From contig CAMTMX010000013.1 of assembly GCA_947073495.1 (NCBI GenBank), positions 1-45,941 of the forward strand: DNA of 45,941 nucleotides, in the 5' to 3' direction. Under the pieces are notes generated by a model. That model did not search any database and had not been told where the DNA came from. It was given only the letters and a program-made list of their open reading frames with translations. A program made the translations under genes and the position numbers. The DNA is from an uncultured Porphyromonadaceae bacterium. Lineage in GTDB: Bacteria; Bacteroidota; Bacteroidia; Bacteroidales; Muribaculaceae. Shown one piece after another: positions 1 to 45,941 of this stretch (positions are counted from its first letter, which is position 1; each line of letters begins with the position of its first letter).

Positions 1-126
1 GAGCAGCTTCTGCCTCAGCTGTTCTTTAAGATAGAGGGAGACAAAGGGATGCTGTCTGTAATCGATGAGAGTAAGCCAGATAATAATCCGGGACTCTTTG
101 TCTTCCCTATGTCACGATTGAAATGA
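1..126 (+). CDS. C-terminal 41 codons of an unidentified protein
   Basis: An open frame enters from the left edge and ends at TGA 124-126. Its stop overlaps the ATG at 123 of the next gene (ATGA), so the two are translationally coupled. The tail, which ends in NNPGLFVFPMSRLK, faintly resembles the end of Bacteroidales 6-bladed beta-propeller lipoproteins, but there is too little sequence to name a family. The call as coding rests on the open frame and the stop/start overlap. Confidence 0.55.
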   Translation, partial: EQLLPQLFFKIEGDKGMLSVIDESKPDNNPGLFVFPMSRLK

Positions 127-722
127 ACAGACACAATTTTATAAACTTCCTTATGTTGACATTCTGTATCCTATGTAACTGATGCAGTGGAAAACAGGAG
201 CACAAAGAGATGACCGACAGCTCATCTAACTCTAATATTGACGCATTAATTCAACCGGAATCGTCCATTATCTCATTAACTACGATAGGAGAATATGATT
301 CTATCGTAGAGAAATACAAAGGATTGGATTTCAGCTCAGATTCAACATTTGTAATAAATGCCGGGAATAAACAAATTTCATTAAAAACATTATTGGCGGA
401 ATATGATTATATCGGTAGATATTCTGTCTACAATTGTACTGACTGTATAGGACACATGATAGAAAGTCTTTCTCGATATCATACCAGACACCCTAAAGAA
501 AAAATGGCAATCATCATCAAAGGTGCATGGTATAGGGACTTACATGTTTATAATAATAAATATAAAAATCAATTTGTTTTTTTCGCATCAGACAATCTGC
601 CAACAGATTACGATGAGTATTTCGAACCATATTTTATAAAGAGCAATAAATCCGGAATCGAATACATGTTTATTCCTTTGCCGGAGTTACAGGAAAGGAC
701 ACATAAGAGATTAGGCATTTAG
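123..722 (+). pseudogene. Lipoprotein gene with an in-frame TGA before the lipidation cysteine
   Basis: Translation from the ATG at 123 gives a typical lipoprotein signal (MNRHNFINFLMLTFCILCN), then TGA at 180-182, then Cys-Ser-Gly-Lys and about 178 further codons to the TAG at 720-722. The stop takes the place of the residue just before the lipidated Cys; GGA to TGA is one possible single-base origin, giving a usual Gly at that position. Without readthrough, only a signal-less protein starting at Met 210 (170 aa) could be made. The mature part has a CTDC (CxxC) motif after a beta-strand-like stretch and may be a thioredoxin-fold protein, but I do not recognise the family firmly. The gene is AT-rich compared with the rest of the window. 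Confidence 0.65.
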
Positions 723-791
723 TTCATATCGGCACATAAGATCTATTTGTCTTTATCCCCGCGCTGTCACGGCAATTACACTCTAAAATAG

Positions 792-1238
792 ATGACAAGA
801 ATTAATCGAATTTATTTTTTTAATTCTGCATTATTGCTTCTGCTGATTTTTAATATCAGCTGTGGTTTAACTAAATCAAACAATATAAATCAGGCACTCG
901 AAGAGGCGGGTGACAACCGAGTGGAGATCGTGAATGCCCTGCGACATTTCAGGGAACAGGGCGACCCCGAAAAGTTGGAGGCTGCAGAATGGATTGTCTC
1001 CAATATGAGAGGTAAAAGCGGTTATGATTCCCTTGACATCTCACCCCGTGTGGCGATGTTCAGGGAGCTGACGGCATGTCGCGACCACGGCAAGGAGACA
1101 GTGGATTCCCTTGCACAGATAGTACGGCATAACGGGGAGCGTGGCGGCTTGCGCCGTGGTCATGACGGCATCCTATCCTTTCCAGTTCCCCGTTTCCATA
1201 CTGACAATCGGGGCAATCTGCATCGCCGCCTTTATTGA
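792..1238 (+). pseudogene. N-terminal fragment of a transglutaminase-type lipoprotein
   Basis: The ORF starts with a lipoprotein signal (lipobox-like NISC, Cys24). It continues with a helical stretch containing GDNRVEIVNALRHF and AAEWIVSNM, which resembles the conserved N-terminal region of Bacteroidales transglutaminase-like lipoproteins (AGDNR..LE..L.HY...K..AAEFLI.NM). After roughly residue 80 the resemblance ends. From about position 1120 another frame carries sequence of a different family, so this looks like a 5' fragment joined to foreign DNA, not a complete 148-aa protein. The transglutaminase catalytic core is absent. The family call is from memory and moderate. Confidence 0.5.
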
Positions 1239-1240
1239 CG

Positions 1241-1348
1241 GGGACACATGTCTTGGCGGGGACACATGTCTTGGCAGGGAGACATGTTTTGGCGGGGGCA
1301 CAAGTCTTGGCATGGAGAAATGTCTTGACAGGGACACATGTCTTGGCA
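1241..1348 (+). repeat. Minisatellite, six 18-bp units
   Basis: There are six contiguous units of consensus GGGACACATGTCTTGGCA at 1241, 1259, 1277, 1295, 1313 and 1331. Units 1, 2 and 6 are nearly identical and 3-5 are diverged. Most units hold the palindrome ACATGT. The period is a multiple of three and encodes GDTCLG-like hexapeptides in the host frame. It lies inside the O-antigen-ligase remnant. Confidence 0.9.
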
Positions 1349-1355
1349 GGGGCTT

Positions 1356-1448
1356 GTCGGCTCTCCGAGCCGACCACGAGCAAACGACTGAAGTAACTTT
1401 ATCCGCACACAGATTCTTCTGCACGAAGGGGTCTCGGAGAGACCCCTT
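1356..1448. repeat. REPIN-like pair of inverted palindromes
   Basis: The first hairpin is 1356-1374: GTCGGCTC, loop TCC, GAGCCGAC. The second is 1426-1448: AAGGGGTCTC, loop GGA, GAGACCCCTT. The core of the first, CTCTCCGAG, is the exact reverse complement of the core of the second, CTCGGAGAG. The two palindromes are therefore in opposite orientation about 50 bp apart, the architecture of a REP doublet (REPIN/BIME). It directly follows the minisatellite. Confidence 0.6.
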
Positions 1449-1831
1449 GCCCCTAACCCCGACACTTCTTTTGAAGCTGCTTTTTATTGCTTTTGTTTTT
1501 TCGTCAACAGCTTTTCTTGCCATAGATTGCAAGAAGTTTGATCAGAACTTGCCATTCCAGACCGGATTGGCGTTACACAAGAGCGGAGAGTGGGAGAAAT
1601 CAAACGAAGTGATGATGGATCTGCTGCCTCACTCCTCCGACCCGATGCCATTGAACATCATCGGCAAGAACTACACCAAACTCAATATGCGCGACAGCGC
1701 GGAATATTATCTCCGCCGCAGCCCGAAGGGAAGCGAAAATCCTGCTGACCACAAAAGAGAAAGTTCCATCCCCTGCCGTAGAGCAAATGAGAAAAGAAGC
1801 AGAATTCTTAATAAATGAATAATATTTATGT

Positions 1832-1872
1832 TCTTTGGGACTCTGGTCTATAGCTCTTTGGGACTCTGGTCT
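1832..1872 (+). repeat. Direct repeat, two 18-bp copies
   Basis: TCTTTGGGACTCTGGTCT occurs at 1832-1849 and again at 1855-1872, a 23-bp period, between the remnant gene and the terminator. No function is evident. Confidence 0.85.
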
Positions 1873-1898
1873 TGTAGTTAAATTCAATGCACTCATAT

Positions 1899-1942
1899 AA
1901 AAAGTCTCCAATCATTCCGTAACAAATGATTGGAGACTTTTT
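1899..1942. terminator. Bidirectional terminator hairpin
   Basis: A perfect 18-bp stem (1899-1916 with 1925-1942) encloses an 8-nt loop, with A5 at one foot and T5 at the other, so it works as an intrinsic terminator on both strands. It lies 33 bp beyond the stop of the minus-strand alpha-galactosidase gene. Confidence 0.85.
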
Positions 1943-1974
1943 ATCTACGATATCTTCCCCTGCAATCGCGGAGA

Positions 1975-4179
1975 TCAGTTGGAATGGAGCATCAGCACAC
2001 GCGATGCGTAATCATTTCTCTTGTTCCAGTCTACATTGTGGCTGAGCGGCATTTCAAGTCCGTTCGACATCAGAAATCTACCCGTAAATGTCTTTCCTTC
2101 GTAAGGAAGAGGTTCATTGTCCACGCGGTTCAATTCTGTAACCGTATACAGCTTGTCCGGATCAAGACCTGCCATAGTAACACGCGGCAACTGCTGGTTG
2201 ACAAACTGCTCAGTCTTCCACCAATAATAGACAGCATCCTTCTTGTCGGGAGAAACATACATCAGAGATGCCGCTCCCTTATGGTCGTAAGGTGAAAGCA
2301 GACGATAGATGTCACCTTGCTGAACGATAGGACGTATCTTCTTATAGTCGGCGATAGCCTTGCGGGTCTGTTCCTTCTCCTCATCGGTCATATTCTTCGG
2401 CTGAATCTCCATCCCAAGACGTCCGCTCATGGCCACGTCAGTACGATACTTCAGAGGGACAATGCGGTTGGTCTGATGATTGGGGGAAGCCGAGATGTGC
2501 GAAGCCATAGCGATTGCCGGGAAGAAATAACTTGTGCCCCACTGCATATAGATTCTCTGGAGGGCGTCAGTGTTGTCACTAACCCAAAACTCATCGAAAT
2601 AAGGGAGGATTCCCCAGTTGGCACGACCGCCGCCGCTTGCACATGCCTGAATCGTAAGGTCGGGATATTTCTCACGGATACGTTGAAGAGTCTTTTCCAA
2701 TCCCTTATGATAGTCTATGTAAAGATGACTCTGATTGTCGGCTGTCTGATACTGAGAACCGTGGTTCATAATCGGGGCGTTGGAATCCCATTTGATATAA
2801 TCGATCTCAGGATAATTGGTCATGAGTGTGTCGACAACATTGAAAACGAGATCCTGAACCTTCGGATTGGCAAGGTCAAGCACAAGCTGGGTACCCCCGC
2901 GACCTTCCACTGCATCTCTGTTCGGAGCCTTGACAATATATTCGGGATGTTTCTCATAAAGCTCCGATTTGGAATTTGTCATTTCCGGTTCGATCCAGAT
3001 TCCGAATTTTATACCCAGGCCGTCAGCTGTGTTGCAAAGACCCTTGATTCCGTGAGGAAGTTTGGTAGTATCCACTGTCCAGTCGCCGAGAGATGTGGAG
3101 TCGTTGTTGCGCGGATATTTCACACCGAACCATCCGTCGTCCATAACAAACAGTTCGCCACCCATATCGGCGATATCCTTCATCATCTGGGTCATCCCCG
3201 CCTCGTTGATATCGAAATAAACACCTTCCCAGCTGTTGAGGAGCACCTTGCGGAGCTTGTCGCCATTTGCAAGACGGTAATCCCTGCCCCACTTGTGGAA
3301 ATTGCGGCTGGCACCACCAAGACCTTCCTCAGAATATGTCAGGGCAAGTGCGGGAGTCTCGAATTTCTCACCTTTCTTGAGATTATACGACGAGTTTTCC
3401 TCATTTATCCCTGCAAAGAAATGATGATAATCGCTGTCGTCGGTGTCAAACATAAGTTTGTAGTTGCCTCCATAGCAAAGTGCCGCGCCTATCACACGTC
3501 CGGTCTGCTCCTGAGCCTTGCCGTCGAGCGACATCATCACCTCGGCATGTGAGGTATGCGAGTTGCGGGCACCGTCTTTATTCTTTATCACCTTAAGGTT
3601 ATGCGGCAGCGGAGCCTCCTCCACTTTTCCCTCGTTTGCCCAAGATCCGTAAAGTTGCGACACATGCACGTCACTTCTACGAATCGGCAGATAACCAGAC
3701 ATGAAGCGGGTCAGTTTCACGGGCTTCTTCTCATCATGGCTGGTGACCGTCCAGGTCTCGATCACATCGCTTCCAGGATAAGTGCGATAATTCACGTCGA
3801 TATAAAAGGGATACACCTTATCCGTCATGGTCACTGTAGTGACCTCCGCACCGTTTGCCTCTTTCATGGTCTTGACATCAGCTACCGCCATGTCGAGAGT
3901 CATGTTGCCGTCGGCATGCACCGCGCTCATAGCAGCCTCCTTTTCAGGCCACAGACCATACACCGGGTAAGCGTTAAATGTGTTGCCCCCCGTTGAGGTT
4001 ATGTTTTTAATGTCGTTATCTCCCAATGCAGAGCCATAATATACAAATTTCAACGGCTCCCCTTTCACGGCATCGAGGATAAGGGATGACTTAGGTGTAG
4101 ACACATGGACTGTCTCTGCAAACATCGGTATTACCGCCACTGAGGCTGTCAACAATGATAGTAAGGTTAGTTTTCCCAT
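1975..4179 (-). CDS. Secreted GH36 alpha-galactosidase
   Basis: The 734-aa protein has a signal peptide (MGKLTLLSLLTASVAVIPMFA) and probably removes alpha-1,6-galactose side chains from galactomannan or raffinose-type sugars in the periplasm. The GH36 core is clear: WEGVYFDINEAGM at about 317, MDDGWFG at about 346, the nucleophile Asp of YIKWD at about 465, CASGGGRANWG at about 513 and the acid/base motif SDNTD at about 534. The length fits the family. I chose the ATG at 4179 because the upstream TTG at 4209 would fall inside the -7 promoter box. The gene diverges from the AraC regulator and shares a putative operator with the mannan operon, which links it to mannan use. Confidence 0.93.
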   Translation of the reverse strand: MGKLTLLSLLTASVAVIPMFAETVHVSTPKSSLILDAVKGEPLKFVYYGSALGDNDIKNITSTGGNTFNAYPVYGLWPEKEAAMSAVHADGNMTLDMAVADVKTMKEANGAEVTTVTMTDKVYPFYIDVNYRTYPGSDVIETWTVTSHDEKKPVKLTRFMSGYLPIRRSDVHVSQLYGSWANEGKVEEAPLPHNLKVIKNKDGARNSHTSHAEVMMSLDGKAQEQTGRVIGAALCYGGNYKLMFDTDDSDYHHFFAGINEENSSYNLKKGEKFETPALALTYSEEGLGGASRNFHKWGRDYRLANGDKLRKVLLNSWEGVYFDINEAGMTQMMKDIADMGGELFVMDDGWFGVKYPRNNDSTSLGDWTVDTTKLPHGIKGLCNTADGLGIKFGIWIEPEMTNSKSELYEKHPEYIVKAPNRDAVEGRGGTQLVLDLANPKVQDLVFNVVDTLMTNYPEIDYIKWDSNAPIMNHGSQYQTADNQSHLYIDYHKGLEKTLQRIREKYPDLTIQACASGGGRANWGILPYFDEFWVSDNTDALQRIYMQWGTSYFFPAIAMASHISASPNHQTNRIVPLKYRTDVAMSGRLGMEIQPKNMTDEEKEQTRKAIADYKKIRPIVQQGDIYRLLSPYDHKGAASLMYVSPDKKDAVYYWWKTEQFVNQQLPRVTMAGLDPDKLYTVTELNRVDNEPLPYEGKTFTGRFLMSNGLEMPLSHNVDWNKRNDYASRVLMLHSN

Positions 4180-4206
4180 AGGTTTATTATAAATTGTTTC
4201 TGAGTG

Positions 4207-4251
4207 CAAAATTATATCTTTAATATATCATTACTACACACTATTTTATCA
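4207..4251 (-). promoter_or_regulatory. Promoter and candidate AraC operator of the GH36 gene
   Basis: On the minus strand, TAATTTTG (4207-4214) fits the Bacteroidales -7 consensus TAnnTTTG. There is no TTTG at the expected -33 position (GTAG instead), which suggests the promoter depends on an activator. The 13-mer TGATAAAATAGTG lies at 4239-4251, exactly 24 bp upstream of the -7 box. The same 13-mer sits 24 bp upstream of the -7 box of the mannan operon. Confidence 0.7.
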
Positions 4252-4255
4252 TTTT

Positions 4256-4284
4256 ATTCCACTTAGATGTTAAATTAGTGGAAT
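4256..4284. promoter_or_regulatory. Inverted repeat in the GH36/AraC divergent region
   Basis: ATTCCACT (4256-4263) and AGTGGAAT (4277-4284) form a perfect 8-bp inverted repeat with a 13-bp spacer, between the GH36 promoter and the regulator gene. It may be a second or autoregulatory binding site. It adjoins the 13-mer operator on the minus strand. Confidence 0.5.
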
Positions 4285-4396
4285 CCCGCTTTAAAATTGA
4301 ATTATTTTTTCTACCTTTACACATGTTATATTAAGTTTCTTGATCCTCTGCTTTCGCAAGCGAATGTTGAATTATAAAGTTAACCCTAAAAACGCC

Positions 4397-5284
4397 ATGG
4401 CTACAGCTCAAAGAGAAATCATAACCGAGATCACTCCTCTTTCCGACAAGGACTGTTTCTATTTTGTAGACAGATATAAGGAGCAATTCACCTACCCCAT
4501 TCATCGCCACGAGGATTATGAACTGAATTTTGTTGCAGACGCTCCCCTCGCCTCCCGCGTGGTGGGTGATTCTGTTACCGAAATAGGTTCTCTCGACCTG
4601 GTTCTCGTGGGTCATAACATTGAACACGGATGGGAGCAACATCAATGCACATCGACAAAAATACATGAGATCACCTTGCAATTTTCGAAAAATCTCTTTG
4701 GTGACACTTTCCTTGGGAAAACCCAGATGGCTCCTATAAAAGATATGCTTGAAAAATCGAGCAACGGCATCGCTTTCTCCCAAAACACAATCCTGAAGGT
4801 GTATCATCTTCTCGACGAACTGACAAAAACCCCTGATAATTTCCACCGCATGCTCCTTCTGATGCGGATTCTTTATGAACTCGCTACGGCGCCTGATTCA
4901 AAAATACTATCATCCTCTTCATTTGCCAAGGCTCCAGCCCGTACAGACAGCCGGAGAATTCTTAAAGTAAAGGAATATATCGACCAAAATTATCAGGAAG
5001 AGATACGCCTCTCCGACCTTGCCGACATGGTGGGGATGACTGCCACATCGTTCAGCCGTTTCTTCAGATTGCGTACAGGAAGGCACGTCTCTGAATATAT
5101 GATCGACGTGCGGCTTGGTCATGCCACCCGCGCACTTGTAGACAGCACTGATTCAATTTCCGAAATAAGCTATGCCTGTGGATTTAACAATGTCAGCTAC
5201 TTCAACCGCATTTTCAAAAAGCGGAAAGGGTGCTCCCCAAAAGAATTCCGGGAGCTTTATAAGCGCAACCGACTGCTCGTCTAA
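4397..5284 (+). CDS. AraC-family transcriptional regulator of the mannan locus
   Basis: A 295-aa cytoplasmic regulator. The N-terminal half is a cupin-like sugar-sensing domain (FTYPIHRHEDYELNFV near residue 30). The last 100 residues carry the double helix-turn-helix of AraC proteins (IRLSDLADMVGMTATSFSR and ISEISYACGFNNVSYFNRIF). I start at the ATG at 4397 (MATAQREI); an in-frame ATG at 4364 and a TTG at 4340 also exist. It is divergent from GH36 and precedes the esterase and mannanases. A 13-bp motif shared by the GH36 and mannan-operon promoters is its likely target, which makes it a candidate local activator. The ligand is unknown; a manno-oligosaccharide is an inference. Confidence 0.9.
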   Translation: MATAQREIITEITPLSDKDCFYFVDRYKEQFTYPIHRHEDYELNFVADAPLASRVVGDSVTEIGSLDLVLVGHNIEHGWEQHQCTSTKIHEITLQFSKNLFGDTFLGKTQMAPIKDMLEKSSNGIAFSQNTILKVYHLLDELTKTPDNFHRMLLLMRILYELATAPDSKILSSSSFAKAPARTDSRRILKVKEYIDQNYQEEIRLSDLADMVGMTATSFSRFFRLRTGRHVSEYMIDVRLGHATRALVDSTDSISEISYACGFNNVSYFNRIFKKRKGCSPKEFRELYKRNRLLV

Positions 5285-5396
5285 TCATGAGACAACCGAT
5301 TCCCGGTCAAGGATCACCCTACGACCCCGAAATTTTAAGGAACGCGCTCTAAACTTGAACTTTCTTGTCAATTGTTTGCATTATTATTGATTTCTA

Positions 5397-5427
5397 TTTG
5401 ACAGTTAGACATTTCTGCATATCTTTG
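5397..5427 (+). promoter_or_regulatory. Promoter of the first acetylesterase gene
   Basis: TTTG (5397-5400), a 19-bp spacer and TATCTTTG (5420-5427) match the Bacteroidales primary sigma consensus exactly, 21 bp before the ATG at 5449. Unlike the GH36 and TIG-operon promoters, it has a complete -33 element and no TGATAAAATAGTG motif. Confidence 0.85.
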
Positions 5428-5448
5428 TAAAAAAATCAGACCCTGACC

Positions 5449-6888
5449 ATGAAATATAAATTTATTATCCTTTCATCAATTCTCTCCACAGCCATCTCCG
5501 GACAGGCTAAAATAGAAATGCCAAACATTTTTACCGACAACATGGTTATCCAGGCGGATACTGCAGTCGCCCTGTGGGGCAAAGCAAATCCGGGAGCCAC
5601 TGTCATGACTCAAGGTTCATGGGGAGAATCTGCATCAACAAAAGCAGGGAAAGACGGCAAATGGAAACTGACAATTAAAAGTCCTGCTCCATCCTACGAT
5701 CCGTTATCTATCATTGTCTCCGATAAATCAGACAACGACACCCGCAAACTTGACAACGTGCTCGCCGGTGAAGTGTGGATCGCTTCGGGACAAAGCAACA
5801 TGGAGATGCCTCTGAGAGGATTCTGGCATCAACCCGTGGAAGATGCCGGCGAGCAAGTGATGTTCTCACGCAAGCTTGGGAAAGGGATCCGTTTTGTCAA
5901 TGTGCCCAAAGCTGCAAGCTATGAACCTAAAGACAATTTCGAAGGCGCATGGATGGAATGCACACCTGCCACAACCGGAGAACTATCAGCAGTGGGATGG
6001 TATTTCGCAACCGCATTGCGTGATATGCTTGATGTCCCCGTGGGGATCGTGTCTTGCGCATACGGCGGATCTAAAGTGGAAGGATGGGAACCGGCGGAGC
6101 TGATTGCCAAATATCCTGACCGCAACATGGAGGCGGAGAAAAACAATCCTGATATAAATGAATGGGAAAGGGTCGGAGTGATGTATAATGCGATGCTTCT
6201 CCCTATCGCAGGTTATACCGCACGTGGATTTCTTTGGAACCAGGGGGAATCCAATGTCGGCGGACACGACTATTATCCAACCCGTCAGACTGAAATGGTG
6301 CACCACTGGCGCGATCTCTGGAGTAACCACGGAATGCAATTCTATTTTGTAGAACTTCCCGGCTGGGTGTATGGAGGAGTGGACAACACCGAAGCGGCTC
6401 TCTTCCGTGAAGCGCAACACAGAGGTGCCGATGTGGCTGACGGCAGGCATATCATATGCACTTCCGATCTCGTCTATCCCGACGAGCCCAATGACATACA
6501 TGCCCGCAACAAGCGCCCGATAGGTCAACGCCTTGCCGCCGCGGCTGCCACCTATTCATATGGAATCCCGGGAGTGCCCCACACATATCCTACATTCAAA
6601 GAAATGGAAAACCATGGTGACCACGCCATCCTTTCTTTCGACAACGCCTGGAACGGTTTCTGTCCTAACGAAAATCTTGAAGGTTTTGAAGTGGCAGGTG
6701 AAGACAGGGTGTTTCATCCTGCCCAGGCAGATATCGACCTAAGCAAATTGACGATTAAAGTTTCATCTCCGGAAGTAAAAGATATCAAATCTGTCAGATA
6801 CTGCTTCAAAAACTTTGCTATCGGGAAAGTCCACGACAACTACGGAATGCCTCTCATCCCCTTCCGTACAGACAACTGGGACAATTAA
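5449..6888 (+). CDS. Secreted sialate O-acetylesterase-type SGNH esterase
   Basis: A 479-aa protein with an N-terminal signal peptide. It has the block GEVWIASGQSNMEMP (nucleophile Ser116), the family motif VSCAYGGSKVEGWEP at about 200, WNQGESN at about 262 and the His-containing NDIHARNKRPIGQRLA segment at about 350. Family members remove O-acetyl groups from sugars. In this setting the substrate is more likely acetylated mannan or glucomannan than sialic acid, because no sialic acid genes are present; that is inference. A related but divergent enzyme is encoded at 37275-38720. The stop codon lies inside a 7-bp tandem array. Confidence 0.88.
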   Translation: MKYKFIILSSILSTAISGQAKIEMPNIFTDNMVIQADTAVALWGKANPGATVMTQGSWGESASTKAGKDGKWKLTIKSPAPSYDPLSIIVSDKSDNDTRKLDNVLAGEVWIASGQSNMEMPLRGFWHQPVEDAGEQVMFSRKLGKGIRFVNVPKAASYEPKDNFEGAWMECTPATTGELSAVGWYFATALRDMLDVPVGIVSCAYGGSKVEGWEPAELIAKYPDRNMEAEKNNPDINEWERVGVMYNAMLLPIAGYTARGFLWNQGESNVGGHDYYPTRQTEMVHHWRDLWSNHGMQFYFVELPGWVYGGVDNTEAALFREAQHRGADVADGRHIICTSDLVYPDEPNDIHARNKRPIGQRLAAAAATYSYGIPGVPHTYPTFKEMENHGDHAILSFDNAWNGFCPNENLEGFEVAGEDRVFHPAQADIDLSKLTIKVSSPEVKDIKSVRYCFKNFAIGKVHDNYGMPLIPFRTDNWDN

Positions 6889-6936
6889 CAATTAACAATT
6901 AACAATTAGTAATTAGTAATTAGCAATTACTAATAA
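6881..6936 (+). repeat. Heptanucleotide array over a stop codon
   Basis: Eight 7-bp units run without interruption: four ACAATTA, two GTAATTA, one GCAATTA and one CTAATAA. The TAA stop of the acetylesterase (6886-6888) lies in the first two units. The same heptamer family recurs at 14643 and 42070. Confidence 0.9.
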
Positions 6937-7208
6937 AGAATAATTAAGTCGATTATAAGTGAATAAACCCCTTATCCACTTTAATCTCATTAATTTAAGT
7001 TTCGCAAGCTCACTTAAGGTTTGAAGGTTAAGGGGTTAAAGGGTTACATTTCCACATGATTCTTAAAGAAACCTGAAATCTATCCACAATTGTAGATTAA
7101 CCTTTTAACCTTATAACCTCATAACCCTCAACTTTCGCATGCGAAAGTTGAATCATTAACCTCTTTAATCTTATTAACCTCTTTACCAAATTTAACCACC
7201 ATAAATCA
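6937..7208. other. AT-rich intergenic region with a 24-bp perfect palindrome
   Basis: No gene is seen between the esterase and the GH5 mannanase. The region holds purine- and pyrimidine-biased runs built from GGTTAAGG/CCTTAACC-like words (7008-7045 and 7098-7129). It also holds a perfect palindrome at 7128-7151 with core ACTTTCGCATGCGAAAGT. No TAnnTTTG promoter was found, so the GH5 gene may be transcribed from the esterase promoter or from an unrecognised one. Confidence 0.6.
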
Positions 7209-8522
7209 ATGTCAAAAAAAATCAAATTCTCGATATTATTGTTCATCATGGCAATCGCAAATTTCACTGTTCGAGCCAATGATTTTGTAACCGTGTCTGA
7301 GAACGGAGATTTCATTCTTCGCAACCATCCTTATAAGTATGCCGGCACTAATTTCTGGTATGGCGCAATACTTGGATCCAAAGGCGAAGGGGGCGACCGC
7401 CAACGTCTTGCCGAAGAGCTTGACTCCCTCCAGGCTATAGGCATTGATAATCTTCGAATACTCGCCGGAGGTGACGGCAACCGCTCGATACCTTCCCATA
7501 TAGAGCCTACTCTTCAGACCGAGCCCGGTGTGTATAATCAAGATATTCTCGAAGGGCTCGATTATCTCATCGCCGAGCTCGAAAAGCGTGACATGCGTGC
7601 CGTAATCTACTTAAACAATGCCTGGGAATGGAGCGGCGGATATGGCACATATCTTGAATGGACAGGTCACGGAGAAGCACCCCTCCCTCTTCGCGACGGT
7701 TATGAAAATTATATGAAATATGTATCTAAATTCATAACTGACGATAAAGCAAAGGAACTTTATGCCAACCATGTCCGAAATATGGTGACCCGTATTAATT
7801 CAATAACCGGAAAACCTTATGCTGAATCTCCGGCAATCATGTCGTGGCAGATTGCCAACGAACCTCGTTGCTTCGATCCGGCAAACAAGGAAGCTTTCTA
7901 TAATTGGCTTGTCGATACCGGCAAACTGATCAAAAGTCTTGACCCCAACCATCTGGTATCCACAGGCAGTGAAGGCATGTGGGGATGCGAAGGCGACATC
8001 GACCTTTGGGCACGTATCCACAATTCCGATGCAATCGATTATGCCAACATTCATATCTGGCCTTACAACTGGAACTGGGTAAAACCTGAAAGCCTTGCGG
8101 AAGACCTTCCAAAGGCAATTGCCAATACGAAAGATTACATATCATCCCACCGTGCTTTGACAAAGAAGCCTCTTGTTCTTGAAGAATTTGGATTCCCAAG
8201 GGAAAATATGGAAATTGCAAAAGGTTCGTCAACAGCAAGTCGTGACGCTTATTATGAATACGTGCTAAATCTTATGGTCAACAGCAATGACCTTAACGGA
8301 ATCAATTTCTGGGGATGGGGAGGTAATGCAGCCCCCGCACATAAAACCTGGCAACCAGGTGATCCTTACACCGGCGATCCGGCACAGGAAGATCAAGGTC
8401 TGAATTCAGTGTTCTCATCAGACCGTTCCACTGTCGACATCATTAAAAAAGCGAATCAAAAGCTTAATCAAAAGAGACAATGCACAAAATGCAACCAACA
8501 TTGTGCAACCAGTGAGAAATAA
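7209..8522 (+). CDS. GH5 endo-beta-1,4-mannanase, secreted
   Basis: A 437-aa protein with a signal peptide (about residues 1-23). The catalytic barrel follows: GTNFWYGAILG near 46, acid/base Glu218 in QIANEPRCF, IHIWPYNWNW near 281 and nucleophile Glu326 in VLEEFGFPRE. The QxANEPR and IHxWxxNW motifs fit GH5 mannanases (subfamily 7). It would cut the mannan backbone outside the cytoplasm. The extreme C-terminus is odd: after IIKKANQKLNQ a basic tail carries CTKCNQHC, unusual in this family. A terminator follows 90 bp downstream. Confidence 0.9.
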   Translation: MSKKIKFSILLFIMAIANFTVRANDFVTVSENGDFILRNHPYKYAGTNFWYGAILGSKGEGGDRQRLAEELDSLQAIGIDNLRILAGGDGNRSIPSHIEPTLQTEPGVYNQDILEGLDYLIAELEKRDMRAVIYLNNAWEWSGGYGTYLEWTGHGEAPLPLRDGYENYMKYVSKFITDDKAKELYANHVRNMVTRINSITGKPYAESPAIMSWQIANEPRCFDPANKEAFYNWLVDTGKLIKSLDPNHLVSTGSEGMWGCEGDIDLWARIHNSDAIDYANIHIWPYNWNWVKPESLAEDLPKAIANTKDYISSHRALTKKPLVLEEFGFPRENMEIAKGSSTASRDAYYEYVLNLMVNSNDLNGINFWGWGGNAAPAHKTWQPGDPYTGDPAQEDQGLNSVFSSDRSTVDIIKKANQKLNQKRQCTKCNQHCATSEK

Positions 8523-8611
8523 TAAAAATCTCTGATAATATATTATGCATTATCAGTTGATTATTAATTATCCATTAATCTCCCTTAAGGTATAAAAGAT
8601 TGGATCCCCAT

Positions 8612-8645
8612 GGTGTGTCTTTCAATTGAAGACACACCTTTTTAT
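8612..8645 (+). terminator. Intrinsic terminator after the GH5 gene
   Basis: GGTGTGTCTT (8612-8621) pairs with AAGACACACC (8629-8638) and is followed by T-rich TTTTTATTTT. It separates the esterase/GH5 unit from the next operon. Confidence 0.85.
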
Positions 8646-8711
8646 TTTCAGAGTAATCCTTTTTCAATCCGTTATTTCAAAAATAATTCCATTTTTTCGA
8701 TTTTTGAAATT

Positions 8712-8759
8712 ATGTGATAAAATAGTGCAAGTTTTTACTTTTTTATCACATTAACTTTG
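8712..8759 (+). promoter_or_regulatory. Promoter and operator of the mannan operon
   Basis: The -7 box is TAACTTTG at 8752-8759 and no -33 TTTG is present. ATGTGATAAAA (8712-8722) and TTTTATCACAT (8741-8751) form a perfect 11-bp inverted repeat with an 18-bp spacer. The 13-mer TGATAAAATAGTG at 8715-8727 is identical to the one upstream of GH36 and stands at the same 24-bp distance from the -7 box. The rest of the 8523-8895 gap holds the GH5 terminator and a leader of about 130 nt. Confidence 0.72.
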
Positions 8760-8895
8760 CAACCGAAAGCATGGAAGACGATTGTTTGAATATGTTAACC
8801 CGACATCTAATTCAATCTTATTTCCCTATCAAGACCTATAACCTACCATGTCAGAATCTCAGATTAAAGTGAACCTGTCAAAGCAACATGCAAAA

Positions 8896-9636
8896 ATGAA
8901 AAGTAAACTCACATATAGTTTTATCGTCCTTTCCGGTTTGCTGCTTGCCTGCGGAATGGCATCGCAGAGCGAGACAGATGCTGATAAGGACAAGGGGGCG
9001 ACCCCGGTCATCAAATATGCCCGCACATATAACGCTCAGACCGAAGGTTCTCCAATAGTCAGCGCGCCATTGGGTTCACGCCTTGAATTTGTGGGTGACA
9101 ATCTCGGAGATGTGCAGCAGATATGGTTCAACGATCAGAAAGCCGAACTCAATCACTCAACCATTAAAAGCCACTCGATTATTGTCGACATACCTGACGC
9201 CACCCCGGGGGAAATGACCAATATGGTCCGTTTCATAACATCTAAAGGGACAATGGTGGATTATCCTTTCAATGTCTCTGTTCCCGCCCCAAGAGTAGAT
9301 GCCTTGACATGTGGATATGCTGATGCCAGAATGGTTGTAACTATTTCGGGGGCTTATTTCGCTGATGATCCCAATGCACCTCTGACAGTGACATTCGCTG
9401 ACAACTTACCGGCAACTATCAAAGACATATCTCAGGAGGCCCTTGTGGTTGAAGTGCCTGACGGTGCAAAAGAGGGAGCGGTGAGAGTGACATCGATCTA
9501 TGGATCAGGAGAAAGTTCTTTCCACTATCTTGACACCCACAACACGATTTTGGGGTTCGGAGGGATTACAGATCTCGGCATTAACACACCATCAATTGAA
9601 TATCAACGCAGTCATCTAATTTTAAATAATGAATAA
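8896..9636 (+). CDS. Truncated IPT/TIG-domain surface lipoprotein
   Basis: A 246-aa lipoprotein (lipobox LLLACG, Cys19) with two Ig-like IPT/TIG domains. The first is at about residues 35-130 (SAPLGSRLEFVGDNLGDVQQIWF) and the second at about 131-215 (ARMVVTISGAYFADDP; GAVRVTSIYGSGES). Proteins of this layout in mannan loci are surface glycan-binding proteins whose TIG domains carry a C-terminal binding domain. Here the protein stops about 25 residues after the second TIG (FGGITDLGINTPS...), so the binding domain seems lost. An upstream in-frame ATG at 8848 exists, but the lipoprotein signal favours 8896. It is the first gene of the operon and the next start follows within 10 bp. Confidence 0.8.
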   Translation: MKSKLTYSFIVLSGLLLACGMASQSETDADKDKGATPVIKYARTYNAQTEGSPIVSAPLGSRLEFVGDNLGDVQQIWFNDQKAELNHSTIKSHSIIVDIPDATPGEMTNMVRFITSKGTMVDYPFNVSVPAPRVDALTCGYADARMVVTISGAYFADDPNAPLTVTFADNLPATIKDISQEALVVEVPDGAKEGAVRVTSIYGSGESSFHYLDTHNTILGFGGITDLGINTPSIEYQRSHLILNNE

Positions 9637-9646
9637 GGTTAATTTC

Positions 9647-10741
9647 ATGAATAGGTTAATAATTCCCGCTGTAGCCGCGTGCCTCCTCGTCGGAGGTGCC
9701 GGTTGCGGTCAGAAGACAAAAACTCAGGATGAACCTGTAAAAACTCCGGCAGAACAACTGAAAGAAAAACTTTCAGTCTCAATAGAAGAAAAAAAAGTTA
9801 TGTTCGGACATCATGACGATCCGGTATATGGTCATAGCTGGAACGGTGATGGAGTCTCCGACATGGTCGCCACCTCCGGTGCCTATCCGGCAGTGATGAG
9901 TTGGGATCTCGGAGCTCTCGAACTTGGCAAACAGGCAAATCTTGACGGTGTCCCATTTGATTCAATCCGCAAACAGGCTATTGCCCAGGACGCACGCGGA
10001 GGTATCAACACCTTCAGCTGGCATCTCTATCATCCGATCACAGGGGCTGACAGCTGGAACACTACCGACTCCCTTGCCGTGAGCAACATGGTCAACACTC
10101 CAGAAGGGAAAGAGGCTTACCTCAAACAACTTGACATGGTAGCGGATTTCTTCCTTTCGCTCAAAGATAAAGACGGCAACGATATCGGCGTGATTTTCCG
10201 TCCTTGGCATGAACACACCGGAAGCTGGTTCTGGTGGGGAACAGGGAATTGCACACCTGAAGACTACAAAGCCCTCTGGACCATAATGCGTGAAAAATTT
10301 GACAAGCGTGGTGTCGATAATGTGGTATGGGCTTACTCTCCCGACCGCTGCACCACAGCCGAACAATATATGGCACGCTATCCTGGCGACGAATATGTGG
10401 ATATTCTCGGTGCCGATGTCTATCATTTCAATGGTGCAGAAGGGACAGACGCCTATAAGGAAGCTGCCGGCAAAACCCTCTCTATCGCCTCGGAAGAAGC
10501 TAAAAAACGGGGAAAAATTGCAGCATTCACAGAGACCGGTCTGGAATCCATAACAATCGATGACTGGTATACCTCCACCCTTCTCCCTATCGTGAAATCA
10601 TACCCTGTGGCATACGTCACTGTCTGGCGTAACGCCCACGACAAACCTCAACATTTCTACGTCCCCTTCCTGGGACACCCTGCGGAAGCGGATTTCCGTG
10701 AATTTTGTGCAGACCCCTCAATCAAAGTAATCAAAAAATAA
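9647..10741 (+). CDS. manA: GH26 endo-beta-1,4-mannanase lipoprotein
   Basis: A 364-aa lipoprotein (lipobox GGAGC, Cys20) of family GH26. The acid/base Glu189 lies in FRPWHEHTGSWFWWG and the nucleophile Glu296 in FTETGLE; MFGHHDDPVYGHSWNGDG near 52 and GADVYHFNG near 255 are further family motifs. Enzymes in this position release mannobiose from mannan. The order GH26, GH130, transporter, epimerase matches the B. fragilis mannan operon (ManA, mannosylglucose phosphorylase, transporter, epimerase). I start at 9647 because it gives the compact lipoprotein signal; ATG 9629 would overlap the previous stop. Confidence 0.92.
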   Translation: MNRLIIPAVAACLLVGGAGCGQKTKTQDEPVKTPAEQLKEKLSVSIEEKKVMFGHHDDPVYGHSWNGDGVSDMVATSGAYPAVMSWDLGALELGKQANLDGVPFDSIRKQAIAQDARGGINTFSWHLYHPITGADSWNTTDSLAVSNMVNTPEGKEAYLKQLDMVADFFLSLKDKDGNDIGVIFRPWHEHTGSWFWWGTGNCTPEDYKALWTIMREKFDKRGVDNVVWAYSPDRCTTAEQYMARYPGDEYVDILGADVYHFNGAEGTDAYKEAAGKTLSIASEEAKKRGKIAAFTETGLESITIDDWYTSTLLPIVKSYPVAYVTVWRNAHDKPQHFYVPFLGHPAEADFREFCADPSIKVIKK

Positions 10742-10743
10742 TT

Positions 10744-11910
10744 ATGGATATATTCGACATTCGCAAAAATCAGGTGATGGCTGAATATGAAAGCCTCATA
10801 ACCCGCAAAAATATTCCTCTCGAAGGGAACGGCATCTACACACGTTATGCAAACCCTATCGTGACGGCTGCAATGGTGCCTCCGTTCTGGAAATACGACT
10901 TCAATCGTGAAACCAACCCTTATTTCATGGAGCGTATCGGTGTAAACGCCACTCTCAATTCCGGAGCAATCAAATGGAACGGAAAATACGTATTGATGGT
11001 GCGTATGGAGGGTTATGACAGGAAGTCGTTTTTTGCAATCGCCGAGAGTCCGAACGGAATCGACAATTTTGTTTTCCGCAACCATCCGGTGACAATGCCT
11101 GAGGATAAGATTCCGGGCACCAACATCTACGACATGCGTCTCACCGCTCATGAAGATGGCTACGTCTATGGGCTCTTCTGTGTGGAGCGTCATGACGACC
11201 GTTTCCCCGGGGATCTTTCCGCAGCCACAGCATCTTGCGGCATTGCACGCACAAAAGACCTTGAAAACTGGGAACGTCTCCCTGACCTCGTGAGCAAAAG
11301 CCAGCAACGCAATGTTGTGCTTCATCCTGAATTTGTAAACGGAAAATACGCACTCTACACACGTCCGCAAGACGGCTTTATCGACACAGGAAGCGGCGGC
11401 GGCATTGGCTGGGCATTAATAGACGATATCACCAACGCGGAAGTGAAAGAAGAGATTATTATCGATCCCCGTTATTATCACACCATCAAGGAAGTGAAAA
11501 ACGGAGAAGGTCCGGCACCTATCAAGACCACAAAAGGATGGCTGCACCTCGCTCACGGAGTAAGGGGATGCGCTTCAGGTCTTCGTTATGTGCTTTATAT
11601 GTATATGACATCGCTTGAGGAACCTTGGAAAAAAATTGCCTCGCCAGGCGGCTATTTCATGGCTCCTGTTGGGGAGGAATACATGGGCGATGTAATGAAT
11701 GTGCTATTCTCAAACGGCTGGATTGCCGATGAAGACGGGAAAGTGTTCATCTACTATGCCTCGTCCGACACCCGCATGCATGTAGCGACATCCACAATCG
11801 ATCAACTGGTGGACTATTGTCTCAACACTCCCGAAGACAAACTGACCACTGCAGAATCCGTCAGGACTCTCAACGCACTAATCGACTCCAATCTCTCGTT
11901 AGGAATATAA
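10744..11910 (+). CDS. GH130 4-O-beta-mannosyl-glucose phosphorylase
   Basis: A 388-aa cytoplasmic enzyme without a signal peptide. It converts 4-O-beta-D-mannosyl-D-glucose and phosphate into mannose 1-phosphate and glucose. The catalytic Asp is near residue 130 in GTNIYDMRLTAH. LENWERLPDLVSKSQQRNV and the Arg/Ser-rich phosphate region (TRPQDGFIDTGSGGGIG) are typical of GH130 subfamily 1, and length and motifs fit the B. fragilis enzyme. It begins 2 bp after the mannanase stop. A 16-bp-arm hairpin follows it before the transporter gene. Confidence 0.92.
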   Translation: MDIFDIRKNQVMAEYESLITRKNIPLEGNGIYTRYANPIVTAAMVPPFWKYDFNRETNPYFMERIGVNATLNSGAIKWNGKYVLMVRMEGYDRKSFFAIAESPNGIDNFVFRNHPVTMPEDKIPGTNIYDMRLTAHEDGYVYGLFCVERHDDRFPGDLSAATASCGIARTKDLENWERLPDLVSKSQQRNVVLHPEFVNGKYALYTRPQDGFIDTGSGGGIGWALIDDITNAEVKEEIIIDPRYYHTIKEVKNGEGPAPIKTTKGWLHLAHGVRGCASGLRYVLYMYMTSLEEPWKKIASPGGYFMAPVGEEYMGDVMNVLFSNGWIADEDGKVFIYYASSDTRMHVATSTIDQLVDYCLNTPEDKLTTAESVRTLNALIDSNLSLGI

Positions 11911-11921
11911 TCAGTAAAGGA

Positions 11922-11954
11922 GTTCAGGGTTAAGGAAATTCCTTAACCCTGAAC
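11922..11954. other. Intra-operon perfect hairpin
   Basis: GTTCAGGGTTAAGGAA (11922-11937), one A, then the exact reverse complement (11939-11954): 16-bp arms in the 98-bp gap between the phosphorylase and transporter genes. No T-run follows, so it is more likely an mRNA-processing, stability or partial-attenuation element than a full terminator. Confidence 0.8.
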
Positions 11955-12008
11955 AAGCTCAAAACCTTAAAACCCTAAACCACCTCCGTCTCTCCCCTCA
12001 CATACAAA

Positions 12009-13448
12009 ATGACTCTACTAAAGCGAAAAATCGGTTACGGCTTCGGCGACATGGCATCGTCGATGTTTTGGAAAATTTTCAGTTATTACCTGCCGTTCTT
12101 TTATTCCAACGTCTTCGGTTTATCCCTGATCGACGCCGGAATACTGGTGATGGTGACACGAATATGGGACGCCGTATCAGACCCCATGATGGGTATAATC
12201 GCAGACCGTACAAACACCAGGATGGGTAAATATCGACCCTACCTCTTATGGTTTGCAGCTCCGTTTGCAATATGCGGCATACTGCTCTTCACCACGCCCG
12301 ATTTCTCGTATGCCGGCAAACTCATCTGGGCTTACGTGACATACGTGCTCATGATGACCGTCTACACCGGCATCAATGTCCCCTACGGAGCCATGCTCGG
12401 AGTGATAACCGACAGTCCGAAAGAGAAAACCGTATTCTCCTCTTTCCGTATGCTCTTCGCTTATGCCGGCTCGTTTATAGCCCTTGCGGCATGGGAACCA
12501 CTTTGCAGCCTGTTTGAGTCGAGTATGGGGATGTCTCCCGCCTCGAGCTGGCAGATGGCAATGGTAGTGATCGCAGCGGCATGTCTCGTGCTCTTCATCA
12601 TCTGCTTCTCGATGACCAAAGAGGTGGTGAAGACAAAGAGTGTGGTGAGTGTGGGCAACGACTTCAAGGCACTGCTGAAAAACCATCCCTGGTGGATACT
12701 GATCGGTGCGGCGCTCTGCTTCAACCTGTTCAACACGGTGAGAGGTGCGTCAGTGGCATACTTCTTTGCTGATGTGATCGGTGCCGATGCCAACATGTGG
12801 CTTTTCGGGCTATCTGTCCTGTTCTATTCCGGACTGTTCCTCAGCATCGGCGAGGTGGCGAATATGGCGGGAGTGGCGTTGGCGGTTCCTATCGTGGCAA
12901 GACTTGGCAAGAAGCCTACATTCATTATGGTCAACATGTGTCTCGTGGTTTTAAGTGTAGCATTCTTCTTCATACCCGTCAATGCTGTTGGTTTCTTCTT
13001 CATGCTCCTGTGTCAGATTTTCATTTCGATCCTGACAGGTATCATGTCCCCCCTTGTATGGGCTATGTATGCCGACGTGGCAGACTATTCGGAACACCGT
13101 TTCCATACAGCCTCCACCGGACTGATCTTCAGTTCATCTTCCATGGCTCAGAAATTCGGAGGTGCCATCGGCGGTGCGGCGGTGCTTTGGCTACTCAGTG
13201 CCTGCGGATATGTGGCACAGACAGGCGACAGCGCCATCGGGGCTCTCATGCAGCCGCAGGCAGCTATCAATTGTCTTTGGGCTCTGATGAGCTTTATCCC
13301 CGCATGTGTGGCATTGATTGCCGCTATTGCAATGTATTTCTATCCGCTCACCACTGAAAAGGTGTCGACTATCGCGGAAGAACTTCGCATACGCCGCAAC
13401 AATCCGGCTGCCGACGTGGCAGACAACTTTAACGATATTAACGGTTGA
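12009..13448 (+). CDS. GPH-type (MFS) mannobiose/oligosaccharide symporter
   Basis: A 479-aa inner-membrane protein with about 12 transmembrane helices. The N-terminus KIGYGFGDMASSMFWKIFSYY and the loop DAVSDPMMGIIADRTNTRMGKYRPYLL are diagnostic of the glycoside-pentoside-hexuronide:cation symporter family. Placed between the phosphorylase and the epimerase, it should carry mannobiose (or other short mannosides) from periplasm to cytoplasm; the substrate is inferred from context. The epimerase ATG follows 2 bp after its stop. Confidence 0.9.
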   Translation: MTLLKRKIGYGFGDMASSMFWKIFSYYLPFFYSNVFGLSLIDAGILVMVTRIWDAVSDPMMGIIADRTNTRMGKYRPYLLWFAAPFAICGILLFTTPDFSYAGKLIWAYVTYVLMMTVYTGINVPYGAMLGVITDSPKEKTVFSSFRMLFAYAGSFIALAAWEPLCSLFESSMGMSPASSWQMAMVVIAAACLVLFIICFSMTKEVVKTKSVVSVGNDFKALLKNHPWWILIGAALCFNLFNTVRGASVAYFFADVIGADANMWLFGLSVLFYSGLFLSIGEVANMAGVALAVPIVARLGKKPTFIMVNMCLVVLSVAFFFIPVNAVGFFFMLLCQIFISILTGIMSPLVWAMYADVADYSEHRFHTASTGLIFSSSSMAQKFGGAIGGAAVLWLLSACGYVAQTGDSAIGALMQPQAAINCLWALMSFIPACVALIAAIAMYFYPLTTEKVSTIAEELRIRRNNPAADVADNFNDING

Positions 13449-13450
13449 TT

Positions 13451-14650
13451 ATGAATCAAGCTGAAATAACGAGATTCGCTGATGAATTGATCGGCAATCT
13501 CAACGAAAATATTCTCCCCTACTGGCTTAAACTTCAGGATCCGGAAGGAGGTTTCTATGGAAGAAAAGACTCCGACGAAATCTTGCATCATGAAGAGCCG
13601 AGAGGCACTATTCTGAACGCCCGCATCCTTTGGACATTCGCGGCAGCCGCACGCTTCACCGGCAACCGCACCTATGCCGAAGTTGCAATGCGCCAATACC
13701 GTTACTTCTCACAACATTTCATCGATCCTGAATTTGGAGGCTGCTATTGGTCCATCAATCCCGACGGCACTCCTTATGATACTAAGAAGCAATTCTATGC
13801 AATTGCTTTTTCAATCTACGCATTGAGCGAGTATTATATGCTCACGGAAGACAAGGGTGCCATTGATCAGGCAATCGCACTCTTCAGAGTAATAGAGAAA
13901 CATAGCCGTGACCGCATCAAGGGGGGGTATTTCGAGGCAATGACGAGAGATTGGCAACCTATCGCCGATATGCGTCTGAGCGACAAAGACCTCAACTCCT
14001 CCAAGACAATGAACACGCATCTTCATATCCTGGAAGCCTACACCAATCTGCTTCGGGTGTGGAGAAGTGACGAATGTCTTGAAGCTACGGCCTCTCTGCT
14101 TGAACTATTTAACGACACGATCGTAGACACCAAGACCGATCACATGGGTCTTTTCTTCGACGATGACATGCACCGTGTGGACAGCGACATATCTTACGGA
14201 CACGACATCGAGGCGTCATGGCTTATGCTTGAGGCTGCGCAGGTTGTCGGCAATGAAGAGTTGACTGAAAAGACACTGGATGTAACAAAACGCCTTGCGA
14301 TAGCCGCCCTCGAGGGTATGCAGCCGGACGGCTCGATGATCTACGAACTTCATGGAAACGGAAAAAAAGATGAAGAGCGTCATTGGTGGGTACAAGCCGA
14401 GAATATAGTCGGATTGACATATCTCGCCAAGTTCCACGATATGCCCGAAGCTCTTGACAAAGCATGGCAATGCTGGGAATACGTCAAAGACAATATCGTC
14501 GACAACAAAAACGGCGAATGGCACTGGAGCCGTCTCCCCGACGGGTCAGTCAACCGCCGTGACGACAAAGCCGGTTTCTGGAAATGTCCCTACCACAATT
14601 CCCGCATGTGTCTCGAAGCCACCAAGCAAATCACTTCAATGAGCAATTAG
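13451..14650 (+). CDS. Cellobiose (mannobiose) 2-epimerase
   Basis: A 399-aa cytoplasmic (alpha/alpha)6-barrel enzyme of the AGE family. It epimerises the reducing-end sugar of beta-1,4-disaccharides, turning mannobiose into mannosylglucose, the substrate of the GH130 enzyme. Catalytic-type His residues are in MNTHLHILEAY (190/192), YGHDIEASWL (251) and KCPYHNSRMC (382), with HWWVQAE at 311. Length and motifs match characterised cellobiose 2-epimerases and separate it from GlcNAc 2-epimerases. A TTG at 13445 is an in-frame alternative, but ATG 13451 is preferred. The stop codon lies in a heptamer array. Confidence 0.92.
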   Translation: MNQAEITRFADELIGNLNENILPYWLKLQDPEGGFYGRKDSDEILHHEEPRGTILNARILWTFAAAARFTGNRTYAEVAMRQYRYFSQHFIDPEFGGCYWSINPDGTPYDTKKQFYAIAFSIYALSEYYMLTEDKGAIDQAIALFRVIEKHSRDRIKGGYFEAMTRDWQPIADMRLSDKDLNSSKTMNTHLHILEAYTNLLRVWRSDECLEATASLLELFNDTIVDTKTDHMGLFFDDDMHRVDSDISYGHDIEASWLMLEAAQVVGNEELTEKTLDVTKRLAIAALEGMQPDGSMIYELHGNGKKDEERHWWVQAENIVGLTYLAKFHDMPEALDKAWQCWEYVKDNIVDNKNGEWHWSRLPDGSVNRRDDKAGFWKCPYHNSRMCLEATKQITSMSN

Positions 14651-14670
14651 CAATTATTAATTAGCAATTT
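14643..14670 (+). repeat. Heptanucleotide array over a stop codon
   Basis: GCAATTA, GCAATTA, TTAATTA and GCAATTT make four 7-bp units. The TAG stop of the epimerase (14648-14650) is formed at the junction of the first two. Confidence 0.8.
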
Positions 14671-14681
14671 GGTGATATCAT

Positions 14682-14728
14682 AAAATAAATTACGTGGGTA
14701 TTTATAAGATGCCCACGTAATTTATTTT
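14682..14728. terminator. Bidirectional terminator, 17-bp stem
   Basis: The arm 14682-14698 (ending TTACGTGGG) pairs perfectly with 14712-14728 (CCCACGTAA then TTTATTTTT). It has A-rich and T-rich feet and lies between the convergent epimerase and GH28-like genes. Confidence 0.9.
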
Positions 14729-14746
14729 TATACGAAATATATTATA

Positions 14747-16210
14747 TTATTTGAAGACAACATCCTCCACATGCTCGCCTATGAAAATACCTGCCATATC
14801 TGAGGTCTTGTACCATCCCGGTTTCCCCGGCATCTTGTCGTAGATATGCTCTCCGTTGATCACAAGATTGTCAAATGTCACCCCTTTTACTTTGCGTGTT
14901 TCGTCATATCCGATTATCAATGAAAGTTCCGAGCGGTCTCCGTTGTAATATATATCTTTGAAAAGTATATTTTCTATACATGTTCCAGGAGCGGCACAAT
15001 ATTTCTTGTTCCAAGGGATACGGATGTCGATCAGCCTGCCTTTACGGAAATTTTCGATGCGGATATCCTCAAATGTTATGTTTTGTACGATGTTGTTGTC
15101 ACCTGCAAGAATTGCGAACACTCCCTGATAATCAATCTGGTTTTCATGCATATCGACGACGTCTATGTTGCGATACACCACATTGGAGATAACATCTGAC
15201 GGAGCGTCTGTCCCTAATTCGGCGGCACTTCCATGGAGCCCGATCATGAATGGATGAGCCACATCCGCCCAGAGCACGGCATCTTCGGTAAGGATATTCC
15301 TACATCCCCCCTCATATCCCTTACGGGTTGCATAAATGGTGGTGCAGTCATCAGATGTGCGTGCAAAAATATGGCTATAGGTGACATCGTTTGAGGCAAA
15401 CACGTTGAATCCGTCGCCCCAGCCGTAGCTGCTCATGACCTTTACATTGGTTATCTTTACCCGGTTGCTTTTTCCTACAGGACACTGTGTGGAGAACAAT
15501 CCGTCTATCACAACATCGTTTGAACGTTGCACCTCAAGCCCTGCGCCCCTGCCTTCGGGATATACCATCCCTCTGCCGAGAATCTTGACATTATCTCCTT
15601 TGACGTGGATCGAACCGTCGATTCTTGCACCTCCGGCAACATATACAGTTTTTCCGTTTCCAACTACCATTATGGTGTCAAGTTTGTGATAGCCGGGTCC
15701 GAAATATATATGATTTTTATCTTTTTTCCATTTTTTAGGATTTTCAGGGGCGTTCACATCCAGAGGATTTGCGAATAGCTGGAGGTTTTTGAAAATTTCA
15801 CCGTTCACCTCCACCGAGAGATTGCGTGGAGTGTCAAGGGAAAATGTGAAAGTATTTCCTGAAACCTCAACAGGTATTGAATATGACAAAGGGCGGACGC
15901 GTGCATCTTTTACAGGAATTTCGTTTGAGGTCACTCTCACATCCACTTTTCCGTCGAAATCGAAGTAAGCCATCGAAACAGTCCTGACATTGTGTTTCCC
16001 TCCTATTGTCTCATCCACTTTCACGGCATAGATATCCACAGGTAGCCATTTCTCTGAACCGGTTTGACGCACTTCGACATTGAAAGTCTTGTTGAGTTGC
16101 GCTTCAGCCGGAGCCGGATAAGTCACTACTGTGGCATTTGCCATCAGTGACGAACCGAACGTTAGCAGGATTCCTGTCGCTATTCCAATCAGTTTATTTA
16201 AAATTTTCAT
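14747..16210 (-). CDS. Secreted beta-helix glycoside hydrolase, GH28/GH49-like
   Basis: A 487-aa protein with a signal peptide (about residues 1-26). An N-terminal beta-sandwich is followed, from about residue 170, by a right-handed parallel beta-helix. Candidate catalytic Asps are Asp266 (WGDGFN) and Asp287/288 (TSDDC), spaced as in GH28 polygalacturonases and GH49 dextranases; the GH28 signature NTD and the downstream HG/RIK are not obvious. The presence of an N-terminal domain is more GH49-like. The substrate is therefore open: pectic galacturonan or an alpha-glucan. It is encoded downstream of an SGNH hydrolase on the same strand. Confidence 0.7.
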   Translation of the reverse strand: MKILNKLIGIATGILLTFGSSLMANATVVTYPAPAEAQLNKTFNVEVRQTGSEKWLPVDIYAVKVDETIGGKHNVRTVSMAYFDFDGKVDVRVTSNEIPVKDARVRPLSYSIPVEVSGNTFTFSLDTPRNLSVEVNGEIFKNLQLFANPLDVNAPENPKKWKKDKNHIYFGPGYHKLDTIMVVGNGKTVYVAGGARIDGSIHVKGDNVKILGRGMVYPEGRGAGLEVQRSNDVVIDGLFSTQCPVGKSNRVKITNVKVMSSYGWGDGFNVFASNDVTYSHIFARTSDDCTTIYATRKGYEGGCRNILTEDAVLWADVAHPFMIGLHGSAAELGTDAPSDVISNVVYRNIDVVDMHENQIDYQGVFAILAGDNNIVQNITFEDIRIENFRKGRLIDIRIPWNKKYCAAPGTCIENILFKDIYYNGDRSELSLIIGYDETRKVKGVTFDNLVINGEHIYDKMPGKPGWYKTSDMAGIFIGEHVEDVVFK

Positions 16211-16229
16211 ATCTGTTAAGAGTTTGTGA

Positions 16230-16272
16230 AATAAGGTAAATAGTACGGATAGTCCGTTCTACAAACCTTATT
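16230..16272. promoter_or_regulatory. Large imperfect dyad upstream of the GH28-like gene
   Basis: The dyad is centred on 16251. The outer arms are AATAAGGT (16230-16237) and ACCTTATT (16265-16272). The inner arms are TAG-ACGGA and TCCGT-CTA around a 3-nt centre. It occupies the 98-bp gap between the SGNH and GH28-like genes, and on the minus strand TATTTTTG (16283-16290) fits a -7 box just upstream of it. It could be an operator or an attenuating hairpin. Confidence 0.5.
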
Positions 16273-16308
16273 CGTTTCGCAATGCAAAAATACTCAATAG
16301 ATATTAAA

Positions 16309-17106
16309 TTATTTGATGTTGAGGAGGTATTTGTTGTCAAATACTGTTCGTTGCGCCACTTGCTGGATGTATTCAGCAAGTTCGGGATCAAGATTGTCAG
16401 TCCATGTGCTTTGATAAGGTTTCCCAAGCATGGTGGTGTAAATGACATTGGCGGCGAGATATGTGCCGAGACGTGACGGATGACTGCGGTCTGGCCAATA
16501 GAGAGTGTTGTAGGGGCGTTCCTCCCTTACCCTTTTCCATGCCATACCGACGGGAGCACACATGGCATCATTTTCTTGTGCCATCTCGATATAACTTGTA
16601 ATGAGACGGTCTTGCATCCCCTCGTACGTCGTTATAAGGGGATAATATTCAGCTGCGGGAGCAAAACCATCTTTATGTCCCCAGGTCATATAAAAAATCA
16701 CTTTAGCATCAGGATTCCCGGAATTTGCAAGGCTATCCAGCCTGGCGGCGTAAGGATAGACATTTTCTATGACGGATTTAGTGGATTTCGCGGGTGCGGT
16801 ACTTTGCTCCTGGAGTATAACAAAGTCCCATTTGCCGTTTCCCAGAGCTTTCAACAGTTCCGGATTTTCCAAATGCTTTTTGAACGTGCATCCGCCTGGA
16901 GTAAAGGATGTGGAAGATATCTTCATTTTCTCATGCATTCCGGCATGGCTTGCAATCTGTTTTACCATTTCCGGCAGATCATGATAATGGGTGTAGCTGT
17001 TGCCAATAAACAGTACCCTTACAGAGTCAGAGCGTTCTTCCGCTTTCAAATAAAATGGAAGCAGAACACACACGATAACAATAAAACCAAGAAAGATATT
17101 TCTCAT
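16309..17106 (-). CDS. Secreted SGNH hydrolase (DUF4886-like)
   Basis: A 265-aa protein with an N-terminal signal or membrane helix (IFLGFIVIVCVLLPFYL). Block I is VLFIGNSYTHYHDLP (nucleophile Ser37), the middle region has the GGCTFKKH and DFVILQEQS blocks, and the C-terminal catalytic Asp/His are in PDRSHPSRLGTYLAA. This is the layout of SGNH/GDSL-type esterases of the DUF4886 group, common in Bacteroidales polysaccharide loci. It probably removes ester groups from a glycan. It precedes the GH28-like gene by 98 bp, consistent with one operon. Confidence 0.82.
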   Translation of the reverse strand: MRNIFLGFIVIVCVLLPFYLKAEERSDSVRVLFIGNSYTHYHDLPEMVKQIASHAGMHEKMKISSTSFTPGGCTFKKHLENPELLKALGNGKWDFVILQEQSTAPAKSTKSVIENVYPYAARLDSLANSGNPDAKVIFYMTWGHKDGFAPAAEYYPLITTYEGMQDRLITSYIEMAQENDAMCAPVGMAWKRVREERPYNTLYWPDRSHPSRLGTYLAANVIYTTMLGKPYQSTWTDNLDPELAEYIQQVAQRTVFDNKYLLNIK

Positions 17107-17193
17107 TTATAAAATTATTTTGATTGGTAAGGATATTGCTTAAACGACACCATTTATTATTTATTCGTACACATAAAAAGATTTACTTAATGA

Positions 17194-18375
17194 TTGAATA
17201 ATATTGTATGTATATGTTTTAATGACGATGTGAAGTGGGTAGAATCGGTTCGCACCGGACCACGAAAGTGTATCGCAAGTGAAGCAGATGAAAAGTTGCT
17301 TCTTGAAAAGCGCACAAGCAGAATGTTGACCTTTGACGCTCTTCCATGCTTTGATGCCACAATTGATGATATTGACATTGCGGCATTCCGTCAGATTTAT
17401 CTCCCGAAAGCTTTTCCGGATGATGTTTTGAGAACTGATATGCGCACAGTCGAGCAGCAAATGCAGGCCCTCGGCTATTTTAACGTGAAGTATAACTGTC
17501 CTACCTTCGCAGGAGTCATTATGTTTGGCAAACGTCCCGAACAGTTCCTGTCCGGAAGTTATGTGCAGTATGTACGTTTCAGCGGCACCGACCGCGCCGG
17601 TGAAATCAAGAGCGAATACAAATTTGCCGGAAATCTTGTGAAGATTCTTTCCCAACTTGATACATTCGTGGATGCTACAATCACGAATCGCCGTCCTGTG
17701 CCAGTGTCGGCGCTACGTGAAGAAATGGTTGTCGATTATCCTCACTGGGCTACCCGCGAGCTATTGATGAATGCCATCTGCCACAGAGATTACGAGGGCA
17801 ATGGCCCGGTACAGTTCTATCAGTATGACGACCGTATCGAAATAATGAATCCAGGAGGTCTCTACGGCAAAGCCACACCCGAAAACTTCCCCTATGTCAA
17901 CGATTACCGCAACGGCGTTGTAGCTGAAGGCATGAAGGTACTTGGGTTCGTGAACCGTTATAGCCGAGGTGTTCAGGCGGTCCAGGATGAACTCCGCACA
18001 AACGGAAATGGAGAGGCAGACTTCAAGCTTCACCTCGGCACAGCCTTTCTTGTCATTGAAAACATAGCAAATAAAGAATCAAATAAAGAATCAAATAAAG
18101 AATCAAATAAAGAATCAAATAAAGAATCAAATAAAGAAAAGCAAATAAAGAGACAGATAGAAATAATCTGCAATATGATTAGAGAAAATCCTGCCTCTAC
18201 ATATGGAGACTTCATGAATGCACTGGAAATTGGCTACTCATCAGTTTATGAAAGAGTGAAATTTCTTAAACAGAAAGGAGTTATCCGCCGAGATGGTGGC
18301 CTTTACGGGGGCAGATGGTTAATTAATGAAGACCTTTATTTTCAACTCTATCCATCATCTGAGACAACATTCTGA
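17194..18375 (+). pseudogene. 5'-truncated AlbA/HATPase-type ATP-binding protein
   Basis: The readable protein (up to 393 aa) has the middle and C-terminal parts of the 'putative DNA-binding, AlbA_2/HATPase_c_4' family. It has a GPRKCIASEADEKLLLEKR linker, an ATPase-like block (ATRELLMNAICHRDY, DDRIEIMNPGGLYG), a five-fold NKES repeat and a C-terminal winged helix (VYERVKFLKQKGVIRRDG). The N-terminal AlbA/Schlafen-like domain is missing. The frame opens only with TTG and its first ATG is at 17323, inside conserved sequence. It is therefore probably a decayed copy. It lies on the opposite strand to its neighbours, as an inserted unit would. Confidence 0.7.
18070..18129 (+). repeat. Five perfect 12-bp coding repeats
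   Basis: AATAAAGAATCA is repeated five times in tandem, followed by a degenerate sixth copy. In frame it encodes (N-K-E-S)5 between the ATPase-like and winged-helix parts. The 12-bp period keeps the frame if copy number changes. Confidence 0.95.
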
Positions 18376-18560
18376 TTAGCTGGCAGTTTTTATTTGCAGA
18401 GAAAATCACAGTACTAATACAGACAAGATAATGTCACACATAAGACACTTAACCACTATGTGGTACTTGTTGTGCATTTCAATATGACCGACACCGTGAG
18501 TCGAGGCATAAAAGAGGCATCAAGAAGGGTCATCGTATTGATGAAACAGTCGCGTAGGAC

Positions 18561-18896
18561 ATGATTCAGCGCGGTCTCATTGAAGGCGAAGCTCCAAACT
18601 ACCGTATCTCGCTGACAATAGCCAAGAAAACTAAGCAACCTTCTGGTTATACTCGCGTTGTCGGTTTAGAGCGTGATAAGATAAAGCATATGGTACTCCA
18701 ATATATTCAGAACGCTGGTGCGGATGGCGCCAAGCGCAGTGAAATCATGGAATATCTCGGTGGCACTCTCCCCAGCCGTAATACTCCCGAACAAAACGGT
18801 CAAATGGTCGGTAATATTCTCAAGGAATTGGATGCAGATAATCTCATCAAACCTATTGGTAAAAAATGGTTTGAGCAGAGCCCTGCACAGAAATAA
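18561..18896 (+). pseudogene. Winged-helix C-terminal fragment of an AlbA-type protein
   Basis: The 111-aa frame resembles the C-terminal winged-helix tail of the same protein family (HMVLQYIQNAGADGAKRSEI...EYLGGTLPSRNTPEQNGQMV). Just upstream (18456-18550) are pieces in other frames (GHRIDETVA then a stop; YVVLVVHFNMTDTVSRGIK) that look like the preceding part broken by frameshifts and a TAG. I read 18400-18896 as the remains of a second family member or a duplicated 3' end, not a stand-alone gene. Confidence 0.5.
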
Positions 18897-18941
18897 GCGA
18901 AAAATAAGTGGTTACAATTCCAAAAACAACTAGTTGAATCT

Positions 18942-18985
18942 ATTTTACGACTATTTCACGACTAATTAGCTCGATTTTACGACTA
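18942..18985 (+). repeat. Three 12-bp direct repeats
   Basis: ATTTTACGACTA, ATTTCACGACTA and ATTTTACGACTA start at 18942, 18953 and 18974. They are flanked by the palindrome CAACTAGTTG (18928-18937) and by a second ACTAGTTG (18982-18989). They lie in the gap downstream of the pseudogene fragments. Confidence 0.7.
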
Positions 18986-19077
18986 GTTGGCTTCCCACAT
19001 CGGATTTGACCAGGTTAAGGTCTCATTCAGGCCTTTATGGGAACGGAATAAAACGATAATTCTATCATAGACAAAGC

Positions 19078-19106
19078 AAGAGCGAGACATTTGCCTCGCT
19101 CTTTTT
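19078..19106 (+). terminator. Intrinsic terminator after the AlbA-type remnant
   Basis: AAGAGCGAG (19078-19086) pairs with CTCGCTCTT (19095-19103) and is followed by further T residues. The right arm and its downstream flank are identical over 21 bp (19093-19113) to those of the terminator after the Rpn-type gene (24254-24274). Confidence 0.88.
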
Positions 19107-19172
19107 GCAGCCTTAGACTGCTGACTTAATTAACTAATCTTATCTAATTTCTTATTCAAGCATCGTTGTTTA

Positions 19173-21455
19173 TTACTGCTCACGGTATTTTATATTCACC
19201 ATGCCGTTTTCCACACGTGGAGTTGTATCTTTTCCATTTACGACAAGAGTCTTGGGATTGCCTTTAATTGAAAGGTTGACTCGCGGTTGCCCTGTGACTT
19301 CAACTTTAAGAGTGTCTTTATCTGAATGGGCTATAGCGTTCAGTTTGGAAAGGGAGGAGAAATAGACATCTTTACCACTGCGCACGGAGCTGCCGTGACC
19401 GACAAACATCTCGGAAGGATTTTTCGGATCACCCCCTTCCGGATAACTTACTGCCAACATATAGGCATCCGTGGTCCATCCGTCGGCATCAATCCATGAG
19501 TTAAGATGCATCAGTCTGCCGTCGGCGAGTTGATTGATATAGAGATCTGTCACTTTCCCATTGTCGTGAATCCGCAAACCGATCCAGTTGGAACCCTCCC
19601 TACGTTCTATCACCGGAAGATCCTCCTTTTTCTGTTTGGGATCATCCTTGAGAATAATTGCCGTAACCCCTTTCACATTATCTCTAACACCGGGAAGATG
19701 AAAACTCCAGTAGGTTTCTGTGGTGTCAAGCCTTTCAGTCGGACCTTCGTGAGTCTCCCAATATAGATCTTCGGGATAGTCATGCACGAAATTGCTATAT
19801 GCAAGAGGCCGTGGAAATATGGGACGGATAATAGCAGCCGAATTTCCGTTGGTTATCTCAAGATCATAACCCCGCTTCTCAGCTTTACCTCCCGGATGCC
19901 ATACCCATTCGAATGTGCCCGGCTCATGGCTGTGGAGATCATCGACCACATATATTACATCGTCTATCCAAAGATAATGACGGAAATTACGGTCGAGCCA
20001 ACGTGACATAGGACCTGTGCCATCGGCAAGCACGTATTTGATATTACCGCCGTCAAGAAGCCCAGAAAGAGACCCTGGAAGCATCGTACCATGATATTGC
20101 TGATAACGCGGTTGACCTTCACCATTGAATTTCACTACATTATGGGCATCACTTTGGAAGAAATAATTGCGGTATTCAGGTTTGCCATAGCTACAGTTGC
20201 CGGCATCTTTTATAATGTCTACTCCCTTATGGAACAAGACGATGGAATTTGCATCGGCATGTGAGTGGTTCCATGTCATGCCGCTTTTCACGGCAAGCAT
20301 GGTTGCATCCTTTTTCCAGGAATCGCGCATAGTCGCCCAACCGAAATCTTTCCATAGATGCGAAGTCGGGAGATCAGGAATTTCCGGAGCTTTGGAAGTG
20401 TCGGGAGAATAAACAAATCCTATTGGGAAACGTACGGGGTAACCTTCCCGGAACTGTTGTGGATCGACCTGATTGATATACCAAAGTGTTTCCGGAGCCT
20501 CAGCACCCATTGCATATGCGAGAATCATTGAACTTTCACCGGTCACATTCTTGTGGCTGTCGCCAAAACTTAAGCTGTACAGTTCACCGGTGCGTGGATA
20601 AGACGCATTGCTGAAAAATGCCGGAAGTTGATACATCTGGGGGATATCTTCGAGATTTGCATCTGGATGGGAGTTCAGCCATGCGAGCCGCATCATCAAT
20701 GCCTGAGTGGTGCCGAAACTGGCATAATTTATACTTTCATACATTCCACCGTCACGATCGAATGTCTTTGGCTTGTGTTGGATCACGTCTCCGGCGAAGT
20801 CAAACCATTCGGGAAGTGCCTCAACAGCCTTTTGTGCAAGCGCCTCGGCATCCGGACGTTCATTCCCTATTGCCATGGCAAGCATGGCACCGCCGTTGAT
20901 ACATGCAGTCCACCAGTTATGGCCCATTGAATTGAGTGAGTGAATGCGTGTTGGCTCTATAAGCCAGTCTCCAAGCAAAGGTTCTACTGCAAGATTATAC
21001 AACCCGTCGGCAATCTCTTTGCGTTCGGCAGGAGTCATTAGATTATAAACCACGTCATATCCAATCGCACACTGCAGAGCTCTCCATCCCATATTCAGCT
21101 CACTACGCCATGACGGTTTGCGTGCCATCATCTCGCCGTTGCTCCAAGATTTTGTTTTGGAGGCTTTCTTTAGCAGATCGATAATTTTGTCGGAATATTT
21201 TTTATCGCCTGTCATCATATAAGCAAGGGCGATATATTCAATATCATGATAGTCATTCTTTTTGAGAAGGTCATCCGCTTTCTTTTGGATTTCCTTCCAC
21301 CCTTTTTGCCGCGCCGGATCGTCTGCCATCATTTTCTTTGCATTCTCCACCCGGTCGGGTGTGAAAAGCAATGAGGGATGCTTGATCTCTTTAGCAGACA
21401 ATGTCAGAAATGACGCACATGCCAGACATATCGGTAATATAAGTTTCATATTCAT
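19173..21455 (-). CDS. Heparinase II/III-type polysaccharide lyase, secreted
   Basis: A 760-aa protein with a signal peptide (about residues 1-21). The helical N-terminal half contains MGHNWWTACINGG (178-189) and YESINYASFG (239-248). The heparinase II/III-like beta half begins near 360 and carries NHSHADANSIVLFHKG (396-411) and SDAHNVVKFNGEGQ (435-448). The conserved Asn/His/Tyr set fits uronic-acid-directed lyases, but the exact polysaccharide (glycosaminoglycan-like or pectic) cannot be read from the sequence. A GH127/146 remnant lies 12 bp upstream, suggesting a pectic or arabinan context. An ATG at 21449 is an alternative start. Confidence 0.85.
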   Translation of the reverse strand: MNMKLILPICLACASFLTLSAKEIKHPSLLFTPDRVENAKKMMADDPARQKGWKEIQKKADDLLKKNDYHDIEYIALAYMMTGDKKYSDKIIDLLKKASKTKSWSNGEMMARKPSWRSELNMGWRALQCAIGYDVVYNLMTPAERKEIADGLYNLAVEPLLGDWLIEPTRIHSLNSMGHNWWTACINGGAMLAMAIGNERPDAEALAQKAVEALPEWFDFAGDVIQHKPKTFDRDGGMYESINYASFGTTQALMMRLAWLNSHPDANLEDIPQMYQLPAFFSNASYPRTGELYSLSFGDSHKNVTGESSMILAYAMGAEAPETLWYINQVDPQQFREGYPVRFPIGFVYSPDTSKAPEIPDLPTSHLWKDFGWATMRDSWKKDATMLAVKSGMTWNHSHADANSIVLFHKGVDIIKDAGNCSYGKPEYRNYFFQSDAHNVVKFNGEGQPRYQQYHGTMLPGSLSGLLDGGNIKYVLADGTGPMSRWLDRNFRHYLWIDDVIYVVDDLHSHEPGTFEWVWHPGGKAEKRGYDLEITNGNSAAIIRPIFPRPLAYSNFVHDYPEDLYWETHEGPTERLDTTETYWSFHLPGVRDNVKGVTAIILKDDPKQKKEDLPVIERREGSNWIGLRIHDNGKVTDLYINQLADGRLMHLNSWIDADGWTTDAYMLAVSYPEGGDPKNPSEMFVGHGSSVRSGKDVYFSSLSKLNAIAHSDKDTLKVEVTGQPRVNLSIKGNPKTLVVNGKDTTPRVENGMVNIKYREQ

Positions 21456-21467
21456 TGGTTTATCGTA

Positions 21468-21720
21468 TTATTTCTTGTCTTTATTGAAATCCCAATACAC
21501 ACCGTAACGACAATGATTGAGATCGTAGAGCGGAGAGAACTCAAGTCCCTCGGCAGTGACGAATGTGAGAGACTCTCCCTTCCGGGTCATTTTTTTAGCA
21601 ACCTCACGTGGTGACCTCCAGAACGACACGTCCGGAATGTTGACCCGGATATACCGACTGGCTGTTTGCACTGAATGCCGACATGAGAGTGGCAGATATT
21701 AAAAAATGTGATAATTTCAT
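21468..21720 (-). pseudogene. Remnant of a GH127/GH146-type enzyme, N and C termini only
   Basis: From the ATG at 21720 the minus strand encodes a signal peptide (MKLSHFLISATLMSAFSA) followed by SVYPGQHSG, a typical mature start in GH127/146-like proteins. It meets a stop about 17 residues later. In another frame, DNA up to 21468 encodes MTRKGESLTFVTAEGLEFSP and then LNHCRYGVYW, which matches the extreme C-terminus of beta-L-arabinofuranosidase-like proteins. Some 600-700 codons between them are missing, so this is an internal-deletion scar. The family call is moderate. Confidence 0.6.
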
Positions 21721-21839
21721 GTATCGGTTTTTTTATTTACGGATTGACCGGAACGTTTATTTTCCACAAGAATCGGGAGATTATTTCATTCTTGCATTTA
21801 TATATGCGTATGAAATCAATTTTTTACTCAATGTTTTGC

Positions 21840-23123
21840 TCATTTGACACTACTGATTTTTATTGTCAGTTCCTGTACTGCCGATTTGTAATTGTTGTCG
21901 CCGTCAGCTTCCAGACATAATGTGATGTCTTTCCACTGGCGTTTCGGGTCTTTCCCAAAATAGTCCGGATCGTATTTGAAGGTATATTCTCCTGTCTGAA
22001 TCACCGGGCCTGAAAGTATTACCACCTTTGGTTTTACGGAAGCATGCTTTTCACTCGCTTCGCTCCTGGTTTCGTTTGCGAAGAAAGGTTCCACTATAAA
22101 TTCGGAAGTGTCGATTTCCATGTGCATCTTTACATGCATATCAGGATTATATCGGATCTGTTTGCCGTTTATTTTTGCGGAGAGATACTGCATTTTCTTA
22201 CCCAAAGATGCTTTGTAACGGGATTTGGTAAGACTGACCATTTCTTTGTCATGATACCAGAATTGATCGTGCGGATCAGTGCTTTCGGTGCCGTCTTCAA
22301 ACCAACGGGAATAATATTCTCCTCCGGCAGGACGGGGATTGGCGAGTGATTTTTCAATGAATTTTGCAATGTAGTCTTGCGTTTCCTCACTTAAATCGAA
22401 ATGTCCCTTCCCGGCATCGCATAGAAAAGATATCCGGCTTTCCGGATACATCATGCGGAAAGCCAATGCCGGTCTCACTCTCGCCTCCCACCATTCGTAC
22501 TCGCCTTGAATCATCAGTCCGGGTATGCTGTCGATATTTCTGTTTCGACCCCATTCTATGTTTTCCCTACCATATCCGCAAAGGTTTGTACGAGGGGCGT
22601 CACCATGATAGGAGATTATGCAAAGAGTGCGGTCGGGATTCCATGCTGCGAAATTCCAGGGGAATGTGGCTTGCGCCGAATGTCCGAATGGGATGACAGG
22701 TACATTTCCGATTTCCGGATGACCTGAATTTATTGAAAAATCTGATATTATCGAGTCAAATCTTTCCTGACATTCCTTTGTCACATCCCAGTTTTGTGAG
22801 CCGTTTTGGATAAAAGCCATAGCCACGCCGAGACTATCCATTTTCTTACAGAATCGTTCACTTCTGAATAATACCTCCTCTGTCATATTTTGATGCGCAT
22901 ATAGAACTGCTTTCACATCTTTTTGAGTTTTGGGTAGACGCAGACAAGCCCGATCTCCTTCTTCCCCCAGTATATAGTCAAAATATGGAGAGTATTTGGA
23001 AACGTCAGTGGCATAAGACGAAGTATCATGATAATCCCTGCCAATTTCTGCCTGTGGAAATTTTTCACCGAAAGCCGATAAAGATCCGGCAATCAGTATA
23101 ATTGATAATAGGAGTCTGGACAT
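21840..23123 (-). CDS. Secreted alpha/beta-hydrolase-like protein
   Basis: A 427-aa protein with a signal peptide (about residues 1-20). A serine-hydrolase elbow is present as PVIPFGHSAQATFPW (Ser149), followed by CIISYHGDAPRTN near 170 and GKGHFDL near 240, which could supply the Asp and His. The N-terminal 230 residues resemble the alpha/beta hydrolase fold; the C-terminal part looks like beta-sandwich. A role as a carbohydrate esterase in the surrounding polysaccharide locus is inference. It probably heads the unit with the GH127 remnant and the lyase (119-bp gap). Confidence 0.65.
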   Translation of the reverse strand: MSRLLLSIILIAGSLSAFGEKFPQAEIGRDYHDTSSYATDVSKYSPYFDYILGEEGDRACLRLPKTQKDVKAVLYAHQNMTEEVLFRSERFCKKMDSLGVAMAFIQNGSQNWDVTKECQERFDSIISDFSINSGHPEIGNVPVIPFGHSAQATFPWNFAAWNPDRTLCIISYHGDAPRTNLCGYGRENIEWGRNRNIDSIPGLMIQGEYEWWEARVRPALAFRMMYPESRISFLCDAGKGHFDLSEETQDYIAKFIEKSLANPRPAGGEYYSRWFEDGTESTDPHDQFWYHDKEMVSLTKSRYKASLGKKMQYLSAKINGKQIRYNPDMHVKMHMEIDTSEFIVEPFFANETRSEASEKHASVKPKVVILSGPVIQTGEYTFKYDPDYFGKDPKRQWKDITLCLEADGDNNYKSAVQELTIKISSVK

Positions 23124-23242
23124 ATCTTTTAATGATGTTTGAGTTATAGTAGTATGGTTTTATTTTAAATACGCATAATTAATAGAATTTACACAACCCT
23201 AATGAAAATTTAAGGGCATATTTCGAATAGTTAGAAATTTCT

Positions 23243-23273
23243 TTTGAGATTATTGAAAAAATGCGTATATTTG
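23243..23273 (+). promoter_or_regulatory. Promoter of the Rpn-type nuclease gene
   Basis: TTTG (23243-23246), 19 bp and TATATTTG (23266-23273) match the consensus exactly. The in-frame ATG at 23261 lies inside this promoter, so the ATG at 23300 is the real start. Confidence 0.85.
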
Positions 23274-23299
23274 TGAAATTAAATCAAATAAATCAGATT

Positions 23300-24202
23300 A
23301 TGGGGAAGTTTATCAATCCGTTCACCGATGAGGGTTTCAAAAGAATCTTCGGTCAGGAAATACATAAGGATCTCCTGATCAGTTTTCTCAATGAATTGAT
23401 TCATGGTGACAATCCGATAGTTGACATTGTCTTCCGCGACAAGGAGATATTTCCCCAGTTCTTCGACGGCAGAAGAATCATCTATGATATCTACTGCACC
23501 ACAGAGAATGGAGAACATGTGATTGTCGAGATGCAGAACGCCGCCCAACCTTTTTTCAAGGACCGTTCCATCTTCTATGCCGCATCAGCGATAGCGCAGC
23601 AGGGGGAACGCGGAAAGGATTGGAATTTCGATGTCAAAAGGGTGTATGGCATATTCTTCCTTAATTTCTATATGGACGGTCTTAAGGACTGGTCACTCTG
23701 TTCGGAAGTGTCATTGCATTTCAAGGGCACAACTGAACAATTTTCGGACAAACTGCATCTTTACTATATAACCCTTCCCAAGATGGAGAAGAGCGAATCA
23801 GAGTGTGAGACAGATTTTGAAAGATGGATTTATATACTAAAGCATATGGAGACACTTGAAAGGATGCCGTTCAAGGCACAGAATATTATTTTCGGCAGAC
23901 TTGAGGAGGTCTGCAACCTCAATTCCCTGTCAAGGCAGGAGCGCCTTAATTATGACGAGTCTCTGAAGGTATACCGCGACGGTGTCGCAGTAGTTGAATA
24001 TGCCGTACAGCGAGGCAGGAAAGAAGGTCTGAAAGAAGGATTGAAAGAAGGACTGGAAAAAGGTATGGAAAAAGGTATAGAAAAGGGTAGGACGGAAACC
24101 TTGGCAACCAATATCCGCACTATGCGGGATGCAGGATTGGATGCATCCACCATAGCCCGATACCTGGCTTTAACACCGGATGAAGTGGCAAAATATTTTT
24201 GA
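23300..24202 (+). CDS. Rpn/PD-(D/E)XK nuclease-family transposase-like protein
   Basis: A 300-aa cytoplasmic protein. The N-terminus FINPFTDEGFKRIFG and the nuclease core with Asp63 (YDIYC) and Glu77-x-Gln79 (VIVEMQ) are typical of the PD-(D/E)XK nuclease family transposases (Rpn-like recombination-promoting nucleases). The C-terminal region has the usual run of KEGLKEGLKEGLEKG repeats (about 248-270) and ends with a helix-turn-helix-like DASTIARYLALTPDEVAKYF. It lies on the plus strand between minus-strand polysaccharide genes with its own promoter and terminator, so it may have inserted there. Confidence 0.88.
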   Translation: MGKFINPFTDEGFKRIFGQEIHKDLLISFLNELIHGDNPIVDIVFRDKEIFPQFFDGRRIIYDIYCTTENGEHVIVEMQNAAQPFFKDRSIFYAASAIAQQGERGKDWNFDVKRVYGIFFLNFYMDGLKDWSLCSEVSLHFKGTTEQFSDKLHLYYITLPKMEKSESECETDFERWIYILKHMETLERMPFKAQNIIFGRLEEVCNLNSLSRQERLNYDESLKVYRDGVAVVEYAVQRGRKEGLKEGLKEGLEKGMEKGIEKGRTETLATNIRTMRDAGLDASTIARYLALTPDEVAKYF

Positions 24203-24237
24203 AATCTTTTCCCATATTTTGGCGTAATCTAAAAAAT

Positions 24238-24267
24238 AAAGAGCGGGGCATGCGCCTCGCTCTTTTT
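24238..24267. terminator. Terminator after the Rpn-type gene
   Basis: AAAGAGCGGGGC (24238-24249) pairs with GCCTCGCTCTTT (24254-24265, one G-T pair), followed by T residues on the plus strand and T-rich sequence on the minus strand. It can also stop transcripts coming from SusD. It shares 21 bp with the terminator at 19078. Confidence 0.85.
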
Positions 24268-24445
24268 GCAGCCTAACCTGCTTTCCTACATTTTAACCTA
24301 TTAATGATGAAATAAAATCTTTTTCGGTTTGGATTGGATTCAAATTAAAGTTTAAACAACTTTATTGAGTCAATCAAAAGATAGTGAAACTAAAACAATC
24401 TTTTTTACTTTTGGATTTTCCGTTTTAAAATATTCCGATTTATGA

Positions 24446-26449
24446 TTACCAACCCGGATTCTGAGTCAGATTGGGGTTAAGACGGATCTGCTCAAGTGGG
24501 AGCGGATCGAGGTAATCTCTCTGGCTCCAGAGACAGTTGCCTGGAATCGTGGCAATCGGACGTCCGTAGTCGATATCGGCAGGATCCTCTGATATGAGAC
24601 CCCATTGAGTCGGACGAGTCTCAGGATTGTAGAGAGGCTCGCCTGAATACTGGAGTGAGTTAACCTTCTTGGTAGGATCTGTGTAGAAGGTGCCGAGAAT
24701 CTTACGACCGAGTTTCTGACCGCGGAGATTGATATGGGCGATACCCCAACGCTTGAGGTCGTCAAGACGGAAACCTTCTCCGTGAAGCTCAACCATACGC
24801 TCACGACGGATCTCATCCATCATTGTCATTTTATGAACCTCATGGCGCCCGGTCTCGAAGTTAAACCAGTTGGCGTCGTATACATTCGCGATCAAAGCGT
24901 TTGTAAGAGGAGCCACATAAGCGCGTGCACGGTTCTTGTTGATTGAGAAATTGAGGTCGGCATCAGAGATGGCACCGTTACCGAGTTCGCAAGTAGCTTC
25001 GGCATAGATGCAGTGCACTTCAGCGAGACGGATGATAGGATAGTCGGCGGCATCAGTATTGTCGGCACGACCTGAACCTTCAGGCATAAACTTGCGGGAA
25101 CCATATCCGTTGTGTGTCGAGTTGAGCCCGATCATCGGATTGTAGATCACAAGTTTGCTTGAATTTGCAGGGTCTGAGGGATCGTAATGGTCGGTAGCTT
25201 CCGGGAATACAGCCTCCGGATAAGCGGCTCCTGCCTCTGTACGGGGCACCCAATGCTCACCGTCGCAGCAGAATACAGGACGGTCCGGGAGATAAGTTGT
25301 GCCGATGAAACGCATGTCGCGGTTTTCATATTCACCCATGTAAGTGTCGTAACCACCAAAATCAGGATTGTAGTATGCATCATCAATGCTGCCTGTCGTG
25401 CTAAGATAGATCGGAAGACCGTTAGAGCAAACGTAGGATTCACCAAGATATGCACTGATATTTACAGCCTGCCAGGTGGCAACTGTGTGTGCCATGTTTT
25501 TCCCTGAACGTTTCAGAGTGTAGTCATACGGATTGCAGAGGATAAACTCCTTGTTTGCGGATTTTCCTACACCCTTATGGTTGGATACGTTGCCGTCGCC
25601 ATCATCAATATTGAAAAGCTCATAATAACTGAGTTCGTCACAGGCATTGAAAAGTTCGAAAGTGCCTGTCTCAGCCTCCTGTATTACAGCTTTTGACATG
25701 TCCTGAGCAATTTTCAACATATCATTTACAGATGGATACCCTTCTGGTTTCACAGTGCCGGCACCGAGAGCAGAGCCGTCACCATCAAGGTCAAGACCGA
25801 TTGAGGGGACATACTTCTCCCAAGTAGCCTCATGAAGGGCTACGCGTGCAAGGAATGCCTGGGCTGCCTCTTTTGTAAGACGGCCGCGATTCTCAAGACC
25901 CGGCAGTGTAGAGCGCTTGGGAAGAAGTTCCACAGCCTTTTGCAGATCGCTGAAGACAAGGTTCATCACTTCGTATCGGCTGTTGCGGGGAGCGAAAAGA
26001 ACGGGATCGTTGGTGTCAAGAACGTGGTCAACAATGGGCACGCCGCCGAAAGCCTTTACAAGAACGAAATGTTGCCATGCACGGAAGAAATAAGCTGTCC
26101 CGACAGAGCTTGAGATTGCATCGATATCTCCATATTCATTAGCTTTCTGAAGAAGGATATTTATGTTGCGGAGCTGGCTATAGCATCCGTTCCAAGTGCC
26201 GTTTGACTGTGGCGCCGAACCACCGCCGTTGCCACCAATTCCGGAAACGTCAAGGTTGCCATCAAAGTTGGCACCTTTCCAGTCGGGAAAGCTGTAAAGG
26301 GCAAGCGCAGCCTGATCAAACTGCTCAGGGGTCTTATACATAATTGCGTCTGTACCCTGATCGAGCGGTTCCTTGTCGAGGAAGTCGGAGCAAGAGGTCA
26401 TAGCCAGTCCGAGTGCCAGGAAAGGAAATATATATTTATTGGTTTTCAT
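24446..26449 (-). CDS. SusD/RagB-family surface glycan-binding lipoprotein
   Basis: A 667-aa outer-membrane lipoprotein (lipobox LAMTSC, Cys20, then SDFLDKEPLDQ). TPR-like helices follow (SVGTAYFFRAWQHFVLVKAF near 115), as do the C-terminal SusD blocks EIRRERMVELHGEGFRLDDL near 555 and the terminal QIRLNPNLTQNPGW. It captures oligosaccharides and lids the SusC channel. It lies 21 bp downstream of susC on the same strand. Because its partner SusC is interrupted, the pair may not work in this strain. Confidence 0.95.
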   Translation of the reverse strand: MKTNKYIFPFLALGLAMTSCSDFLDKEPLDQGTDAIMYKTPEQFDQAALALYSFPDWKGANFDGNLDVSGIGGNGGGSAPQSNGTWNGCYSQLRNINILLQKANEYGDIDAISSSVGTAYFFRAWQHFVLVKAFGGVPIVDHVLDTNDPVLFAPRNSRYEVMNLVFSDLQKAVELLPKRSTLPGLENRGRLTKEAAQAFLARVALHEATWEKYVPSIGLDLDGDGSALGAGTVKPEGYPSVNDMLKIAQDMSKAVIQEAETGTFELFNACDELSYYELFNIDDGDGNVSNHKGVGKSANKEFILCNPYDYTLKRSGKNMAHTVATWQAVNISAYLGESYVCSNGLPIYLSTTGSIDDAYYNPDFGGYDTYMGEYENRDMRFIGTTYLPDRPVFCCDGEHWVPRTEAGAAYPEAVFPEATDHYDPSDPANSSKLVIYNPMIGLNSTHNGYGSRKFMPEGSGRADNTDAADYPIIRLAEVHCIYAEATCELGNGAISDADLNFSINKNRARAYVAPLTNALIANVYDANWFNFETGRHEVHKMTMMDEIRRERMVELHGEGFRLDDLKRWGIAHINLRGQKLGRKILGTFYTDPTKKVNSLQYSGEPLYNPETRPTQWGLISEDPADIDYGRPIATIPGNCLWSQRDYLDPLPLEQIRLNPNLTQNPGW

Positions 26450-26470
26450 GTCTGTTTCAATTGAGGATTA

Positions 26471-29400
26471 TTAGAATTCAAGTTCCACACCGAAGTTGAG
26501 CAAACGGCTGAGAGGGAAGATATTGTTTGAACCTTCGCCATATTCAGGATCATAGCCGTCTTTGATCTTGGTCCATTCCCAAAGGTCGTCGCCTGAGAAG
26601 TAAACACGGAATTTCTCAACACCCACCTTCGAAGTGAGAGAATAAGGGAGTGTGTAACCTACCACAAGGTTCTTGAGACGGATATAGCGGTTGTCCTGAA
26701 CGGATACGTCAGAGTTGTCATAGTTGAAAGCGTTGAAAGCACCATCTCGTGACATGACTGTATAGTAATTGGTAGGATTCTCCGGAGTCCATGTTTTGCC
26801 AAGAGAAGTGTTGTTCTGAAGTGACCAGTTTGTTGCAAATGGCGCACGGAGGTTGCCGCTTCTCATAACTTTCTGTTTGCCCACACCCTGGAAGAAGAAT
26901 GAGAAATCAATACCTTTCCAGTTAAGACCGCCCTTGATGCCGAAAGAGATACGTGGAGCAGTGTCGCCTGCATAATAGATATCCTTAACTGTGATAGCAC
27001 CGTCACCGTCGATGTCGACACGTTTGCGGGCACCCGGACGGAGTCTGTTAGTGCCAGTCTCGGATGGTGCCGGAAGAACGTTGCCTGACTTAGGTCCGGT
27101 GTGGTCGGCATTCCAGTAATACATCTCATAGTAGGCGTCTACCTCTTCCTGGTTCTGGAAGATTCCATCTGTCTGGTATACATAGATAGCATTCAGAGGC
27201 TTGCCGATAAGACGGTTGGTATTGATACCGGGATTAGGCACATTCTGGTTGCTGGTCAATTCTTTAAGCTCGGTCCATGCATCAGAGATCTGGAAGCCTA
27301 CGTTATATTGGAGTTCATTGATCTGGTCACGCCAGTTGACTTCAATTTCCCAACCTTTTGTGTTAAGTTTACCATTATTGGTCTTAGGAGCGGAAGCTCC
27401 AAGAATTGAAGGATAAACCACATCGATAAACATACCGTTGTTGGTCTTGCTGAACCAGTCGAAAGAAGCGCGAAGACGGTTATTGAAGAAACCGAAATCA
27501 ACACCTACGTCATGAGAGAGAAGTGACTCCCAAGTACGGTTTGCAGAACGCATGCCGTCGATCCACATTGACGTGAGGTTATTACCTCCGAGATATACAG
27601 ATCCGGTCTTAATAGTGGAATATGATTCGTAGTTCCCGATACCGGTTACTGAACCGGTCTTACCGAAGTTATAGCGGATCTTACCGAAGTTCATCCATTC
27701 ATCGATATTAAGATTGCGGAAGAAGTTTTCATTGGTGAATACCCAACCACCGGAGATTGAATAGAAGTCTTTCCATCGGTTTTCAGGAGTCAGTTTTGAA
27801 GACCCGTCATGACGCCAGAGGAAGCTGAGGAGGTAAGTGTCGTTGTAGGCATAGCGGAGATCGGCAACATAAGAGAGGAAGCTCCAGGAGTTTGCACCGC
27901 CGTCAGCAACGTTGTTGTCGCCACCTTGGAACACGTTGAGATCGCTAAGACCTGATCCGGGATAAAGTTCACCTTTATAGCGGCCTGCCTTTATACGCTT
28001 GTAGTCTTCGTTCTCTCCTGTGATACCGAACATTGCATCAACTTGATGTTTTTCAGCAAAAAGACGGTTATATTGAGCGAACAGACCGAGGGTATAGCTT
28101 GTCCACTCTTTGTTTTCCTGTTCAAGCTTGGCGGGACTGTTCTGAGTAGCGGATGTCTGATTTCCCACCCAGTCGTAGAATTTCACTTCAAGATTCTCGG
28201 TTTAGACATCCTGACGAACGCTCTTATAGGCTGCGCTACCATAGATAGAGAGGCCTTTCACCCATTTAGAAAAATCGAGTGTGATCTTACCGTTTGCACG
28301 GAGTGTGCTCCATTTGGCTTTTGACTGACCTGCCTGAGTGAACCAGCCGTAGGGGTTACGGTTGTTTGAGAACGTATCGTAGGCATCTCCGTTTTCGTTG
28401 GTGATTGCCCAGAACCACATGTCCTGCCATCCTCTGCCAATACCTTGCGACGGAGTCGTGATGTCGCGCTTTTCGTAAGACATACCAGTTTCGATCTTGA
28501 AGAAATCGGTAGGTTTATAGTCCATGTTGACACGGGCGCCATATTTCTTCTCACCGTCTTCCGCAACTTTCAACTGAGACTGGGCGTCAGAATAGTTGAG
28601 TGCCGCAAAATAGTTGAATTTATCATCTCCACCTGAAACAGATACGTTATGTTTCCAGGTATTGGCATTGCCATAAAGGAAATCAAGGAGATAGTTTCCC
28701 GGTTGCCAGGAGTCGATGAAATTTCCGCGCTTAAGGAAGAATGGCTGGCCTTCACGAAGTTTGTTATACAAATCTTCACCCACAACGGTCTCACCGTATG
28801 TTTCCCATTCGCCTGTTGCCTGATTTTTCTGAACAGGAGTGCCACCGAATGAATTGAATATCCACCAATTAATACGATTATGGATTTCCTGAGGATCGGT
28901 AATTCCCGGGTTGCTTGCCTCGGCGTCGCGATATTGAGCCTCGTAGAACATATCGAGCCATTCGGTATTGTTTGTGATAGGGAGCTGTATACCGTCAATT
29001 GTGCGGCTGTAAGAACCGGAATAGCTGACTCTTGCCTTACCAGCCTTACCACGCTTTGTTGTCACGAGTATAACACCTCCTGCGGAACGGGCACCATAGA
29101 TCGCAGCAGATGCGTCTTTCAATACAGAGATGTTTTCTATTACGCTACCGTCCATTTGGTTAAGCTCATCCATTGAACCAGCCTGACCGTCAATAAGGAT
29201 AAGCGGACCGTCGCCACCGTTTATGGTGCTGGCACCACGGATCTGGAAAGTTGCACCCTCACTACCCGGACGGGAAGAACTACGGGTTACAGTCAAACCT
29301 GCGATCTCACCCTGAAGTGCTGTAGCGGTATTGGTCACACCGCGACTTTTATAGACCTGGTCACCTTTGATCTGAGAGATCGCACCGGTGAGAGATTCCT

Positions 29401-29770
29401 TTTTCTGAGTGCCGTAGCCCACCACCACAAGTTCTTCGAGTGCTTCTGTAGAAGGGAGCATTGTTATGCGAAGTTCTGTCGAGCCTTTCACCTGTACTTT
29501 CTGGGTGAGATAGCCCACATAAGAGATCTCGATCTCCTTCACACCTGCGGCACGGAGAGTGAATTTTCCGTCAATGTCAGTCACAGTGCCGTTTGCCGGT
29601 TTACCTACCGGTCGCACTGTAGCGCCGATGAGTGGTTCGCCGGCTTCATCGACAACCTCTCCGGTTATTACCGCACCCTGGGTCTGTGAGGTCTGAGCCG
29701 ACACAGTTCCCGTCATTGCCGGAACTGCAAGTCCGAACAATGTGCTTACTAAAATCGATTTGATATACAT
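26471..29770 (-). pseudogene. SusC/RagA TonB-dependent transporter split by one in-frame TAA
   Basis: The minus-strand frame runs uninterrupted from ATG 29770 to 26471 except for one TAA at 28202-28204, giving parts of 522 and about 577 residues. The first part has a signal peptide, a CarboxypepD_reg-like domain (ITGEVVDEAGEPLIGATV), a TonB box (LEELVVVGYGTQKK), the plug and the first barrel strands. The second has the rest of the barrel and ends in the normal SLLNFGVELEF-like tail (here SRLLNFGVELEF). No frameshift is involved, so one substitution (for example AAA, CAA or GAA to TAA) explains it. The barrel is unlikely to assemble from two pieces, so import through it is probably lost, unless this is a sequencing error. 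Confidence 0.88.
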
Positions 29771-29793
29771 GGTTCAGTTAGTTTCAATTGGTA

Positions 29794-31020
29794 TTATTCA
29801 GCAGGTGTGTAAGCATTGAACTCAGACACCATCACGAAGTTGCCACCCTTGTCGGAAGATGCGTAATACACCTTGATATAGCGGGCGTTTTCTGGATTAG
29901 GCATGCCAAACATCTGATGTTTGTCGGAATTGCGGTCGAACGGGTTCCAACCCTGGTTGGTCCAATTCCATTCGTCTGGGCTTGACCCGGTTGCGGCAGC
30001 CTCGGAGCAAGTGTAGATTGTTTGACCGATATTTGTCCCGTTGTTGCCTGAGCGACGACGGATTGTAACGCTTGTCACGAGATTCTCTTCTCCCATGTCG
30101 ATTATAAAGAAGTGGGGATAATCGGATGCTGTTTTCCATGCGGTATGCCAGAATGTACCCTCATCTCCATCAAGCATCGCAACCACACGACCTCTGGGAT
30201 AACCACCTTCGCCACCGGCTTCCTGTGAACTATAACCGATCTGAGCGTCGTTTGTATCCGCGAAACCGGGGAATGACCAGTTGGTGCGGTCAAGAGCCAC
30301 GACTTTCTTAGTGCGGACCTCAACACTGCGGGGATCTGCCGAGTTCCCTTCAGAGTCTTGGGCAGAGATTTCAAGCACCGCCTCTTCTCCGTTGATAAAT
30401 TCAGAATCGGAAGTGTTGAGGGCAACGAAATTACTTGCAGTGGTGTTGCCGTTGGCTGTGAAAGAGGTTTCGCCGGCTTTTGAAGCATCTGATTTCAAAT
30501 GATATTTGACAGATATGATCACATTGGCGTCAGTTTCATTAGCATAAGAAACGTTGACACCACCCCATGCCGGCTCTGCGCTTACCGACTGAGCCACCAT
30601 AAGGAACGCGGGAGCACCCGGAGCGGCAGAATAGACAACAGCATCACGTGAATTACCTCTAACAGAACATGCATACAGGCGGAATTCAACAGGATCTGTG
30701 CTTGCGAATCCGGGGATAGTGGCACGTATCACGCCATTCTCATCGGCATGGTCTTTTGAATACATCCTGTAGGTGTCTTCTCCACGGCTGTTCTTGTATT
30801 CCACTTTCGTATACATGAAGCTTGGATCTGCGGGTATTTTCCATTCAAGACGGACCTCACCCGGACCTTCCGTATATTTGACATCGGATACCTGGGCTGG
30901 AGCGGCGTTATTGATTTCAATACGCCCTTCAGAGTCGTCTCCGCAAGCTACGGAGAGCGTCCCGATTCCGAATGCCAGTGCATACACGGCAATGTTTCTA
31001 ATGTTTCGGATTTGTTTCAT
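29794..31020 (-). CDS. SusE-position lipoprotein with Fn3-like and discoidin domains
   Basis: A 408-aa lipoprotein (lipobox LSVACG, Cys26). The N-terminal half has Fn3/Ig-like modules typical of DUF4959/DUF5126 proteins (GEVRLEWKIPADPSFMYTKV near 53; GGVNVSYANETDANVII near 152). The C-terminal 150 residues form an F5/8 type C-like carbohydrate-binding domain (MLDGDEGTFWHTAW near 283, PHFFIIDMGEENLVTSVTIRR, and YIKVYYAS). It is a likely surface glycan-binding partner of the SusC/SusD pair, encoded 23 bp upstream of susC, whereas such genes often follow susD. Confidence 0.82.
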   Translation of the reverse strand: MKQIRNIRNIAVYALAFGIGTLSVACGDDSEGRIEINNAAPAQVSDVKYTEGPGEVRLEWKIPADPSFMYTKVEYKNSRGEDTYRMYSKDHADENGVIRATIPGFASTDPVEFRLYACSVRGNSRDAVVYSAAPGAPAFLMVAQSVSAEPAWGGVNVSYANETDANVIISVKYHLKSDASKAGETSFTANGNTTASNFVALNTSDSEFINGEEAVLEISAQDSEGNSADPRSVEVRTKKVVALDRTNWSFPGFADTNDAQIGYSSQEAGGEGGYPRGRVVAMLDGDEGTFWHTAWKTASDYPHFFIIDMGEENLVTSVTIRRRSGNNGTNIGQTIYTCSEAAATGSSPDEWNWTNQGWNPFDRNSDKHQMFGMPNPENARYIKVYYASSDKGGNFVMVSEFNAYTPAE

Positions 31021-31079
31021 GATTGTTTTATTTATTTTTGGTAAAAGTTTATTTCGTCAGGTTAAAATGATCGGCAACA

Positions 31080-31106
31080 CCACAAGGGGTAATTATGTCC
31101 ACAAGG
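31080..31106. promoter_or_regulatory. Direct repeat upstream of the Sus-type operon
   Basis: CCACAAGG occurs at 31080-31087 and 31099-31106 (CCTTGTGG on the coding strand), 19 bp start to start. It lies 60-86 bp upstream of the first gene of the discoidin-SusC-SusD unit. No clear TAnnTTTG box is present here, so it might be part of an ECF- or regulator-dependent promoter. The assignment is weak. Confidence 0.3.
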
Positions 31107-31148
31107 CAGTGCACCCCGGGACTCACATGAATATTTGTAAAGATTATA

Positions 31149-31652
31149 TCAGCAGCATCTTCTAAGAGCGTCCTTTACCTCCTTTTTCCCAATAAATATA
31201 TGATTTTCTGCAGTACGCCTCGAAAGTCCCATGATTTTAGCGATATCGGCGGCTGATTTCCCTTCAAATCTATTGAGGATATATGCAGTGCGTCGCTGAC
31301 GGCTCAGACCGGCGACTATGCGGCATTCCATTCTAAAGAGATCTGCAGCTATTATTGAGCTTTCCATGCTGGTGTCGTATAAAATATTTGATTCCGCAAC
31401 GTGGCTGTCGTATTGTCTCTTCACATACACGCGGCGTAAATAATCGTTGAGAAGATTGCGTGCTATTTTAAAAACCAGGCTGCGGACAGTTTCACACTTG
31501 ATCTCCTGCCTCCATTCTGTGAGGCGTACAAACACGTCTTGAGTAAGGTCTTCGGCTGTTGTCGTGTCTTGCACATACTTTACGAAGAACCTGATCAATC
31601 CCGTTCTGTAGTTGCTATAAGTGTCAGAGATGAGTGAATGAGAGTCGTTCAT
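31149..31652 (-). CDS. ECF-type RNA polymerase sigma factor
   Basis: A 167-aa protein with sigma region 2 (TTAEDLTQDVFVRLTEW near 30) and region 4 helix-turn-helix (EGKSAADIAKIMGLSRRTAE, then NHIFIGKKEVKDAL, from about 129). It resembles the ECF sigma factors that sit beside SusC/SusD loci in Bacteroidales, but no FecR-type anti-sigma gene follows; the next gene is the discoidin lipoprotein 128 bp downstream. It probably activates the downstream Sus-type operon. How its activity is controlled without an adjacent anti-sigma is not evident. Confidence 0.9.
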   Translation of the reverse strand: MNDSHSLISDTYSNYRTGLIRFFVKYVQDTTTAEDLTQDVFVRLTEWRQEIKCETVRSLVFKIARNLLNDYLRRVYVKRQYDSHVAESNILYDTSMESSIIAADLFRMECRIVAGLSRQRRTAYILNRFEGKSAADIAKIMGLSRRTAENHIFIGKKEVKDALRRCC

Positions 31653-31723
31653 GTCGGTTTATCGGTTTGTGAGCCGCTGGCAGATTTTTGTATGCCTGTG
31701 GAATTCGGCTCAGGTTTCGGTTG

Positions 31724-31754
31724 CAAAATTAGGACACAAAAAGGGGGTGTCAAA
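31724..31754 (-). promoter_or_regulatory. Promoter of the ECF sigma gene
   Basis: On the minus strand TTTG (31751-31754), a 19-bp spacer and TAATTTTG (31724-31731) match the consensus exactly, giving a leader of about 65 nt before the ATG at 31652. Confidence 0.85.
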
Positions 31755-31967
31755 TTATTTTCAAGCGATTTTCATGTCAATCAATTTTGAGGGATATCTT
31801 GGAGTCCAAATTGGTGATTGATAGTGATATAATTTTTTGACACTCTGATTTCACTCAATTTATTGAGACTAATTTCATCCAAAATCAGGCGTTTGGAGGC
31901 TACTATTGCGTGGGGAAGCCAACCCGAGGGGAGTCTTAAGGTAGGGCTTATTTGTCAAATCTCAAAA
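31755..31967. other. Intergenic region upstream of the ECF sigma promoter
   Basis: No gene is seen between the sigma promoter and the heptamer array behind the propeller regulator. The only structure is a short palindrome CTCAAT-TT-ATTGAG at 31854-31867, within AT-rich sequence. Confidence 0.5.
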
Positions 31968-32009
31968 ACGAACAACTAATGACTAATGACTAACGACCAA
32001 CGACTAATG
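31968..32009. repeat. Heptanucleotide array over the regulator's stop codon
   Basis: Six 7-bp units: ACGAACA, ACTAATG, ACTAATG, ACTAACG, ACCAACG and ACTAATG. The stop codon of the minus-strand regulator (32004-32006) lies in the last unit. Confidence 0.85.
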
Positions 32010-34808
32010 ACCGGTATTGCGTTTCAAGTATTCTCCGGGAGTGATCCCCTCAAGCTTTTTGAAACATCGGAAGAACGAAGAACGTGAACTGAACCCGGCA
32101 CGCTCCGACATCGCAGTCAGTGTAAGGGTCTGATCAGCTCCCGAATCCACAATTCGTTTAAATTCAGCTATTCGATATTGATTGATCAGATCGTAAAACC
32201 CCACATTAAGATGCTGGCTCAACACATAGCTTAACTTATGCGACGAAATATCCGCCATTCTTGCAAGATCAGATATCTTTAGATTAGGATTAGTATAAGG
32301 TTTCTCTTTTTCAAGAATATTATTAATCTTCTTCATTATTGCCTCACATTCTTTTGTAGACATCCCGACCGTAGCATATTTAGAACGTTCTGACTGCGAA
32401 TACAATTCTTTATTTTCGCCGTCATCTTGATCATTCTTTTTCAAATGTTCCATCTCTGCTTCCTCATTCTTCCGCAGCATAGCCTCGATCCTGATCTTAA
32501 CTTTTCTCGCCACTACATATATTATCACAGCGACAACAGCAACAGCCACTACGATCCATACCCACGGGCTGACCCTTCCCGGCATCTGCACAACTATGGT
32601 CGACATGGCGGCATCGTCATCTACCGGCCGCATAAAGATCCTTGTCTTACCATAGTCTACATTATGCAGTGTTATTGTGTATCCGGCAGGCATTGAAAGC
32701 CATTCCCCATCATTAATCCTATATTCATATTTAAGATTGTCGGGTTCACCAAAATTCATGGTAGATATTTTAAGTGTCACCTTCCTTGAATACTCCTCAA
32801 ATCTGACCACAAATTCCTTACCGTCTTCAGATGACGCAAAATTATCAACCGGAAGATTCCCGTCGGCGGTCACCATCACAGGCACAAGCGAGGCCTGCGA
32901 CACAAGCTTTGATAATACGTCGGTGTTGACACTAAGCATGCCGCATGCGTTTCCAAACATGATCACCGAATTTTCCTTTGCCGGAAGACAATGAATAAAT
33001 GGGTTGTCTGGAATTCCGTTGTCTCTTCCAAAAACTGAAAGTTGCGACAATCTGTCCCATCTTATCAGTCCGTGGTTAGTGGCAAGCCATACAAATCCGA
33101 ATCTGTCTTCCATGACAGCTTTTATAATGTAATTACGTTTCTCAAAGATTTCAGGACGACTGAATTCGCTCATGTCGATGTTGGAAAGTGCGATTTTCCC
33201 ATTTTCCAGCACAAAATAGAGGGTATGGTCTTTCCCTTCATAGATCTGACGTATTTTTGCTTTTGAAACAAAATCTTCAGGGAAACAATCCGTACGCAAT
33301 TTTTGTAATGCCGGATCCCATATCGTAAGTCCGTCTTCCGTCCCTACCCATCCCTTTCCCGATGAATCGAAAAAGACTGTGTAGACATTCCCTTTTGTCA
33401 ATGATGAGTTTTCAGATGTGAAGTGTGTGAGCACCCCGTTAAGAGAGCGAAAAAGGCCGTTGGATGTGCCGAACCATAATCCCCCTGATGCATCCTCCTT
33501 GCAGATGCTGAATATATGTGCGGCGTTCATGTCGGCAGGAAGCGGACCGGAACCTCCAATCAAATTCCCACTGGTTGCGCTGAGCATGGAAAGCCCTCCG
33601 CCATAAGTGCCGGCATAGATGGTGTCTCCTGCCACTGCTGCCGATATCACCATGTTTGACCGTAGAGTGGGACGGCTGATGTTTTTCAATACGCTCGAAC
33701 CACCGGGCGAAAGGACATACATCCCCAGCCGGGTGCCGACAAGGATATTACGGTTTGGAAGTATATTGATGGTCCGTACAGCCTTGTCGTCAGGATTGAC
33801 CATAGTCAGAAATATTCCGGGAGACATGGTTTCTGTATGATCCACCCCTCTCTGATAATGCCCTACCCACAACCTGTTTTCCCGGTCGGTAAGCAGAGAA
33901 TATATCTGATTGCTACGCAAAGATGACACAACACCGGGACGGTGCATCAGCTGTCTCCGCACTTTTCCTGAAGGGAGTCCAAGTTCATACACCCCGACCC
34001 CGTCAGTACCCACAAAAAGAGTGGAATCATTATGTCGCGACAATGATGTGACAACATTCGCCTCCACTCCCTCAACCCTACTTGCAGCCCCGTCGGCACT
34101 GATTTTCCAAAGGCCGTTGGCTTCTGTGGCGAGATAAAGATCACCACCTGTCTTGACTGCTTTTTTGGGGAGTGGGAAATCAGAAGCGCCCTTTCTTATG
34201 CATTTCACTCTGAAATTCTTTTCAAGCAGATAGATACCACCGTCTTCCGCAATTATTTCCACCCCCGCCGGAGAAGAAGCCATCGCACATGGAATGTTCG
34301 TGCGGGAAAGTGGGTCGCGGTCAATCAAAATACGGGAAAGCGTACCTCTCAAAAAGCTGTAGCTCCAAAGTGATGACGATGTCGCAATTAGAAGATATCC
34401 ATCAGGATGCAATGACAAACTCTCCACATCCGTAATCTTATCCCTCATAAACGGTTTTACCTCAATCTGTCCCTTTGATGTCATATCCATGCAGAAGAGC
34501 CCGTTGTCGGCAGCAACAATTATATTACCGGAAGGGGTCTCGACCATATCTTTTACAAGAACCACCTTATCAGAATTTTCCGACACAAGGGAATATGCCG
34601 CCACATGCACACCATCAAATCTATAGACATAATTGTCAGATCCGAGCCATACAAATCCCCGCGAATCCATCATCATGCTCCGGATTGTGACATCGGGAGG
34701 ACATGAGTTCACATTATAGAATGACAAATAAGATTCTTCTGCCATTATAAAATAGGGAAATAGCAGAATCACAATAAAACAGAATAATATTCTTAAGTAA
34801 GTAACCAT
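32004..34808 (-). CDS. Membrane propeller regulator with AraC output, no kinase
   Basis: A 934-aa protein. An N-terminal signal/membrane helix (VTYLRILFCFIVILLFPYFI) is followed by about 600 residues of two-component-regulator propeller repeats (MMMDSRGFVWLGSDNYVYRFDG; GLWFGTSNGLFRS; FGFVWLATNHGLIRWD) and a Y_Y_Y domain near 640-730. A transmembrane helix (WIVVAVAVVAVIIYVVA, about 745) leads to a charged linker and a C-terminal AraC helix-turn-helix. Hybrid two-component systems of this architecture are usually 1,300-1,400 aa with kinase and receiver between the helix and AraC domain; here both are absent. I start at ATG 34808 because the longer start at 34892 would overlap the promoter. It probably senses an oligosaccharide in the periplasm. 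Confidence 0.88.
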   Translation of the reverse strand: MVTYLRILFCFIVILLFPYFIMAEESYLSFYNVNSCPPDVTIRSMMMDSRGFVWLGSDNYVYRFDGVHVAAYSLVSENSDKVVLVKDMVETPSGNIIVAADNGLFCMDMTSKGQIEVKPFMRDKITDVESLSLHPDGYLLIATSSSLWSYSFLRGTLSRILIDRDPLSRTNIPCAMASSPAGVEIIAEDGGIYLLEKNFRVKCIRKGASDFPLPKKAVKTGGDLYLATEANGLWKISADGAASRVEGVEANVVTSLSRHNDSTLFVGTDGVGVYELGLPSGKVRRQLMHRPGVVSSLRSNQIYSLLTDRENRLWVGHYQRGVDHTETMSPGIFLTMVNPDDKAVRTINILPNRNILVGTRLGMYVLSPGGSSVLKNISRPTLRSNMVISAAVAGDTIYAGTYGGGLSMLSATSGNLIGGSGPLPADMNAAHIFSICKEDASGGLWFGTSNGLFRSLNGVLTHFTSENSSLTKGNVYTVFFDSSGKGWVGTEDGLTIWDPALQKLRTDCFPEDFVSKAKIRQIYEGKDHTLYFVLENGKIALSNIDMSEFSRPEIFEKRNYIIKAVMEDRFGFVWLATNHGLIRWDRLSQLSVFGRDNGIPDNPFIHCLPAKENSVIMFGNACGMLSVNTDVLSKLVSQASLVPVMVTADGNLPVDNFASSEDGKEFVVRFEEYSRKVTLKISTMNFGEPDNLKYEYRINDGEWLSMPAGYTITLHNVDYGKTRIFMRPVDDDAAMSTIVVQMPGRVSPWVWIVVAVAVVAVIIYVVARKVKIRIEAMLRKNEEAEMEHLKKNDQDDGENKELYSQSERSKYATVGMSTKECEAIMKKINNILEKEKPYTNPNLKISDLARMADISSHKLSYVLSQHLNVGFYDLINQYRIAEFKRIVDSGADQTLTLTAMSERAGFSSRSSFFRCFKKLEGITPGEYLKRNTGH

Positions 34809-34837
34809 TCCACGGATGTTTTGCAGTTGTGCCGTTA

Positions 34838-34869
34838 CAAATTTATACTTTTCTGTCAAATCTTCCAAA
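34838..34869 (-). promoter_or_regulatory. Promoter of the propeller regulator
   Basis: On the minus strand TAAATTTG (34838-34845) fits the -7 consensus, with TTTG at 34866-34869 and a 20-bp spacer. This places transcription start downstream of the ATG at 34892 and supports the start at 34808. Confidence 0.65.
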
Positions 34870-35002
34870 TTCAAGTATCTAAAGCACGACATTTATAGAT
34901 ACGTACAACTATTCAATATTACTCATTCTTTTTATAAAATTTAATATTCTGTTTCTTCCTTTTCCCATACAACCCGTTTATATTTTAATTAAGATAAACC
35001 AT

Positions 35003-35060
35003 ACTCTTGAAAGACAACACCCTCCCGACTTTCGTCGGGAGGGTGTTGTCTTTCAAGAGT
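35003..35060. terminator. 27-bp perfect hairpin after the TSCPD gene
   Basis: Arms 35003-35029 and 35034-35060 are perfectly complementary around a TTTC loop; the inner part reads ACCCTCCCGAC/GTCGGGAGGGT. It lies 17 bp past the stop of the minus-strand TSCPD gene. No strong T-run follows, so it may act as a stem terminator or 3'-end stabiliser. Confidence 0.85.
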
Positions 35061-35077
35061 TCAGTCTGCCTACCGGA

Positions 35078-35335
35078 TTACTGCATGCCTATCATCAGGC
35101 GCAAAGCCTTTGAAAGCTGGTCAGGACAGGAAGTTGGTTTATTGCCACACTTGATATTTTCAAGTCGGGCGATAACGTCTTCCGGGGTCATACCTTTCAC
35201 CAAGGCGCCAATTCCCTGCAGATTGCCATGGCAACCTCCAATAAAACCGACATTCTTGATTATCCCCTCTTCAACCTCTATTTCAATAAGGCGTGAGCAA
35301 GTCCCCGATGTGGGATACTGAAACTTTCCTGTCAT
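35078..35335 (-). CDS. TSCPD-domain protein (TIGR03905-like)
   Basis: An 85-aa small protein with four cysteines. It has SGTCSRLIEIEVEEGII near 10, GGCHGNLQGIGALVKGM near 33 and the eponymous TSCPD motif near 68. Proteins of this family resemble the C-terminal domain of class II ribonucleotide reductases and may bind a metal or nucleotide; the role is unknown. Its ATG immediately follows the TAA of the HU gene (TAAATG), so the two are co-translated. Confidence 0.88.
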   Translation of the reverse strand: MTGKFQYPTSGTCSRLIEIEVEEGIIKNVGFIGGCHGNLQGIGALVKGMTPEDVIARLENIKCGNKPTSCPDQLSKALRLMIGMQ

Positions 35336-35623
35336 TTACTTTGAAGTTCTTTCAGCAACCATCTCCTTGAATGTGTTGCAAGGCTTGAATGAAGGAATCT
35401 TGTGTGCCGGGATGATCACAGCTGTATTCTTAGAAATGTTACGGCCTGTCTTCTCTGCACGCTCCTTAACGATGAAGCTGCCGAAGCCACGAAGGTATAC
35501 GTTCTCACCTTTGCCGAGGCTGTCTTTTACAACTTCCATAAACTTCTCTACTACGTTAAGCACGTTCTCTTTGTCAATGCCAGTAGCTCTTGAAATCTCG
35601 TTGGTTATTTCTGCTTTTGTCAT
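35336..35623 (-). CDS. HU/IHF-family nucleoid DNA-binding protein
   Basis: A 95-aa cytoplasmic protein spanning the whole HU fold. It has the N-terminal dimerisation helices (MTKAEITNEISRATGIDKEN), the signature YLRGFGSFIVKERAEKTGRN and the DNA-intercalating arm IPAHKIPSFKPCNTFKE with a Pro at the tip. It bends and compacts DNA as a dimer. TAATTTTG at 35654-35661 on the minus strand is the likely -7 box, 31 bp before the start codon. It is followed without a gap by the TSCPD gene. Confidence 0.95.
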   Translation of the reverse strand: MTKAEITNEISRATGIDKENVLNVVEKFMEVVKDSLGKGENVYLRGFGSFIVKERAEKTGRNISKNTAVIIPAHKIPSFKPCNTFKEMVAERTSK

Positions 35624-35653
35624 TTCTCAGTTACATGATTTGGTTTCAGGGTG

Positions 35654-35661
35654 CAAAATTA
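35654..35661 (-). promoter_or_regulatory. -7 box of the HU gene
   Basis: TAATTTTG followed by GCAC on the minus strand, the same TAATTTTGCAC as at the GH36 promoter. No TTTG is found at the -33 position. Confidence 0.55.
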
Positions 35662-35815
35662 ATTAAAAATCTTAAATTAGGGAATGATTATGCCCCAATA
35701 AGATAGAATATTTTGCAATAAACGCCATAAATTACCATTTTTTTAATGGATTTTACCCTTGAATCAATGAAATCGGGAGGTTCTGCCCTTTCATTACAGA
35801 TTTAGGGATGGTATT

Positions 35816-36412
35816 TCATTCGGCATATTGGCGCATCATTTCGCGATAGTCGCGCATCATCCGGAAGTATTGGCGCAACCCGATACATAGCCCTACTACC
35901 CCTCCGGTGATCATTCCCGTTATGATAACCGGCTCGTTAAGAAACGGGATTGCAAATATAGCGAGTGTCACCACAGCAAAAGGAATCAGGATTATCATGA
36001 ATATGTGATGCCGGCGTTTGAGGGTGCGCGCTTTGTGAATCACCTGATGCACCGTCATCATGGAGAGATCCATGCTTTTCACCTCATTATATAGATAGGA
36101 GTCCATGACTGCAGCAGTTATAAAATATAAGAAAAAAAGTGCTGCCGAGACATATTTCATCAAGTCGTCTGGGAAAAAGTCTGAAGGAGACGTTATGAGA
36201 TACACCGGAAATGCAATCCCCATGAGGAATCCTATTATCATGAATCGTTTGTAACGGGAGGCAAGATCTTCACAGGCTGTCTTTATTTTGCCGGATGTCA
36301 CTTTTATTCCTTCTTGAATAGTTTGATTTTCGAGACGTTCTATGCGGCGGTTGAGATCACCCCACATTTCTTTGAGCCGGTCAAGATCATTTATTTGTGT
36401 TTGATTTTCCAT
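35816..36412 (-). CDS. Four-helix membrane protein paired with the ECF sigma gene
   Basis: A 198-aa protein. The N-terminal 55 residues are soluble and coiled-coil-like (LDRLKEMWGDLNRRIERLEN). They precede four predicted membrane helices: FMIIGFLMGIAFPVYLI, YVSAALFFLYFITAAVM, IFMIILIPFAVVTLAIFAI and VIITGMITGGVVGLCIGL. I do not recognise a characterised family. Its place 89 bp downstream of a sigma-factor gene on the same strand suggests a cognate regulator, for example an anti-sigma with an N-terminal sigma-binding helix, but that is inference. ATG 36412 is preferred to the upstream TTG. Confidence 0.72.
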   Translation of the reverse strand: MENQTQINDLDRLKEMWGDLNRRIERLENQTIQEGIKVTSGKIKTACEDLASRYKRFMIIGFLMGIAFPVYLITSPSDFFPDDLMKYVSAALFFLYFITAAVMDSYLYNEVKSMDLSMMTVHQVIHKARTLKRRHHIFMIILIPFAVVTLAIFAIPFLNEPVIITGMITGGVVGLCIGLRQYFRMMRDYREMMRQYAE

Positions 36413-36501
36413 TTTCAATTTTTGTTCAGAATCTGTTTAATGAAACTGCATGCCAATGAGGCCATTTGATTCCGGTTTCTGCAGTATTGACAAAGAGTAC
36501 A

Positions 36502-36996
36502 TCATTTATTCGAGAGACGCACAATCTTCTCCTTGATACGACGCAGACGGGTGGCAAGGGTGTTGCGCTGACACCCCACGATCCCGGCAATCTCATCGTA
36601 GCCCATATCATCAAGCCAAAGAAGTATAATAGCCTTCTCCTCAGCCGTGAGTTGTGATATCAGCCCGTGCATCTCCCTGTGCATTGCCGACAAATCTGTT
36701 TCATCGGCTGTAAGATATCCTATTGCATCTATACTAACTTTCTCCCCTTTGTTCTTTCGCTTGCGCAGAGCGGAGATGCAAGTATTGAGAGAAAGACGAT
36801 AGATCCATGTTGACAGTGAGCAATCTCCGCGGAATGATTGCCTATACGCCCACATGTTGGTCAAAACGTCTTGCCGGAGATCCCGAAATTCCTCGGCATC
36901 TTTGGCATAATAGTAGCATATCTTGTTGATGATGCCGCTATTGTCTTTAATCGTCTGAAGAAACCGTTGTTCTTCTATAATGTTTTCTGTGCTCAT
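36502..36996 (-). CDS. Sigma-70/ECF-family sigma factor
   Basis: A 164-aa protein with region 2 (DAEEFRDLRQDVLTNMWAYRQSFRGDCSL-type, about 32-60; STWIYRLSLNTCISALRKRK near 61) and region 4 (LTAEEKAIILLWLDDMGYDEI and VGCQRNTLATRLRRIKEKI). It has the layout of Bacteroidales ECF sigma factors and presumably acts with the membrane protein encoded next to it. Target promoters are not evident in the window. Confidence 0.88.
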   Translation of the reverse strand: MSTENIIEEQRFLQTIKDNSGIINKICYYYAKDAEEFRDLRQDVLTNMWAYRQSFRGDCSLSTWIYRLSLNTCISALRKRKNKGEKVSIDAIGYLTADETDLSAMHREMHGLISQLTAEEKAIILLWLDDMGYDEIAGIVGCQRNTLATRLRRIKEKIVRLSNK

Positions 36997-37085
36997 TGTA
37001 ATTCATTAGTCGCAACTACACCGCGATAGTTTCAAGACACCTTATATTTCCCGCATTTTTCTATATAAGCGACAATATTGTCTCA

Positions 37086-37133
37086 CTCAAATAAAATGGT
37101 GAAGAATACGTATTCTTCACCATTTTATTTGAG
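37086..37133. terminator. 48-bp perfect palindrome between esterase and sigma genes
   Basis: 24-bp arms without a loop, centred on GAATACGTATTC, with outer parts CTCAAATAAAAT and ATTTTATTTGAG. It lies downstream of the acetylesterase and upstream of the sigma gene on the minus strand. As RNA it would form a long hairpin; it probably terminates the esterase transcript. Confidence 0.8.
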
Positions 37134-37252
37134 CTTTAATTATTTAAGCACCTACAAAAAAATGAACAAATGCCAGGCATAGATCGCGGCAATCTATAAG
37201 CCAATCATCTGCACATTTATTTATCGTAGGTACTTGGCATTATAACACTCCG

Positions 37253-37268
37253 GTTTCGCAGACGAAAC
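37253..37268. other. Small palindrome GTTTCG-CAGA-CGAAAC
   Basis: A 6-bp stem just past the stop of the minus-strand acetylesterase. It is followed by TTGAA, resembling the TTTCGCATGCGAAAGTTGAA element at 7134 and TTTCGCAAGCGAATGTTGAA at 4353. Confidence 0.45.
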
Positions 37269-37274
37269 TTGAAA

Positions 37275-38720
37275 TCATGGCTCCCAATCGTCTGTGCGGA
37301 ACGGCACTAACGGGAGATAGTTGCCACTATGTAGATTGCCCGGCAAAAAATCCCGCCATCCATAACGCACTGCAACCGGATCAGGAACCGCCTTGCTCGA
37401 CACCACCAGTTCATTTGTCTGCCAGTGAAGCCATACGGAATCTGCAGGATGGAACACTTTATCCCGACCGGCAATTTCAAATCCATCTATCATATAGTTA
37501 CGACAGATGCCGTCACTCGGAGAATCAATCGCCACCCATGCGGCTCCCTCCTCAAACTTGTGGCTCTTGTACCTTGGAGAGATAACCGGGAAACGGGACT
37601 TACCGTACGTCTTGTTTAGAGCAAGTTCGGCAAGACGCTTTCCCGGAGTCGCCTTGTCGGAAGGATGAATATTAAACCGTTCGTAAGGTTTCACAATGTC
37701 ATTCGTGCAGATAATTCCTGAATTGGGTATGATTCCGGTAGCCTGCCATTGAGCCTCACGCAAAAGGGGCGCCCACTCCTTGCCGTCGGGAGAACCGTAA
37801 TCGTAGGGGGCGATCTCCACGCTATAGAATGGTATTTCCCCCTCCCCTATCTCTTTGCGCCAATGTTCAACCATATTGGCAAGACGGCGCGGATACGTGT
37901 CATGAGCTCCTACATTAGAACAACCCTGATACCATATAATACCCTTATACGTGTAATCCTTAACCGGATTAAACATGGCGTTATACATAAGCATCGGACG
38001 ATAGTAATGAACCATCTTCTCATGATCGGCGGGATCGAGCGACACATCGGGGTAAGTTTCAAGAATTTCACGCGGTGTCCAGCTTTCAACCTTCGCACCA
38101 CCATAGGCACAACTCACTACACCCACAGGCACATCGAGCACATCACTCATCCGTTTTGCAAAATTCCAGGCGAGGGCACTGAAATCGGGCGCAGTATCCG
38201 GAGAAGGCACAGCCCAAGTGGCATCCACCGTTTCGAGAGGTGTGTAACTCTGCTTTAACGGCACAGTATAAAATCTTATCTTATTTGCCTGTTCCCTTGA
38301 CGATGCGATCTCATCATAACCATTTTCCGTGCAACATCCCGGAAAACCCTTCAAAGGCATCTCCATGTTAGATTGCCCTGACGCAAGCCACACCTCCCCT
38401 ATCAAAACATTATTGACAGTGACAGGGGTACCATCGGAAAATGTAATACTATAAGGTGTGAAACCGCCGGCAGGAGTGTCGACAAAAAGCTGCCATCTCC
38501 CTTCCTTGTCGGCTTTCACCTGATAGGGAGTCTCATTCCATGAAGGCGTCACCGTCACCTTTGCTTCCGGGTCGGCTGTCCCATAAATCTTGGCTTTCCC
38601 CTTTTGCTGAAGCACCATGTTGTCAGTGATAAGTGAGCCCGGAACTACTTTGGCTGCACTATCAGCCGTCCAGCCGACAACGATTGCCGAGACTACGAGT
38701 CCCAAATAAAATCTGCGCAT
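37275..38720 (-). CDS. Second sialate O-acetylesterase-type SGNH esterase
   Basis: A 481-aa secreted protein (signal peptide about residues 1-23) of the same family as the enzyme at 5449: GEVWLASGQSNMEMPLKG (Ser116), VVSCAYGGAKVESWTP near 198, WYQGCSNVGAH near 262 and the His segment FNIHPSDKATPGKRLAEL near 350. The two proteins align over their whole length but are clearly divergent and have Gly-Cys-Ser versus Gly-Glu-Ser in the third block. No glycan genes adjoin it here, so the acetylated substrate is unknown. A 7-bp array occupies the leader 4 bp upstream of the start codon. Confidence 0.88.
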   Translation of the reverse strand: MRRFYLGLVVSAIVVGWTADSAAKVVPGSLITDNMVLQQKGKAKIYGTADPEAKVTVTPSWNETPYQVKADKEGRWQLFVDTPAGGFTPYSITFSDGTPVTVNNVLIGEVWLASGQSNMEMPLKGFPGCCTENGYDEIASSREQANKIRFYTVPLKQSYTPLETVDATWAVPSPDTAPDFSALAWNFAKRMSDVLDVPVGVVSCAYGGAKVESWTPREILETYPDVSLDPADHEKMVHYYRPMLMYNAMFNPVKDYTYKGIIWYQGCSNVGAHDTYPRRLANMVEHWRKEIGEGEIPFYSVEIAPYDYGSPDGKEWAPLLREAQWQATGIIPNSGIICTNDIVKPYERFNIHPSDKATPGKRLAELALNKTYGKSRFPVISPRYKSHKFEEGAAWVAIDSPSDGICRNYMIDGFEIAGRDKVFHPADSVWLHWQTNELVVSSKAVPDPVAVRYGWRDFLPGNLHSGNYLPLVPFRTDDWEP

Positions 38721-38724
38721 TTTT

Positions 38725-38773
38725 GTTGTATGTTGTATGTTGTATGTTGTGAGTTGTGAGTTGTGAGTTGTGA
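38725..38773. repeat. Heptanucleotide array in the leader of the second esterase gene
   Basis: Three GTTGTAT units followed by four GTTGTGA units, seven in all, immediately upstream of the minus-strand ATG (38718-38720). It would replace the normal ribosome-binding region, so copy-number change could alter translation. The rest of the gap to 39024 is AT-rich and contains the promoter at 38854. Confidence 0.92.
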
Positions 38774-38853
38774 GATTTCAGATTATTCTTAAACCCTAAA
38801 CCACTTTTATCTCGCAAATATACTAATATTCCTATAATTCAATGCATTTTTAT

Positions 38854-38884
38854 TTTGACAAATGATAAAAGATGTTTAATTTTG
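38854..38884 (+). promoter_or_regulatory. Promoter of the barrel-lipoprotein operon
   Basis: TTTG (38854-38857), 19 bp and TAATTTTG (38877-38884) match the consensus exactly. The leader to the ATG at 39025 is then about 135 nt, long enough for regulation; no riboswitch was recognised in it. Confidence 0.82.
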
Positions 38885-39024
38885 TATAAATATTGTTTTT
38901 CATATCCGGATAATTCATCTTGATTTGCTGAATTAACCTATACAAAACATCATGATTCATTTAATCTGCCGGATTGCTCATGACTTGTGCAGATTACACA
39001 TAATTCACTATAATACTGACAAAT

Positions 39025-39978
39025 ATGAAAAGAGCACTAATTGTTTTATGCTTTTGCATTCTTTGGCTGTCAGACATCATGGCTCAGGAAATTGTGACAG
39101 GAACCGTGGTAGACAGTAAAAACGAACCCGTGCCGGGCGTACGTGTGGAAATCGTGGGACGCACGGAAACCACCACCACCGACATTGATGGTAAGTTCCG
39201 CATCGAACTACCTTCGCCTGCCAAGAAAATCAGGTTCACTTATCTTGGCTACAAACCCATAGAGAAAAGTATCAAGCCCTATATGCTCGTGAAACTCGGT
39301 CACGGATGGGGAGGAAAGACAAGCGGATACCGCGGTTTTTTTGAAATCACAGGAGGCGTAGGGTTCGGAGGAAAAGTAAACGTATATGGCGGCGACTGTG
39401 CAGTGACAGACATAGGCAGTCCCATCGTGTTCGGATGGAACATGACACATGGTTATCAGATCAATCGTAACCTCTTCGCCGGTCTCGGGTTCGGAGTGAA
39501 TGCAGCTATGCTTTATGGAGTTGAAAACGACCGTTATTATTATAATGAAAAGTATGCCGAGCACAAATTTTCGACACTTAATGTGCCAATTTATGCCGAC
39601 GTAAGATGGGATTTCGGTCTTGAAAAAAAGACCGCACCCTTTGTAGATCTTAAATTGGGATACACACTCAGCCTTGCTTTTGACAGCTACGAGGATATGT
39701 TCTATTCTTACGGATCTAACACCCGGCTTTATGTATACGACAAAAACACCGGAGGATTCCTCCTTATGCCTACAATAGGTATGCGCACCACAATCAGAAA
39801 TAAAGTGGGGTTCAATATCGGATTGTCTTACAATATGATGTTCCGTAAGAAGATGAGCGCCCGATTTGAAGGCTATGAGACAGACTTTATTGGCAATTAC
39901 ACATATCTTGAAGAAGTTATGGATCTCGGGAATTCAACCGGCGGCGTGCTTATGCTCAACTTCGGTTTCGATTTTTAA
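39025..39978 (+). CDS. Outer-membrane beta-barrel with N-terminal CarboxypepD_reg-like domain
   Basis: A 317-aa protein. The signal peptide is about residues 1-20. A carboxypeptidase-regulatory-like domain (IVTGTVVDSKNEPVPGVRVE to FTYLGYKPIEKSI, about 23-85) is followed by a barrel of about eight strands ending in the aromatic terminus LMLNFGFDF. The domain pair resembles a SusC N-terminus joined to a small OmpA/OprF-like barrel. The barrel is homologous to the third gene of the operon: GYQINRNLFAGLGFG, YADVRWDFGLEKKTAPFVDL. It is the first gene behind a consensus promoter, and the function is unknown. Confidence 0.8.
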   Translation: MKRALIVLCFCILWLSDIMAQEIVTGTVVDSKNEPVPGVRVEIVGRTETTTTDIDGKFRIELPSPAKKIRFTYLGYKPIEKSIKPYMLVKLGHGWGGKTSGYRGFFEITGGVGFGGKVNVYGGDCAVTDIGSPIVFGWNMTHGYQINRNLFAGLGFGVNAAMLYGVENDRYYYNEKYAEHKFSTLNVPIYADVRWDFGLEKKTAPFVDLKLGYTLSLAFDSYEDMFYSYGSNTRLYVYDKNTGGFLLMPTIGMRTTIRNKVGFNIGLSYNMMFRKKMSARFEGYETDFIGNYTYLEEVMDLGNSTGGVLMLNFGFDF

Positions 39979-40017
39979 CCAACAAAGCTTGCAAAACTTT
40001 AATAAACAATTGAAACA

Positions 40018-41223
40018 ATGAGAAAACTTCATATATTCACACTTCTTGCCGCATTCCTCATAATCATAGGATGCACTGAAGAAAAAGATTTTTATTTTTA
40101 CACAACGCAGACAGCCAACGTCAATTTCAAAGCCGTCAACCTGACTGTCGGCTATCCTGACAGTGCACTTTCCGTAAGATATGACGGTTACTTCGATGAA
40201 GTCTGGGCAGAAGGGGAGCGTCGGGACAGCTTCTCCATTGACTATTACCGTATAAACGAATGGGACGGTGAAGAGGAATGGATGGGATATATCAATTTTG
40301 AGCTTAACTATAAAAACGTATTATGGTCCGGAGGATATAACCAGATCGAATTCACTTTCCTTCCATCTTGTCCGGAAGAGAAGGAGGCTAAGTTCACTAT
40401 GCCCGACGGACAGGTGTTTAATGTCACTGCCGACAATCCCACATTCAAATGGACTGTAAGCAAAGAAAAATGGACCGAATCCAACCTTTGGGAATACAAC
40501 CGTCTTATAGCCACTGCTGAAAGCACATATCAACGCGGAGGCAACACAATCTCGGCAAGGGGATACGTCATCATCTCTCTGAGCAATGAAGGTAATTATT
40601 TACGTTATAATTCATACCGAGGGAAATGGTATTGGGACAACTGGGAAGATAATCCGGTTATGACTTTCAAGGGTAATGTAGATTTCACGGTAGAGAATCT
40701 TACGGTGGGAAGCATTGATTTTGCAAGGTCTGAAAAGATTGTGAATGACTATTATCCGTCAATCAGTAGAGAACCCTATGATTATTTCAGCATCGATATC
40801 TATGATCTATATGATTCCGTCCCCGAATATTTATATAAAGAAGATGTATACCTCCAATACACCAACAGAATATGGGCTGCCGGTGATAACCAGCTCAAAA
40901 TAACTTTCCATCCTTCTGAAGATGAACCTAAAGGGGCTACATTTATATTACCCGACGGTAAAGAAGTGTTCCTACAAGCCTTGGAAGATCGCACTTATGT
41001 CTGGACTCTTGACCGGGAAACCATGGCAAATATCAATATGAACGACGGAAGAATTGCGATTGTAGCATGGAATAATTACTCAGGTGATGATGGAGAACAC
41101 GAAAATCGGGGGGTTGTAGAGATTGACGTTGCTACCGACATCAGATACGATTCCGACATGAAACTTTGGATCCGTGATTATTGGACAGAACAGACCCGTT
41201 CGAACGCGATACGCCGCAAATGA
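40018..41223 (+). CDS. Lipoprotein with two homologous halves, unknown function
   Basis: A 401-aa lipoprotein (lipobox IIIGC, Cys19). Residues 34-209 and 220-389 are a tandem duplication. Anchors align in order: NVNFKAVNLTVG/NVDFTVENLTVG, FSIDYY/FSIDIY, WSGGYNQIEFTFLPS/WAAGDNQLKITFHPS, MPDGQVF/LPDGKEVF, FKWTVSKE/YVWTLDRE and RYNSYRGKWYWDNW/RYDSDMKLWIRDYW. The pattern suggests two beta-sandwich domains rich in Trp and Tyr, as in glycan- or protein-binding modules, but I know no characterised family. It begins 39 bp after the first barrel gene and is followed by the second. Confidence 0.75.
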   Translation: MRKLHIFTLLAAFLIIIGCTEEKDFYFYTTQTANVNFKAVNLTVGYPDSALSVRYDGYFDEVWAEGERRDSFSIDYYRINEWDGEEEWMGYINFELNYKNVLWSGGYNQIEFTFLPSCPEEKEAKFTMPDGQVFNVTADNPTFKWTVSKEKWTESNLWEYNRLIATAESTYQRGGNTISARGYVIISLSNEGNYLRYNSYRGKWYWDNWEDNPVMTFKGNVDFTVENLTVGSIDFARSEKIVNDYYPSISREPYDYFSIDIYDLYDSVPEYLYKEDVYLQYTNRIWAAGDNQLKITFHPSEDEPKGATFILPDGKEVFLQALEDRTYVWTLDRETMANINMNDGRIAIVAWNNYSGDDGEHENRGVVEIDVATDIRYDSDMKLWIRDYWTEQTRSNAIRRK

Positions 41224-41271
41224 TCCATGTGCATCTATTTCAACTTTACCAACAATTTTAGAAACAATTAT

Positions 41272-41934
41272 ATGAAAAAGATATTTCTGATAATAGCAAT
41301 ACTGACAATGCCTTTTGCCGCATCGGCTCAAGGATTCAGAGGATTTATCGATATTTTCGGAGGAAATCAATTAGGGGGAGGAATCGATATTCCTGTCCCG
41401 AACTATGACAATGTCACAAATATCAAGAACGATCTCGCTTTCGGTCTTAATGTCACCGGGGGATATCAGATCACCAATTTCCTTTTCGCCGGCGTAGGCT
41501 TCGGTGGATACACTACTATTACGGGAGCCACTACACATGATTATTACACAGAACGGGAACGGGAGTTCCATTCTTTCTATTTCCCGTTTTTTGCCGATGT
41601 CAGATGGACCCTCGACATTGAAAGAAAAATCACACCCTTTGTAGATATGAAAATAGGATATCAGTTTGCTTTCGAAATCAATGAAGGGAGCCTGACCTAT
41701 TATGATTCATACCGTGAAATATATGCAAAAGGAAAGAACGGAGTATACTTCATGCCTTCTGTAGGCGTTCGCTTCGGCAAGGCTTCAGGCTTCAACCTCG
41801 GCATCGCCTACAACTCCTCTATCGGCACCCGATTCCTTCAGAATTATGAAGTAAGCGCCGACAACTACGAACTCCGAGAAGTAGCCAAAACAAATAAGGG
41901 CGTTTTCATGATCACCTTCGGCGCAGATTTCTAA
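41272..41934 (+). CDS. Outer-membrane beta-barrel protein, paralogous to the operon's first gene
   Basis: A 220-aa protein with a signal peptide (MKKIFLIIAILTMPFAASAQ) and a barrel ending in MITFGADF. It aligns with the barrel part of the protein at 39025: GYQITNFLFAGVGFG, FPFFADVRWTLDIERKITPF and FVDMKIGYQFAFE. It lacks the N-terminal CarboxypepD_reg-like domain. I start at ATG 41272 because it gives the signal peptide; 41227 would add a non-signal-like extension. A 35-bp-arm hairpin ends the operon. Confidence 0.8.
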   Translation: MKKIFLIIAILTMPFAASAQGFRGFIDIFGGNQLGGGIDIPVPNYDNVTNIKNDLAFGLNVTGGYQITNFLFAGVGFGGYTTITGATTHDYYTEREREFHSFYFPFFADVRWTLDIERKITPFVDMKIGYQFAFEINEGSLTYYDSYREIYAKGKNGVYFMPSVGVRFGKASGFNLGIAYNSSIGTRFLQNYEVSADNYELREVAKTNKGVFMITFGADF

Positions 41935-41948
41935 CCCCGCAGGCTATA

Positions 41949-42020
41949 AAACTAAAGTCTATATGCTACAAAGGGCATCCGGAAATCCGGATGCCCTTTG
42001 TAGCATATAGACTTTAGTTT
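41949..42020. terminator. 35-bp-arm perfect hairpin between convergent genes
   Basis: Arms 41949-41983 and 41986-42020 are fully complementary with a 2-nt AA centre; the inner part reads GGGCATCCGGA/TCCGGATGCCC. It separates the barrel operon from pgi and can act in both directions. It is the longest perfect inverted repeat seen in the window. Confidence 0.9.
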
Positions 42021-42069
42021 GTTGGTGTACTCACTTTGTTCGCACCACACTCAAGGCCTGAATCAATAA

Positions 42070-42125
42070 GTAATTAGCAATGAGTAATTGCTAATTACTA
42101 ATTACTAATTACTAATTGCTAATTG
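42070..42125. repeat. Heptanucleotide array next to the pgi stop codon
   Basis: Eight contiguous 7-bp units: GTAATTA, GCAATGA, GTAATTG, three CTAATTA and two CTAATTG. The array ends 2 bp from the stop codon of the minus-strand pgi gene (42128-42130). On the pgi strand the units read CAATTAG/TAATTAG, the same family as at 6881 and 14643. Confidence 0.92.
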
Positions 42126-42127
42126 CC

Positions 42128-43465
42128 TTAGAGCTTAGCCTTGATTGCCTCTGTCTCTTTTTCGTAGCCGGGTTTCTCAAGAAGAGCGAACATATTTTTC
42201 TTGTAAGCCTCCACGCCGGGCTGGTTAAACGGATTGACACCGAGGATATAACCGCTGATACCGCAAGCCTTCTCAAAGAAATAGATCAACTGACCGAGAG
42301 AATGTTCGTCAAGCTTGTTGAGCTCGATCTTGATATTCGGCACACCGCCGTCTACATGAGCGATCTTTGTGCCGAGCTCAGCCATCTTGTTGACTTCGTC
42401 GATACGCTTGCCGGCAAGATAATTGATTCCGTCAAGATTTGCAGCGTCTTCAGGTATACGGCGTGTGATTGCAGGTTCCTTTACGGATACGACTGTCTCG
42501 AAGATTGTACGCTCACCTTCCTGAATCCACTGACCCATGGAGTGAAGGTCAGTTGTGAAATCTACGGCTGCCGGGAAAATACCCTTTCCGTCCTTACCCT
42601 CGCTCTCGCCATAAAGCTGCTTCCACCACTCTCCGAAATAATGGAGCTTCGGGTTGTAGTTGACGAGAATCTCGGTCTTCTTTCCGCTCTGATATAATGC
42701 ATTGCGGAGACGTGCATAAACCTCACTCGGATTTTCATCGCCGGGATGCTTGGTAGTCTCCTCCATCTGTGCGGCACCTGCCACAAGTTTCTCAATATCG
42801 AAGCCAGCACATGCAATCGGGAGAAGTCCGACAGGGGTGAGAACCGAGAAACGGCCGCCCACATTGTCAGGGATAACGTATGTCTCATACCCCTCCTGGG
42901 TAGCGAGAGTACGAAGGGCTCCTTTCTTCTCATCGGTCACTGCAACGATAAGGTCTTTCGCAGCTTCCTTGCCTGCCTGCTTCTCAAGGAGTTCCTTGAG
43001 GATACGGAAAGCGATAGCCGGTTCGGTAGTTGTTCCTGATTTTGAAATTACTATGATGCCGAATTTCCTGCCTTCGAGCAGCTTCTCAAGTTCAGCTGTA
43101 TATTCCTCGCCGATATTCTGACCGGCGTAAAGCACTTTCGGATTGTTGGGTGTCGGACCATAGAAATCCGCAAACGAATCAGAGAGAGCTGAAATCACTG
43201 CTTTAGCACCAAGGTAGCTGCCTCCGATACCTACACAAACCACATATTCGCAATTTTCGCGAAGACGGGCTGCAGTCTTATTGATTTTTGCGAGAAGTTC
43301 GGAAGAAGTCTGCGACGGCAGGTTGACCCAGCCAAGAAAATCAGAACCTTCACCGTTCCCTTTTTCAATTTTAGACATCGCCTCTACTGCGGCTGCCTTG
43401 TTTGCCTCATATTCTTTCTCTGCGAAATAGATCGCGTCCTGAATATTGATTTCAATTGATTTCAT
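42128..43465 (-). CDS. pgi: Glucose-6-phosphate isomerase
   Basis: A 445-aa cytoplasmic enzyme that interconverts glucose 6-phosphate and fructose 6-phosphate. Family motifs are [18 protein letters not shown] near 77, [16 protein letters not shown] near 138, [17 protein letters not shown] near 202 and the C-terminal [16 protein letters not shown] near 412. The length is that of the short bacterial type. It is downstream of lysS and gpsA with a 132-bp gap, so it may have its own promoter. Confidence 0.97.
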
Positions 43466-43597
43466 TGTCTTTATAATTTAAAATGTTTCGGGCTAATACA
43501 TATTCCAAAAAGATAATGATTTTAGATATCTTTTTGTTCCGGGAAACCACGTGATATAAGAAATATTAAACCTTAAATCCCGATTCCGGAAATAACG

Positions 43598-44596
43598 TTA
43601 AGCAAATGTTTCAAAAATCCGGGAGAAAGCCGACTTGGGCGATTCCCCCTTGTAGAGTATGCGGTAGACGCAATCAAGAATCGGCATCTCCACCCTGACG
43701 GTGGCTTCGTTGATCTCATACATGCAACGTGTGCCATAGTAGCCCTCGGCAACCATCTCCATCTCCATCTTTGCCGCTTTCACGCTATGTCCCTTGCCGA
43801 TCATGGCTCCGAAATTATGGTTGCGCGAAAAGAGACTGTAGGATGTGACAAGCAGGTCTCCAAGATACGCGGAGCGGCATATATCACGGTCCATCGGATA
43901 AATGGCGTCGATAAAAGAGCGCATCTCCCTGACAGCATTACACACCAGCATCGCCTTGAAGTTGTCGCCCGCTTTCATGCCGTTGACCATGCCTGAGGCA
44001 ATGGCATACACGTTCTTCAGCACTGCGGCATATTCAATCCCCTCCACATCTTCCGAGTGGATGGTCTTCAGCCGCACTCCGGCGATAGCCTTGCCGAATT
44101 CGCGGCTTTTTTCAAGATCGTGACATCCTATTGTGAGATAGCTCAGATGGTCGAGCGCAACCTCTTCGGCATGACAGGGCCCCCCTATTACAAGCAGATT
44201 GGAATCGGCACATCCGTAGTTGCGGGCAAACCATTCGGTGACAATCATATTGTCGCCGGGCACAAGCCCTTTAACCGCGGAAACGATATTTTTTCCTGAA
44301 ATATCGGCTGAAATCTTTTCAGCCTCGCTTTTGAAATAAGGGGACGGGATCGCCACCACGAGAGTGTCGGCATCCGCCACCGCCGCGTTTATATCAGAAT
44401 AGAAATCTATACGCGCGGTGTCGAATGTCACATCGCTGAGATAGACTGTGTTGCGGTGATATCGTATAAAATCGTCTATACGCTCCTGACGGCGCACATA
44501 CCAGTTGATGCGGTCGTTATTGTTGAGCAGAAGCTTGGCGAGTGCGGTCGCCCAGCTTCCTGCCCCTATCACTGCTATCTTTCCCAGTCTGCCCAT
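43598..44596 (-). CDS. gpsA: NAD(P)-dependent glycerol-3-phosphate dehydrogenase
   Basis: A 332-aa cytoplasmic enzyme that reduces dihydroxyacetone phosphate to sn-glycerol 3-phosphate for phospholipid synthesis. The NAD-binding motif is IAVIGAGSWATALAKLL near 7, and NIVSAVKGL near 107, VIGGPCHAEEVALDHLSYL near 135, the catalytic-Lys region YAAVLKNVYAIASGMVNG near 188 and NHNFGAMIGKG near 262 are characteristic. Its ATG overlaps the lysS stop by one base (TAATG), so the two are translationally coupled. Confidence 0.96.
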   Translation of the reverse strand: MGRLGKIAVIGAGSWATALAKLLLNNNDRINWYVRRQERIDDFIRYHRNTVYLSDVTFDTARIDFYSDINAAVADADTLVVAIPSPYFKSEAEKISADISGKNIVSAVKGLVPGDNMIVTEWFARNYGCADSNLLVIGGPCHAEEVALDHLSYLTIGCHDLEKSREFGKAIAGVRLKTIHSEDVEGIEYAAVLKNVYAIASGMVNGMKAGDNFKAMLVCNAVREMRSFIDAIYPMDRDICRSAYLGDLLVTSYSLFSRNHNFGAMIGKGHSVKAAKMEMEMVAEGYYGTRCMYEINEATVRVEMPILDCVYRILYKGESPKSAFSRIFETFA

Positions 44597-45941
44597 TACT
44601 CAGCCTCTTCCTCTTCCTGGTTGTCTTTATTCTGTTTCTTTTCCGGACGCATCTGCGGGAAGAGAAGAACTTCCTGAATGGTGGACTGACCCGTCATGAG
44701 CATTGCAAGACGGTCCATGCCGATACCCATGCCGGAAGTAGGAGGCATACCGTATTCAAGGGCGCGGATAAAGTCGCCGTCGATGATCATTGCCTCGTCG
44801 TCACCCTTGTCGGCAAGCTTCATCTGCTCCACAAAGCGTTCATACTGATCGATCGGGTCGTTAAGTTCAGAATATGCGTTTGCAAGCTCCTTGCCGTTGA
44901 CCATGAGCTCGAAACGCTCTGTGAGGCGCGGATCGTTGCGGTGACGCTTGGTGAGGGGCGACATCTCGATAGGATAGTCGATGATGAATGTAGGCTGAAT
45001 GAATGTGCCTTCGCATTTCTCCCCGAAAATCTCATCAATAAGCTTCCCTTTGCCGAATGATTCGTCAACCTCTATATCGTTCTGTTTGCAGAATGCGCGG
45101 AGTTCCTCCTCTGTCTTGCCGGCGATATCGAAACCGGTCTTGTCGAGGATCGCCTGGGTCATGGTGACACGTGGATATGGAGCCTTGAAAGAGATGGTGT
45201 TGTCGCCGACCTGAACTTCTGTCGTGCCGTTCACATCCATACAGATCTTCTCAAGCATCTTCTCTGTGAAATCCATCATCCAGTTATAGTCTTTGTAAGA
45301 CACGTAGATCTCCATGCAGGTGAACTCCGGATTGTGGGTCCTGTCCATACCTTCATTGCGGAAGTTCTTTGAGAACTCATAGACTCCTTCGAAACCGCCC
45401 ACGATAAGGCGTTTCAGATAAAGCTCGTCGGCGATACGGAGATACAGGGGTATGTCGAGCGCATTGTGATGGGTGATGAACGGACGTGCGGATGCGCCGC
45501 CGGGAATAGCCTGAAGGATAGGAGTCTCCACCTCGACATATCCGTGAGAATTGAAATACTCACGCATTGAGTTGAACATCCTTGTGCGTTTCAGGAAAAT
45601 ATCTTTGATCCCTTTGTTGACCACGAGGTCTACGTAACGCTGACGGTAACGCTGCTCGGGATCCGTGAAGGCATCGTAAGCCTTACCATCCTTCATTTTT
45701 ACCACCGGGAGAGGACGAAGGCTCTTTGAAAGCACCGTGATCTCTTCCGCATGGATAGAGATTTCTCCCATCTGCGTACGGAACACGTAGCCCTTCACTC
45801 CGATAAAGTCGCCTATATCGAGAAGCTTCTTGAAGACAACGTTATACATATCCTTGTCTTCACCCGGACAGAGGTCGTCGCGACTTACATACACCTGTAT
45901 GCGCCCCTCTGCGTCTTGAAGTTCCATGAATGACGCCTTCC
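44596..45941 (-). CDS. lysS: Lysyl-tRNA synthetase class II, 5' end outside the window
   Basis: The C-terminal 448 or so residues of LysRS. The frame continues past the right edge (KASF before [13 protein letters not shown]), so the Met at 45927 is internal and the first part of the anticodon-binding domain is missing. Motif 2 ([19 protein letters not shown]) and motif 3 ([12 protein letters not shown]) are intact, as is [20 protein letters not shown] of motif 1. It charges tRNA-Lys in the cytoplasm. The C-terminus carries a short acidic tail (NQEEEEAE). Confidence 0.97.

Follow-up and report, generated by a model that had tools for sequence, protein, structure and literature searches.

The class II activators AraC and RhaS of Escherichia coli combine a cupin domain with a double helix-turn-helix (HTH) and bind direct-repeat half-sites located beside or over the -35 element. 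In Bacteroides, RhaR (BT3768) is described as an AraC-family activator of rhamnose catabolism with a predicted direct-repeat motif of 21-bp period (PMC3870299; locus tag in PMC3878776). Tandem direct repeats averaging 21 bp are also predicted for the HTCS regulons of Bacteroides thetaiotaomicron, including HTCS_Man-1/2/3, the sites of the latter being of 16 bp with a 5-bp spacer (PMC3878776). As to β-mannan, the polysaccharide utilization locus (PUL) bacova_02087-97 of Bacteroides ovatus comprises GH26, GH36, a mannoglucosyl phosphorylase, a symporter, an isomerase and SusC/D (PMC5217682), and that of Muricauda sp. MAR_2010_75 comprises GH26, GH130, a symporter and FG28_RS02325, an AraC-type factor that is expressed (PMC9860051). 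For the family considered here, a literature search on the topic listed no paper that, judged by its title and abstract opening, dealt with this regulator.

The window, i.e. the whole stretch of 45,941 nucleotides analysed here, carries an AraC-family gene between a GH36 gene and a TIG-GH26-GH130 operon (Table 1). An earlier note on this DNA had proposed that both are preceded by activator-dependent promoters read by that AraC protein. We present evidence that the motif it described is very probably the promoter-proximal half of a tandem operator through which a cupin-AraC protein would activate, in class II fashion, a β-mannan regulon.

Table 1. Genes and predicted promoter elements of the locus (window coordinates)
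Feature	Position	Strand	Basis
GH36 alpha-galactosidase, target 1	1975..4179	-	Pfam Melibiase 1.2e-112; ATG read from sequence
-7 box TAATTTTG, GH36 promoter	4214-4207	-	sequence
Proximal half-site, GH36 promoter, holds most of the 13-mer	4236..4250	-	aligned sites and matrix
Distal half-site AACATCTAAGTGGAA, GH36 promoter, 21 bp upstream, same orientation	4257..4271	-	aligned sites
Weaker copy facing araC (2 mismatches; 10/12 to core)	4268..4280	+	sequence
AraC-family regulator, 295 aa	4397..5284	+	HTH_18 4.8e-23; orthologues in 79/397 family genomes
SASA-type carbohydrate esterase, conserved neighbour	5449..6888	+	domain match
Glycoside hydrolase-like gene, conserved neighbour	7209..8522	+	weak GH42 match
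Distal half-site TTTCGATTTTTGAAA, operon promoter, 21 bp upstream, same orientation, weaker	8695..8709	+	aligned sites
Proximal half-site, TIG-GH26-GH130 operon promoter	8716..8730	+	aligned sites and matrix
-7 box TAACTTTG, operon promoter	8752..8759	+	sequence
TIG-domain lipoprotein, surface glycan-binding type, first gene of target operon 2	8896..9636	+	start inferred from L130 relative
GH26 mannanase	9629..10741	+	domain match
GH130 mannoside phosphorylase	10705..11910	+	domain match
GPH-family sugar:cation symporter	12009..13448	+	domain match
Sugar 2-epimerase, cellobiose 2-epimerase type	13445..14650	+	NCBIfam EpiA 341 bits, below cut-off 800

RESULTS

A 13-mer shared by two promoters

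The 13-mer TGATAAAATAGTG occurs exactly at 4239-4251 (minus strand) and 8715-8727 (plus strand), and at both promoters it is separated from TAnnTTTG by exactly 24 bp, as the earlier note had claimed. The missing -33 element that it also reported was confirmed: when all TTTG-N18-22-TAnnTTTG pairs were listed, neither promoter had a TTTG 18-22 bp before its -7 box. The perfect -33/-7 promoters that it cited for comparison, at 5397, 23243 and 38854, are present but are not the only ones, since six more such pairs exist, one of them at 31754 on the minus strand, and some lie inside coding sequence. The window has 37 TAnnTTTG sites, and the two promoters are the only pair of these with a shared 13-base run at equal offset (the next longest run is of 8), and dinucleotide shuffling of the promoters gave a 13-base run in 0/2000 trials and a 12-base run in 11/2000.

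The genome-wide search that the note had suggested was carried out on the 3.5 Mb genome. The two window copies are the only exact 13-mers, and the exact composite GATAAAATAGTG-N24-TAnnTTTG is likewise found at these two places only; the motif is thus not common at random spacing. With one mismatch allowed, the 13-mer occurred 12 times (15 for the reversed control), and none of the ten one-mismatch copies had a TAnnTTTG 24 bp downstream. Beyond the two sites, the search for a wider regulon in the same genome gave nothing above control at up to three mismatches (6 matches to the composite versus 7).

A predicted tandem site in place of the -33 box

Alignment of 32 distinct sites from related regions indicates that the 13-mer, real and exact as it is, is only the promoter-proximal half of a larger predicted site: a second, equally oriented half-site stands 21 bp upstream. 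The architecture is therefore that of a tandem direct repeat with a 21-bp period, covering the -33 position, with a consensus of about AAAAAGTGnAA...nGATAAAAWAGTRTCAt; half-sites in direct repeat about 21 bp apart are what is expected of the operator of an AraC-family member. Columns outside those used for selection are still conserved: A(-43) in 32/32 sites, T(-47) in 26/32, A(-22) in 29/32 and C(+8) in 32/32.

The proximal half covers positions -36 to -22 relative to TAnnTTTG, that is, it stands in place of the -33 box, so that the predicted activator site overlaps a degenerate -33/-35 element as in class II promoters. A TTTG at N19-21 was seen in 0/71 site promoters versus 60/358 other TAnnTTTGC, a deficit that the method itself partly imposes, since these bases fall within the matrix. 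A matrix was trained on a set excluding the window, its sister region L129 and any GH36 site, its background promoters being drawn from the very regions that carry the sites. Among the 37 window sites it ranked the operon proximal half first (score 22.1; 25th of 956 over all regions) and the GH36 proximal half second, with a modest score of 3.5 (79th of 956). The scores of the distal halves were equalled by 0.7% (GH36) and 2.1% (operon) of 873 background positions.

The esterase promoter at 5397, which has a perfect -33, carries no site. In relatives, the glycoside hydrolase-like gene stands upstream of a susC promoter, and the 8715 site corresponds to that promoter; the susC itself is absent from the genome of the window.

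Conservation of the site and link to the AraC orthologue

When the 13-mer was searched with spacing left free from 20 to 28 in the 35 regions behind the GHx gene, the best match was of at least 9/13 in 19, always at N24; one further region (L189) had such a match at N25. In 61 AraC-bearing regions, a 12-base core (at least 10/12) gave 33 matches at N24 versus 47 over 60 other spacings, the height of the N24 peak being partly circular because the core was taken from the sites of the free-spacing search. Eight of these 47 fell at N45, i.e. 24 + 21. In many genomes of the family the site lies upstream of susC-susD-GH26/GH130 mannan operons. Of the 38 site-bearing loci that were fetched, 15 have mannan genes behind the site, 11 of them on a different contig from araC, and 19 have genes outside the mannan query set there. 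For the genes following unlinked sites, Pfam gave families in 3/10 of a first set and in 8/10 of a second, one of them below cut-off.

The cross-tables treat the 397-genome samples of separate searches as one set. The site was found in 61/79 genomes with the AraC orthologue and in 12/318 without it, versus 2/79 and 18/318 for the reversed control motif. The corresponding figures were 11/18 and 6/66 within the own genus, and 55/66 and 3/16 among genomes with a GH130 orthologue. Orthologue and site occur together in at least one genome of each of 12 genera. Conversely, the site is absent from the four homologous operons that were read in genomes of genus g9 lacking araC; that genus supplies 11 of the 13 GH130-positive, AraC-negative genomes without site, so that independent losses are few.

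Two classes of genomes depart from this pattern. No match at the threshold used was obtained in 18 of the 79 AraC-positive genomes; variant sites are seen among these cases in L189 (N25) and L206. In the AraC-negative class, G074, G384 and G412 have a site near GH130 genes; since a conserved neighbour is at a contig end in G074 and the contigs of G384 and G412 are about 4 kb, incomplete assembly may account for the lack of araC. Nine more genomes have the site and neither AraC nor GH130. Outside the family, 15 loci (L014-L028) were scanned: two clear sites were found in L018, a Prevotellaceae record, a weak match (9/12) in L026, and, L014 and L016 apart, no site in the remaining loci. Matches in L014, which also has a 9/12 match, and L016 are duplicates of regions counted under other names; L013, L014, L016 and similar loci duplicate L129, L177 and L131, and only the latter set was counted.

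Of 24 GH36 entries, 4 without TAnnTTTG within 260 bp were left unscored; N24 was in the top 5% of spacings in 5 of the 20 testable ones, window included. In L130 (GH36 at 84%) the match is only 9/13, at N25. Membership of GH36 in the regulon thus appears less conserved, the site being poorly kept outside close relatives.

The AraC protein

The araC open reading frame opens at TTG 4340, and the lengths of the orthologues favour ATG 4397 as start. The C-terminal part is an AraC-type double HTH (HTH_18, see Table 1; HTH_AraC, 7.5e-16). An alignment was made from 55 of 60 proteins, window included, L189 (in-frame stop) having been dropped beforehand; its invariant HTH residues are S239, R240, F241, F242, N283, S286, F288 and N289. 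The profile derived from it matches 27 solved sequences, including the DNA-binding domains of AraC, XylR, MarA and HTCS proteins.

The N-terminal domain had no Pfam match. The predicted model (pLDDT 82, pTM 0.61) displays cupin-like and HTH domains, and it aligns with 5u93/5u9e, the regulatory domains of RhaR, at E values from 3.8e-5 to 3.2e-4 and a TM by target of 0.64-0.68; the alignment with 2aac, AraC with D-fucose, is weak (E 1.7e-3). The best fold matches overall are full-length ToxT, CsvR and Rns of the AraC family, with a low TM of 0.37-0.54. An N-terminal cupin-like ligand domain is thus predicted by the model. The domain search found no kinase or receiver domain in the window regulator. 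Most likely the protein is a cytoplasmic one-component activator of the β-mannan regulon.

Copies of the motif facing araC

The weaker copy that faces araC is followed, 32 bp beyond, by TACCTTTA, an incomplete -7 box; it is suggestive, at most, of an autoregulatory site. Copies exist upstream of araC on the plus strand in 21/60 cases (100 block shuffles: mean 7.2, maximum 14) and on the minus strand in 20/60 (mean 8.1, maximum 16), the shuffles preserving base content within 20-bp blocks only and some minus-strand copies being the GH36 sites themselves. The spacing is 32-35 in L140, L195, L196, L198, L205 and L208; in L148 and L181 it is 1, so that the copy lies directly against the araC -7 box, and in L194 the two overlap. 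A fixed autoregulatory geometry was rejected, the copies being enriched but variably spaced, and autoregulation is for that reason kept as a lead only.

DISCUSSION

The proposal that both promoters are of the activator type and read by the intervening AraC protein gains support from the 21-bp repeat, the position before mannan operons, the co-occurrence with the orthologue and the absence of the site from the four g9 operons that were read. The predicted link between protein and operator derives from co-occurrence and linkage. In the mechanism that we propose, two AraC subunits would bind the same face of the DNA, and the downstream one, occupying the place where a -33 box is lacking, 24 bp ahead of TAnnTTTG, would recruit RNA polymerase. 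The trigger might be the binding of a cytoplasmic manno-oligosaccharide or mannosyl-glucose by the cupin domain. This would turn on the β-mannan regulon, which in the present genome consists of GH36 and the TIG-GH26-GH130-symporter-epimerase operon and in others of susC-susD-GH26-GH130 operons.

Could the araC gene be a mere neighbour? Predicted HTCS sites share the 21-bp direct-repeat layout (PMC3878776), an HTCS is present in the B. ovatus β-mannan PUL (PMC5217682), and the site has a match in 12 AraC-negative genomes, 3 of them with a GH130 orthologue. However, HTCS-like genes (homologues with E up to 1e-15) were found in just 6/101 examined regions and none in the window, which led us to reject an HTCS as the linked regulator, and the 12 genera combining orthologue and site, together with the four siteless operons of araC-less g9 genomes, make a bystander role for AraC unlikely. 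Chance likeness of AT-rich promoters is practically negligible: both regions are indeed AT-rich and the one-mismatch 13-mer is at control frequency, but the shuffles, the uniqueness of the exact composite in the genome, the conservation of 32 distinct sites and the co-occurrence across genomes refute it.

The remaining alternatives involve repression. An imperfect inverted repeat, TGATAAAAtAGT-N10-ACTtTTTTATCA, does exist at 8715-8748 (right arm at 8736-8748 on the minus strand, 2 mismatches) and might be the operator of a LacI, GntR or ROK-type protein. Its right arm is missing in the sister L129, columns -19 to -8 hold at most 0.5 bit each in the 32 aligned sites, and the GH36 site of the window lacks a downstream arm; what is conserved is the distal direct repeat and not the inverted one, and the palindromic operator was rejected as very improbable. 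The same AraC protein could instead be mainly a repressor, or a dual regulator also silencing its own gene, with the GH36 and operon promoters firing by derepression. The enrichment of extra copies upstream of araC and their contact with its -7 box in three regions go in this direction; yet the evidence on the araC side is heterogeneous, and the position of the site speaks for activation: and in both target promoters it stands, at a single spacing, where the -33 box would be, as activation would predict. We hold this possibility to have a small chance of being right. The preferred reading thus remains class II activation by the AraC protein.

There is perhaps an even chance that a broader view applies: in 12 genera of one gut family, and apparently outside that family as well, one cytoplasmic cupin-AraC would control β-mannan use via a double site with its halves in phase and a constant distance of 24 bp to the -7 box. 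Even outer-membrane susCD, a task of periplasmic-sensing HTCS in Bacteroides, would be under its control, so that internalised mannosides would be the basis of the cell's decision. The regulator may in addition repress its own gene and act on unlinked genes such as phosphomannose isomerase and uncharacterised secreted proteins. If true, a PUL would be run by a one-component cytoplasmic sensor and not by an HTCS, a predicted motif with exact promoter geometry would be at hand for forecasting the β-mannan regulon in the family, and an inducible promoter of defined spacing is to be expected. The g9 genomes offer natural cases of a homologous operon without both regulator and site.

The predicted regulon is new; its kind is already known. 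As in the case of Bacteroides RhaR, a sugar pathway of Bacteroidales would be under a one-component activator of the AraC family with a predicted 21-bp direct repeat; the comparison concerns the layout, and the sugar, rhamnose for RhaR, is different. The B. thetaiotaomicron HTCS share the AraC-type DNA-binding domain and the tandem direct repeats; they are membrane sensor-kinase fusions assigned to alpha-mannan loci, whereas the present protein has 295 residues and is linked to β-mannan genes. The B. ovatus PUL differs by its assigned regulator, the HTCS bacova_02097 (PMC5217682), where we propose a one-component AraC protein. The Muricauda PUL has a GH27 alpha-galactosidase and also an HTCS (PMC9860051), its AraC protein being likened to ours by type. 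Finally, the sensor domains of E. coli AraC and RhaR are matched by fold, with a low identity of 11-16% in the fold alignments, and AraC and RhaS act at sigma70 promoters, whereas the promoters described here are of the Bacteroidetes TAnnTTTG type.

The motif pair and its extension to a double site

The earlier note had placed one 13-mer, TGATAAAATAGTG, upstream of both GH36 and the TIG-GH26-GH130 operon, each time 24 bp (N24) from a TAnnTTTG -7 box. The coordinates and the spacing are both exact (see table), the boxes being TAATTTTG and TAACTTTG; the -7/-33 consensus is that of PMC7366714. Among the 37 TAnnTTTG sites of the window, this is the only pair sharing a 13-base identical run at equal offset (the runner-up run is 8); in 2000 dinucleotide shuffles no run of 13 bases arose, and 11 shuffles gave one of 12. 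Over the whole genome, the 13-mer with at most one mismatch was at control level (12 matches versus 15 in the control). The composite of motif, N24 and -7 box occurs exactly at these two places only, weaker matches being at control level, which speaks against a motif that is common at random spacing.

Genomes of the same genus and family supplied sixty further regions that encode an AraC orthologue (identity about 45-88%); these were annotated by tblastn, using the proteins of the window as queries. With spacing left free from 20 to 28, the best 13-mer match was at least 9/13 in 19 of the 35 regions behind GHx, a glycoside hydrolase-like gene upstream of the relatives' susC promoter, and always at N24; one more region (L189) had it at N25. 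A 12-base core was then derived from those sites; scanning it against all TAnnTTTG boxes in the 61 regions yielded 33 matches with a 24-bp spacing, compared with 47 for the 60 other spacings combined (8 of them at 45, i.e. 24 + 21, and 6 at 32); an N24 site was present in 28 regions. When the 32 distinct sites were aligned on the -7 box, columns outside the selection proved conserved: A(-43) and the C directly 3' of the box in all 32, T(-47) in 26, G or A(-46) and A(-22) in 29 each. The proximal AGTRnnA, ending at -22, is repeated as TRnnA ending at -43. The predicted operator is double: its halves are direct repeats offset by 21 bp, or two DNA turns, and the 13-mer is therefore only the promoter-proximal one.

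An independent matrix, whose 27 training sites (effective number 19) included none from the window, from its sister L129 or from GH36 promoters, placed the window sites at ranks 1 and 2 among 37 (scores of 22.1 at 8752 and 3.5 at 4214); over all 956 positions they were 25th and 79th. Their distal-half scores were reached by 2.1% and 0.7%, respectively, of 873 background positions.

Co-occurrence of regulator and site

With cut-offs of E up to 1e-70 for the AraC orthologue and two mismatches for the composite site, the former was found in 79 and the latter in 73 of 397 family genomes. The site was present in 61 of 79 AraC-positive versus 12 of 318 AraC-negative genomes (Fisher 5e-43), figures inflated by genome relatedness; a reversed control pattern gave 2 and 18. 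Twelve genera include at least one genome with both, and within the window's genus the site was in 11/18 AraC-positive versus 6/66 AraC-negative genomes. Among the 82 genomes with a GH130 orthologue, the values were 55/66 versus 3/16; in those three (G074, G384 and G412) the contigs are short or broken near a site. Eleven of the 13 GH130 genomes lacking both AraC and site belong to one genus. Four of its AraC-less operons, read directly, all keep GHx-GH26-GH130, three also the symporter and epimerase, and none exceeded 8/12 at N24 in the core-motif scan. HTCS-like genes were nearby in 6 of 101 regions. The helix-turn-helix regions have invariant residues across 55 aligned orthologues, in line with one motif common to all.

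Predicted targets

In the own-genus relatives L130, L170 and L131, the site is immediately upstream of susC, followed in L130 by susD, TIG lipoproteins, GH26 and a GH94-type gene, and the window promoter closely resembles that of L170. Neither the window genome nor that of its sister has this susC: their closest homologues reach 38% and 40%, versus 61-100% in the three other genomes searched. The 8715 site, judged by this comparison, is therefore the predicted counterpart of the relatives' susC promoter, now upstream of the TIG gene, a placement most simply explained by a loss of susC and susD. Neither gene lies between promoter and TIG lipoprotein in the window genome or its sister; as neither genome encodes a close mannan SusC anywhere else, the PUL keeps its surface lipoprotein and enzymes without the transporter pair. 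At another locus, L258, a transposase (DDE_Tnp_1) instead of susC follows the site 3' of GHx, suggesting an insertion behind the promoter.

GH36, the other proposed target, stands out in the window and in some of the relatives: exactly N24 is the best spacing in L131 and L171, shares first place in L129 and comes third in L170. Across 20 testable GH36 promoters, window included, however, N24 was in the top 5% of spacings in only 5. The GH36 of L130 (84% identical) has only a 9/13 match, at N25, and in L135, L196, L198, L205 and L208 a copy in the GH36-araC interval is directed at araC.

Forty further loci were fetched, either as matches of the composite pattern or as extensions of loci; 38 have the site. 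Soon downstream are mannan query-set genes in 15 (susCD-TIG-GH26, GH94-GH26-GH130, AXE1-GH130 or GH26), distant susC genes in 2, a contig end or transposase in 2 and other genes in 19. Eleven of the mannan loci are on a contig other than that of araC, which, contigs being fragmentary, is no proof of distance; one is on the same contig, 15 kb off, and three are in genomes without an AraC hit. One contig of genome G271 carries araC and, 636 kb away, a second site, upstream of a protein of unknown family. The site also precedes a phosphomannose isomerase gene (two mismatches, contig other than araC's), a CBM protein (L278), secreted proteins without Pfam family, two of which (L261, L262) adjoin the mannan cluster, and the seemingly unrelated ParA (L274) and Band 7 (L266); unrelated-looking genes behind two-mismatch sites may be chance matches. 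Secreted-looking proteins of 264-398 residues without Pfam family are the first gene after unlinked copies in several genera, and are possible new mannan-binding or mannan-acting proteins. Two like sites occur in L018, a record titled Prevotellaceae; the motif is therefore probably older than the family.

Coordinates of the sites and genes discussed
Feature	Location	Strand
13-mer, GH36 promoter	window 4239-4251	-
13-mer, operon promoter	window 8715-8727	+
Promoter resembling that of L170	window 8716-8765	
Interval without susC/susD	window 8522-8896	
Comparison locus for this gap	L130:7606-12634	
Comparison locus for this gap	L170:13589-18651	
Transposase after site	L258:2377-4172	
Phosphomannose isomerase gene	L276:1525-2610	
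Secreted-looking protein	L250:2113-3300	
Secreted-looking protein	L251:8823-10019	
Secreted-looking protein	L252:8946-9923	
Secreted-looking protein	L254:8937-10118	
Secreted-looking protein	L259:8984-9985	
Secreted-looking protein	L275:8387-9181	
Site in Prevotellaceae-titled record	L018:2785	
Site in Prevotellaceae-titled record	L018:9793	-
Listed araC ORF start (TTG) to ATG favoured by orthologue lengths	window 4340-4397	

Proposed promoter mechanism and regulator

Counted from TAnnTTTG, the proximal half extends from -36 to -22, the stretch in which the -33 TTTG would sit (N19-21). TTTG was found there in 0 of 71 site promoters versus 60 of 358 other TAnnTTTGC positions, a difference partly true by construction. 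The position of the predicted site and its single spacing fit class II activation, as at E. coli promoters under AraC and RhaS control. Half-site copies are enriched near araC (plus strand 21/60, minus strand 20/60; block-shuffle means of 7.2 and 8.1), in no single geometry, and this enrichment suggests that araC may be autoregulated. An extra copy abuts or overlaps the araC -7 box in L148, L181 and L194, and lies 32 bp from it in L140, L196 and L198.

In the AraC protein, Pfam recognized a helix-turn-helix only, with neither a kinase nor a receiver domain. Structure prediction (pLDDT 82, pTM 0.61) adds an N-terminal domain rich in beta structure, which matches the regulatory domain of RhaR and has a weak match to AraC in complex with D-fucose; the top matches overall are full-length AraC-family proteins with low TM-score. 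The protein would sense a cytoplasmic sugar, plausibly mannobiose or mannosyl-glucose, imported by the GPH symporter and sensed prior to processing by GH130 and the epimerase, a ligand that we presume from knowledge of the pathway.

Comparison with known systems

The finding amounts to a beta-mannan regulon predicted to be under a cupin-AraC protein. Titles and abstract openings in the open-licence literature searched contained no description of this regulator-motif pair, and the portions available of PMC12125979 and PMC10766802 add nothing further on the regulator. A marine beta-mannan PUL is reported to have an expressed AraC-type factor and also an HTCS, the accessible part of that article describing no site (PMC9860051). 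Tandem repeats of 21 bp were predicted for HTCS motifs (PMC3878776) and the same periodicity for Bacteroides RhaR (PMC3870299); the predicted window operator shares this 21-bp repeat period. The regulators differ: that assigned to the B. ovatus beta-mannan PUL is an HTCS (PMC5217682), whereas that proposed for the window is a cupin-AraC protein.
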